Below are positions 1 to 64,000 of a stretch of DNA of 64,000 nt, one piece after another. The translations under genes and the position numbers were made by a program. This DNA is from Polytrichum commune. Taxonomy: Eukaryota; Streptophyta; Polytrichopsida; Polytrichales; Polytrichaceae. The notes below the pieces were generated by a model that was given only the letters and a program-made list of their open reading frames with translations, had not been told where the DNA came from and searched no databases. Every line of letters starts with the position of its first letter. Positions within the stretch are counted from its first letter, which is position 1. The stretch lies in the NCBI GenBank assembly GCA_950295325.1, contig OX485803.1, positions 11,222,001 through 11,286,000 of the forward strand, in the 5' to 3' direction.

Positions 1-1079
1 TATTGAAAATATGTCCAAATGTATTGAAATACGAGATGACGCAAGCTTGAATATGCTTCAATTGTTTCATTCTTTAACACATACATTCTTCTTCAAGTTG
101 ACAATCTATTATTAGAAAGTACATGTACTAGGTACACGTTTGGACTTCACGTTGGCCCCACTTGCCCTTCAAAAAGGAAAAAGTGGATATGCTCCAAATA
201 GCAAATATCGAACAAAAAACATCCTCCTCCTCGTTTGGTGACCTTTTGGAAAAAGAAACGGTTGTGCCACTTTTGAGCCCGAGTCTCAGTACTTTCCAAG
301 CTTGATATGTTGTTTGTTTGTTGGTTGTTGTGGTGGGTATTGAAGTGGTACCTATGACACTTTAGAAAGCAAACGCATGGTAATGGAGAGCAAGGGGCTC
401 ACTCAGTGTTCAAGATTGAAGTCCTTAATGCCCTTCAAATGCGATTTGGCCCTTCAAAATATACCTCTCTCAAAATAGCCTTCCAAAACGCCAGATTGAA
501 AATGAAGACATCACTTGAAGTCCTCAATTCAATGTGCCCATCACAAGAAGCAACAAGTGTAGGGCATTGTCACTACAAGAAGTGGAGTTAGATGATCGAT
601 TCTTAATTTTTCACATTGTACTAGAAACATGTATCATATAATTAATGCACAAGTTTTATATGAGATTTGTATTTCATTTTTATATTTTTGGATTGAAATC
701 TTGGATTTGAACCAACCCTTCAACTGAAGGACTAATATTTGAGAGCCCTGCAAAATGAAACTCATATTAGGGCTCCAATCTTGAACATTGGGCTCACTGA
801 TGTTTAAAGCACTAAAAGGCATCGATTGAGGTAGAGGGACATCATAATTTTGTTGTGTGCTTTTGTAAGGCTTATGAAGAGGGAAGCTAAGAACATGAGT
901 GTTGAGCATTGAGTAGTGAGTAGTGAGCGATAAGTAGTAACACATGAGCATTGAGCTATAACACGTAAGTGTCGATCACAAATATAGTAAGTTTCACACG
1001 ACTATAGGCGTATGACTCTACATTTTGTATTAATATAATCAAATTAAATCATTTTATATACTTACAAACATGAGAGTTA
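1..1079. other. Intergenic, nothing recognised
   Basis: AT-rich sequence with only short open frames (for example 406-591 on the plus strand) that have low-complexity or unremarkable translations and no recognisable motif. A CACTACAAGAAG string at 571 resembles a CACTA transposon end, but no partner end was found. Confidence 0.5.
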
Positions 1080-4000
1080 GTAATCAAAGGGGCCAATTAC
1101 CATGGATTGCTGGAAAACATTTATTCATTTGCATGATTTTTATTATGATAATCCACAACATTATTCCATGCAACAAAAACAACTTGTAAATATTATATTT
1201 TTTTGACATACTCAAACAAACGGGTGTCCATAATACTACCATCATTACTTGCGTTCAACAACGCCATCAAGCTCAAGTAGTCGCATAACCTTGTTGAAGG
1301 TATACATCGGAGCATGAATGAACTTGTCGTTTTCGTAATCTGCCTTACATAGTATAGGTGTTTGCAATACACCCATTTTATTTTCTTTTGCAAAGCACCA
1401 TATGACATTTTGGTGAAGTCAGGGTAAGTGCATTGTGCCATGGTAAGAGTTGTCCTTCTTTTAGATGATGTGGATGATCACTCCAAATCCTAGATATGGA
1501 ATGGCATCAACTCCATCAACATAGTACCCATTCATGAGCCCAAGGCTCTCCCACTTGGCTTTGTGATACGCCGTTGGAGTCGTTGGATTCCAATGTATTG
1601 TTTTTGAGAATCTAGAAGTTGGATGGGGCATAAAAATGTGGCATGGGGATGGGGAGTATCACAATTGCCAAAAACATGCGCCGTGCTGAAAGAGCCTCCC
1701 TATGTTGCAATTGAAAACCACCATCCTCAAGCGCCAACACCTCCTCTCTCGAAAGATTGGTTCCTGTATTCATCGGCCACATGTTGGGTACTATAGGCCA
1801 ATCTAGTATATATTTATTTTTGGTGCCACCCACGCAATGATTGATGTTGTCAAGGCAAAACCAATACTCCACATTGTTGGTGGAACGGAACTCCTTTTTC
1901 ATCCCTATGTATGTTGGAGTAGGGTTGCCATGTTTGCCGGTTTTGACTTGGCATTGCCCAAAGTCCATGTGTTGGCCTCCATTGCCCAACATCTTTTGTC
2001 AGTGTTGGGTGGCAATCTTGCAATGTGCCATTTTGAAGCAAGGCACTCAATCTCCAATACTAATGTGGTATGAGCCACAACATGATATGCATAATTCAAT
2101 GACTCCTCTATGCATGTATTTTTCGACTAGGTGTTAGGGCAAGGAACGGAGTAGTTCACTTTGTCGGGTTGATGTGAATCACATTCAACACCATGTGGTA
2201 AGTCGAGTTTATGTTTTGTGGATTCAAACAACTTGGAACCCTCAAGAGCACAATCTTTTGTGTTAAGTATGTTGTCCAAGGAAATGAATTCATGGCATAT
2301 GCCAATCTTTCTAGGGCATTGCACTTTGTAGCAACCTTAAATTTCAAAGAGTATTGGTCTAGACCTTTACCAGTTGGTCCACTTTTCAACCAAGACTTGT
2401 AATTAGCAATATGCATGAATGTTCTAATCAAATCATCCACCTTTGCTTCATGAGGACATGTCATCTTGTTTGCAAACTACTAAAGTCATTTTGTTGTGGA
2501 CCGTCTTTGCAAAATTGTAGGTTGGCATTACGGCATGTTGGTCTACAACCATGTCATGTGCATATTTAACAATACATATGTCAAAGGCATAATGATTACA
2601 ACACTTGTCAAAAAACCAATTGATAAAAGCCAAACATGACTCAGGAGAAAATAATATGCACTTACAAGTAACATATGACCACCCCATTGCATGTAATGAA
2701 GTAGCAAAAAACCTAGCCACTCTAAAAGACCTAGCAACCCCTTTAGGAGAAAACCATCATGAATGAATGACTAGGTATTTAGTTTTAGCATCCTCCATTG
2801 CAATAGCGTCCTTGTAGTCCTTGCAAATATGCTTGTGTTGAAATTGCAAAGATGGGTTGATAAACTTTTGTGTAATCTTGTCAAGGTATGTAGACCAATG
2901 AAAAAGGCAAGTAAGCTCATCCTCAATTGGCACAATTGGATCTCCATTCCCATAAATTTTCCTCACAACGTTCCAATTTGTCTAGGCGTTGTTAATCCAT
3001 GAATCCCTTAAAATTCACTTGTGCCACCCATTTCTCTGCCATAACACCATTTAGATTTTCCCAAAACAAAGTTTGTGCATCATTATCTTCATATTGCATA
3101 TCACAACGCGCTATAGTAGATACTTTACACTATTTGGTGTTGTGCACATGACATGCCATAGTCGTCCAATTCTTCAAATGCATAACATGATTGAACATAA
3201 TCCAAAAGTTCTCTATGTCCCCTCCAACCTACATCGGCTTTAAAAACTCCACCCCACTCGTCGCAATATCCAATGACATCTTGAGGACAAACACTTTGTC
3301 TTTTGATTGGCCAGGGAATTGGCTACCATGGACAGGATTGAACCATGGACGGGATTGAACCCATAGTGGTTTGTCAAAGCCATCATGTTATTCATAGTGT
3401 CCATTCCACTTTGAACAAAACATTTTAACATGGAATGAAGGTACGACAATTGGGGGATGCAAGGGTTGTGAGTTCGTCCATAACCATCTTTAAGAATGAA
3501 CTTTCTTGATGATATACCATTTGTAGGGGACTTGAGTAGGTAATTAGACATAATCGTTTATTTATTGCCCATCATAATAGCAAAATTTTGATAGTTGGAG
3601 TTTTCATCACCCCTATTGCTACACATTGGTACGCAATATCCAATGTCTCACGACACGTGCCATTCCAAACATGGTGGTTATGTACACCCAAATGTTTGCA
3701 AGCCCGAGCCATTCCCACATGAATGGAATGGGCATACACTATACATGCAAAGCATGAAGCTAGGCACACCAGGGTGGAGTGACATACCTTACATTCCAAC
3801 AAAGATTATTCTAGGGCCACTACTCCTACACAAAAAGGGATTGGAGTGAATCATGTCTACTTATTGTTATTTTGATTACCTTCATTACAAAGGAGATAAT
3901 TGCAGAAGTCGTTTGGGCATTGCAAATGACTTGCACATGTTGAACATTTGAATGACAACCCATATTCATTCTGGGTATGGTTGTTTTTGTGGTATACCAA

Positions 4001-4710
4001 GTGTGGCCATCATAGATTTGTCCATCCCATCCATGCCACAAGTGTATGTGAAAGGAACTCCAAGTGGCAAGGGGGACAAAATAAATATATTTCATCATTG
4101 TCAAAAGTAGACGGATGGTACTTCATCTCATGCACGTCAATACTATCAAATCTATTGATGCAAAATTGTACTTAGAACTTCTTACACTTTGTTTGTTTCA
4201 ATGCATTCACAATGTCCAATCCAAAGGCAATAGAATCAGGGTGCATACCTCACGCACATCAATACTATCAAACTCTACTGATGCAGAATCATACTTAGAA
4301 TGTTTCTTACACTTTGTTTGTTTCAATGCATCCACAATGTTCAATCCAGAGGCAATAAAATTAGGGTGACTAGGTGGATGTTATGGTGTCCATTTTATAT
4401 ATCGAGGGATGTGGGGAAACCCCTTGATATGAAGACTTGCTTTGGATAGTGTAGATTGGACACTTCTAGAAGGAAACAACAATATATCAGAGAGATCCAC
4501 CATTGGATAGACATCATCATCTTAACCTGAGAACACAAGGATATTGTCATCATTGGGCTCCAATTTAATAGTGGAAAAACTTGGGATGTGAACTGTGAAT
4601 GTACCGATTTCATTAGTGAGAGTAATTGTTGATGCTTGCATTTGGGAATCGGAAACACCAATGACCCTATGAACCGAGACCCAATGTCCAAGACAAACCA
4701 TCAACACATC
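1080..4710 (-). mobile_element. Degenerate coding element, copy A (family unrecognised)
   Basis: Reading the minus strand from about 4700 down to 1080 gives broken pieces of one long protein scattered over all three frames. They include a stretch with C-x-H-L-G-x-H-x-H-H (near 3700), QSGMDTMNNMMAL (near 3400), ITQKFINPSLQFQHK (near 2850), a Cys-rich piece (2448-2720) and DWPIVPNMWP (near 1780). The same pieces recur in order in copy C (plus strand, 62170-64000), and the last part recurs in copy B (36440-37540, minus). Repetition at dispersed sites and heavy decay point to an old transposable element or a transposed multicopy gene. I do not recognise the family and saw no terminal repeats. The region between 3850 and 4700 is assigned only by position. 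Confidence 0.55.
4136..4372. repeat. Tandem duplication, 2 x about 122 bp
   Basis: Two adjacent diverged copies begin with the same string, TCAATACTATCAAA, at about 4137 and 4259. Both run on through ACTTTGTTTGTTTCAATGCA and CAATCCA-AGGCAATA. The unit lies inside copy A of the degenerate element, so it is probably an internal duplication of that element. Confidence 0.75.
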
Positions 4711-6255
4711 TAGTTTTTCTTAATCAATAGTGTTTATGAAACCTCTCCGCTATTTGCATGCAACTCTTGTTCAACATACATTGTACCTACTTAGAAATTA
4801 AACCTTAACCTAACAAGTCCTTTGAAACTACAACAAATCCATCAACACCCAAGGTCAGTGCGAAGGGCACTAGAGAACATGAAGACTTGATGAAGCCATG
4901 GTATATTGAGATTTCGAAATTCCCTTTGGAATGTATGGAATTTATGGTTCCAATTAGTGGCACCGATTAAATACTTAAGAATTAAAGTAAGGGATTAATA
5001 CCTTATGTATCAAGAATGACGCAATCCCATATTATAATGATAATCCTTACTCTAGGGTTAAGATACTTTTGCATTAGGTGGCATCAAATACATAGGAGAA
5101 TTGAGCCCAATGGGGCATTGGACGATTGGGGACCTAGGGGGTGCCAACTCTACATCATTGGCATAGCACCCTATATGCTCAGACTTCAAATCTAGAATTT
5201 ATGGAGGATCACAAAACTGGTGTACCTCATGGATTCAATTGAGTACTAGGTGAATGCAACAACGGAACATCAAGCACCAGTGGCCTTGTTTTCTTGCAAG
5301 GTGCCCATACGTGAAAGTCAATGTCATGTCCAAGGTGGCAAGACACCGACTCCTCCACACATGGAGGTGGTGAAGATCGTTGATGGCTTCAAAGAGAACC
5401 CATGTTGTGGGGGGATGGAGGCATTGCCATGGAATATAAAAATCGCCAAGTTACCAAATTGAGTATTGCAACCTCGAACCCCCTTAAACTCCCCCCCCCC
5501 AAAAAAAAACACACACACACACACACACACGTTAAAACATTTTCAATATGTGGCTTCTTCAAAGACACACACAATGACTTTGAAATGAACAAGTTCAAAC
5601 AACGAGATTGACAATGAACAACGAGAAGTACACCCAAAACATAAAATGAATACGATGTTTGGCCCATCAGCCCACCTGCCCATCATTGACTGAAACATTG
5701 TTAAAATAGGATTCAATCAAATCAACAAAGGTCAATAAAACATGATAAGATACAAAGTTAGGAAATCACATATCTCTGCATTCAACATCAAGAATGGACA
5801 GAAGTCCACACCCTTTAACCCACCAGATAGCAGTGACACCCCAAAAGAAACAAAAGCAAAGTAGGTCAAGATTAAGAAATTTTATCCCCTCCACCCCACA
5901 CATGCAATCATGGAAGGATGAAAACAATGCAACATGGTCATCATAATGATTTCAAGGAAAGAAAAACATTATTGACATGAACTAAGGACATGTGTGTGTG
6001 GTTTTTGTTTTTTTAATTGTAATCTATACCCATTAGTTGAATACACTGAAGTGCATAACCAACATCTATTAATTAGAGCTGGGAAGTGCATATTGTTAAA
6101 TTTTCTACAAAAGATCTCTGAACCAATAGGTTGACCTTGGCACAAGATTCGCCAATGTGTAGTCACTAAATTATGGATTATAATGCATGCCGATGTAAGA
6201 GAGTTGAACTAGAATGCATTCCTTTGTTAGCATGCACCAAATTCCCTGTTAGCAT

Positions 6256-6289
<34 letters not shown>

Positions 6290-6396
6290 TTATATAAAAT
6301 ATAAAATATTGTTGCCGGATAATGGATTGGGGGAAACCTCGCTCAATAACAAAATTGCCGCCAAACTTGAAAGATTAATTGTTTTGCTAATATGCA
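4711..6396. other. Intergenic with simple repeats
   Basis: No supportable gene. It holds a poly-C/poly-A/(AC)n microsatellite at about 5490-5530 and a (CA)n microsatellite at 6256-6286. Open frames across these tracts are artefacts of the simple repeats. Confidence 0.6.
6256..6286. repeat. (CA)n microsatellite
   Basis: About 15 uninterrupted CA dinucleotides, read directly. Confidence 0.95.
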
Positions 6397-6639
6397 CACT
6401 ACAAGAGAAACAAGGGTTTTTAGTACAGTGTTTTAGCAAGCATGTGCTTATTGGACCAACACTTCATGAAAAAAAGGAAATCGACATGTTTTTAGTATAA
6501 GTGTTGGAAAATAGTCATTGTAGACACATTGACGCCCCGATGTTGTTTATAGGACGACACACATCGTCTTATACACAATCAGACAATTTCCCAATAGATT
6601 GTGTGAATTATGGTCGGTAATTTTTAGAGCGTATGTGGA

Positions 6640-7400
6640 AAATCATGTACACAGTAAATAGTAGACAATTTCCAATATATAATAAATAAAAGTATGTTAA
6701 TAGTAAAACATTATACTATAAATAGTAAATAATACTAGCACACCATTAATAGAACTAATATAATAATATAACAAAATAATAAATATCAGACCGTAAATAG
6801 TAAATAATATACTATATACATTAGATAAGAATAACATACTGAAAACAATAAATAATATACTATATAAAGTATACAATAATAAAATACTATAAATAATAAT
6901 AGAAGACCATTAATAGTACTAATATACTATGAACATTGAAAATTAAATATTAGAATAAACAATATACTACATACAGTAGATAATAATAACATACTGAAAA
7001 TAATAAAGAATAAAGAATAATAAACATCAGACCATTAATAGTAATAATATACTATAAATATTAAATAGTAAATATCATACCATAAATAGTAAATAATATA
7101 TTATATACAATAGACAATAATAACATACTGAAAATATAAAATATAAAATACTATAAATAATAAGCTATAAACAATGAATATTAGGTAGTACATAATAAAT
7201 ATGATAATATAAATAGTAAATACGAGGCAGTAAATAGAAAATACGAGATACTTAATAATAAATAATAGGCAGTATATAACAAATACTGGATAATAAATTA
7301 TAAGCAGTAAATAATAGACAATAAATAATATATGCTGTATATAGTTGATATTATATTGTATACAATAAATAAAAAATAAAAAATAATTTGGGGCCTCTAT
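6640..7400. repeat. AT-rich degenerate minisatellite
   Basis: About 760 bases built from variants of ATAGTAAATAATA, ACTATATACA and AATAATAACATACTGAAAA, with almost no G or C. The phrase AATAACATACTGAAAA recurs near 6830, 6985 and 7115, giving an irregular higher-order periodicity of roughly 130-155 bases. The 101-residue minus-strand open frame over it (I, Y, L and F only) is a composition artefact. Confidence 0.8.
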
Positions 7401-7433
7401 ATACAAATGTTTTAAATACTTCTAATGTATCAT

Positions 7434-7520
7434 GCGCGGAGTGGTGGCTTAGTGGCTAAGGCCTCTATGTGGGAGCCAAGAGGTTCAAGGATCAAATTCC
7501 TTGGCCCCCCGCCCTTGGCT
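7434..7520 (+). mobile_element. tRNA-derived SINE-like head
   Basis: The stretch from 7437 resembles a tRNA. TGGCTTAGTGGCTAAGG matches an internal A box, and about 35 bases on, CAAGG-ATCAAATT-CCTTG forms a T-arm-like hairpin overlapping a decayed B box (GATCAAATTCC). The anticodon stem is poor, so a working tRNA gene is unlikely. A SINE head transcribed by RNA polymerase III is the best reading. The 3' end and target duplications were not located; the body probably continues to about 7620. Confidence 0.45.
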
Positions 7521-8652
7521 TAGCCTACTAGGTAAGTGTCTAGGCACTTAGAACTATAGGTGCTTATAGATGGCAAAGCTCGGGAGGTGAGGATTGGACT
7601 TACTAATGGTGGATATCTCTTTTAAATGGCATTCATTTGTTATGAAATAGGACCACTCATTATTCAACATATCAACCAATGATAGCCCTACACATGTATG
7701 CGCATTTTAACGTTAAGTAATAATTTAGTGTGGAGCCCGTAAAACTTTTAGTATATTTAGACATCATAAGCAATGGTCCTAAACATATTAGCTATGTCCA
7801 AATAGACAATCCATGGAGTGTAGGGCATGGTCCCCCAAGACATGTCGTAGACAACACACTTTCTAGTAATATATGTTATTAGGTCACGTCTTTATTTACT
7901 TCAATAAATGTCTTGTTACATGTCTAGATTGTACATAATATCTAGTAGTGGCAATGGCGTTTGGGGTGGGTGGGTTGGGAGGGGGGAGGCCCTGTAATAG
8001 GTGATTGATGGCTTGGTGGAATGCACAACATAAACGAAAAATTAAGGAGACCATGGGAAACATCGGCATTATGTTTTCACTCAAAATATCGCCTAGCATA
8101 GATCGAAACTATTCGTCACGTCACATGGCATTGTAAGAGAGTGTGTTGACAAAATGTGAGCAAACACACCACACACTTCAATATGTTATTTTTTATTATT
8201 TTATTATTCATAAGGGCTAATATTGTGTCATTAATTATGGGAATACGGCGTTTGGGCATCAATAATGTTAATAAGTAATTAGAGGTGAGCATGCATTCAA
8301 GATAAAATTAGTTGGGACTTGGGATTAGTTATCGGCCATGTAAATCACACACTCACATCCCTTATGTAGTGATGAATTGGGATGATTAGGAAAAAATCTA
8401 ATCCCTAAACCGATTAATTAACTTCAAGGAACACAAAGGATTGGCACATGTCGTATGTATAATTTTAACCCAGTGATTGTCACACTTTGGCCTTTCAATA
8501 TAGTGGAATTTGCAATAGTTATGAATTACTATCCAATAAAACCACGTTGCTGAATTTTCCACTACAAGCCTAACTAACCATGGAATGATGAGTTACTACC
8601 GGCCTTAACGGAGCCGTCAATATATGACTACTAAAGAGATGTAAGTTAACCA
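7521..8652. other. Intergenic, nothing recognised
   Basis: No coherent coding frame or repeat boundary beyond the likely SINE body at its start. A CACTACAAG string at 8559 is isolated. Confidence 0.5.
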
Positions 8653-8665
8653 TAGTAATTGTAGG
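8653..8665. repeat. 5' target-site duplication of the large retrotransposon
   Basis: TAGTAATTGTAGG is repeated exactly at 23052-23064, immediately after the TATC tail. A perfect 13-bp direct repeat flanking a non-LTR element is the expected mark of target-primed insertion, and it defines the element as 8666-23051. Confidence 0.8.
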
Positions 8666-10692
8666 AACACGGTAAGCTATTGCACATACAATTCATATTA
8701 ATGGGGGAAGCATTTTATGGTGCGATGGCTGTGTGGAGCTGAGGTGCAGTGAGGGATTGTTGCGTGATGGTTGGTGTTAGGTCACAGATCTAAGCTCTTT
8801 GTTTGGATTACGGGAGGAGTGGTACCCAAATCGTGATCCACAATGAAGAGTATTAGATCTAAGCCCAGATCTCACTAAGTGTTGTAGCTGCTCCAAAACG
8901 GATTAGTACTGAAGCGGGCTGGAATCCGGGAGTAAGAGCAAGTGTTGGTGCCAACGGGAAGCTACTGAGCAGCAACACGAATGTGAGATCTGAGGGTACC
9001 TGCACACCCAAGCGCAGCAAGACCCAAACTGCTTACACACAAACAAGAGATACATATTACAAGAATGAAGATGCCGAAGAAGAACGCCGTAGGAGAACGA
9101 CGAAGGACTCACTAAGCTGCTACCAAAGGAGCGTCACCCACAACGACCGCATCAGATACCGAAGAAGAACGCCGAAGGAGTTCGTTGAAGGCCTCACTAA
9201 GTTGCTGCCGAACAGGGTAGAGGCGGCACCGCCTTGCTGTCAAAGGATCTGCTCACCCGGACGCTGCCCAACCCACTGTTGGACCCTCTAAAGCAATGCT
9301 GCTACAAGAAACGCCGATCCAAAAAGAGACAACGCCGAAAGAGCATCGGAGAAGATCGAAGGAGACGCCGCACAACGCGAGATCACCAACGAGCAGAGGA
9401 AGTAACCAGTGACAAAGGACAGACATTCGACCGCCCAGACCATTGGCACCAGCCCTCGCAACACCAAACACCAGCGGACTTTTTCAAATTACATCACTGT
9501 AAACACTACACCCTCATCTCCATAAGTATAGGATAGTCTGCCCTAGATCACGTCTCCTAAACATTCATAGATTGATCAGTGGCATATTTGACATGATTGA
9601 TAGTTAGATTGCCGAAAACAGGACTCTCAGACCTTACCTCTCACCCACATAGTACTTGCATTACGAGTAGACCCCATCCCGAGGGAGGATAGAAAAGATC
9701 CCTCATAACCAAACCCTTCACCGGAACCCTGATTTCTTAGTAAGGGATCTCTTAGATCCCACCTCCCACCCTTCTACACTACGGAACCTGCACCCCAAAC
9801 ACAAGCCACGAGCTTGCCCATGCTGGAGACCCGACGCGGGTAATTACCCAAGATCACAAGTTCTTACCGAATCAGGAGTTTACACAAGCACAAGCATCGC
9901 CGGAGGAGTGACAAGGAACTGGATAGTGCCGTGAGAGCAGTCTGATAACCTACAAAGACTACCCATTTCCGACGTTGCTACCGAATCAGGGGTTTACACA
10001 AGCACAAGCATCGCCGGAAAAGTTGACAAGGAGCTGGGAAGTGCCGCCAATGCAGTCTGATAACCTACAGAGACTACCCCATTTCCGACGTTGTTGCCGA
10101 ATCAGGAATCTACACAAGCACAAGCATAGGCGGAGGAATTGACAAGTAGCTGGGAAGTGCCGCGAGTGCAGCCTAATAACCCACAGAGACTACCCCATTT
10201 CTGACGTTGCTGCCGAATCAGGAGTTACACAAGCAAAGCATCGCCGGAGGAGTTGACAAGGAGCTGGAAAGTGCCGCGAGTGCAATCTGATAACCTACAA
10301 AGACTAACCCGTTTCCGACAAACAAAACTCTGCACAAGCTCAACAAAGTGTTGTCTAGCCACAAGCTGCTGCCATTTCAAAAGAAGTTAACACAACCCCA
10401 ACTCAGCAACCCTCAGCTGCGGCAGAAGAAAGGATCAGGCGAGACGCTACCGAAGGAGAACGCTGATGCAGGAGCCGAGGAGGAAGAATATTGTTGCCAG
10501 CAACGAAGCTGCCACTGCCAAGGCCGAGGCCCAGTAAACCGAACACCAAGACATCCACAGAGAGCAGCTAGACTGACTACGGGGGCCGAACTATCTGGAA
10601 GACCTCACACCCACCATCAGAAGCTGCGAACGACTTGGTGTTGAGAAGGACATAGAGGGGAGCTGCTGCCCATCGTGTCCCCAATCAAAAAC
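8666..10692 (+). promoter_or_regulatory. Long 5' leader of the retrotransposon
   Basis: About 2 kb before ORF1, noticeably richer in G+C than the flanks. It contains an imperfect repeat around GAAGAAGAACGCCG (9067-9235) and the four ~115-bp units annotated separately. Non-LTR elements carry an internal promoter near their 5' end, so this leader probably supplies it. Short open frames here (8983-9291, 9234-9536, 10348-10644) have Arg/Lys-rich or mixed translations with no motif and are not called as genes. Confidence 0.5.
9866..10322 (+). repeat. Four tandem ~115-bp units in the 5' leader
   Basis: Units start at about 9866, 9980, 10096 and 10212 (spacing 114, 116, 116). Each begins with (A/G)CCGAATCAGG and continues with ACACAAGCACAAGCAT, CGGAGGA, GACAAGGA-CTGG, GTGCCG and TTTCCGAC. 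Tandem 5' monomers of this kind act as promoter units in some LINEs, such as mouse L1 A and Tf types. That role is inferred here from position only. Confidence 0.85.
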
Positions 10693-12450
10693 ATGGCATC
10701 ACCTTCCACCCTCCGACCCATCTTTGGAGATGATGACAACATGGAGGTAGACACACCCTCACAAAACCTCATGCGGCTCTTAGCAGAAAAGGCAAAGGAG
10801 AACCAGGCTGCGAAGGAAATAGGCATCAAGAGGACCCGGGAGAAGACAACACCGAATAAATCTCTACACCAAACCCCACAACGACGCCCACAAACCTCAC
10901 AGGTAAACTCTATTGTCCCGGAACGAAGGTTCCGTCAAAAATTTTGGTATGGTTTCACTAACATGGAGAAATTGGCTATGGAAGAAGGGTTGGAAGAACT
11001 CTTCGATGGTGAATCCATTGAAGATAGGGTACTTAGGGGAGTGCCAAGGAAGGAAGCGGAAGAAATGGAGGGGGTCGCAATATCCTTCCCAAGGATATCC
11101 CAAATCTACTACTCAGGTAAGAGAGAGGATGGTGTCCTTGGACAACACCTCAACCTAACACGAATCCCATATGATATCCCAATTGATCCCAATACATGTC
11201 TTGCTTTGGACTTTCATGTTGCTATTGAATTTCAATTACCCAACACCCCTCTCCTACACAACCATGTGAAAGAACTAGTAAGGAAAAGACTTGAGTTTAT
11301 GCAAATTCCTCTTGGCACTAACCTTATTGAGCCCATATCTATCATGTGCATGAGTGTCAAGAGAGGTGGAGAAAAATGAGTTTGGGCGGGAATTGCCAAA
11401 CTCCACCTTCTCCACCCCGAAATTGATGGTGTGGCTTTGTTGAAAGGACTTAGACCTTTCATTCTACAATTAAACCCCAAATCAACCCAAGGTACTCTTG
11501 GAAAGGTATGTAAGACTTACCACTCCATAGCTAGGAACAACAACCTTTCAATCAAAATCACTAGCGAAACTTTGATTGATGTCTCTTCACACATGCTCTT
11601 CAAAGATATCTTAGAGAATAGTTTTAGGAGAGGTCATGAATTTGAGATTGTAGAGGTGCAAAAGGGCACTCCCAACAATCATGCTTACATTGTTGCACCA
11701 ACCCCCTCACAAGCCAAGAAAATCCAAACACTTCAAGTTGCAATACACCATGAAATTTTGGAACGACAAGTGAACAAAGGGCCTTCTCTCACCTTTGAGC
11801 AAAAACAAAGGAAATAAGCTCTAACCCTCACCTTCTACAACCTTCCCATCTTGATGAGCATAGATGACACATCTCTTGAAATTTGCAAGATAATTGGAAC
11901 CAAGAATGTTGTCTCCATTTGGTTCCATAAGCAAGATGGAATTAGACACAATGGTAGTGCAAATGTTGAATGCCTCAACCCCTTTGTATACAAAAAGTTT
12001 GTAGGAAAAGAGGAAAAAATTGGTGTTTATCATGTGGAAATTACTCCACACCGTAGGAGTCTTGATGGTATTGACAAACCCTCCAAAGATTTGTTGGTCA
12101 AGTTTGGATTTGAAGATACTAACACTTGCTTGGTGAACACCATTGAAGCAATCCAAAACCAAAGCCAAGGAGAGAAGAATGCCACCAAAAACGAAGTTTT
12201 TACCATCATGAAGGAGGCCATTGAAGAAGGGAACAAGAAACTCAAGCCTGAACTACACGAAGAGATGAAGGTCTTGAAGGATGACATAGTCAAAGAGGCC
12301 CACAACTATGTAGATGACATCAACGAAAAATTGAAGAAGCAAATGTTGGACATCCAAAGCACATTAACCATGGCACTTACCGGGATGCAACAAATTACTG
12401 GGTTGGTAAACCCAAATCTTATGATTAAAGACCTGCCAAATGTGGATTGA
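10693..12450 (+). pseudogene. Retrotransposon ORF1 (RNA-binding, RRM-like, coiled coil), two in-frame stops
   Basis: One frame runs from ATG 10693 to TGA 12448-12450, broken by TGA at 11377-11379 and TAA at 11815-11817; all three open segments share this frame. The chosen ATG (context AACATGGC) is the first in frame. The N terminus is acidic, then basic and proline-rich. A middle block includes a GIAKLHLLHPEIDG segment just after the first stop. From about 11820 a segment patterned like an RRM follows (TFYNLP, then NVVSIWF, then NGSANVECLNP, ending in EITPHRRSLDG). The last ~90 residues are a heptad-rich coiled coil (12180-12400). This matches LINE ORF1 proteins, which bind element RNA and multimerise. 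The first stop probably replaces Trp (TGG to TGA). Readthrough cannot be excluded, but two stops favour a decayed copy. Confidence 0.7.
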
Positions 12451-12459
12451 CCACAAATC

Positions 12460-15400
12460 GCCGGGTAAAACAAAAGTATTTACTTCAATACTATCTTAGA
12501 TAAATACACATATGTAGACATAGTATTAAACATAGTATTACACATAGTATTCTATATACTATTACACCTAGAATAAATACTAGATACCATCGTACTACTC
12601 ATAGTATCCCACAATGTCCAAAATACCATATGAAATACAAGTTATCTACTTTATACGAATACAAATTCCATACTCAAACAAAATGCCATACTCAAACAAC
12701 ACACCATACTCAAGCAAAATACCATACTCAAGCAAAATGCCATGCTCAAGAAAAATACTATACTCAAGCAAAATACCATACTCAAGCAAAATACAATACC
12801 CAAGCAAAACACTATACTCAAACAAAATACAAATACCATACAATTAATCCAAAATACACATACTTCCTACTCAAACAAATAAAAAGCATAACACCCGCCA
12901 AAACTAACCCTTTCACTATAACCAAAAACATAATCATAAAAAACCAAAGAATAAATAAGACTAAAACCCGACCACACCCAAACATCATACACACACCTAC
13001 AACAAAGACCGTACTCTATAATAAAAGATACCATCATACTAGCCATGATACCATACGACGGCCAAAATACCATATGAAATATAAATACAATCACTTTACT
13101 TTACACATGCACAAAGACAGAACTCAAACGAAACAATATACACACCCAAAATACAAACCCCACACAAAATACATATTACACCCAAAATATAACCCTCATC
13201 AAACATATAAACTCCACCAAAAATACAAACCCCACCCAACATACAAAACACATCCAAAATACACATACTTCTTACCCAAACAAGTAAGAAACATAACACC
13301 CGCCACAACCAACCCTTCCACCACAACCAAATATATATGCACAAAATATCAAAAAATAGATATCACTAAACCAAACACACCTTACCCAAACCTCAAAACC
13401 CACCCAAAACTATACTACAACCCAAAACACAAATACCACGAAAAATACTCAACTTCCATGTTAAAAATTAACAAAAAGCATAATAAACTAGAACAAGATT
13501 GGCCTACCGGCCTCGCCAATAAAGAAAACAAAAAACAAAAAACAAAAAAAGATAAAAGAAAAGATGAACAAAACAAAAACATACCAAAAAACCAAAACCA
13601 CAGCTAACATAACAAGACATAAACCACCCAACACCCTTTACCAACAAAGACCCATCAACCCAATTACTATATCCCCTATGAGATTAGAAATCCTTTTGTA
13701 TTCCTATAATACAAACATCTACACTGCCCTACAACCACAATACACCTCTTATGCAATAAAAGATATACCATCAAAAAACAAAGAAATCCAACCACACCCT
13801 AGTACCATATACACACCTACAACAAAGTCCACACTCTTTAAAACTAGATATTATCATACTAAGCATGATATCCTACAATACCCAAAATACCATATAAAAC
13901 ACAAGTACAACTACCTTACTATATACACACACAAAAAAAATACTCAAATAATACACTACACGCATCCAAAATGCAAACCCCACCCAAACTCAATGTTACA
14001 CCCAAAATATAGACCTCAACAAAAATACAAACCTCATTATACATATAAAACCTTACCGAAATTAAACATAAACCCTACGGACAAACACAAGAAACAAACA
14101 AACATAACCAAAGCACACATCCAACATACAAAACACACATATACAAAACCAAAACCATATCCAACACAAAAGATAATAAGAAAACATACAAACACACACC
14201 ATATCACTACAAACACAACAACCCACAATACCACCTCACCCCTTTCAAAAAAAAATCCCCTAAAACACCAAAACATAAAAACACAAAACATAATCCATGA
14301 CAACCACCTAAGAAGGGCTCGGCCTACCGGCCTCATACCCATACTCATTCCACCCCAAAAAACCAATAAAAACAAATATCAAACACTCAAACCACACCAA
14401 AACATTAGCCCAAGTCTTTACCTTAAAAAACAACTCCATCCCCACACTAAGCACAAAATTGCACCCAAACACAAAAAGGTTTTAGCCCACCGGCCACGCC
14501 ATAAAAGTTATAAAAACCAATCTACAAACGAAGAGAAACCAAAAGTAATAAAAATCTACAACATACACCTCTTACCCAAACAACTTGAAGAAATCACATC
14601 CATCCTACACTACAATGCCCATCCAACCCACAAACACCCCCAACCTCACTCAAAATACATATCATATCCAAAACATAGACTCCATCCAAGACACAACTCT
14701 CATTCAAAGAGTAAACTTCATCCGAAATATAGAATCCGCTCAAACCTCAGACTTTACCTTAAAAACAAAGTGCATCCACAACAACGCCCAAAGCATAATA
14801 CCTACTCAAAACAAGAAACCCAACCTAACCTAGAACCTCACCCGCTATCTAAAAAACATCCCAACCTACGCTCAAAAAACACACCATACCCTAGTTCCAA
14901 ATCCAACCTCCACTTGGAATACAAATCATATCACAATTACAAAATGACCTTGTCCTACCATCTCCACCACAAGCCAAACCCTATCACAACCAAATGGAAA
15001 CCACGCACAACTACAAAACACGTACTCCAAGACAACTCCCATACACACCTCTTAACCAAATATAACACCCACCAAAACCACAAATCATTCCCCAGAAACC
15101 ACCCCTACTCAAAACTAAATTTGCACACTAAACAAAAACTCAACCCGAAAAACAAAGCAACCTCAACCTACCAACCTCACCTCTCGACAAATACCAAAGC
15201 ATACCTACAAAACAAATGCTCCAAAAATAAACCCTACCCTAACTTCGAACTCCATCACAAAATCAAAAACCTATTAAGCCCTCATACAAAATACCAACCC
15301 CACCCAAAAAATACAATGGCCTCGGCCTACCGGCCTCGCCACACAAATAATAACAAATGCCACTTCATAAATAATTGGAAACCTAACTCAATAACAAGCC

Positions 15401-15480
15401 AAAAATCTATAAATAATACAAAACCACACTTCTCACCCATACAAATAGAAAATACCATACCCGCTATACCTAATCTCTCT
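12460..15480 (+). repeat. G-poor internally repeated tract in the retrotransposon
   Basis: The plus strand is almost all A, C and T. It starts with an 18-bp minisatellite (CATACTCAAGCAAAATAC, about 12660-12830). Larger diverged units follow. ACCTACAACAAAG occurs at 12995 and 13815 with similar flanks, and GGCCTACCGGCCT at 13501 and 14321; both pairs are 820 bp apart. Variants of the second motif lie at about 14485 and 15324. A CTTMYTACYCAAACAA phrase recurs at about 12862, 13268 and 14572. The GGCC islands are nearly the only G-rich spots in 3 kb. Most of the apparent N-terminal coding sequence is therefore repeat-derived. Confidence 0.75.
12630..13607 (+). other. Low-complexity open frame, probably not a separate gene
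   Basis: 325 codons from a true ATG, translated as H/T/Q/K/Y-rich repeats (HTQAKY hexapeptides, then HPKY and KPH units). Its later part is clearly similar in protein sequence to residues of the next open frame (13564-15972) one 820-bp unit downstream, but in a different reading frame. Scarcity of stops in A/C-rich DNA explains much of the openness. It may be part of the 5' region of ORF2, or noncoding. Confidence 0.4.
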
Positions 15481-15972
15481 ATCACAACCAAATTCACAAT
15501 CACAATATATCCAAAAATAATCCACTTCCACGGATACTACTTCATTACCAAACTAGAACTGCTAAAATGCGGGGACATAGAATCCAACCCCGGACCAATG
15601 CCTAACATACTACATACACATCCTGCTACACACAAAAAGAGAGCCAACATATACTTCATCCCAAACACTATAAAACTACAATCTGAATACCAATACATAG
15701 TAAATACATTTGCTCCCATACTAAAAAATACACACCCACTACATCATCAAGCAATAAATACCCACCCACATCTACATCAATACATCCAAACACAAAGGCA
15801 ATCACCACTAATTCATATGCTATATGCTATAGTCATCACCATCCACCCCTCAATAGACACATGCAATAGCATACTAGCCCAACTCCAAAATCACCACTTT
15901 AACGACATATGGACCAACACATTAATTATTAGACTAGCTAACCTCACCAACCCCCCGAAAGGCACATATTGA
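13564..15972 (+). CDS. ORF2 N-terminal part with a 2A ribosome-skipping motif
   Basis: 802 codons from ATG 13564 to TGA 15970-15972. The first ~660 residues are H/P/K/T/N-rich and repeat-derived. Near the end, 15556-15597 encodes ELLKCGDIESNPGP, a full match to the 2A consensus D-x-E-x-N-P-G-P. In known 2A sequences the ribosome fails to join the final Gly and Pro (here codons 15592-15594 and 15595-15597) and continues, releasing the upstream product. The 2A is followed by about 124 ordinary-looking residues, then a stop, with the APE frame starting at once in another frame. 2A motifs upstream of APE are known in trypanosome L1Tc/ingi elements and in some animal LINEs. Here the 2A would separate the low-complexity leader protein from the enzyme polyprotein. 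The start site is uncertain. Confidence 0.65.
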   Translation: MNKTKTYQKTKTTANITRHKPPNTLYQQRPINPITISPMRLEILLYSYNTNIYTALQPQYTSYAIKDIPSKNKEIQPHPSTIYTPTTKSTLFKTRYYHTKHDILQYPKYHIKHKYNYLTIYTHKKNTQIIHYTHPKCKPHPNSMLHPKYRPQQKYKPHYTYKTLPKLNINPTDKHKKQTNITKAHIQHTKHTYTKPKPYPTQKIIRKHTNTHHITTNTTTHNTTSPLSKKNPLKHQNIKTQNIIHDNHLRRARPTGLIPILIPPQKTNKNKYQTLKPHQNISPSLYLKKQLHPHTKHKIAPKHKKVLAHRPRHKSYKNQSTNEEKPKVIKIYNIHLLPKQLEEITSILHYNAHPTHKHPQPHSKYISYPKHRLHPRHNSHSKSKLHPKYRIRSNLRLYLKNKVHPQQRPKHNTYSKQETQPNLEPHPLSKKHPNLRSKNTPYPSSKSNLHLEYKSYHNYKMTLSYHLHHKPNPITTKWKPRTTTKHVLQDNSHTHLLTKYNTHQNHKSFPRNHPYSKLNLHTKQKLNPKNKATSTYQPHLSTNTKAYLQNKCSKNKPYPNFELHHKIKNLLSPHTKYQPHPKNTMASAYRPRHTNNNKCHFINNWKPNSITSQKSINNTKPHFSPIQIENTIPAIPNLSITTKFTITIYPKIIHFHGYYFITKLELLKCGDIESNPGPMPNILHTHPATHKKRANIYFIPNTIKLQSEYQYIVNTFAPILKNTHPLHHQAINTHPHLHQYIQTQRQSPLIHMLYAIVITIHPSIDTCNSILAQLQNHHFNDIWTNTLIIRLANLTNPPKGTY
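15574..15597 (+). other. 2A peptide motif (DIESNPGP)
   Basis: The codons GAC ATA GAA TCC AAC CCC GGA CCA encode the eight-residue 2A core, preceded by ELLKCG, the usual hydrophobic-then-Gly upstream context. It is in frame with the 13564-15972 open frame. Confidence 0.9.
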
Positions 15973-17000
15973 CACCTCACCCCTACACAACATTTGTAGG
16001 AAACAATCAAGATATAATACTCCCAAAAAATTCAATATACACAGAAATATATGAATTCATTCACAACCAAGATACTACACCCACACCCATCACCCTCCAA
16101 AACAAATTTCCCTTCCTCCCGAATCAATTGATCACTAAAGCACTTCGATGCCTAGAAAACATAAACGAATACTCGCACCCACCCCTACCCCCAGCTACTC
16201 CCGCACCAACCATAAGAATCAACACAAACACTATACACGAAACAAACATAATAACATGGAATGCATCATCATTCAACACTTCACTGCCAAACCTACAAAG
16301 CCTAATAAACAATTCGCTAAACAACACAGCAATCATACATATCCAAGAAACCAAACTAAATGCAAACAAATTTACAAAATATATACAAAATCTATTTCCG
16401 GAATTTAAACTCATTTTCAACAACACACATGCACTCACAAGATGCATACAACAAAGAATGCCCTATACACCCGGAAGAGGAGGCCTACTCACACTTATCC
16501 ACAAAAAATATGCATTCCCTGGAAATATTACCAAAATTCCCACACCAGCAAATATCTCCTCATACCTACAAATAATTAAAATAAACAATCACCCACTAAT
16601 ACCTTGGCTAATAATACATATGTACATGTCTACACACTTAGAAGACATACACCTCCTCCCACACCTTAAGAACGAAATCACTATAAATCCCAATCACATA
16701 TACACATTATGTGGCGATTTTAATCAAGATATTGCACTTAGGGGCAGGCAAAATAACAACATTAACAACCCCCCTACAAGAAGAAGACTACCAATGGAAA
16801 AAATTTACTGCATCACTCAACTTAGAATATATCCCAACTAACACTCGCATCACCAGATAAGGAGGCTATAATTACACATCAACAAGTCTAATAGATGGAT
16901 TCTACATCCACTCACCAGACAACAGCAAATTCATCTCCACCACAAATACAAATATGAATCTAAACTCAGACCATTATCCAGTTGCACTACATATCCCCCC
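15969..17000 (+). pseudogene. ORF2: APE-type endonuclease domain
   Basis: Exonuclease-endonuclease-phosphatase domain that nicks target DNA. Visible in order: ITWNASSFN (16251), HIQETKL with the catalytic Glu (about 16340), GRGGLL, IHMYMS, CGDFNQD (16710-16730), then after a frame change SLIDGFYI and NLNSDHYPVALHI with the catalytic Asp-His (SDH 16966-16974). No ATG precedes the domain in its frame. It follows directly on the TGA of the 2A frame, so it was probably once fused to that frame or reached by frameshifting. Breaks: a shift at about 16769-16774 in a run of six C, and TAA at 16858-16860 between TR and GGYNYTS. All catalytic residues I can check are present. Confidence 0.85.
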
Positions 17001-20000
17001 ACAACACCCTTATAGCCAGATCCCCACCCCCTACAACCACGTCACCAACTAGAATACTAAACCCAATATCATCAGAAAATACTAAAAAATTCAACATAAC
17101 ATTCTTTGAAGAAAACTCTGCCCAAATAAAAACCCTTACTACATTACTAGAAAACCATCAACACTTAAGCCCGGATCAATGGGTAGAAGCCTGTACAACA
17201 TTTAACCATATTGTAACAAAATTTCAGAAACAATTGAAAAAACATGTAAAGCAGACCCGTTACCAAACCTTACGAGCAGAATATCACAATAAGGTGGTTT
17301 TCTGCCACGAAAACTGGCCAGAGAATGGAAAAAACACCTCAACACATATAACCTCATAAGAAAAACCATATACATTGCACAAGACGATCCACTCTGGCAA
17401 GCACACCCCATCCTAAACAATATACGAAACCACCAACACACAAACATCCCACACCCACCTATCACAACGGCACCCCCTACTGAGTGGATTAATACCATAG
17501 CAACCATAGCAAAAAAGACAAATAAAGAAGCCTGAAAAATCACCACAAAATACACCAAAGACTGCATTCTAAAAGCCGTATCAAAATACAGACAAATGTA
17601 CGAAAGAAGTCCCAAAACAATAAATCGGAAAGGTTTCAAGAATACTGAAACCTCACCCGTGGACTCTATCATTGATAGACAAAACAATATAATAACCAAC
17701 CCAGAAGACATCGCATTAGAAATTTACATACAACAATCCATCAGTAACCATCTTACAGTCCCCACATGTCAATACCAAAATACACACCTACTACACTGCA
17801 TATGTGGAGTCCGACAATATCCATGGCATGACCTAGACGGATACATAATTGACAAGCGAGGAGAACCCCACACCCCTCTATACACGTATTTTGACCAAGA
17901 AACATACGACTTTTGTCTTAAAAACCTAAGTAATAACAAAGCCCCCGGCCTAGACAAAATACCTAATTCAATTCTAAAAAATATGCCTCCACACTTCCAC
18001 AAACTACTCTTCTTATTCTTTAAACACTGTTATAAACAAAAACAAATTCCCGCATCATGGAAAACCAGTCTAACAGTATTACTATATAAAAAAGGAAACC
18101 CATCACAACTAACAAACCACAGACCTATTGCGCTAGCTAACACCATATATAAATTCTACACGAGTACACTAACCTCTATTCTATCAACATATGGCGAAAA
18201 ATACCAAATATTACATGACAGTCAAGAAGGCTTCAGAGTAGAGAGAAGAACTTCTAGACAAATCCAACTACTCATCGGAGCGCTTGAAGACGCAAGACTC
18301 ACGAACCAAAATATATATATCCTCTACATTGACTTCAAAAACGCCTTTGGCTCCATTGATCACGCCAGACTTTTAGACATATTCAAAGATTTGGGATATC
18401 CCACTGATTCCATAAACCTCATAGGAAACATATACTTTCAATTCTCAATAATATTCATTGGCGAACACTTCCGAAAAAACTCACCAATCCCTATTCCAAG
18501 ATGTACAATACAAGGGGATACCCTTAGCTAATACTATTTATCATATTCCTAGAACCCCTCCTCAGATGGCTACAACAAAGAAATAATGGATACACTTTTG
18601 ACACATCTAAAGTAAAAATCTCATGAGCAGCATATGTAGATGATCTTGCAGCAATCGCGAATAAACTAGAGACATTGCAAACACAACTCAACAAACTAGA
18701 CAAATTCTGCAAATGGGCAGGAATGGACCTTGGAATACCCAAGTGTGCAATAACTGGCTGCCCAAACAAATCCAAACTTCACCCCACAACCTTTAAAGCC
18801 CTAATCCAATCCACCAATATAAACTACAGGAATCAACCTATACCAGTCTTAAACCAACATGAACCATACACGTATCTAGGAATAAACCTTGCACCATCAT
18901 TCAAATGGAAAACACAAATAAATACTACTACAGCTAAAGTCATCAAACAATGTCAAGCCCTTGCAACATGCCCAGCTACTATGAAACAAAAAATAAACAT
19001 GGCAGATACAGTCATACGCGCTGCAATAGCATATAGTTTCTACGCAGTACCTTACTCCATACCAGCTATCAAAAAACTAGATAAAAAAATCATAGGACTT
19101 CACAAAACGATCTGCGGGATACCCAAATGCACATCTAACATCGCTACACAACTCCCACACAACTTATTTGGAATCGAAGCTTTCTCACTACAAAATGCCT
19201 ATCTAAGATGCATTGGAGAACAACTACAAAATGCCCTCAATGACAAAGGGAGAATTGGAAAAATATATACTGGTCTATTACAATTCATACTCGCCAAATA
19301 TGGGGGCTCTCAAAAAATCACTCGCATGAAATACCAACACTGTATTAGATCACCCATCACTAGAACATTGTTCTTGCTCAAACATAAAGCCGGAGTCCAT
19401 CTAAAAAGCACAATAAATAATTTTCTACTAACCCAATCCTCACTTGAAACTGCATGGATGCAAGAAGCACAAATGCTACATGGCCTAAACCCCAACACCT
19501 CACTTAAACTACTACATAAACTACTTATACATAATATAACCACACTAGACCAAATTACCATGCCTAATGGTACCACTCTAATGAACAAGGACGAATTCAA
19601 AATCTACCACTCCACTCCTTCTAAAATTATCCAAAGCGCACTTAATATAGCTAATCAACTATTCTGCCACCCCCCTTGTAATCAATGCTCCCTACCTTGC
19701 CAACAACATCACCCAACAAGATCCCTAAAAAACAAATATATAATAAGAAATCACAACATCCTACCTCACACACCGACCGCCCCCGTACACCCCCCTAACC
19801 TCCCCATCCCCCATCTACCTCCTCCCCCCAACAACATGCTTAAAGACCCCCGACAATTCCCCATACACAAAATACTCGATCACAAACAAAAACAATCTAA
19901 TGACCACGACGGAATAAAAAGAACAGTCACGTCATACCTATGTCAATGGACTACAACAAATAACAACACATATAATAAATGGCGAACCCAAAGGGACCTA

Positions 20001-20760
20001 TACCCCTATTGTGAAGCCAACATATGCAATCACAACACACACCTGCTTATCCAATATTACACAGAAAGACAACACAAGCATTTTTCGAACATCATTAACG
20101 CCTACTTCACCACAGAACAACACCGAGACACAAGATACGTCACACCAACCACAATAATTCCGCTAGCACATATCTCTATTAGTGAATGCAACCCAGAAAA
20201 CGACATTGAAACAAACTCTGGTACTATCCAAACACAATTCGATGTCGCTCACATATACGAAGACAATGGAAGGCATCTCATCACCATCCCGAAAGCTAGA
20301 CTAACATGGCTATGGAAACAATACCAATTGGCAAAAAATACCACACACGGTCTAGAACCATCTACCCAATCATTCGAAATTGAAATTGTTTGGCTATACC
20401 AAAGATACAAATACCGTATCCCAAAAAACGACCCACTCAAAGGAGCCCAATATACGATACCAACTCAAATATCGGATCTACTAATTACAACATTTAATAT
20501 TAACCACTCATATTTTTCATCCCCAGTTACATGTCCTACACAATTCACCCAATTCTACTCACCATTCTCACGAGACATAATATTTGGATCCTTAGGTAAA
20601 GTGTTTGACTATAAATGGCAAGGAATCGGATACGCACATCCTCACAACTCAACAGACTTACAACAAGCCATCCACTGGGCACGCATGGCGGCCCAAAATG
20701 ACCCTTACACAATCACTATAATTATATCCCCAGACACTGATTGGACCAAAACTCGAACCC
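17000..20760 (+). pseudogene. ORF2: reverse transcriptase domain and connector
   Basis: Reverse transcriptase copying element RNA at the nicked target. Motifs: KAPGLDKIPNS (about 17940), YKKGNPSQLTNHRPIAL (about 18090), QEGFRVERRTSRQ (about 18225), YIDFKNAFGSIDH (about 18328), CTIQGDTLS (about 18505), and the active-site YVDD at 18633-18644. The thumb follows to about 19200, then a connector with a Cys/His cluster (CHPPCNQCSLPC, about 19665). Breaks: frame changes near 17000, near 17290-17320 and near 18530; TGA at 17533-17535 (probably ancestral Trp in KEAWKI) and TGA at 18624-18626 just before AAYVDD. The pieces are collinear and cover the full domain. Confidence 0.85.
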
Positions 20761-22606
20761 ACACACATGCCCATTCCCAGACACACATGTCATTGCCCAT
20801 TTTGCCGCTGACACAATCACATATGAAGAACCAACAATACCCCCCGAGCTCAATATCACAAGGAAAGAACCATCTACCATGCAAATATTTTGTATCCATC
20901 ACCAAAATAATAACATAGGTACCTACGAACAAATGAAGTTAATAAATGACACAGCAAATACCCTCCAAATACTACAAAGCCACACTCAAATTGCAACACC
21001 CACCCCTCCGAACATCACCGTTAACCCTAGTAAAAAATGGGCTAAATCAAACTACCCAAACACACCCCTACACAATAATATCCCCACCCCACAACTTCCA
21101 AACTACCAAACTAACTTACCGCTAAAATTCCACCCCCAATTTAGTTACTACACGGACGGATCCTTTATAAAACCCAAATAAATTGCCCCTGGGGTATGGA
21201 GAAGAGAAAGAGCTGGATACGGTATATATAATCCCAAAGGCTTAAATATCGCCAAAAGACTCCATGGGCATCATAACATACTACGTGCAGAAATGATGGC
21301 TATACACAAAACACTAAGAATCATCAATACACAATTCCCTAATGAACCCGCATTTATATTCACAGACAGTCTAAACGTATTATACCTACTCAACACACAA
21401 ATTAAACACCCCACTCTCCATAATAGTCACCCAGACCAAACCACACTCAACTCCATGGTAAAAATCCTTCAAGACCGTACACAACCAATCACACTATACA
21501 AAGTCAGAGCACACGTCAACATTGACGGCAATGAAAAAGCGGATAAACTAGCAAAAGACGGGTTAGAATTAGAACACAGAATTGCCATCCACCCATACGA
21601 ACATGCCCACGCCACCCCGTACTATTATCAAAAGGACGTCTGGGCCTCGATGGCAGACGTCCCAGACAAAGGCCCAGTAAGATTCTTAGAAAAACAAATT
21701 AAAAAATATGATAGGGAAACCAATATAGCAATCATGGCCACACAAACCCCCAACACGTGTAAATGGACAGAAAATATAGACATTGACAAAGAACTGTCCA
21801 ACGAATTCTGGTCAAATCCCTTAATCAGAGACAAACAAAAATCTTGCCTTATCAAATTCCGCACAGGAACATACATGGGTTATGCTAGAAAACAAATGTT
21901 CTTCGGTCACCAGAGGTACCCCTCTATCATGTGCCCTATATGCAATTCAAATGATCCAGACACTTGGCTACATGTACTATTGAAATGTAACCAACAACAT
22001 ATACACTCACTACGAATTAAAAGACATAACAAAGCAGTCGGAGAAATTAGGAAGCTCCTAATCTCGTCCGAAAAATCCCGATGTTTTACTCTCATGAATG
22101 CCGGTACCTTCAATAATAATCCCCAAGAAAATATTGTCCCCAATTGGCTACTCCCCTGCACATGTAACACACAAAGATGTCATTGCAACGCAAGATTTCG
22201 ACCTGATATACTCTGCGTTAAAGGATTACCATATCAAAATGACCCCCCCATTAACATTGACCCTAACCTCACCATACAATTTATTGAATTCACATATTGT
22301 AACGACAGATTTTCCCCAGAAGCAATAGAAGCAAAAAACAACAAATACAAACCATTGATTGATAGTATCGCTTCCAGAGGATGGAAAATCGAACCACTTA
22401 TTGTCATCACAGCTGGGGCCCGAGCTACGGCCCACATCCCATCTATAAAAATACTAGAAGAAAATCTCAAAATACCCATGGTTACCATCAAAAATACCTT
22501 TAAAAATATTAATACCATTGCAATACAATATGCCATGTCCATCCTCCTCCATAAGAGGAGAATTGAAAACCACCAACCGCTCCCCCAAAACTTAGACCCT
22601 CCATAA
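20741..22606 (+). pseudogene. ORF2: RNase H, CCHC finger and restriction-like endonuclease
   Basis: One frame from about 20745 to TAA 22604-22606, with a single TAA at 21179-21181. RNase H type I is complete: YYTDGSF (Asp codon 21155), LRAEMMA (Glu 21290), FTDSLNVL (Asp 21365) and VRAHVNIDGNEKADKLA (Asp 21542). A CCHC finger follows (CPIC, then WLHVLLKC, about 21930-21990). The C terminus has RFRPDILCV (RPD at 22199-22207), then IQFIEFT (Glu codon 22286-22288), then EAKNNKYKPLIDSIASRGW. This finger, RPD, Glu, K-x-x-K-Y-x-x-L order is the layout of the restriction-like endonuclease of R2, NeSL and Dualen elements. That domain call is strong by pattern but not structure-checked. Confidence 0.8.
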
Positions 22607-23036
22607 AACCCAAAAACTTATATAATATTTAATATCTATTTACAGCTCATAATGAGGGATTGATGCCGGCTGGTTGGTACAAATTTCCTGCCTTTTACTC
22701 ACTTGCAGCACCAAGTCACGTCTTACATTTTAAACGGTCATACGGACTCGACTGGAATCGAACCCGGAACGTCTTAACTCAAACATCCTCCCACAACCAA
22801 CCGAGGAATCATGACTTGGTGTTCACTCTCATTACAAGAACACTAATTATACTTAAAAGGCATGCACCCCCATGGGCCATGATCGGCCCATGTTATTTGT
22901 TTCTCGGTTACTATAGTGTCCATCCTCGAAAGAGGAGAGTAGTCTTGTCCCAGCTTCCCCATGTCCTGTGGGCATCGGGTTGTTGGCATTACAAACGGAC
23001 ACTCTATTCACGCCGGCCCCTAAAAGGGACCGGAGT
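22607..23036 (+). other. Retrotransposon 3' UTR
   Basis: About 430 bases between the ORF2 stop and the tail, with ordinary base composition, unlike the G-poor ORF2. On the minus strand, positions 22769-22752 read GTTCCGGGTTCGATTCCA, a close match to a tRNA T-arm/B box. An open frame (22660-23067) over this stretch runs past the element end and has no motif, so it is not called. Confidence 0.6.
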
Positions 23037-23064
23037 TTCTATCTATCTATCTAGTAATTGTAGG
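23037..23064 (+). repeat. TATC-repeat tail and 3' target-site duplication
   Basis: The element ends in TTTC(TATC)3, like the short-repeat tails of I, R2 and related non-LTR elements. The exact duplicate of 8653-8665 follows directly (23052-23064). Confidence 0.8.
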
Positions 23065-23358
23065 TAGTAATTCTTAGTTGAGGCAAATAGTTGGTAAGCC
23101 GCCATGGTGGAGTGGGCCCGGTTGGCCCCACCCAACATGGGTACTTAGTTGAATAATGTTACGGTATGTTAACATACATACATATGGAATGATCAAAACC
23201 CACAACATGAATGCCAACTCTTGACCAAGCAAGCATGTTTGATGAATAGCCTCTTCGCCAATATGCTACCGTCATTATTGGTCAATGTATTTCGGTGAAC
23301 CCCAAAAAATATCAACTTTTGTGTTTGGCTTTTATATGGTGGCACCAAGCGTGTGTTA

Positions 23359-23747
23359 GGGCCAGTTCACATGCGACCCCAAATCCCAAGTCCCAAGTCA
23401 CTTGAGGTCATCCACGCAATCTTAGTTGTTGAGAGCATGGAAGTTGGGACTTAACACTTCATGCAAAGTCCCAAGTCCCAAGTCCCAACTATGAAATGAA
23501 ATGCCTACATGGCAACATTTTTCGAAGGTCTTCTTGGGACTTGTGTTGAGAGTTCGGTCGAGCAAAAAGCTGAACCCAACTCTCAACTAAAGTCCCATGA
23601 TATTTGGGCATTAAATAATCAATATCAATTTTCAATTATATTTTACCATATTTTAATGGTTTCTTGAGGCTCAAAAGTTGGGACTTTGCCTCCATGTTGA
23701 GACTTGCTAACATGAGTGGGAGTTGGGACCCCATGTGAACCCACCCT
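23359..23747. mobile_element. MITE, ~389 bp, imperfect ~30-bp terminal inverted repeats
   Basis: The left end GGGCCAGTTCACATGCGACC and the reverse complement of the right end, GGGTGGGTTCACATGGGGTC, match over most positions and continue as C-CAA-TCCCA. The interior is rich in repeated CAAGTCCCAAGTCCCAA phrases and has no coding frame. The family (hAT-like or other) is not decided; flanking 8-bp duplications are not evident. Confidence 0.6.
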
Positions 23748-25468
23748 TCTAGTCTTGTGTGGGTGAGCAAAAGTTGCACATATGCTCACATGGAAAGACT
23801 TGTGTGTGGGGAGAGGGATTATTTCATATGAGCGTATGTGTCATTCATCCAACATAAAAGCCCTAAATTAAATACATTGCTAATGTTGTTATTTTGAATC
23901 AATTATTTTGAAAACACACCAAATTAGTGTAATCGAAGTCATTTGACATGAATTAACCACAAACCTATGAGGGTCAAGTTTTTATGTTGGATGGATGAGA
24001 GTACTTTCGTATGGGATAATTCCCTCTCTCTCTCTCTCCCTTGTGTGTAGGGTCATGGCAGTAAATAAGGACACTAGGTGTGTCTCCATTATGGTTGTGC
24101 CTTTATGATTTGCAATTACAACATTGAGGCCCCAAGGATACATCCAAGCCCCCATGTGAGGACTTTGTCCTTTTAAGGGTTGAGACATGGCCTACACTCA
24201 ATAGGTGAATCAAATTAGTTTTATTTTTGTATATTTGTTGTGTGGACCCATAACCAAAAAAACCCTGAAATATTGGTCTATGCCAAAGTTGAGTTGTCAC
24301 TTTGATAAACAAGTACATTATAAATCATAATATAATTTCCATGCCACAACAAAGTGTTGCTTAAGCAAGATAAATCATGATGTTCTTAGACATCTTAAAC
24401 AACATGCAGATGACATGTTTAGGAAGATTTGAGCATGTTTTCAAATTCTCTACTTTCTGGTTGATTTAATTCTATGGGTGGTTCCATTGATACACTTTTG
24501 ATATACTTAAATTTCATGAAAAATATGTGAATATTTAGTGTTTACTTGAATGTTATGCTCTTAAAACATGATGAAAAAAAGAAATATATATATATATGTT
24601 TTTTGATGATAAATTTAGACAGTTAAATGATATAATAATGAAAATATAAGTAAAAATTGCTAGAATATCAACATAATTAATTATGTATATTCTATCATAG
24701 GATCCTACATACAATCTTATTGGAGTATTATATGACAAAATTCATCACTTTATAATTATGGACTTGTACTTAGCTCGATTTAACTTAAATATTAACTTCG
24801 GTTGAATTGGAGACACTCCTAAATTTAAACCCAATCTTCTCTCTCATATCAAATGTGTTGGATGAAATGCGGTACTTACAATGGCCTTTGGGTAACGAGA
24901 TTCCATATAAACTCCATAGGGTTTGCAAACCCTAGAGTTATCCATTTTGTGACCTAATCGTCATTTAGTAACTACATCAGATTTGTTGTTTGATTTATGT
25001 AGGGTATATTAAATGCCAACTTAATTGTATACTTAACTCCATCAAGTGGAGATAACAAACTTAGGTCATGAACCACTACATAAATTTTGGTTTCTTATTG
25101 TTGGTTCTCTTCCATTAGATGTGTTTGAACCCTATGATAAAGGACTTGGATTCTATTCTTGTAGTAGATTGTAAAATTATCTAGTGGAAGAGAACTAGCT
25201 GTGAGGAACCCCAACTCTCGTAATGGACGACATAAACTCATCAATCCGGAAGATGAAAACTCTCTAAGGTACATGATCACTTAAACAATGAAAAGTTTGA
25301 CTTATTTGATCCCAAAAGCAATATCCAAAATCATGTACGAGTCTAATGGGACCCAATCAATTGAATGCCATGAATTCCACACGAAGGGAACATAATGTGG
25401 TTCCCATTGACATAGATGACCAAAAATCATTGATTTGAAGGATCTCATATATATATATATATATATAT
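23748..25468. other. Intergenic, nothing recognised
   Basis: AT-rich, with a (CT)n run near 24023 and (AT)n runs near 24583 and 25448. No supportable gene. Confidence 0.5.
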
Positions 25469-26046
25469 AGGGGTCCACTCTTCATTGAAGTTCTAAATGA
25501 TGAGCGTGAGTGACTATAAAATAAAACCCATGTATATGAGAAATTCACACAAAAAACAAAGGTGTACATATTGAAGGTCAACTAGAAAAATGGGCTTTTG
25601 GATTCATGCTAAGATTCTCAATCTAATGTTATAAATGCCTCCACTACATACACAAAATACAAATCATGAAAAGGAGTCTTGCTATGTGTACATTCTACTT
25701 TCACTTCACATTAAGATTTACCAAAGACTTCAATATGACTTTCTCATAGGATGGAACTCATAATAATCCAATCCTACAACACGAGCCCATTGTCAAAATA
25801 TCTCTAAAATTTGAGACCCTCTTTTGTACATTTGATTCTACTCTAAATTTTAATAGCCTTTTTATTTGTACACATAGGAGGTAGAGAGAGCTAGAGAAGA
25901 AACGCTGACCCCTGATGGGATCACATAGGAGGTACAAACAATGCCCCCCCCCCCTCTTATGTAAATTGTGTACACTTATGCCTCATATGGTATCTCTTTT
26001 TACACTCACCTTGGTTTGTATGTGGTATGAACAATGAACCCTCAAG
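25469..26046. mobile_element. MITE family M1, copy a
   Basis: The left end (GGGGTCCACTCTTCATTG) and the next ~100 bases match the left end of copy b (29914) and the reverse-complemented right end of copy c (43639). The right end (near GGTATGAACAATGAACCC, 26025-26041) matches the reverse-complemented left end of copy c. It ends with a degenerate inverted repeat. There is no coding capacity; a poly-C run lies near 25945. Confidence 0.6.
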
Positions 26047-26411
26047 GGCCTTTCAGAGACTTCATTTGTTACAAACACTTGCTACTACACATAGTATATG
26101 AAGGAGAAAGAGAAGGAAATGATATCAACCGAAGAAGGTTGACAACTATAAGAAACACTTCATCAAAAGAGACATGCTACACGCATATGCTTAGTTCAAA
26201 ACACGACATCTTGTGCATTGTGAGGTTCCTCAATCATTATTTGTATAAAGAATAATATGTGTGGACCCCCCCCCCCTCCTTCAACTTCCCTTTGAATGTA
26301 CATTTGCATATGCAGATATGAAGCGACTTTCAGTAGAGTTTTGAGTTACAGATAACCACTATAATTCCAGTCCACACACATATAGAAATGCCTATGTATG
26401 TTTGGAATTTT

Positions 26412-26557
26412 CATAACATTATATAGATTCATAACAGTGTTATGTGGGACTCACGATATTTTGTAGAATATTCCTCACATCCAGTATGAATGTGAGGAAT
26501 ATTTTGCATAATATTGTCAATCCCATAGAACATTGTTATGAATCTTAATAGTGTTAG
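26412..26557. mobile_element. Fold-back MITE family M2, copy 1
   Basis: Nearly the whole ~146 bases form one inverted repeat. The left arm reads CATAACATTATATAGATTCA, and the reverse-complemented right arm reads CTAACACTATTAAGATTCAT. Both continue through TAACARTGTT and on to a shared ATATTCCTCAC at the centre. A second copy is at 54545-54687. Confidence 0.7.
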
Positions 26558-28987
26558 GTTACAAACCTATATTGGTAGACAATTACTTGACTACAAAACA
26601 AAAAGGTGCTTTAATGAATCACTATTTGCAAAAGTGGTAATGACCTTCCTAATATGAAGACTATAAATGTTGGGAAATCCTTACCTGCCAAATGAGGAGA
26701 GGGGACACATGGCACAAATCAAGCCATCTTGTCCTATGATTAGTCCTTAACTTGCATACTTAGGGTTAAACTAAGTGACATCCACTTATCTATGTGAGTG
26801 AGGGGCTGATCAAAGCAACCACTTCTGGCACCATTTGTCACCATCTTTGGCTGTAATAATGTGAAAAGTGATGGATCAACATCTATTTTTCAACATAATC
26901 CCCATCAATTTCACGATTAGAATCGGACGGAGAAATTGGTGTGATTAGGGCATGAATGAGAGAGGTGTTGCATGCGAATTGATGGTAATTCTAGAGCGTG
27001 GTTATCTAGAGTTGTGTCGAGGGGTAATGTCGTCAAGTACTCACACATACAAGGTTTAGAGGAGTTGCTTGTGTATAATTTGTTGCAGAGAAACATGCAT
27101 GCTTGTTTTTAAATGTGTTTATATCTTCACACTTGTGACATCGATAAACAAGTTGAGTAATGTTGTGGACACCTCGTGTACATAACTAACCTCATTTTGT
27201 GATGGATGCTTTTATGAACACATGTGAGCCAATTTCTTCAAGTTTGGAGTGCTAAGGAGGATGCATGCAAAGCGAGTTTGCTTGTTTTTGTTTGTTTGTA
27301 TCCAAGTGGATTACATATATGGTTGTAAGGATACACACTTAAGACAAACGTTTTCCTTGGACTATAACTCAAGGTGGATAATGACATGGGTAATTCTTTG
27401 GCTATGAGATGAGAAAGTTTGTATTTGTATGGGGGTGTGGTTACAAGCACCAATCCTCTTATTTGTATCCCAAAATTCTATGGTGTGTTGGCTTTGATAT
27501 GAACAAGGTTAAGTCATGCTTTGTTGATTGTCACCGACTATTTGTAGCCCTTGACGAGTACACAACCAAAAGTTTAAACCATAAAGGAAACATCACACTG
27601 TTTGGCAAGATAGTAGTGCCTTGAAGAAGGTGATCTCTCTCTCTCTCTACTTTAGCCATAATGATTTTATTAGATATCAAGATATCAATCCAAAGGAAAC
27701 TATCATAGGGTTCATCAAAGTTTACCTAACACATATCCACCGTAGATGTGACACTACATATCTAAGGTGCATGTTCTTTACCTAATCTTATATTAAGTGT
27801 AGAGAAATGTGAGCACCTTCTTTCAAAGGTTTAGCCACAAGTGGATGCTTACCCTACGTTAAAAAAATTAGGATTAGTGTAAGTGGTGCAGACTAGTAAA
27901 AGCGGGTGGTGCTTGTAACCTACCACAAGCTTTGGTTGCACAAGGTCCGAATGGCTAAGAACATGTAGAATACTCATGAAAGGGATGTGTATTCTTTGAT
28001 ACAAAGTATTTGGTTATACCATGATTGATTGTGTGACATAGATAACAATTAGGCTATGATGTTATTCACCTCGTGTACGCTACTAACCCTCTATGTGGAT
28101 TTGGTTGGTGGTATGGGCACAGGTCTGGCATAGCCTTCACAAACTTGGCGATATTCTTAAACTTTGCATCTCATCCTTTGTTACAAGTAGTGTGTATTTT
28201 GCTTAGATATTTTGCAAGAAAGTTTGTAATACAAAGCATTTTTTATTTGAGTAAAAAGACCTTTGAGGTTAGCTTGTGTTGATATTACATACATCTTTCT
28301 TTTTTTGACTAAGTGAGAGATGGGTATGAGGTATGGAATAATACATAAGTTTACCTGACCAATACCCTATAAGTGAAGTAAATAAAGTTATGATGATTAC
28401 TTTGAGTTGTCCACCGAGTTATGAAAAGTATTGGTTATGGTGGAAAGTGTTTTTCCATAAGGGAGGGTCCCACCTACCCTCCCGGAGTTTGAGGGCAACA
28501 TAGATACGTGGAAGGAATGATTTGGCCTCTATACAAGAGGATGTATTCAAACATGACTAAGCTTGAATGTAAGCATAGATATGATCAAGACATGCCCAAC
28601 TCTCTCTACAAGGAAACTCAATGCAAGACCTTGTCTTATCCCAAATACATGGACATTAGGAGTTTCCAACAGGCTTTATATTCCAAAGTAAATGCAACTA
28701 TGAATTTGTTGGAGGAAGATTAATGCTTCCCTTGCCTAAGGTAGAAGTTGCCAAAACTAACATCCCATCCAAAACCAACACCCTAAAAACATGCACTACA
28801 AATACATATCGATCTCAAAAACGTTCACCACCTCAACATCAAGTTTTCGTATTTGTTTTGTGTCATCTACCAATAAAACTTTGAACCCTTGTAACTTTCC
28901 CACACACAACCCAAATAAGACATACTTTGGTGCATTGCGATCCATTTCCAATTGCTAACAAGGAGCATCTAAATGTGCATGAATCTA
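26558..28987. other. Intergenic, nothing recognised
   Basis: No motif-bearing frame. Small open frames at 27409-27624, 28073-28282 and 28508-28723 have no recognisable content. The last (LYKETQCKTLSYPKYMDIRS) could be a transposon relic, but I cannot support it. Confidence 0.45.
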
Positions 28988-29412
28988 AGGTAGAAATACC
29001 GTAACCCGTTAACCACCCTCTAGCCGTGCACTAGACCGCCGTCATAATAGTGAAGTGCCATTTCTAAAACCGATCATGGCTCGGCAACAACTTCAATGCG
29101 TGTACACTTAGTGTAGCCAATGGGAGTCAAGTGTTAATATACTCATGAGGTAACCGATTTAGGCGATATTCTGTATGGAAATGCGGATTACCGTGTTCGG
29201 TGTAGGGAGAATCTAGTGAATGAGTAGGGGTTTGGACAACTTTCCACTTTGAAAAATTGTAGCAATTTTTGTATAAGACAGAAAAATATGAAACAACTTG
29301 CATTCTTCATGAATCCTTCTCGTCTATCTTGGGAAATTATCTCATGATTGTCAGACCAGATCTTCAATGCCATAAAATCACCTTATTTTCACAGGTTATG
29401 GTATTTCTACCT
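28988..29412. mobile_element. MITE with TA target duplication and 19-bp inverted repeats
   Basis: Left AGGTAGAAATACCGTAACC (28988-29006) and right GGTTATGGTATTTCTACCT (29394-29412) are inverted repeats differing at one position. Both are flanked by TA (28986-28987 and 29413-29414). A TA duplication points to the Tc1/mariner superfamily. The 425-bp interior is noncoding. Confidence 0.75.
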
Positions 29413-29913
29413 TAGTAGCAAGTAGTTGATACACACAGTGCTCAAAGTGACGGTTTCAACACCATATACTTTAATTGTGCCTTTATGGCTTCGGAGTTGG
29501 GACGAGCTAACAGTATTGTCCTGACAATCATCCGACATATATGGCGGTGGTCTCGTGAAGTACAAAATAATATCTGTCATTGCTCGATGAAACTTCAAGG
29601 CGGAACGTACCAAACGTCCTTGAAAGTCCTTGGCAACCACCGTAACCAATCAACCCAAAAGGAGAAAAAAAAATGCTCCTCGTTGAAAGTCTTACTTGGT
29701 GTCCCAATGGGGCCACTTTAGACATTATACACTAGCTAGAGAAGATGCATATATTGGGTTTGGCCAATAGGGACATTTCGGTTCATTAAGTGCCGACATT
29801 TACATAATATTGATGAATAATGAAAGTGGATCTCATGGTTTCTAGCTACTCCAAGTTGTGGCGAAACAATGATGGCACCACGTGCCTAAAAAGATACATG
29901 GACTAGTACACTC

Positions 29914-30375
29914 CCAGGGGTTGGACTATTCATTGGAAATCTAAATGACGTGCATGGGTCACTGTGAAATTATACCCCCTGTATACGAGAAGCTTATAGA
30001 GAGAAAAATAAGTGTATGTGTACTAATGCCATGCTAGAAAACCACCTCGCATATTTATACTAAGCTTTTCAATTAGACGTGGTAAATGTCTCCACTACAT
30101 ACACAAAATACATCATGAATTCAGCAGGCCATGTTCACTTTCCAATGAGAAAGTCGTTAAGCAATTTTTCATCCATAGCATGTAATTCAATGATTGTATC
30201 AAATACAGAAAAAGACAAGTGCACAGTAAGTTGGTTACCATTCAAAGAGCAAAACTCAAGGAAGTTCATGACCGCCCCAAGAGTGTCTAGTTTGTGAAAA
30301 CCTAGAACTTAAATGCAAACCCTAACAAGAACATACATGGTAGTCATTAGAGGACTATGACCATGGGCATGTAAG
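29914..30375. mobile_element. MITE family M1, copy b (right end missing)
   Basis: Begins CCAGGGGTTGGACTATTCATTG. It follows copy c (reverse-complemented) through TCTAGTTTGT, AAATGCAAAC and CATGGTAG-CATTA, up to about 30360. The far terminal repeat is not seen, so this copy is truncated or diverged. Confidence 0.55.
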
Positions 30376-33300
30376 ATGTTAACGTTTGTTCATTGAAAAA
30401 TTATTGCAATGTAAGTCTTGTTACGATGACTTCAAAAAACGTCACTAAATATTGCATATAGTGTCACTTACTATTCAGAGTTACACAATATTGTATCTTC
30501 TTACGTTTGATGTGATTTTTCCTACCAAGTATAATAGTTAATGTTCTATGATGTTCAAACAATCAATTTGACCTTTGTTGGAAAGAATTGAGAAATACAT
30601 TTAATAGTTATAGCATTCCATAATCTCAATTATTAAGTGACACTAAATAAAATATATAGTGTAATCTAATTGAGAGGGAATTGTTGCATAAAAATGTACC
30701 TCACACCCATGCATGCCAAAATGTTTCTCCCCCTCTTAACTTTGTAGTTGATCCGAAGTTTCAAAAGTGTCCCATTGGATTATTTCAAAGTCACTTGAAG
30801 CTAATTCGGTGTCAATTACATCCGAAAATTAGCCTCCAATCTACATACTACTTAAAGACTCTTTCTTTTTGGGTGAGATGAATGAAGGCACGCTCGTAAA
30901 GCCGCCCTTTTCGCCTCTCATCTTCTATTATTTTACTCCAATGTGGCGTTATTATCAAAGTTGGCAATTTGTGGTACTTTGACTCATCTTCTTTGTGAAT
31001 ATTTTATAACACGATAAGTTGATGAAGGACATTGACGTGGCACCCTTATGTTAGGTACGTGTCACAACATATTGCCATGAAGACAACATCAACCGCAAAA
31101 TAAAGAGTAGTACAAGTGATTGTTGTGGGTCACAAAAACAAGTGAAGTTCTCACCTAGTTGTGGGCCTTGGAGAATATTGATATGGTTTTAAATGAAGCA
31201 CTATCGTAGGCCACTCGTTGATGCAACTTCGGCATTTTGGTGCCAAAATAAACGTTCCTTACGGTGACACATGGATTTTTGTAGGGTTTAGGCTTGTAGA
31301 AAAGTGAAATGGGTCACTTCGCTTGAAATTTCAATTGACTCGTGTCAAACTTGGTCATCATCTATGACATGTGTGAAATCGCTACATCCAACACATGAAA
31401 GTTATTTACACATATTCAATAGACGATATGGTATGGCAATTGCATATAAAGCTACACATGATTGTGGGAAACATATGTTTGGCATTAACATAAGAAATTC
31501 TTACAAAGGTAGATTGTACTATGAAACACCTTATCAGTTTAGGCATTTTTCTTGTAGCCCCCCCCCCCCTCCCCCTCCCATCATAGTAGATCATCTTGTC
31601 CACATGCTTTGACCAACAACAATGTGATATGTTACACTAGTGTTTACAAAAAAAAACAAAAAAAAAACAAAAACTTTTTGTGTCATAATCAACAAGGTAC
31701 AACAATATGCTTTTGGATCGGGGACACACACAATATTCGTTGCACTACAAAAAGGGTGTTATTTAAAAGCATGGATGTAAAGTATACATAGTTATACTAA
31801 GGGTATAGAATTTCTTCATTTCGTAGATACAATAGGCTATTCCTAGTACAATATGAGTTGTTAGCCTACATTAAAGGTTATATGCATCAAGTTTTTGGGG
31901 TATTTGTATATTAAACAATTTGTTATTTATCAATCTTCTACATTGTGTAATTTAAGTATTTCTTACCTATAAGTTAGCACATTCGTTTGCAAGGCCTAAA
32001 ACTTTGTATAAAAGGCATATTCATTTTGGGGGTGATACATGTGCGTTATTTGTATTTCAACTATGCGTCCAACCCCTAGGGCTTTGGGGGTCTCCCCTTT
32101 TAGAGTAAGTTGTATGAGAAAGATACACATGAAACCACATCTTATATATCAAGGGAACCCAAGCTCCATCTAAGATGAGCGGGGTCTCATTCACTTCAGT
32201 GAAAACTAATTAGAATTTTCAATTTTCTTTTTCTTTCATTTAGTTGCTATTGTTGCATAGTTACAACTTCCAAAGCCAAAAATGAACGTAACAAAGCACA
32301 TCAACAAGGCTCACTATTTGAGATGTGTCAATGCTAGGATTTGTGGGCCTAAAAAAACATTTTTTTTTGCTTTGCACCCACATCTTTCCTAGGACATTAA
32401 ACATGTGATTGCTTACATGTCGATTAACAAATACAAATCAAGGTTGTAGTCATTATCGTCACAACTTTTGAAGGTCATATGAAAAACTTATTCAATATGT
32501 GAATGAAGAGTCTCTTTCATTTTAAATGATCATACATGTCTCCGAAATTATGTCGCCTATTGAACCTAAAAGCGCAATTTGCATAATATAGGGCAAACGC
32601 TAAACACATATATATTTTGGTGTCCGTTCTTAGATCCACACCAAATCACATGGCCACTCTAATTTAGGGTATGTGCACCTATTATGAACAATTACCTAAA
32701 TTGAACAAAGTTCATGACATCTTAGATTCTAGATGTGAGATGAAAAACGTTCTTAGGTTGTATCCATTTTAGGCAAAATGTTCTCTAGATTATTCTCTAG
32801 ATTTATGTGGAGTGTTGTCAAAGAAAATCCTCATGCCATGTATGCATGCATGGTAAAATACAATTTATACAATTTTACTGTTATTTTTAAAGAAATGTAA
32901 TTGATGTGTGGAATGTGGATTGACCCAAAAAAAACCATACAAAAAAGTTAAATTCTCTAGACTTATCTAGAGAGTGTTGTCAAAGAAAAATCTCATGCCA
33001 TGCATGTACACATACAATTCATATGTTCCATATGAAATTAATTTACCTTAATGAAAGAAAAAAGAAAAAAGAAGAGCTTCCATGTGAAATTTCATTTACT
33101 CTTGTTTTTTATGAAAAGTAATTGATGAAAGGAGGACATTTTTCACGGAATTTGTGGATGAATAAACAATCATACCTAAAAAAAGAAAAGGAAGACATGG
33201 ATGTCAAACGTAAAGAACATTAGATAAATCTAGAGCTTTGTGGCCACGGAGTTCTAGTCCATAATGGGTGCGTATACCTTAGGTGGCCATCCATGGAATG

Positions 33301-35921
33301 GGCATGGGACACTCAATTATGAATTTAAAAACAATGGGCGACCAAAGAGGGATATGTCAAGTAATAGTTTTGACACATGGTTTTGAAAATAAATGCAAAC
33401 ATCCTTAGTACGTTGAGGGAAATGTCAAGCATTTAAGATAACAAATGATTAAGTAGAGCAAGGACAATAAACAATCTAAGGTATGTGGACCTTACATAGT
33501 TACTCTTCTTAGTTAAACACATGATAATTGTTTGAGTAGTGTTGTGGAGACTGTAAGGCACAAATCGTTGTTAACAACGGACACTCAAAAGACTTATGTT
33601 ATGATGAGATTGGACTCCGTGTTCAAAATATAGACATCATTCTAGGTTAAATCACTAACTTGATTGGGAGGGCCTACTATGTGAATATTTATAGGATATA
33701 ATTTTAATTAAAAATTAGTTTGAACTTGAATTTTGACCCAGTAATACTTTGATGTCTTATAAGTTTTGCATCTCAACTTCAAGATGTGAATCTTGACTAA
33801 AACTTCTCCAACTTCGAGATGTAGTTTGCAAAAACTAGCTTCATTAAAATACACTCAATCCTATTCAATATTGACAATACATTTCACTATGCCTCTCCTC
33901 AAAAGATAGATAGATAGATAAATAAATAAATAGATAGATAGACCTACGTCCCATTGAGGCAAGTGCGAACTCTCCTCATCTAAGGTAGACTACCCTTCTT
34001 TGGTGACTTGTCTTATTAGAATACCTATATATAAGTGGTATGCAATTTCATGTGGCTCCAAGAACAAATACCAAAAAAACATGTGTTTAAAAGAGATTGG
34101 GTTGCATACCCATTGCGTGCTTAGAATATGATAACCATTATAGGTTCATGAGCCACCATATTTAGTGAGACTTATATGACCACTTGATGAGCAGAAGAAT
34201 CTCCACTTTGATAATGAATAAGATATTTGTATGAGCCCCAAAAAGTATGAGGAAAGTGGCTACGGCTTCAATTTGCTAACCATCATGTAGTAATCATGTG
34301 TTTCATATCCTAGGAGAAGTGCGCTAGTCGGAAAAAAATGACCTTTTAAGACCCATCTACACTATTAATTCTCTCCCCCCATGGCTTATCTTAAATGTGG
34401 GAGTCAACTTATATAATTTATTTTCACTTTCTATTCTACTACACTATAATCTACTATTTTGCATTCACTCTACATTTCATTTCCCACTCCCTATACCCAT
34501 TCATGTGGAGTTCCCACAATGCCTCTATCCCAAGTTTGGAACAAAGCCAAATAAAAATTGAACTTTCAAAGTAGATGACTTTTAAAAGTGCAATCAATTC
34601 TTTTAGACGGCAGACACAAACTACACCTTCAAGAATTCACTCAAAAATCAAGATGTAGTTTGTGACTTCCATCTAAATGAAATAACCACGTATATGGATA
34701 TCATATAATTTATGGTTCTTGGTAAAGGTATTTCAAGAAATGCACAAATAATTATGTTATTGCAAATCTCAATTGAGTTGCAAGTTTACATATAGAGCCC
34801 CTAAGATTTGAGATGAGTATTTTTTGTTTCAACCATCATACATCTTGTCATTTATCCCCTCTCATCCCCAATCATCCATTTTGATAGGTGATGAAATATA
34901 GAGATCCAATTGATCTCATGACACGATCTTTAAATATAGTTAGGACTATGTTGGTACCAACTGCCAATTAATTCAATAACTTGACCAAACATGTTATTGG
35001 TCATTTTAGGTTTTACAGTTGCTTCAACTTCAATGACCTATGTTGTAGGACCAAATTGCTTTACACCTCACCCAATGATTGAGAAAGTGTTCAATATTTT
35101 TTAAAACAAATCATAGTACTTACAAGGTACATATATTGTAGGATGGTACAAAGTTCGTACTTGTAAATAAGGGGTACATTTCATTAGAAATGAATTTCAT
35201 TGAAAACATAAATTGTGATTATTAATTTGACCTATTTTTATATGTGCATTGACGGGATTTACTTCAAAAATTTATGTACTAACTTCATTGTGATTAATGC
35301 ACAATATTACAACTCTAACAAGTAAGTGCCCTAGTATGACAATATCAATGAGCAATATATGAAGCTATGTTATATCCCATCCTCCGGGATTTACATGGGT
35401 ATACAAACTCCAATATTACCATGTAAGTTCATTCATATTGGATCAGGCCCTACATGTTTATGGTTGATTCATTTGCGAAGGTCCCATTGAAATACTTTGA
35501 GATCAATAATGCCATTTTGGATTCGAATCGCACCCTTTAACATGCATCTACTTCATGTTGCAAATTAGACCACTGTATTTTCACCTTCCAAAATAGACGA
35601 GGTTACTTAGTCATGATGGAGGTTGAATATCATGTTCATGTTGGATTTCGTGCTAAATTCGATTCATTAGTACTACTCCACTAGCATCCCTCTCTCATGT
35701 CACAAAATATTTAGCAAGGGGGGACCAAAAAAACAAGCAATCCACGTCATGATAAAAGTGAAGTATTCCTTCCTCACACGGCTCAAGTGACAACTCGTGA
35801 TGGCATCATAAGTGTGCACGCTACCCACAACCGTCTTCCATTTCTCACGTACAAGAGTGTTGCGGCGCCTAACTTACTTGGTGGTTGTCTTTCATTTTTA
35901 TGCATCTACGTGTTCCAGTGA
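30376..35921. other. Long intergenic stretch
   Basis: About 5.5 kb without a supportable gene. Contents noted: poly-C near 31558; a CACTACAAAAAGGG string at 31743 resembling a lone CACTA end; a diverged tandem duplication of ~161 bp at about 32792 and 32951 (shared TTCTCTAGA-TTAT and GTGTTGTCAAAGAAAA); and a GATA/AATA tetranucleotide run at about 33908-33946. Confidence 0.5.
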
Positions 35922-36320
35922 CTAGCCGATGGAAGCTAGGACATGAGCGATGTCATGTAGAGTCATTTGCTGTGAATGCATGAATTTTTTACACTTGACA
36001 TTCAATTTCAATTTGTTAATGTTTCGTTGGAAAGTCTCAAACGATCGTTGCAGTTCATCATTTATCTGTCCAACTCCTGTTTGCGCATTGGAGCAAAGCA
36101 ATTGGTCGCCGATGTCGTGAATAGTGTTGTGTAGAGCTTCAAAGCCTTTGAGGCCAGTAGCACTTTTAGATTCAACAAATGTCTCAATAGGTTGGATTTC
36201 GTCATCGATAGGTGGTTCTTCTTCAATTTGCATCGTTTCCAGAACTTTGTCAACGTCCTCCAGTATAACAAGACAATATTCTTCGTTGTTTGTGTCATCG
36301 ATATTAAAAAAATCGTTCAT
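35922..36320 (-). CDS. Hypothetical acidic protein or transposon remnant
   Basis: 132 codons from a true ATG (36318-36320). The N-terminal half is Asp/Glu-rich (VILEDVDKVLETMQIEEE) and the second half is helical and heptad-like (ELQRSFETFQRNINKLKL). No catalytic motif is visible. The mix of an acidic linker and a helical tail resembles the C-terminal tails of pogo/Tigger-type transposases, but I cannot demonstrate homology to the 55.7-kb remnant. It lies just upstream of copy B of the degenerate element and may be unrelated to it. It could equally be an exon of an unknown gene. Confidence 0.35.
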   Translation of the reverse strand: MNDFFNIDDTNNEEYCLVILEDVDKVLETMQIEEEPPIDDEIQPIETFVESKSATGLKGFEALHNTIHDIGDQLLCSNAQTGVGQINDELQRSFETFQRNINKLKLNVKCKKFMHSQQMTLHDIAHVLASIG

Positions 36321-36439
36321 TTCTTCTTACTTCACATCAATGGGCTTCAGTCAAGAGGGTTGCCTCATGTTTCATCTGTTTCCCGTTGCGATTCATCCAA
36401 GTAGAGGGTCTAGCAAATGATATGAGTAAAGTATGCACC

Positions 36440-37540
36440 TACCAACTAAGTGTGCAACAATGGTTTTGATTCAAAGTGTGTACTTAAGTGGGAGATTACT
36501 ATAATAAAGTCAAATATAGTGATTTCCTATAGGGGTCATAACTTAAAACTTTGTACTATGTTTATTGATTTGATTCAATTGTATAGATCCAACATTTCAA
36601 AATTCAAGAAGATAAAGGGGCCTATTACCATGGAATACTCGAAAAGTATTTCATCAATTGCTGATTTTTATTGTAACTATCCAAAACAATGTTGCATGCA
36701 ACCAAAGTAGATTAGAAGTAATTAATGCTATCAACTAACATTTTGAAACATTACGATGAATCTTGTATTAGGATCACTACTTGTGTTCAACAACAATAAC
36801 AAGCTCAAGTACATGCATGACCTCGTTATAGGTATATGTTGGAGCGTAGATGAACTTGTTGTTGTTGTTGTAATTCACCTTGGATGGAAATTGAACTCGT
36901 AGTACATGTGTTTGCAATACACCCAATTTCATTTCTTTCCCAAAGCCATAGAAGATAATTTGATGAAGTCCATGCATGTGCATAATGGGATGTTACCAAT
37001 TGTGATATAGTAGGAGTTATCCTCTCGGTGACAATGTTGATGATCATTCCAAATCCTCGATACGGAATGGCAATGACTTCAACAACATAGTATATGTCCA
37101 TAAGTCCATCACTCTTTCATTCATATTTGTGATATGTTGTTGGTGTTTATGGATTATGATGCACTATCTCTGAAAATTTGAAAGTTGGGTTAGTGTCAAG
37201 GTTTAATGGCACAAAAAGATGTAATTGAATGGGGAGAGTCCCAATTGTTGAGAGCCCACAACAAGGCAAAAATGCCTCTCTCTGTTGCAATTGGAACATA
37301 ATATACTCTAGCGCCAATACCTTCTCCCATGAGACATTAATGACTATCTTTATCGGCCATGTGTTGGGTACTATAGGCCAATCCATAAAATATTTATTTT
37401 TGTTGGCACTCTCACAATCCAATGAGCAGCTAGAGGTTTGTACTCTTGCATTTTCTCAAACAAACCAATTTTGCATATTACCTCTACTTTATAATAAGAG
37501 TCACATAGGGCATCCCGGAGAACCATTCACTCAATGACAC
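36440..37540 (-). mobile_element. Degenerate coding element, copy B (partial)
   Basis: The DNA matches copy A over its 1080-1990 part. Shared strings include GGGTACTATAGGCCAATC (37369 here, 1784 there), GGGGCC-ATTACCATGGA (near 36615 and 1088) and GATTTTTATT. Minus-strand translation gives NKYFMDWPIVPNTWPI against NKYILDWPIVPNMWPM in copy A, then VLALE and FQLQ-REA. Frameshifts break the coding sequence. Only the downstream third of the element seen in copies A and C is present. Confidence 0.6.
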
Positions 37541-39999
37541 TCAACTAAGTTAATGGCTCAGACAACAACCCGCGAATTTGAATCGATTTGATAAGCGGTG
37601 ACTATGCTTGAACTAATCCACATTTTGCACATTTTGGTTGCTCACATACTCACTTGCTGCCACCCACAATACCCCTCAACTATCTACCAAATCCCCAACA
37701 TGACTCGAGTTCCTTCGATTCACGATCACCAACTAGGGTAGATGGTTTTTTTTTTTATCAAAAACATTTAGTATCTAAATGTTTTAGCCACTAGTGCTTG
37801 ATGGTTAGATGTGATCAAAACAATAAACTTCCCTTTAGAGGCTTGTGATTGGGGATAATCACTAAAGTTGACTCCCTTTCTTTGGCACCAATTTTGACTA
37901 TGTATGTTAGACATGAGGTGAATCTTTTAAATTAGCAAAGAGGTTGTGGATTTGTTTTTGGAATGATCTCCAGTGGTAGATCCAAACTCTTTACAATACT
38001 CCACACATGTTACCTTTAATACACCCACGAAATTATGGTTCGAAGACCTCAAGTGCCATTGATGATCTTCCATAGTTGTTAGTTCCAAATCTTTCTTAAA
38101 TTTCTCTTTGGCCAGCAAGTTTCTAGCCATGACCTTAACACTTACCAATGTAGGGTTTAGATTAGATGCCACATGTGTCAATGCTCTCACCACTAACTCT
38201 AGAACCGGCATGCGAGGCAATGGCTGGTCAAATCATCAAGAGGGTTAAGATCTTGGATTTCAACCTCCTTTGCTTTATACTCTAGAATCTCTTGGAAGTT
38301 AGAAACAAAAATCTAGATCAACCACACGCATGCACTTTCCTGATTCAAGATTGGGATGAGCTAATGGTAGAACATATACATCCAAAAAATACTCTATTAA
38401 GGCCCTCGAGCTTGTAGTTAATCCTACATCTACTCTCCATATCAAAGAATTGAAAGGGCCAATCTAATATATGAATACCCTGAAGTATTGGTATGAATCT
38501 TGCATGTGTTGCCCTCAACACACTTGCAAAATTCAATAAGTTTTGGACTAGCATAAGCATTAGCAAGTGAGAATATTTTCAACTTCAAAGACATTGTAAA
38601 CTTGGTTTGTGATCAACAACCTTACTTCAATAAAGCAAACATCGTAGTTGAAGAGTGGAACCCTGAAGTTGCGACTTGACTATTGTCCTTTGGAATTCGA
38701 AGGGTCAAAGCAAGGTGATGGCCATGGTCGACACATGTCCATCATCCTTTGGAATCTAAGAAGCAAGAATGCAGATGTGTGGCAAGACCATGGACAAGTG
38801 GAAAGACATGGTACTTGATGCACCAGTGAAGAGGCCACATAAGGTGACCAAAAAAAATATCTTTGTAACAAGGAACTGTGAATGGCCAATTTCTGGTGAG
38901 GCATGACCATCGTCCTTGCATTCCTTTAATTTTTTTTGAGGATTAATTAATTACTTCATGGATCAATGAATTTAAGAGGATATTAATAAACTAATGAAAA
39001 AATCATTACATCATTAAACTAAAATGAGAATCAACCTTGAATTGAATTACACAATGAGATTAATCAACCAAGGTGTACATTAAAGACTATGGTCTTGGTT
39101 GCTATCTAATTTGCCTTGGCCTATGGTTATGGATACTTACAAAATGAAGCCCTTTAGTTAATCCTGGTAAGGGCGATTGTCCGACTAACTCATTAAAATT
39201 TAGATAATTTAATAAACGCCGCAACCCATAAGGTTTGTTCTACAAGATTTCTTGATCCACTAAATTATCAAATAATTAAGGAGAGATTGCTCAAATTGGG
39301 GTGCCCTTGGCCCTAATTATATGTGGTTATTGGTTAATGTAAAGTATTATTGATGAGTTGAGACTCCCTATATTGAAAATCCATGGTATATTGAGTTGTG
39401 ACTACAAGATTATGGTTGGCTATAAGGAAAAGACCGCGCAATTGTATACAATGCACTAAGTGACCCTCATATTCCACTCCTTTTGCTAAAGTCACATAAA
39501 ACAAAGTCCTACCTAGACTTGGTACTCAAATCTCATTTTCAAGTCAATGTGACCTATCAATCAACCTAATAATGACACTGAGAGTTCAATCTGACATTTA
39601 TTTCATCTTTGTGAGCCCCAAACCTTCACCCTTATGCGTCATAGTCCGGGTGAGTGCATGAAGTTCACATGTAAGTGATTACCCGACTTTAGCACCGGTG
39701 ATGTAGCCTCCAATGCTTCACATTTTAATGCTACACACACGATTTTATTTCAAAGAAATAATGGTACAAGCATTCACAAATGCTCTTCTATTCTTGGATC
39801 CTTTCCCTACTCCATTACTCCTTGAGTCTGGTACATCACACTTAACCCATCTACCCAACTAGTGAAAGTCACCTAAGTAAAACTACTAGACTTGCCAATG
39901 CTCCTACTTGGGAACCTCCTCATGGCCGCATTGTCTGATCACCCAACATTAAGTCCATAAAAAACCCCATCTAAGTAATTGTGACATTTGCTTAATGAC
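37541..39999. other. Intergenic, nothing recognised
   Basis: No coherent frame; short open frames on both strands lack motifs. Confidence 0.45.
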
Positions 40000-40930
40000 C
40001 TTGGGCTATGTATTATCACGTCCCGTGCAAAGCCTTGACCCTGGACTTTGTCGCCCCCCCTCAGTACAAGGCTGAGTTGTATTCACCGCTTGCTGCCGAA
40101 TTTCCTAGTTGCTCCCTTCACCCTCTCCATGGAATTCACCGATCTCTCCCCAGCCTGGTCGCCCCTCGCCTCACGGCACACCCAATTGCTTCGATCTCCC
40201 TAGCCCAGTTAAATCAGTCCTTGACCGACTGCCCTCCTCTTCGAGGAAGTCTGTGGCCCCCGTCAGAACCCTTCGCCTCTCTCTCCGATTCGGTGTAGTG
40301 ATCACAACACATTCATCCTTCCATCAGATGCCTTGCCTAATTCGCACCAACCCCTCATTGATTCCAGCATTGACCTAGCCAGCAACTGCTGCTTGAATGA
40401 GGCCAGCATTGCAATCCTTCCTCATTAGCTCTTGCTCGCCGCATCAGCTACTGAGTCAAATCAACAAGCAAGTCTGGCACGCCTGGTGGCCAACTCCCTG
40501 CCCGAATGTGGAACTGAAAAGAGGTTGACCTCTAGATTACTTTCTTGTGCCTGCAGCTTCGCCTCCTTTGAATTCACAGCCAACCAACCCTTCTTCCTTC
40601 AGATCAAGCAGTCCCCTATGTCTAAATTCTTCTCGTCTTTGTTACGCCGCATTTCCCTTCCTGTATGTTGGGTGAATTTGTCATTGCCACAGCCACTGCC
40701 CGGCAATTTGCTCACCTACCAACTACATTCTCACCCAATGCCCCAAAAAATGTTTTTGGTTCCCTGGCCGACGTCAACGCCACGGCCAGCCGCTGCCACC
40801 CTTCGCCGAGAGAGAGAGAGAGTGCGGTTAGGGGTCCCTGGACTTGCCGGACCCCTCTGTTGGCCCAACGGAAATCCAACTGCCCTATCTCCTTAGAGCG
40901 AGGCCCCCTCCTTAAACGGCAAGAACCCCG
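40000..40930. other. GC- and pyrimidine-rich island of unknown origin
   Basis: About 900 bases much richer in C than the flanks, with overlapping plus-strand open frames (40008-40298, 40109-40378, 40432-40896, 40665-40937) of Pro/Ser/Leu-rich translation. Such frames are expected in C-rich DNA, and none has a recognisable domain. It contains a short (GA)n run at about 40809. It could be a transposon leader, a decayed gene or a CpG-rich relic. Confidence 0.35.
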
Positions 40931-41619
40931 AGCTTAAACAAACAATACTTCTAAGCACCATACCCATAATCCTAACCTAGGTCACTTAAACTTGTGTGTC
41001 ACCTAACACTTAAATAACTAATTAGTTGTTTTTGGTCTTTTCCATTACGTTTCACACGGTCTCACATAAAAGCTTACCTCCACTTAACTTTTAGAACTTT
41101 AACACCTCCTAGCTTACAACTATTCAATCAAAACAATACTGCACCTATTTAAGATATTATTAAGGTTAACAAGAAATGTGGGCACCGTATTGGGCTCACA
41201 ATCTTCCTTGTGTGGTTTTGTTGAACGGAACCCAATCCAAAAACTATCTACAACACCTCTCCATCCATAGAGTAAATTTTTGCTAAACATACATGGTGTT
41301 ATCTAGAGGTTGAATCCTACACTGAGTAAACATTTGTAGACAAGAGTGTCGAACATCTCCTAGAGGCAAAGTGAATGGCACAAATAATCCATGAACTTGT
41401 ACATAGGTCTAAGGAGATAATGCATATTTAGAAAAGCCCTCACATGTGTACTTGGACAGTGCATTCATGTCTCAATTGGTGTGGGTGATGGCTCTCCCAC
41501 CCTAAACCATCGAAATATGGGGTTAGGGTTGATGACTCCCCTTGCCTCATCAAAACCGACCATCATGGCATGTGGGAAAAAAAAAAAAAAAACAAACAAA
41601 CAAACCAAAACCCAAAAAT

Positions 41620-42310
41620 GTCTTGGACCGGGGTCACCAAAATCTCACTTTGGGGATTTTTCTACAACCTTAGAAAATGTTGTTGGGGTTGTTTGGAGAG
41701 CACTTGACCACTTCAAATTGAAGATGTCCTCAAAAGAATAAAATCTTGAAATCTTTCAATTTAATAGCTTGGTACCAAAACACTAAATGCAATTTTTCCT
41801 TAAAAAAATTAGAGAAAAAACCCATATTAAACTCAATCTTCCCTTTAGAAAATAAAAGTCCAAAATCTTGACATTTAGTGTCTCATATCTATGATGAAAA
41901 TTTCTCATTGTTTGGGTTTTATTATAGAACCCTTGATAGCGATGTTGGGGTCATTTGGAACAACTTTACCACATTTAATTAATTTTTTGTGTGAAAAGAA
42001 ATGGAAAAATCTTGAAATTTGGTGTCTTAGATCCTGGACACAAATTTGTCATTTTTGGGGATTTATTCTAGAACCCTTGGAAGCACTACTAGGGTCATTT
42101 GGAGCCAACTTGACCAAATTTTATTCAATTTTTGGTGGGAAGAAATGGGATAATCTTGAAATTTAGTGTCCTAGATCTTGGGCATAATTTCTTTTCATTT
42201 TCTAGGATTTGAGAATTTAACAAAACGTTGTTGGGGTTATTTGCAACGCACTTGACCAAATTTAATTTGGTTGTTTCTTGTGAGTATGAAAGTCCAACAT
42301 CTTGATATGT
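41620..42310. repeat. Degenerate tandem repeat, unit ~142 bp
   Basis: Repeated phrases GGGTCATTTGGA or GGGGTTRTTTG at about 41686, 41948, 42092 and 42233, each followed by ACTTGACCA and, before or after, by AAATCTTGAAATTTRGTGTC. Spacing is near 141-144, with one gap of about two units. Confidence 0.7.
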
Positions 42311-42939
42311 AGTGTTTGGGAATCAAGAGAGCACAATATCAACCTTACAAGCTTTTTTGAAAACGCCAAGAAGCATTTGTGGTTCATTGTTTGGATCATT
42401 TGGAAACATATTGGTAAAAACAAACAATATGTAGAACACCCAAAAATGTAATATGATTTCATGTTGGAAAAAGATTGGTGGGGTTTCAACAAGTTGTCAT
42501 TGTGTTGTCTACTTGACACAATACTACTTCCAAACCTTAATCCCTTTGCTACTTTAAGTTTTCCTCTTTAGTGGATTGCAATATTAAATTTGGTTTAGGC
42601 AACCACCCAAACATTAGAGTCTGCTATGCGAACTTGAGGTTTTCATCATAGTGTTTCTTGGTTCAAAGCCCAAATTGGAGTCTATTTTTCAAAAGAAAAA
42701 TGAAATGTCTGAGGTGGACGTAGAGGAGGCCTTGGAAGTTTACTTTACTCTCACGTCAACGAGCATGTAGCTCATAAACGACAAAGTACCATAAAGAGAT
42801 GGTAGAGAGAAAACATATAAATAATTGCAAATTCTAATTGAGACCTTAACAACTCTTGCATCAATTGTCCTTGATGCTTACACATCTACATGTTTGTATT
42901 TCTCATACTCTTAAGGTGTTTCAAGCCACGTGGATTTTC

Positions 42940-43639
42940 CCAGGGGTGGACTCTTCATACCATGTATGAACTAACATGAGTGTAAGAATGGGTAATATTC
43001 GAGGCATAGGCGTATATAACATACATAAGGGAGAGGTATTGTTTTCCTCTAGTGTATACATTTGAAAAGGTAATTAAATTTCATAAAATAATGGTAGATG
43101 TACCAAAAAGGGCCCTAAGGTTAAGAGAAAAGAATTGACAATTGATGTGTTAGTTCATTCAATTCACATTTTCATTCATTGTTGTCATATGTCATAGTCC
43201 TTAATGGCTACCATGTCTATTCTTGTTAGAGTTTGCATTTGGGTTATAGGCTTTTACAAACTAGAGGCTCTTGGAGCGCACATGGGGTTCCTTGAATTAT
43301 GCTCTCCGGATTGTGGCTAAGTTATTGTGCTCTTGCCTTTATTTGTTTGATGCAATTGATGAGTTGCATGCTATGGATGAAAATAAATTTTTCATTGAAA
43401 AATGAAAGTAGATTTTCTATGTAATGAAGGCCTTATTAATCCATGACGTGTAATTTGTTTATGTAGTGAAGGCATTTACCACATTAAATTGAAAAAGTTA
43501 GTACAAATACACAAATCCATATTCTAGCCTGTTACATATACATTTGTTTTTGTCTATAAACTTCTCATATATAGAGTGTTTAATTTCATAGTGATCCACG
43601 CATGTCATTTAGGTTCTCAACAAAGAGTCCACCCCCTGG
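42940..43639. mobile_element. MITE family M1, copy c (both ends present)
   Basis: The left CCAGGGGTGGACTCTT and right AAGAGTCCACCCCCTGG form ~16-bp terminal inverted repeats. The flanks TGGATTTTC and TGGATTTCA may be a decayed 9-bp duplication, which would suggest a Mutator-type origin. The 700-bp interior has no gene. Related copies lie at 25469 and 29914. Confidence 0.7.
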
Positions 43640-44539
43640 ATGGATTTCACTATGGTTTTGTTCATGGCTCGTGTGCAAATTCAATGACCTCTCATCATTT
43701 CATTGCTAGGTGCCTTCACTCATGCTTGCAGACGTAGTGGCCGCCATCCAATCACGTGCAATGAAGAATCTTCATTGTTCAATGTTATCCTATCACCATT
43801 GTGTGTTACAATATCAACTCCTAGATCGGGTGGAGCTTTGGCTAAGGCAACCTCTGTCAATTCCAATGAAGAGCCTATCAAGAAGTGTTAAGGAAAAATC
43901 AATTGAGTATGTAAATTTAACCATTTTTTCAAATTCTCTTGACTAGTTGACATCTGTAGCTTGAGAAGTGCCCACATGAAGTCTAACATTTACAATTTCA
44001 TTTTGCAGAATTTCATTTTTTGGTGTGATTTCTCCTCCAAGTTTTATGGTTTTGCCTCCATGCAGAGGGCATCATTCGGATCATGGAGGAGTCGATGACA
44101 CCAATCTTTTGATGTAGGCTTGAAAAAAATTGTTTGTCTTCCATTCATATATGACGAGGCGGATGAGTGCATTAATGTTCATGATCATGCTAAATTAGTT
44201 TGACTAGGTTATGACTATAGAGATATTTGTGAGTGTGTGTGACATGGTTTTGATTTTGCATTCTCAGGTAATAACAATTTGGCCATCATGTTGTGTGCGC
44301 AATTCACATTTTGCCCTATACCCATCTCTCCATGAGTTCAAACAACCACTTTGTGATAATTTTTCTACAATCAAAGTGATAATAACTTCAGATTGTGTAA
44401 CAATGTTTAGATCTTGGGCTTCCTCTTAAATTCCCACGATTAGTAGACATTGGTCCAAGTGAACAATTTTTCTTGGACTTCCATCTACTGCATGCCCAAA
44501 AACTTAAGTTCTTATCTTTCAGAATGTCACCATCAATTT

Positions 44540-44694
44540 ATATGTACTATGAGGAAGAGGTTGGCGGTTCGAATCCCGGCTGTGAAATCTCCTCTCTACT
44601 TGACGGAAAACTTGCCAGGTGGTCAACTGCCTCCTGTGCTTTGGCGCTGGCATGTTGGCCTTCTGTCTCAAAAATAATAATAATATGTAGTATG
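44540..44694 (+). mobile_element. tRNA-derived SINE, 5'-truncated, with target duplication
   Basis: GGCGGTTCGAATCCCGGC near 44562 is a textbook tRNA T-arm/B box. A ~100-base body follows and ends in AAAAATAATAATAAT. The flanks ATATGTACTATG (44540-44551) and ATATGTAGTATG (44683-44694) match at 11 of 12 positions and are read as the target duplication. No A box precedes the B box, so the head is shortened. Confidence 0.65.
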
Positions 44695-46234
44695 CACTCC
44701 CTACGACAAACCTACTTGGAAGCCATGTTCTTTACTCAATATGGGCAACTATTAACATGTGGATTTGAGTTCACGTGCAAGTGGCGATCCCCTCCCTCAT
44801 GGGCCAAATGGTAAAATGAATCAACAAATAATAGTAAAATTTCTTTATTTCTCTTCTTCTAGTCACGGTGCTCTTGTTATTTTTCTTCAAAGAATTAACC
44901 GGGGATAAAAATGTAATTTAAAAAAAAATACTCACATTGAGATTTCGCCTATGCAATACATGTGAGTGGGTTCCCACCCCACCTTATCATGTAAATTCAC
45001 CCATGGTGGATAAAGGGGCTCTATTAAGAGCTAATGTTTTACATGTTTGTGAATAACTCACTCATATGGGTCCCACTCTTATGCTAATGTGAAATTTCCT
45101 AAGCCATTGTTGAACTCAAATCACCTTCTATAGACATGTTTCATGCTATGGAATAGATCATTGCATTTTTATAGAAGGTATGTGGTCTTATTGTGGGCAC
45201 TTCCAATTCCACATACAAATCTAGCCGTTCAATCCAATTGGCAAATTGTTCATCCAGCTAGCAATTGTGAATCATAAAGATTTGTCATTTCAACTTTTCA
45301 AAATCGGAGTTGAGTTGCACACATGAAGATTGTGTTCCTCTCTAAATAATTAAACAAATATCCCTCCTTAATTTATTGAGTGTTAAACTTAGAGTTGTTA
45401 GTATTTGTTTAGCACAGAAGTCCAATCTCAACGTAACACGTGTCTTTTTGGTGTCCGTTGGTGATTACAATCCTTGTCATATACCACTTGAATGTAGGTG
45501 TCCAACAAAGAGGAGTGACCACATAAGGTACACATGCCTAAGGGGCACTTTGCACATGAGCTTGAGGACCTAAAGGACCAAGGAATTTTGAAAGGATGAA
45601 AAAACCCTACATGAAGTTGTACATGGCATGTAATGGATATTGTTTTCATGTTCTACATGATTTTGTGTCAGGCCCATCTCAAAGAGTTGAGTCAAATACA
45701 AAATTGAGAGTCCATGACACTTCAAAATCTCACAATCCTAAGGCCCGTAACCGCATAAAATTCAATTTCAAATTTCCATGGTACCGCCTTCATATGAGTT
45801 TCAAGGGCCGTCACAATTTCATGGTCATGGCCCTTCACTATAGTCTAAAGTGGCCCTTACCTTTCATATGGATGAGTTTAGATGGTCAAGCAAGGCTCCA
45901 ACATGTGGGGATATGAAGGTGGAGTAACATTAGGGTTTGGGTCCAAGAAACTTGTGGTCCAAGCAAGGACAAAGCCACCTAGGGGGGCTTACCTCAAAAT
46001 ATGGAAATATCCAATGTATATTTTATTTTCAAATTTCAATAAGTGGTCGAATTTAATTATTTACTAAGAGATTTGGACTCATCGAGCTGACATCCCCATA
46101 ACAAAATTGAAAACGTCGTTAATATCCAAAGCTTTGGCAATGATCTTTTCAATATAGATGATCATCGTATCGACCATCCAATCATCGCCAATTACATTGC
46201 CAATAGTAAGCAAATTCCCAACTTTCCTTCAATG
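44695..46234. other. Intergenic with a dispersed repeat
   Basis: About 45380-45500 (AGTATTTGTTTAG, GAAGTCCAATCT, TGTCTTTTTG, ACCACTTGAATGTA) resembles 54715-54815 (GAAGTCCAATCTTTT, ACATGTCTTTTTGATATCC, ACCACTCAAATGTAAGT), so both are pieces of one dispersed repeat. No gene is supported; the open frame 45596-45916 has no motif. Confidence 0.5.
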
Positions 46235-46289
46235 CACTAGTAGAAAACATTACGAAAAAGAACCGCAATCGTTTTCCCATTGCGGTTCT
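46235..46289 (+). mobile_element. Possible CACTA transposon end with subterminal hairpin
   Basis: CACTAGTAGAAAACA (46235) resembles plant CACTA termini. A perfect 11-bp hairpin follows, AGAACCGCAAT (46259-46269) and ATTGCGGTTCT (46279-46289). I could not find the opposite end, so this is a partial or chance match. Confidence 0.35.
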
Positions 46290-47093
46290 TCTGACCAGCC
46301 TGCTTTGTAGTCGCTAAATGACTGCAAATTTGTTTTTTGGTTTTATCGGCTGAAAATTTAGGAATTTAAGGGCTTGTAATATACCGTTGCAAAGGTCTTG
46401 AAAATACCTTTCCAAAAATGTACTACATGCCCCAAATTTCAATTTTTTATTTAATAAAAATATGTAGTTGTTTTGGCATAGTTTTCTACATAGCCCCCCC
46501 CCCCCCCCCAAGCCAACACGTGGCTTCGCTCTTGGGTCCAATACATCCCTTACTACACCTTACTATCAGACTCCAAAATTGGACCCAAGGTTGAAGATTG
46601 GTTTCTCAACTAGTAGTAGTTTCTTAGAGAATTGCCAAGATTTGGCAGGAAAGTAATGTCACATCAACACCACTACAAGTTTTTTTTGTACTTTGGACAA
46701 ACCCTAGTATAAACTCATTGGGTTTGAAGTTTTTTCTCTCCGCCAATAAGATCACTTGATTTTGGAGTTTACATATTTTGGTATGGGACCCTATTGTACA
46801 CCAGTGTTGGACTAGCATCATTATTTTCTCTTTTTCTTTTTCGTTCACTCAAATATCTATAATGAGGATTTTCCATGTTTCAATACCATTTGGGTCTATG
46901 TACCATGCAAGAACCTTCATACGTAAGTAAAATCGCATTGATATCAATATGATACATAATGGTATTGACCCAATTGATAAATTAGGTATACAAAGATTTT
47001 CTTACCTTGATATGCCCACTAAACATCAATATTTGATTGGTATCATAATCTTGATATCCACGTTGATTCTTCAATACAAAAATTTGATGTTGA
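46290..47093. other. Intergenic, nothing recognised
   Basis: Includes a poly-C run near 46494. No supportable gene. Confidence 0.45.
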
Positions 47094-49560
47094 CTATTTG
47101 ATACCCATGCATTCACATACATACCGGGCAACATTGGTATAAACCCACCCATGAGACTTATGAAGTTGTTTGTGACGACGCAACATGCATTGGATGAAGT
47201 GCGGATGAAATGCGTGGGATGACGGGCGATGACGGGAGAACGTGGATGACGATGACGGTTGACGGAAGAGACGCACCGGTGCACGGCGACCTCCGCACAG
47301 TTCTCGCACCGGCGCCGAATTGCATGGCGGATCCACGCAACAACCCTCGACGCCCAAACGACATGCAGGGGGAAAAAAAGGCTCCATCTAATGCAAGAAA
47401 TTATTTACTTTCGCACCAAAAGAATTGCAGGGCATTTGATGCAGATTCGATGTTGTGAAGATGAGGATGAGCCCCTTAAAGTCATCTTTCGAGCTTTTCC
47501 CCAGGTGAATAACTCACCTCGCTCCGCATTCTTCGAATGCGCCTTTAATATATGATGGGCTCATCATCCCTCCTCTATGAATTTGAGCTCTTCAGTGTCC
47601 CCATTTGGTCGTGAAGAGCACAGATTAGTGGGAAAGTTGATGAATCAGGCATTTTCTTGAACATCCCACTCTTCGACCTTTCTGCTGCGCTTGTCCGACG
47701 ACAACGATCGCGGACAATGTGAAATTTTGAGCTGAGGTGGTTTTAGCTCTCCACTGGGAGGGAAAGGATATCACAGGCAAAAATCGTGTCTTAATCAGTC
47801 TAGTATTGAATGGCTGCAATGCCTAGTACATGCACGATTCCGGAGGGAATTGTGTGTGTTATTGTTTAGTACGAAATCACGAGCGTATGAGGAAGAGGGG
47901 AGTACACGACGCAACATCGAGTGCCATGCATGGATAAGCTCTTACCAAGAAATGCTATTGCTCTTTTCAAAGAGGACCCTAAACTCTCCTCGGTTAAATG
48001 CCTCCAGGTGGTACCCGATGGCACTTGCATATAATTCGAGCAGGATACATTCGAGTTCAAGATGTTCTCAGTAAAAGAAGAAGTACCTCAGTAACTCAGT
48101 GACATGCAGATCAAAGTGGCACAATAGGGCGTCATCTATCTGCATCGGATCTGCGCAATCGATTTGATTTCGTAGGTCCAGAAATGTCAAAACCTCACAA
48201 AAAATCTTCTGCAATAGCATTGACCAGAGTTTCTACCCGAATAACATCGTACGAAGATTCTTCTGGACGGATGGATTGAAACTCTCTTCACAGTCTTCCT
48301 GAGTGCAACAACAAGCGTATGAGAGTCATCTTCTTCATGAAGTTGCCTTCCACGATTGAAAATAATGTGGTAGTCTCTGCAGTGAAATAGAGACACTAGA
48401 TTTCGTGTTGCATTACAACATTCTGTTCTGGCAAAGCAGTAAGAGTCTATAATGATCCACCGCAATCTTGTTAACATGCACAGTGAAACACAAAGTCGAA
48501 ATTGCATATTTCTGACTCCACCTTCCATATGAGCAATTTCCATGCTTCGCAGCCAGGGGAGCTTCGAACATCATGCCCCTCCACCGCAACATAAGTGGCT
48601 TCCATAGGGGAGGCTCGCAACAAGGCTTCTTTGCAGGTACAGATTGTCAACAACACTCATTCCACGATATGCAAAGTCTCTCACATCGAACACCTTTCGT
48701 TGTAAATTCACTGTCAGAATCAGTAGAGTTGTTGATTGGTAGAATGAATGGATAAATCCATTGGCAGTAACCACAGAAATAAGTCAATCAGCATTATTTT
48801 CCCCATTTGTATGGTACAGTTGATGAGGTTTATCGACATAGCATTTCTACATGGTCTCATTCACAACACACAGCAAATAAGTCACTACCGTTTTGAGTTC
48901 CCTACAAATCCGCTGAATCTTATGCCAAATGTAACTCTATATCAGTGCTCTTTCTCATCATTCTTTCCCTCTCTTCAAATTTATTACTACCCATTAATAG
49001 ATGAATTCGACCTAGCACTTACATACTGAAAGTTCTGATTTCACCAGTTATATTTCTGATCCGATTTTGGTTAAAAGATGGTGGAGCGAGAGGCCGGTTG
49101 GAGCACCAGAGAACCTTGAGCAGCTGGATGGAATTCAGTAACATAGACAACACCACAGCTGAGCAGGAACTTCCACGGCATTCTGCTCGAAGTCAAGAGT
49201 GCAGGACCGCTGTGAGCGTGAAATGGTTCACTTCCTCCCCTCTACTACCTCCATTCACATCGAATGCTTTATTGCTTGCAACAGCCATTTAGTGTTGCAG
49301 GCTAAATCTGTAAAGTCTCTTAAGAGGGAAAACTTGGAAATCGTCGTCAATAGGCAAAGACTCCACTGATGCTGACATTCCAGCTGAAGAGTCTCCAACT
49401 GGATTTCCTGTATTGTCCTCCACTGCATGCCATCAATATTGACAACGTCATCATCTGCCTCAAAAACCATTCCACATCCTGGAGTGGTTTCCAACCAGGA
49501 TGGGTAGAGGATATTTTCTGTGGTGCTGTAGTCTTTTGGTTCATAACGAAGTATGTACAA
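47094..49560 (-). CDS. Possible multi-exon gene or pseudogene, minus strand
   Basis: Several minus-strand segments look like coding exons with splice signals. The clearest is 48376-48199. It is preceded by a pyrimidine tract ending in TTTCACTGCAG and followed by GTGAGG. It is 178 bases long and encodes a frame with QLHEEDDSHTLVVALRKTVK. A second, 48066-47946, follows TTCTTCTTTTACTGAG, precedes GTAAGAG, and continues in the same phase with VPSGTTWRHLTEESLGSSLK. Further candidates are 49480-49290 (GMVFEADDDVVNIDGMQ, and in another frame PVGDSSAGMSASVESLPIDD) and 48656-48471 (EATYVAVEGHDVRSSPGCEA). Base composition is more balanced than in the intergenic DNA. Frame changes between segments could be introns or decay. 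The protein family is not recognised and exon limits are tentative. Confidence 0.35.
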
Positions 49561-49662
49561 CTAGAGACAAAGGCTGCAGACTGAGCATCAGAATAAACCC
49601 TATCCCTCTGTTGGGAATTGTAGCATGTGCCAAGACGAGCCTATGGCGTTGCAGTTCTCTTG

Positions 49663-50427
49663 ATGTCTGCTGGATATGTCTTACTTGAAAAATATAAATT
49701 GGAGTCTCGGGTGATAATGCAGGGAAGGAGAAGATACGCAGGGCCGGGAGCGGGAAGGCAGATGGGTAACATTTGGGAGGTTGTGTCAACCTTAGCACAG
49801 GCACTCACCAGTGCGCGTGATCAGCTTGTGGGTCTTATGCCAAGCCACCAGAACTATGGTGGGAATGGTGGGTTTTCCACGAGGCCCCCAGGCCGGAGGT
49901 ACTTGCCAAAAGCAGGTTCACGTGTGCCCAACATACACCGAAACCATGCTCATGGTCATGTTGCTTTTGGGAGCAATTCAGAGTATTGCCAGCAGCCAAA
50001 TGTAAGTCCTCCCAGGTACAGGCCTGTGACCATGGCAAGCCAGAGATTGTGCCAACATCCTCTTCACTTCAAGCAGTGCGTGAGTCCCAGCAGGTGCTCA
50101 CCAAAGAGAAGAGTGCAGTTTGGGGTGCACGTAGACCCAAACAATGCTGTCCACATTAACAGCATTAACAACAATAATTGCAGGAAGGGAGCTCCTCTGA
50201 GTATATGCTTCGCACCAACAGCGCCAGTCACAAGTACTCGGACCTATGGTCCCGGTCCTGGTTCCAGTCCCAGGGGTGGATATTTAACTGGCTGCAACCC
50301 AGACTCAAAACGTCATTGCATTGGCACACAATACGCTGCCTTGTTGGAAGAGGAGGCTTACCATTTGCGGGAGCGGCGCCTTGCAGAGGAGTGTAATGTG
50401 AAAAGACCAGCATGGAATCGAACCTGA
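49663..50427 (+). CDS. Unknown Cys/Arg-rich protein, IWEVV/RERRL family, member 1
   Basis: The open frame ends at TGA 50425-50427. The first ATG in frame is 49663, the next is 49717 (MQGRRRYAG). The initial exon may lie upstream, since AAGGCAG before the third ATG resembles a splice acceptor. N-terminal helix: IWEVVSTLAQALTSARDQLV. The middle is Pro/Ser/Asn-rich with HGHVAFGS and scattered Cys and His. The C terminus has HCIGTQYAALLEEEA, then RERRLAEEC. A paralogue at 60106-60741 shares these three blocks in order, with a divergent middle. No enzyme motif is seen. Conservation of the ends, but not the middle, argues for selection on a real protein. Function is unknown. Confidence 0.6.
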   Translation: MSAGYVLLEKYKLESRVIMQGRRRYAGPGAGRQMGNIWEVVSTLAQALTSARDQLVGLMPSHQNYGGNGGFSTRPPGRRYLPKAGSRVPNIHRNHAHGHVAFGSNSEYCQQPNVSPPRYRPVTMASQRLCQHPLHFKQCVSPSRCSPKRRVQFGVHVDPNNAVHINSINNNNCRKGAPLSICFAPTAPVTSTRTYGPGPGSSPRGGYLTGCNPDSKRHCIGTQYAALLEEEAYHLRERRLAEECNVKRPAWNRT

Positions 50428-51135
50428 TAACTATGCAGAACGATTTTCCTTTTATGACATTTTGATGCTTCCCATTCACTTGCTTTCGAGATCTGCTTTA
50501 GTTCCAACACAGAATGTGAAGCCACAGTGAAGTGTGATATGGGTAGTTAGTATAATACTATTCAATGGGAAGAGAGTACTCCACATCGCTCACTCAGCTC
50601 TCCCAAAAAAAATTACTCTGAACAATGCAGTGCATGTTCGTATTCATGTGTGCACAACGACTTGACTGCGGGTAAGGTACTCACCAAGCATCTTCAAATA
50701 ACATAGAAGTGCTATCCCGTGCAATGCATCACAAATGCGCAACCTCGACATCACACCGAAGCAAAGATCCTGGCCGTGCGCTTAACGACCATCTCCCAAC
50801 TTCGATAAACCATATCAAACTTACTATATTCCATACAAGCAGGAAATTGCAACCTGAATTGCATCATCATCAAACATCCAGTGCACCCTAACCCTCCAGA
50901 CTTGAAACGCATTGAGAAGTTACACTTGTGAGAGAAGGAACCACCTTCTTAAAGATGGTGGGTATATTTTACAGGAGAAACGAGAAATGATTCTCCACTA
51001 TGAACATAAGAATGTACAAACTACACCCTCCAGTGGGCGGGCGAGACCTAAAGGGCTAGGCTACGTCCCAGCTCCTTCCCTTCCTGGAGGAAATAAATCA
51101 TCACCGATGAGCAACTTACGAAAGAATGCATGGGC
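50428..51135. other. Intergenic between convergent genes
   Basis: About 700 bases between the ends of the plus-strand gene and the minus-strand plastid-protein gene; it should hold both 3' UTRs. No further gene is supported. Confidence 0.5.
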
Positions 51136-51648
51136 CTAGAAATTACTGTGCATCGCGTGGCGCAGTACGCAATAAGCACACACTAGACGCTGGGAGATGT
51201 AAACAAACACAGCAAAAGAAAGGCTCATCAAAATGACATCCCTGATGTCACCTTTCTCTCTGGGGGCCATGAACCCCACAATTTCGTCCATAGCCTTGTC
51301 CAGGCCCAACCTTTGCATCAAAATCTTCTCAAGAGGGTTCTTCGGCCCCTTCTCTTCTTGCACACTTTCGGGCTTCTCCACGTCATCTTCACTGGACCTC
51401 AGCAAATTGGACGCTGCCATATCATCTCGACCATCCTCAGAAGATGAACTCAATGGGCTCGCGTGATTTCCCACTGCATTCTTCGAAACCTTCCCCGCTG
51501 AGCTTTTCCCTACCTCTGCTCGACATCCAATCGACCTCCTAGCCATTGGCGTCCTACTCTCCACCCGAATCCGTTGCCCTAAAAAGAGTCCATCGCACCC
51601 CCACCCGCTCACGGTGCTCGCCGCAGCAAGCACGCACATGGAAGCCAT
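51136..51648 (-). CDS. Small predicted plastid-targeted membrane protein, unknown function
   Basis: 170 residues, minus strand, stop TAG at 51136-51138. I start at ATG 51648 rather than the upstream ATG at 51714, because it gives a typical chloroplast transit peptide (MASMCVLAAASTVSGW, Ala/Ser/Arg-rich, few acids) to about residue 55. A Ser/Glu-rich linker follows (about 60-105), then PLEKILMQRLGLDKAMDEIV, APREKGDIRDV, and one transmembrane helix (ILMSLSFAVFVYISQRLVCA, about 138-157) near the C terminus. The single exon and clean frame favour a real gene. The architecture suggests a nuclear-encoded thylakoid or envelope protein anchored by its tail. I do not recognise the named family. It converges with the gene at 49663-50427. 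Confidence 0.7.
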   Translation of the reverse strand: MASMCVLAAASTVSGWGCDGLFLGQRIRVESRTPMARRSIGCRAEVGKSSAGKVSKNAVGNHASPLSSSSEDGRDDMAASNLLRSSEDDVEKPESVQEEKGPKNPLEKILMQRLGLDKAMDEIVGFMAPREKGDIRDVILMSLSFAVFVYISQRLVCAYCVLRHAMHSNF

Positions 51649-53811
51649 CTCAAAATAGTTTCTCAACACAATGGCACAACAAATCGACGTGCAACCATAA
51701 GAAATCACGGCCAATTTTGAAGCCCTGAGTGCAAAACCCTACCAATCTCTACTTAAACCTGTTTATCTCGACCACCCGCCCGCCAGAGATGCCCAGAAAT
51801 CCAACAGAGTGTGAATTAAACCAGTGCGGTACTATAACGGAAACGAAAGTTCAAAGGATTTCTCAGTCCATGGGAGGCTGGAGATCGATCGGAGTAGGGT
51901 ATGGATGCGATGATGCGAGCATGCAGCAGGAGGCGAGGACGAGGGTGAGCATGGCCTCCATTGGTCTCACACGTGGTTTGGGCTACTGACCTCACGCCTC
52001 CCTAAACGTATTGTAAAGGAAGCTAAGCTAGGCTATGTGGTTTGATGAATAGAACTTATGGATGAGAATACATTCATTCATTCCAAACTACATTTTGGCA
52101 ACAATCACCAATCCAAAGTTTCAGAATACACTCTAACCTCCGTAATATCACCCTTCGTAATGTCACTCCTTCTCTTATATCCCAAACCCTAGGGACGGAT
52201 GTGCGCAGTTCGAATCTCCTTCCTTGTTGTCACATTTCCCTCCCATATATCATCAAGGAAGCGCTAGTAGAATAACCTCAGCCCATTTACCGATATTACG
52301 TGTTACTCTTTTCTCTCATCAATTTACCCTCATGGTTGAGGATTTGTGTGAATTAGGGTTTAGGGGACGTGTAAGAAACACAAATCAAAAACTTTGAGGA
52401 AGTTTGAAAAACTTAGATTGCAGAGGCATGCATGAACAATCTCAACAAAAAAAATGGAGTCAGGAGCATGCAAAACCGTGCAATTTGAGAAACATGAGAT
52501 TCTTTTTTATATGTGTGTCGATTGGACTTGTCATGAACACAATTCTTGTTGTTGGAGTGATGTACGACCTCATTCTTGATGAGGTACTTAATCCAATTAC
52601 CTATGAATCATTTTCTTTTGGATCCCACACAAGACAACTCTTGAGTTTGCATGGTCTAAGTCTAGATTTTAATTTGGATAGCAACTAGTTTTAGGATGTT
52701 GTTCTTGTGAAAATCATGTCATAGAATGTTGATGCAACTCCAAGTTTGATTATATGCTTAAAGATCCGGTTGCATCTCTGTTAATGGCAAGCCTACTCGA
52801 TACTATGTTTGGAAGCAAGCCTAGGACTTTTAAGATCATGCCTGGGTAACTTCTACATGTGGAATCCATGGGGTGTCCACTATTACCAAATCTGCCTAAT
52901 TGCCAAATCCGACTTTCTTGTGGATCCCTATGTCAAAAGTGCCACCATTGTTGACGATGAACCGGATTTTGCGTGCCAAATACAATTCTCTAAAAATCCT
53001 TGAAACTCCATCATGGCAAAGATAGATCACTTGCACCTACAAAATGCAATTTTCTAGTACACATTCACACTAATTCATTTGGACTGAGCTAAGAATTCAT
53101 CCAAGAATGCATCATTTTCCAATTCAAAGACAACCCCAACACTTATTACCTCTTTTTCAACCTGTCCCTCATAAATTCAAAATTTTCCTCTTCAAAAGCA
53201 AAGGGAAAAAAAATCTTCGCTATTTTGTGTCGTATTCTAGTCAATCAAATGGAGTTGCATGCATTGAGTCGGAGTTGCCGGCTACATCCTCACTAGGATG
53301 TATGATGTGAATATGTTTGTAGGCATCAATTACTACAAGTCTTTTTGAAGATCAAGGAGGTAGATTTGTTGCTACAAAGCTTTACAACCAAGCAGAAGAG
53401 TGGTGCATTATTTGATAACATATAAAGAGTTATCCTTCGATTCAACAAGTTGTTTGGTTGGGAGTTGATTGTTTTGCATACAACACCTTCCATGTTGCAT
53501 GGTTGATAGTGACTATTTACATGTTATATTTGTAGAAGCATTTGTTGTATTTGCACTTAATATTGTCATTTTGTATGTATTGTTATGAAATTATGAATGA
53601 ACATGTCCTAGAGGGTCGGGGCTTTGCATATGTGTGCAACTTTGGATGATTATTCATGTCCCATATACTGAATCATCAATTTCGGCATTGTTCCATAATG
53701 TCACACACTACACTAAATTTTTTATTATCGCGCATCCATGTTAACATTGCATACTTCCTTAATATCATGTCCACTTTGGTTGCCACATGCATGATATTGG
53801 AGAGGTCAAAG
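51649..53811. other. Intergenic, including promoter region of the plastid-protein gene
   Basis: The first few hundred bases should carry the promoter of the minus-strand gene at 51136-51648; no clear TATA or other box was picked out. The remainder is AT-rich. Small open frames (52404-52688, 53107-53310) lack motifs, though the former has a hydrophobic stretch (FFICVSIGLVMNTILVVGVM). Confidence 0.45.
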
Positions 53812-54369
53812 TGTAGTTGGTTGTTGACCATGATATCTTGAGGGGACAATTCATGGATGGTATGGGACATTAATCCATATGCATGGGTGCAACATGTCGA
53901 GATGGTATGGGTCCAAACTAGTCAACATATAGTTCAAAACTTGATAGTGTTGGCGCAAGGGTGTCAACATAAGGTAAGTGGGTCTTAAATGGACATTTGT
54001 AGTTGGTTGTTGACCATGATATCTTGAGGGGACAATTCATGGATGGTATGGGACATTAATCCATATGCATGGGTGCAACATGTTGAGATGGTATGGGTCC
54101 AAACTAGTCAACATATAGTTCAAAACTTGATAGTGTTGGCGCAAGGGTGTCAACATAAGGTAAGTGGGTCTTAAATGGACATTTGTAGTTGGTTGTTGAC
54201 CATGATATCTTGAGGGGACAATTCATGGATGGTATGGGACATTAATCCATATGCATGGGTGCAACATGTCGAGATGGTATGGGTCCAAACTAGTCAACAT
54301 ATAGTTCAAAACTTGATAGTGTTGGCGCAAGGGTGTCAACATAAGGTAAGTGGGTCTTAAATGGACATT
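53812..54369. repeat. Tandem repeat, 3 x 186 bp, near-identical
   Basis: Units start at 53812, 53998 and 54184 with TGTAGTTGGTTGTTGACCAT. I found only one difference between units (TGTCGAGATGG in 1 and 3, TGTTGAGATGG in 2). Exact length and near-identity indicate a recent amplification or an array under homogenisation; the unit length is in the range of plant satellites. Confidence 0.95.
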
Positions 54370-54544
54370 TTTAGCTCTTCGCCCACTTATGATAGGATCT
54401 GAAACGTGTAATTGGTGCAGATGATTAGCAAATCCAAATTGTGCATGTAGCCACCTTCCTTGTAATTTCCAAAGGTCATATGAATTTCCTATTCATTGTC
54501 AAAGTGGAGAATCTATGAGTTAATAGATGTTCATATAGGTCCCT
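54370..54544. other. Intergenic spacer
   Basis: Short spacer between the 186-bp array and the fold-back MITE; nothing recognised. Confidence 0.5.
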
Positions 54545-54687
54545 TCGATTATGTTGACTACATAACAATGTTCTATGGGATTGACAATATTCCATGATAT
54601 TCCCCGCATTCGGTCTGAAGGTAGAATATTCCACGGAATATTGTTAATCATACATAATATTGTTATGGATCTGAATAATGTTATGTA
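54545..54687. mobile_element. Fold-back MITE family M2, copy 2
   Basis: The inner arms CATAACAATGTTCTATGGGA and the reverse complement of the right side (CATAACAATATTATGTATGA) pair, and continue through TTRACAATATTCC. The sequence is related to 26412-26557 (shared AACAATGTTCTATGGGATTG on one strand). The left outer end is degenerate. Confidence 0.6.
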
Positions 54688-55456
54688 TTACATTTAGAAT
54701 GGTTAACATTTTTTGAGCACGAAGTCCAATCTTTTCCAACACATGTCTTTTTGATATCCATTTCTTAGATTCACATCTAACCATACACCACTCAAATGTA
54801 AGTATTTGTTTAGGACTAGAAACCCAATTAAGCACATCTACCTCAATTCATTTGCCACGGTGGGTAGACAACAAGGTTGCCCAGCACTGGTCCACGGTGC
54901 TATGGGTTGGGATAACATGACCCCAAACCAATGTATATACATTCATTCAACAATTAGGGTATTTTATTAGTGTAATAAAACAAGGGATGACAAGGTATGT
55001 AAGGGCATGGCCACTTATCTAATATCAAGTTTTTTTTTTTTTTTGAGTATCAAACAAACCACTGTAGGGTTGACAAAAACAAAAGACAAAGACAATAATG
55101 TAAACATAATTTAACTTATCTATTAAACTTGTATACAAAGCATGAGGATAACTAAAGATACATTGTAAGTTGATTGTATCAATTTGCATGTAGATAAACA
55201 TGTTCAACCATGGGGGGAATACGATACTGGATTCTCAAATATTGATCATAATCCACTCGAACCTCGGGGCCACTTCACACACAAGCCAAATGACCATGAA
55301 TTTGTGAGAGCCCAAAAGAAAGTGTCGAAAGGCCGTCCCAAGGCACCTCCAAAGTCATATAGTGTGTGGTCACGGACCCTCAAGTGTAGTGAGAAGTCAT
55401 ATGTGATCGGGTCCACTATCGGAGCCCACCTCCCGAGAGGGAGGAAGTACACCCTA
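54688..55456. other. Intergenic
   Basis: Contains the dispersed-repeat piece shared with 45.4 kb and a poly-T run at about 55030. A small open frame (55184-55498) runs into the pogo element end and is not called. Confidence 0.5.
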
Positions 55457-56554
55457 ACCTTGATAATGTCACACCCTCCGTTTCACCAAAAAGTGTGATA
55501 TAAACAAGGTGTGACATACTTGATAATGTCACATTTTGTGCATAATGTGATATTATCAAAAAATATGTAGAAAATCAAAATAGAATTACAAAATTTTAAA
55601 AAATAACAAATACGAGACTTCAATGTTTTTGAATGTAAAATCTAATTCAAAATTGTGAATAACAACAAGAGCACATCATAATGTGTCATTGAGATCAGGT
55701 AAAGACCTCTCACTAGAGACAAAGAAGCTTCTAATGTCACATTGTTTTGCTGATGTTAAATGTGCAACACCAATTCTAATGAGTTTGTCATGGATTTTTT
55801 CCATTTCTAACAACTCATGAGTGCTGAAAATCTGAGAGCCTTGGCTAGCCATAAAATTCAAAACATCTTTAGCATATTTTTGTGCATCACTTAGCTTCAC
55901 TACTTTAGACTCATCATCACTGCTATCAACAATCAATGGGTCCACTTCCATGGAATCAAGAACCTGTTCACCATCTTGCACTAATTGCACAAGCTCCTCA
56001 GTAGAAAATTCCACCTCAAAATCATCTTCACCTTCCATGTTTATGTACTCCAAAGGACAAAGCTTTTCTACAGGCTTGCCTTCAACATCCAAACCCAAAT
56101 TTAATGCGGCGATGAGTCTACCCAATTCCAAAGTTGCTTCCTCCATTTTGGACTTCATACGTTCATCAAGATTGTTTATATCTGCATTCCACTCTGCATG
56201 CAATATGGCGGACTTTCTCCAACAATTTCTAATGGTTTGATCATCTAATTTGAAATTACACAAGGCATCCCACTATGCCGAAAGCATTGAATGAGAGCTC
56301 ATTCAATGACCCCCAATATGCTTTGCTTTAGCCCATGCTCACCCATGAACAATAATATCGAACCCATGCCCACCCATACAATCCATCCATACTTGATATT
56401 ATCACATTTACACTACGGATTTTGAAAAAAAAAAATGACATTATCAAGGGTGATAGGGATAATAACGAGGGAGTTTTACACTATGAAAATCGGTTTCAAA
56501 CTTTTAGGTGACAATATCAAGGTGTTCTATTAACAAGGGTGACATTATCAAGGT
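55457..56554 (-). mobile_element. pogo/Tigger-like DNA transposon, internal-deletion derivative
   Basis: Left end ACCTTGATAATGTCAC (55457-55472) and right end GTGACATTATCAAGGT (56539-56554) are perfect 16-bp inverted repeats flanked by TA (55455-55456 and 56555-56556), the Tc1/mariner-superfamily signature. Both ends carry further subterminal copies of TTGATAATGTCAC-like boxes (near 55520 and 56435-56520), probably transposase-binding repeats. The 1098-bp body holds only the C-terminal part of a transposase (55676-56263, minus). The catalytic DDE region and the N-terminal DNA-binding domains are absent, so this copy could move only with help from elsewhere. Confidence 0.8.
55676..56263 (-). 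pseudogene. C-terminal remnant of a pogo/Tigger transposase
   Basis: 195 codons open on the minus strand; the first codon is TTG, so no true start is visible. It opens with LDDQTIRNCWRKSAIL. This matches the end of the DDE domain in pogo/jerky/CENP-B-type transposases, where a helix ending in T-I-x-N-C-W/F-x-x-(S/T)-G/A-I-L follows the catalytic core. Acidic and helical tail segments follow (EELVQLVQDGEQVLDSMEVD). Its openness over nearly 600 bases suggests the deletion is fairly recent. It lies wholly within the TA-flanked element. Confidence 0.7.
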
Positions 56555-56556
56555 TA

Positions 56557-59500
56557 GACAATACTCCTATGGTGTAGCTTGGTTAAACATGAACACGGTA
56601 ATGAGGAACGGACTCCCATTCACGTCGGAGTAAAACCCAAAACTCTGATGTTACTTTCATTTATTTTATTTATTATTATTTGACCGGGAACTTCAACCAA
56701 ATGCTATTTCGATGAATTTCTATTCATGCGGGTCTTCACGCATGATAAAATAGAATAAATCAACGGTTGTAAGCATTTGGAGTGCCGTGGTCTCCTGGTT
56801 TTGTGTTAAGCCTACCTCCAAGAAGTGGTTTTTGAAAATAGTCCAAATGACCATGAAACATGATCCATTCAATGCCAAGTAGGAATCCATGTAGACTTTA
56901 CATCCATCTTGCACTCACATACTCCGTTGGTCCCTCAAGCGTAGTGTGAAGCGAACTTGGACCGGGCCCGCCCATTCCACCAATGAGAGTGCTTGAAGTG
57001 TAATGGTCACGGGCTCTCAGTCTCGTGTGTGAAGCAGCCCTAACTTCGACACCCAGGGACACCTAAACCTAAGAAAAAAAAACCAATGTCACATCCACTC
57101 AGCTCAATTCCACCTGATCAACACAAGCTCAACGTCGGACCCCCAAATCCACCTCCCAATAACATAACAAGGTTTGTTAAAATTCCACATTAACATTTGT
57201 CAAGCCAACCGTGATCTAGTAAGTACACTATTTCGTTTAATTAGTGTGGGTTACCATTCGGAGTTAAGCATTGCTATAACATTTTAGTGAGAGTATCAAT
57301 TTTTATCCAAATAACATAAGTAGTTAATATGCACACTGAAAAATATGATATGATTTAGGTGATAAAAAACTAATAACATAGGTAAAAAGTTATAGCAACA
57401 CGTAACTTCATATGGTAACCCACACCAATCAGACAAAAATAGTGTAGTGTTGGGTATGTGGATGTGTGTGGCCTTTGGTTAGCACTTCGATTAGGAAACT
57501 TATAAAAAAAAACTACCCAACTCTTGCAGTTGCATGTTGCATATGGTAGGCCCTTGAATACAGCTCCATTGCAATGCAACAACAACTAGATGAATGTGAA
57601 ATGCCCCTTGCATGCAATTGTGTTATCCAACTTGGGAGATGAAACCGTGACCGTATTTGTGCATGTTTTGACATTGGAAGTGACATTGTTGGTTCATAAT
57701 AATGGATAAGATGTTGTGCTTCACGTTCTTTTGAAATGATGTGGTGAAATGGAATACTTTACTTAAATAATTGTTTAAAACTTCCTACGATGTTGAAATA
57801 GTTGTTTTTGTTTTGCTTGATCATTGAGTAACTTGGTCCCCACTTGATGATACACTCAATTTGCAAGAGTTTTTGTTGAACTTTTGATTGCAAATCCCTT
57901 TATTTTGATGTGATTGCCAAGAGGCATGTATAGAGGAGAATGCTCCTCAATAATTAGTAAGCTTGGAAAGTCCATACTTAGAATATCCATTGAAATAGTG
58001 CCATATGTGTAAACTCGTAATTCTTCATTGACCTACTCAAGGGTAATTATGTCCTATATTGTAAAAAACAAACTATCTTGGGTGGTAAGGAACATGAGTT
58101 TTTAAATCGTCTTCACTCTTTTAAAAAAACCCATGGTTCGGAGATGTTACCAACATTTCACTAGATTAATGTAGTGTGTTATCATATAGGGTTTTATTCA
58201 ACATGTCATTTTAACATTTATAAAATACAAGGTATTGGAAATCCATGGGAAGAACATGTTAAGAATATTCTATAAATGTTTACCATGTTTAAAATAGCCC
58301 GTGAATATGCACATTACTATTCAAAACACCCAATACATGAGTGATTTGGAAATACCCCTTTCATTTCAAGTAGTTCTACAAGGAAGTGATTACCCATGGA
58401 TGTACCATGAAATTTTGAATTTTTGGTATTCTCTCTTGGTTTTAGACTTTCACATTGAGATTCATTAGTGTTAATCAATCAAAATTTTGTTGGCCCAACT
58501 TGGAGATCAAATTGGATATTTGGTCAGGTGCTCAAGCCAAATCTACTTTAAAACATTAGGCGACGCAATGTCAATCAAGAACATCAAAGTAACAACTATC
58601 ACCAATATGAGCACTCTAATGTGACGAAACCAACACAATCCTTTATTCTCAAAATTCTCAAGAAACTCTAGACTAAAGAACTCCCACACAAGTCTCTTAA
58701 CAAAGTCATTGCTCCCAAGGAACAACTCTTGCTATCTCTTTTGTGACTAGTTGTGATAAAGAGACATTTCAATCACCACTTGTCTCTTCCACTTGTTTTT
58801 TTGGGAAAACTTTGGTGATTTTTGAGATGGAAGGCTTGGACAAAATTCTTTGCAACACACGTCAATGGCTCAATCCATCCAATCTCAAATACCACTAGTA
58901 CCATGTCACAACACTTCACAAGAATTCAAATTTTGGGTGTGATATAGTTGCAACTCTAGTAGCTCAATAATTCCAATATAGTTTTTGGGAATGAGACTTG
59001 TGCTAGAAAATTATAATGATATGAAGTGGTTTCATGTATGTGGCAACTCACAATTTTCCTTCATACTCAAATCATTAAAGTTGCATATGTGTGACAATTC
59101 AAATAGGATCATAACATTCTTGAATCTCATGAGAGTGTGCTCATCCTAATACAATCCAAACTCAAGATCCACAACAATTAGTCTTTTGTTGGAGGGGGGG
59201 AAATAAGAGTAATCCCGAGTGTGTGATCATAATAAGGTATTTTCATCATTGAAGAAATGTAACATAAGAATCCAAAAAATATATATGTGTCAAATTGAAA
59301 TATGATATCGACATAGATTTGCATCTAATACTCCAAGCTCAAGAATCATGGAAAGAGCTAAACTCATGATATGTGCATTGCATGTTGTGCTATCTCAAAA
59401 TTCACACACCCCAATCTCTCAAAATTTTGATTTCAATGCTCAATGTGAGCAACAAAATTTACCCAAATTGAATTTTTATTGCGAGGGTTGCATAAGTCAT

Positions 59501-60105
59501 GCTACATAGAGAACAAGTATGATGCCAAATTTATTGTTGTAGGATCGGATGTAGCGGTAACAACGTGTCAAGAACCATCAATCAACAATGGGGGATCAAC
59601 CAACAATGGAGGTGAATGAGCCTTGTTCACGAGCAACTTCTTTTGATATCACTATTGTCAAGAACAACCAATGTGGCTGTAACAAATGGCAATAGGTTCA
59701 AAAATTTCAAATCGTTGTTGTTGTTGTTGTGGCCCATTTCAATTTCACTTCTTTTGAGAGGCACATTGCTCAGGCAAATTGGAATAAGCCAAAACCATAT
59801 TGACAATAATATATGTTTTCTTATATTTTCTTATGCCTACGTCTATATGTGTAACTCTTCTTCTTTTTTATTGCAAAACAATTAAGAAGGAAATCTCCTC
59901 ATAGAAGCCATGACCCACATAATTCATGCCCAATTCATGTCATTTATTGTTGATATGTGATGATCTTATATAATTGAAACATCCATGCTTCATCCTATAA
60001 TAGAGTGGTGTGTTTTGTGTTGTGTGTCATGTGTGTGTGCGTGTGTTTGGTTGAAAGACATTTTTGAAGATAAGGTTAGTAAAAGTGCCATGCAATTGAT
60101 TGTAG
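56557..60105. other. Long intergenic stretch
   Basis: About 3.5 kb, AT-rich, with no supportable gene. The last few hundred bases may hold the promoter and an upstream exon of the gene at 60106. A (GTT)n-like run lies near 59713 and a (GT)n-like run at about 60010-60050. Confidence 0.45.
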
Positions 60106-60741
60106 GGGCTCAGACGCGCAAGAAGTGCATACGAAGTGACAAGTTGCCATAGCAAGGAAAGAGTGTGCGATATATGGGAAGTGGTATCCTCATTGGCACA
60201 TGCATTGATGGGTGCCCGAAACCAATTGGTTGGACTGATGTCAACAACCCCGACTTTTAGACGGCGGCAGTCACGTCCGTGTACACGCTCTTGCACACCA
60301 ACGTGCCAATATTGTTGTGCCTCCCATGGCCACGTGGGCCATGTTCCTTTTGGCTCAGGATCTGAGTGTCGTAAACCAGTGATACCACCAAATCCCAAAA
60401 AATGTCCTCGTACTTCCAGATTGGCATATCAAAAAATTGGCCATTGTTACACACGTTGTAGAAATGTCCCAAACCTGGAAAGGCCTAATTCCCCCACATG
60501 TGATCGATCTCGTGAAGGGGTGCAATTGCAATTATCAGATGATACTGTAAACATAAGTTTTTCGAAATCAAACCCGTGTCGTGAAGCTAAACAAGATTCC
60601 AACAAGTGTTGTCATGAACCTTTACCAAAGTGTTGTCGTCGCTATTGCATTGGTACAGAATATGCTCATTTGTTACGAGATGAAGCTTGTCGATGGCGGG
60701 AGAGGCGACTCCAAGAATGTAGACCTAAATATTGGCGATGA
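60106..60741 (+). CDS. Unknown Cys/Arg-rich protein, IWEVV/RERRL family, member 2
   Basis: Paralogue of 49663-50427. The frame is open from a TAG at 60103-60105 to TGA 60739-60741 with no ATG before the conserved start. The sequence TTGATTGTAG just before 60106 fits a splice acceptor, so this is probably the last exon of a spliced gene. Shared blocks: IWEVVSSLAHALMGARNQLV (near 60175), HVPFGSGSEC (near 60342), and YCIGTEYAHLLRDEACRW with RERRLQEC (60644-60720). The middle is Cys-rich (CTRSCTPTCQYCC, then CHEPLPKCCRRYC), more so than member 1. No catalytic motif is seen. Long-term conservation of both ends suggests a functional, rapidly diverging family. Confidence 0.6.
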   Translation, partial: GLRRARSAYEVTSCHSKERVCDIWEVVSSLAHALMGARNQLVGLMSTTPTFRRRQSRPCTRSCTPTCQYCCASHGHVGHVPFGSGSECRKPVIPPNPKKCPRTSRLAYQKIGHCYTRCRNVPNLERPNSPTCDRSREGVQLQLSDDTVNISFSKSNPCREAKQDSNKCCHEPLPKCCRRYCIGTEYAHLLRDEACRWRERRLQECRPKYWR

Positions 60742-62169
60742 TTTTATGTTCTTCACTACATGTTAGTTGCATCACATTATAGTCAACAATTATAACTTTT
60801 TGCCTCCTTGGTCTTTAAGAAGTTTTATATGTTGTTTGAGGTAATACATTTTATTTTATTTTTTGTAAGGTTCACTCTAGACATTCATCTTGATTTCAAC
60901 TAATGTGATGTATGAATGCTTTGGATTACATTCTATAAGTTTTCAATCCAATCACTTTGTTGGATAATGATTGCCTATAATGCATATATTTGTATGCTTA
61001 CATGTACGATTGATTGATCGTTTGCCAAAACATAATTGGAACAACATGTCAAATGAACAAGTATCCTTGCTAGTAGGACCAATAGGGTACATGTACTTTA
61101 GTCTACCAACACAATTGCAAACTAAATTGAATAATTCATTGTTAAGATAGGGTTCCAACTATACACACAAGGTTTGTTAACCCTAAAATAATAAATCCTA
61201 GGAAAAACAATCTATATGGGGTTTTCCTTTCTAACTTCATTAAATTGCCATTTCCATTGCCATTATGGACTTGGACATGGTCTTAGTGTAAGATTTCATT
61301 GAATGCACATGATTCCCACAATTTTAGTAAAAAAAATTCTTTCACATATATGCTACAAGTAAATTGCAAATATAATCACAATCCTACAAATACCCTTGTT
61401 AGTTCCCATCATATTTTGAGTGCATACATATTATGCGGGCAATCCTCACTTGTGCCCATACCACCCAACATGATTTTTTTTTGAGGAAGTGTCAACTTGC
61501 GCCTATGGCATTGTTCAATTGTTATTCATGTCGCATTCTATCACTTACATTAAAACAAAAAGAAAACAAAAAAAATGAAAAACACAACAATATTATTTTG
61601 ATATAAGATAAAGAGAGCATTTGTTAGGTGCCATAGGCCTCTTACGAGTGCAAGCAAACAACCAAGCGATTTATGGTGTTAGAGGTACAAGGCAACAATA
61701 GTGGCTTTAACACAAAATGCTTCGGGAAATGACAATATTTTATGTTGATGTTCCTTAAATACTCAAGCCATGACCTAGTTGTGCACAAAAAGCCATGTAT
61801 AACCTTGGTCCTAGAGATTCCACAATGAGATAATAAATAATTATGTGGAATGCGGTGCATGGTATCAAAGTCACTTTACACACACGACTAGTGAGCATGA
61901 GAGAAAATGATTTACAATTTATTGAGGTCAAGGTTGGCACTCCGAAAACCATGACCAATAGAAATCCATATCACATTGCAAAAGCCTTGGTCATGCATCA
62001 TAGTGTATAGCAAACTCAAATCGGGACATGGTGTATTGAATGAAAATAGGAACAATAATAGAGTGTACTAAAATAGATGCTTTAGAAAAAATAGATTGGT
62101 TCAACTCCTATCTTTTTTTGTGGGAGATGCTGCACCCAAAAAATTAAGATTATAAGTAACATATGTCGT
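60742..62169. other. Intergenic, nothing recognised
   Basis: The 3' UTR of the gene above presumably lies at the start. No further gene is supported. Confidence 0.45.
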
Positions 62170-64000
62170 TTTATATCAATGTGTATTGCATTGTATCATG
62201 CTCTCAAAATATGTATCCACTCCACATTTCTTGAGATGTCAAGGGTTTGTATACACCTTGGTGCTCATAAACACCATATGTCAAATGGCACATACCGTGA
62301 GTCATTTGACATGGCTTACCAATGTATCGCCAATGAGGTCATAAAAACACCTACTACGAAGAACTTTCATAACAAACAATTCTTGCAAACTATTTTTTTA
62401 AATGTGCATCAATCGGCGAAGGACAATATCAGGCAATTTTGTCCTTGGAGGTCATCATGGATAAATTCGGTACTCTTGGGTCTCCAAATTGTCGTAACTT
62501 TGTATGGGGCTCCAAACATTTTATTCGAAGTGGAATGAACATGATAGATAGTATTATAGCACTTAAAGACCATTTAGGCTTCAAATACATTTATGGCAAC
62601 ATATTCTCGGGGCAGTCCAAAAAAATAAAAAAAATTCTTTAAAATATCATTTTATTTTTCAGATTGTGGTTTAATTCATGTGAAGCGCATGCAAGTTGGA
62701 GGAGATTTGGACAATTCATGGATAATGTTTAACCATGTGAAGCATATTAAGGATTAAACCACCCTAGCGTGCCATGTGTACGATAGCAAACATTGTAAGG
62801 TGTTGACCACTGTGTATTGTAACATATAATATGAAGATGGCACAACTCAAACTCTTTTTTTTATTTTTTTTTCCATGGTAGAGAATAAAGTGTCGAATGT
62901 AAATTTGAAGGATCTTATGATGGACAATGTTCGTACCAACTGAAGTGCGGTAAAAAAAAAATGGTGAAAGTGATCCATATCTGCCAATAGTGGGTTGCGA
63001 GCACAATTATCTTGTCCTTTGATTGCAAAGTTTGGATGATATTACACAAAAATATATCAAGGCATCTTTGCAGTTTCAACACAAGGACTATAAGGACGCA
63101 AAAAAAAATAAAAAAAAATCAATGAATCCAAAATCAAATATCATGTCATTCGTTCATAGTGGTTATAATCTAAAACTACCACACAAGAAGGCACTCTCGA
63201 GCTCTTAGCACTTTTCTTATAGGCAATGGGATGGTAATAAGATTTTGTAGGTGGTGATTTAATATTATTATTTAATTTTAAGTATTCATGATATATACAA
63301 TCTACTATAATTTGTATAATGTTTGTAGGATAAGACTATGGATGAAACATGTATAAATGCCAAATGTATAACCTTATAGTGACAATGTACAACAAATGAC
63401 TCTAAAAATCCATAAACAATATGACTTGTTTTTACAAAGCAACAATGGACGATTTGATCTATGCATTCATGCAGATTGCAAATTACAAATCATGATTGAG
63501 AGGTGGTTCTACTAGTAAAAACCATGATTTTGTGTCCTTGCATTTGAAGGTTTTTACTAGGTGTAGAGATGTGAAGCTACTAGCAGATGTCATGTAGTTC
63601 TACTACGGGCGGAAGATCTCAACACCAAGGATTGTGCTTTGAGGGGACCTAAGCTTTTTAATTATACCAAATAGAAGCTTAATATATCATCATGTGCAAA
63701 TTACAATTCACATTGATTTCATGAAATGAACTACTCAATTCTACACCCAAATACTAGAGTTGAAAGGGCATGCATAGAGGAGCTTTTAATTTTGTAGAGC
63801 ATGATGTGTCACATAAACCAATAATGTTAGAGACTGATTATCCTTCTTCCCATTGACACATCGCCAAAAGTCAACTAATGATACCAAAAGATGTTGGGCG
63901 ATGCAAGCCAATACCAAAACTTTGTACAGTGCCGAAGACTAGCGAATATGACACCCTTGCTCCTACGTACAAGGGATTGAAGAAGGAGTATCGCTCCACC
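62170..64000 (+). mobile_element. Degenerate coding element, copy C (runs off the window)
   Basis: Plus-strand counterpart of copy A. MSRVCIHLGAHKHHMSNGTY then SFDMAYQCIANEVIKTPT (62236-62360) matches MARACKHLGVHNHHVWNGTC and LDIAYQCVAIGVMKTPT of copy A. RSGMNMIDSIIALKDH (62530) matches QSGMDTMNNMMALTNH. ITQKYIKASLQFQHKDYKDA (63043) matches ITQKFINPSLQFQHK. The DNA at 63380-63510 and 63600-63720 continues the match (GGACGATTTGATC, GATTGTGCTTTGAGGG). Frames are broken and the copy is old. It continues to about 63760 and perhaps beyond the window. Confidence 0.6.

Follow-up and report, generated by a model that had tools for sequence, protein, structure and literature searches.

Most LINEs make do with a single endonuclease. 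R2 elements, which are specific for rDNA, have a restriction-like endonuclease (RLE) and no APE endonuclease, and plant L1 elements are not known to have an RLE, a PCIF1-like domain or a 2A peptide. In the available part of PMC9033089 the tail of plant L1 is poly(A). The Dualen/RandI elements of green algae are described in the accessible parts of three papers (PMC4640811, PMC3747384, PMC8226300), via which the original description (Kojima and Fujiwara 2005) is taken here, as combining APE and RLE in one element, with RNase H and non-A 3' repeats; the algal RandI tails given in PMC3747384 are (ATT)n or (CTATTT)n. In the portions of the literature available, green algae and cryptophytes are named as hosts of dual-endonuclease elements, and the LINEs listed in a land-plant review are L1 and RTE only.

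The window, meaning the whole 64,000-nucleotide stretch analyzed here, comes from a land plant, as an earlier note had guessed from the letters; the nearest named matK is that of Dawsonia, Polytrichaceae, and on this evidence a bacterial or an algal host was rejected. It very probably holds a decayed copy of a non-LTR retrotransposon of the Dualen/RandI type from a polytrichaceous moss, 12-14 kb long and still conserved as a family. ORF1 is followed by ORF2, which comprises a leader, a 2A-like peptide, APE, reverse transcriptase (RT), PCIF1-like domain, RNase H and CCHC-RLE; at the 3' end come a stem-loop and a (TATC)n tail (Table 1). As in Dualen/RandI, there is an APE together with an RLE, an RNase H and a non-A 3' repeat. 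The moss element differs from the algal elements, as far as the available texts describe them, in its host, its length of 12-14 kb, its (TATC)n tail and the presence of a 2A-like peptide and of a PCIF1-like domain, neither of which we found described in the literature searched. The clade name is best read as a probable assignment, based on the architecture and on a single named relative from a green alga.

Within the literature searched, a Dualen/RandI-type LINE is new for land plants, and this one also has a 2A-like peptide and a PCIF1-like domain. Among the matches listed, and in passages of PMC12747079, PMC12846837, PMC6338049, PMC7466625, PMC9033089, PMC4640811, PMC3747384 and PMC8226300, there was no land-plant Dualen/RandI element and no PCIF1-like domain in a LINE.

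The moss element resembles plant L1 in its APE, RT, RNase H, target-site duplications (TSDs) and 5' truncation. However, plant L1 ends in poly(A) and is not known to have an RLE, PCIF1-like domain or 2A, whereas the moss element has all three and (TATC)n, and we rejected an L1 identity on the RLE, the tail and an RT that stands apart from the L1 ORF2 used. R2 (structures 9nl3, 9dou, 8gh6) was likewise rejected, because the moss element has an APE and is inserted at unlike sites with unlike flanks.

Boundaries, reading frames and other copies

Table 1. Coordinates in the window of the element, its parts and its flanking duplications
Feature	Position	Strand	Basis or remark
5' target-site duplication, AGTAATTGTAGG	8654..8665	+	exact 12-mer
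Entire LINE copy (14,387 bp; long subfamily 'W')	8666..23052	+	TSD boundaries; ends recurring together elsewhere
5' UTR	8666..10674	+	part from about 8724 recurs at 5' ends of other copies
About four ~115-bp tandem repeats in 5' UTR	9845..10309	+	repeat families D8, D10, D13
ORF1, two in-frame stops	10675..12450	+	ORF list; tblastn
ORF2 leader, repetitive, His/Lys/Pro/Tyr-rich, upstream of 2A-like motif	12630..15537	+	ORFs, 18-bp-spaced repeats
2A-like (StopGo) motif, ...LLKCGDIESNPGP-MP	15538..15603	+	sequence motif
Putative APE endonuclease domain	16224..17100	+	mapped from P0001 495-790; Pfam; motifs aligned with relatives
Reverse transcriptase	17911..19167	+	RVT_1 E=1.2e-11 (Pfam); mapped from P0001 1061-1480
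PCIF1/CAPAM-like domain, NPPF replaced by AHPH	20082..20909	+	PF12237; sister-protein model and profile matches
RNase H domain	21134..21583	+	PF00075 within 21293-22606
C-terminal CCHC and RLE domain	21584..22606	+	invariant columns, R2 fold, R2 profile match
RLE landmarks	CCHC ~21932-21988, RPD ~22199-22207, E ~22286	+	invariant columns
3'-terminal stem-loop (CCGG-CCCT/AGGG-CCGG) beside tail	23010..23037	+	predicted RNA fold
(TATC)n tail	23040..23052	+	same tail in other copies, repeat number variable
3' target-site duplication, second copy of AGTAATTGTAGG	23053..23064	+	exact 12-mer

The earlier note had described one element of ~14.4 kb between perfect target duplications, and both the length and the 12-bp duplications were confirmed: a search of the window's + strand found the 12-mer at these two places only, and they flank 8666-23052 exactly. 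The 5' and 3' ends of the element recur together in other copies, each with its own TSDs. Because the single intact sister copy measured with its duplication is 11,965 bp, 14.4 kb describes the long subfamily and not the family norm. No tRNA was found in 22600-23100, and no Rfam features in the element.

Matches to the 5' UTR in other copies begin at query base 59 or later, and its tandem repeats are promoter-monomer-like and may function as such. A tblastn search with an intact ORF1 of the sister subfamily as query shows homology at window positions 10834-12372 (37.6% over 527 columns, E=2e-96); when the sister ORF1 was checked for known domains, none was convincing. ORF2 of the window copy is defective, falling into seven segments with the frame changing between segments and with four in-frame stops. 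In sister copies we found an intact ORF2 of 2625 aa (3 of 96 scored matches fall within such a frame), which runs uninterrupted through 2A-like peptide, APE, RT, PCIF1-like domain, RNase H and CCHC plus RLE, placing both nucleases in the same open reading frame. The sister ORF2 leader is far shorter than that of the window copy. The 2A consensus D(V/I)ExNPGP is matched as GDIEPNPGP or GDIESNPGP, and the motif is present in seven of the ten fetched copies; the family match starts only at about window 17004, 18142 and 18202 in the remaining three. Two relatives (P0005 and P0006) have a G-I-E-x-NPGP motif ahead of the APE. Before the 2A motif, cross-subfamily dN/dS is 0.41-0.63.

The 3' stem-loop is predicted at -13.7 kcal/mol from one sequence, without a shuffle control. 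At 25 distinct ends we observed (TATC)n tails with unlike flanks, so that the family has a non-A simple-repeat 3' end. The insertion sites of the copies are unlike, duplications of 11-14 bp flank several of them, and 5' truncation was seen in one copy examined. Among the ten fetched copies the TSD was convincing in two (C2a and C6b); a third, C5a, has a possible one, a 12-bp repeat directly after the tail with its 5' partner about 480 bp upstream of the part that C5a has in common with C2a, and C1c gave an AT-repeat match only. The other six had no repeat of at least 9 bp in the ranges searched.

An RLE-type element inserted into or beside an APE-type LINE could produce a false chimera, and the 5' 6.5 kb of the element (8666-15225) indeed has no DNA alignment to the ten first-fetched copies, apart from a 429-bp piece in C1c and some short stretches of low identity. 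We nevertheless consider such nesting almost certainly wrong. The single frame of the sister copies spans APE, RT, RNase H and RLE, the ORF1s of the two subfamilies are homologous, and five other places have the 5' end of the window element at a distance of 12.1-15.4 kb upstream of RNH-RLE matches and in the same orientation; all three of these with flanks examined are bounded by repeats, of 11, 14 and 13 bp (in a chance control, repeats of at least 10 bp arose in 2 of 200 shuffles of a single 5' flank). These duplications sit 33-97 bp upstream of the stretch that matches the window element, and the outermost 5' ends are therefore not part of the match. Outside the window the 5' UTR has matches at 13 places, 7 of them with no RNH-RLE match within 16 kb downstream. 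Comparison with other copies, as the earlier note had proposed, thus yields an APE-to-RLE span in a single ORF and TSD-bounded copies with both ends, and on these grounds the two halves are not separate nested elements.

Two nucleases and a PCIF1-like domain

All four domains that the earlier note had placed in this interval, APE, RT, RNase H and RLE, were recovered, by Pfam or, for the RLE, via the sister protein and its relatives. RNase H (PF00075) scores E=2.7e-6 in the window and E=5e-13 in the intact protein. The APE match in the window is weak (E=2.8e-3, under the Pfam cut-off, as is also the case in the intact proteins), and comparison with the PDB by sequence gave no significant match (best E=0.2); the domain is probably an APE, judging from its motifs and from relatives, some of which pass the Pfam cut-off. 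The RLE has no Pfam match in the window copy and was established from the sister protein and related proteins, through motifs, profile comparison and structural modeling: CCHC, RPD and E are invariant across nine proteins, the R2 profile is matched at E=5.8e-8, and in the suggested fold check every one of the seven Foldseek matches with E<=0.001 was to R2.

Cross-subfamily dN/dS is 0.05-0.19 over APE, RT, PCIF1-like domain, RNase H and RLE, and the element's genes look as if selected to keep working, although the values between two young copies are less clear (0.22-0.72). One of the nucleases, either the APE or the RLE-like C-terminus, might be a relic retained for DNA binding or for a structural role: one enzyme is enough in most LINEs, the APE similarity is weak, and several public relatives, some of them incomplete, gave no APE or no RLE match. 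We regard this as rather unlikely, since the expected motif residues are present in both domains and both have dN/dS of 0.08-0.19 between subfamilies; conserved motifs and low dN/dS together argue that both nucleases are maintained. The question of how APE-type and RLE-type LINEs are related, raised in the earlier note, is addressed to this extent only, the tree being unrooted.

Between RT and RNase H, PF12237 matches the window copy at 20337-20786 (E=2.7e-12); the sister protein matches the PCIF1 profile at E=5.1e-10, and its model has a PCIF1-type fold over about 200 residues. Other folds all scored lower in the VIA rows. The domain has the fold and the FASPLN...FG.. motifs in common with PCIF1/CAPAM, a cap-specific adenosine N6-methyltransferase (6irw, 6is0), but is embedded in a LINE polyprotein and has lost NPPF, the motif that carries catalysis in PCIF1. 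AHPH stands at this site in the intact copy and in all four relatives with a match covering it; these are 51-57% identical over the region, and we therefore rejected AHPH as a product of decay. In a set of 18 relatives, Pfam detected PF12237 in 5 and blastp matched the domain in 9.

The domain could still be catalytically active despite the changed loop and methylate the element's own RNA cap or DNA. The fold itself fits this, as do the NPEY, NPPP or CPPF found at the site in several public relatives and a dN/dS of 0.07-0.09 (cross-subfamily), among the lowest in the element. However, the moss element has AHPH at this site and three relatives have HPTQ, HLWK or HPGR, which suggests that the catalytic motif was repeatedly lost while the fold was retained, and we think activity quite improbable.

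Relatives and origin

In the RT tree the moss elements fall in a set of 15 rows with 13 public relatives (UFBoot/SH-aLRT 96/93), and L1 ORF2 and three R2 fall outside it. The phylogenetic check proposed in the earlier note therefore groups the moss element with relatives that include dual-endonuclease elements, in an unrooted tree built without Repbase RandI/Dualen, I, RTE and CR1 references and without plant L1. Both nucleases were found in 6 of the 13 relatives (P0002-P0006 and P0010; APE by blastp or Pfam, RLE by blastp), and the other seven are incomplete or gave only one. The relatives P0002-P0013, from genomes and metagenomes, have RTs 36-43% identical to that of the moss element; the fuller ones are colinear with it in RT, PCIF1-like domain, RNase H and RLE (blastp), and some have extra domains such as OTU, Ulp1, PHD or C5-methylase. 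The named relative is P0009, from Haematococcus lacustris, which is in the RT set and not in the RNH-RLE tree.

Reports of such elements from green algae and cryptophytes, beside a land-plant review that, in its available part, has only L1 and RTE LINEs, would fit entry into mosses from an alga or protist by horizontal transfer. We consider this unlikely. The RNH-RLE tree contains one deep clade of 31 rows (99/99), 29 of them without a host name, and its large internal divergence favors long residence over a recent jump.

Proposed replication and significance

We infer that translation of ORF2 would take place downstream of ORF1 and that the enzyme may be released from its leader when ribosomes skip at the 2A motif. 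The enzyme would recognize the 3' stem-loop and tail, and the RNA would be copied by target-primed reverse transcription: a loosely specific APE would make the priming nick, the RLE/CCHC module would bind target DNA and cut the second strand, and RNase H would remove the template. The PCIF1-like domain, without NPPF, would most likely be a non-catalytic RNA binder, possibly of the capped 5' end, and not an m6Am methyltransferase.

More speculatively, and with the chances against it, dual-endonuclease LINEs may have captured a cap-methyltransferase fold before the moss lineage split off, which in mosses turned into a non-catalytic binder of the cap or 5' end and, with the 2A-released replicase, favors full-length copying of the 12-14 kb RNA. 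If true, a LINE protein would sense both ends of its own template. The question raised is why a LINE keeps a highly constrained PCIF1-like domain after losing NPPF.

Dual-endonuclease elements are the best living witnesses of the replacement of RLE-type by APE-type LINEs. The combination of two DNA-cutting domains with a changed RNA-cap methyltransferase-like domain was until now known mainly from algae, and the moss family extends the land-plant LINE repertoire past L1 and RTE. With a conserved land-plant family that has intact ORFs, the division of labor between the nucleases becomes testable in mosses, which are experimentally accessible.

The element and its bounds

On the plus strand of the window, the 12-mer target duplication occurs at only two positions, which sets the extent of the element (see table). 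The window copy is a dead element: its ORF1 has two in-frame stops, and its ORF2 is spread over seven segments, with the frame changing between them and four in-frame stops. Inverted repeats lie just beyond both ends, and the element may have inserted within an older inverted-repeat element. For the tRNA-like stretch in the 3' UTR, there was no report from ARAGORN or Rfam.

Features in and around the element (window coordinates)
Feature	Position	Strand	Detail
A/T-rich array, upstream	6655-7374		degenerate repeats of type TAAATAGTAAATA
Inverted repeats TAGTTGGGACTTGGGA	8309-8324; 23476-23491		perfect, 16 nt
Further inverted-repeat pair	8305-8326; 23382-23403		flanks element
Target duplication AGTAATTGTAGG	8654-8665; 23053-23064	+	12-mer
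Element	8666-23052		14,387 bp
APE	inside element		weak match, E=2.8e-3
RVT_1	inside element		E=1.2e-11
PF12237 PCIF1_WW	inside element		E=2.7e-12; absent from earlier note
RNase_H	inside element		E=2.7e-6
tRNA-derived-looking stretch GGTTCGATTCC, 3' UTR	22728-22826	-	antisense, judged by eye

The earlier note had proposed one element, the alternative being two separate, nested ones. A genome search with window DNA 8666-10670 gave 16 matches including the window, spread over 13 other places. At five of these 13 the 5' match lies on the same strand as a match to the RNase H and restriction-like endonuclease part of ORF2 (RNH-RLE), 12,085-15,394 bp upstream of it; the window's own distance, from query base 60, is 12,568 bp. 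A sixth place (C4:46710872) has only the later part of the 5' UTR, 9,040 bp upstream of an RNH-RLE match, and the other seven have no RNH-RLE match, among the 96 scored, within 16 kb downstream. Duplications TGAGTCAATCT, TAATCCCATTATGA and TACCAATCCTAAA bound three of the five copies (3/3 with a retrieved 5' flank); for TGAGTCAATCT, a repeat of at least 10 bp appeared in 2/200 shuffled 5' flanks. Given this same-strand recurrence of both ends, with duplications around three copies, we reject two separate elements, and the single-element reading holds. The part that these copies share with the window starts about 97, 33 and 46 bp, respectively, downstream of their 5' duplications, and 5' UTR matches in other copies begin at query base 59 or later, so the extreme 5' end is variable.

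Sister copies and the host genome

The genome comprises 407.8 Mb in 64 contigs, and seven of these (42-78 Mb each, 406 Mb in total) agree with the n=7 of Polytrichaceae. Contig C8 carries an intact matK, for which the top identity among the best 120 of 351 matches is 97%; of the named species among the matches listed, Dawsonia sp., a member of Polytrichaceae, is closest (89%), followed by Oedipodium (75%), Tetraphis (72%), Tetrodontium (71%) and Sphagnum (57%). The large contigs contain incomplete matches to matK (C1:44839401, C2:70037132, C3:48930998, C5:20289380), two with several stops, which are probably plastid-derived nuclear fragments.

Of 6184 first-look candidates in the RNH-RLE protein search of this genome, 96 were scored, and all 96 were matches; those other than the window are 91-98% identical, and for three the open frame spans 2625 aa. 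Ten copies were retrieved. Among them, C2a, of a sister subfamily, is 11,965 bp long with target duplication TCCATTCTTAAC, and its ORF1 (747 aa) and ORF2 (P0001, 2625 aa) are measured stop to stop. Its DNA aligns with the window over any length only from window base 15225 onward. Even so, its ORF1 protein aligns to window 10834-12372 (E=2e-96, 37.6% identity in 527 columns), which marks the 5' half of the window as a diverged module of this type. Pfam gave nothing convincing on the sister ORF1; at fetched locus L022 this frame, stop to stop, starts with a hydrophobic segment resembling a signal anchor and with a part that contains Cys, both ahead of the conserved region. Upstream of C2a (L021/L022, joined stretch 2218-2806) we noted an inverted fragment of ~590 bp, 79% identical to the RLE part, suggesting that an older third subfamily may exist.

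The 2A-like motif GDIE(P/S)NPGP lies upstream of APE in the window and in 7/10 fetched copies; it is not in C3a, C6b or C6c, where the family match starts only at about window 17004, 18142 and 18202, respectively. C6b is a 5'-truncated copy with an 11-bp target duplication. At 25 distinct ends from loci L001-L040, found with a pattern that preselects terminal GGGACCGGAGTTTC (L003 and L016 without their own row), GGGACCGGAGTTTC runs into a (TATC)n tail whose length varies, and the flanks, judged by eye, are unlike each other. For the terminal stem-loop, folded from one sequence and without shuffled controls, the energy is -13.7 kcal/mol.

Relatives among public proteins

Searching public proteins with ORF2 gave 18 relatives, in which blastp found RT in 18, RNase H in 11, the PCIF1-like domain in nine, RLE in eight and APE in seven; the precomputed Pfam list has PF12237 in 5/18 and PF03372 in 10/18. 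Two carry organism names: P0009 comes from Haematococcus lacustris, and P0019, whose RT is distant, from Cordylochernes scorpioides. In the RT tree (24 rows), both moss sequences and 13 relatives form a 15-row set with support 96/93, with R2 and L1 ORF2 outside it; the tree is poorly supported close to its midpoint root (71/71) and contains three long branches. Within this set P0002-P0006 and P0010 show APE by blastp or Pfam together with RLE by blastp, and the remaining relatives are incomplete or gave only one of the two. P0005 and P0006 also have 2A-like motifs before APE. The RNH-RLE search of public proteins found 155 (48-94% identity over the aligned part in the best 120), and 29 of sufficient coverage form a clade with both moss rows (99/99), apart from seven rows of ORF2-search relatives, in a tree that carries a long-branch warning.

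Single relatives carry accessory domains: Ulp1 (P0002), OTU (P0005), PHD and C5-methylase (P0013) and, by accession, PF02099 (P0009) and PF00856 (P0015), which we take to be Josephin and SET. Given this variety, the group seems to tend to capture protease, chromatin or modification domains.

In literature excerpts, Dualen is the group having both APE and RLE, read as evidence that APE replaced RLE (PMC4640811), and occurs in Chlamydomonas relatives (PMC8226300) and cryptophytes (PMC12747079); RandI is listed from green algae only, with L1 and RTE in flowering plants (PMC3747384) and as the land-plant LINEs (PMC9033089). Another excerpt discusses 2A and cites a paper on it in APE-type LINEs of multicellular organisms (PMC12846837). 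The matches listed from open-licence literature, like these excerpts, describe neither a Dualen in land plants nor a LINE with a PCIF1-like domain. Our confidence in the identity of the element is high.

Proposed copying route, selection and possible recombination

Across the family we observed unlike insertion sites, several 11-14 bp duplications, one 5'-truncated copy, a repeat tail and intact ORFs. The element would be copied by target-primed reverse transcription, with the 2A motif freeing the replicase and RNase H taking away the template. With moderate confidence, APE would make the first nick, a role assigned because the insertion sites are unlike, and RLE would bind the target and make the second cut; more tentatively, with low confidence, the PCIF1-like domain might bind RNA or cap.

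Both nucleases are under selection. In cross-subfamily pairs (C2a against the window's long subfamily, C6c and C1c; C6c from RT onward only), the dN/dS ranges are APE 0.08-0.16, RT 0.05-0.12, PCIF1-like domain 0.07-0.09, RNase H 0.10-0.13, RLE 0.12-0.19, and post-2A and linker stretches 0.13-0.26; upstream of the 2A motif the range is higher (0.41-0.63). The young pair C2a and C6a gives 0.22-0.72, as expected where copies drift after insertion. In all three comparisons dS is 0.28-0.81 across the domains from APE through RT to the PCIF1-like one and 0.08-0.19 in RNase H and RLE; where the PCIF1-like domain gives way to RNase H (border at window 20909-21134) it falls by a factor of three to four. 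This drop suggests that recombination or conversion between subfamilies near the border homogenised the 3' third of the element.
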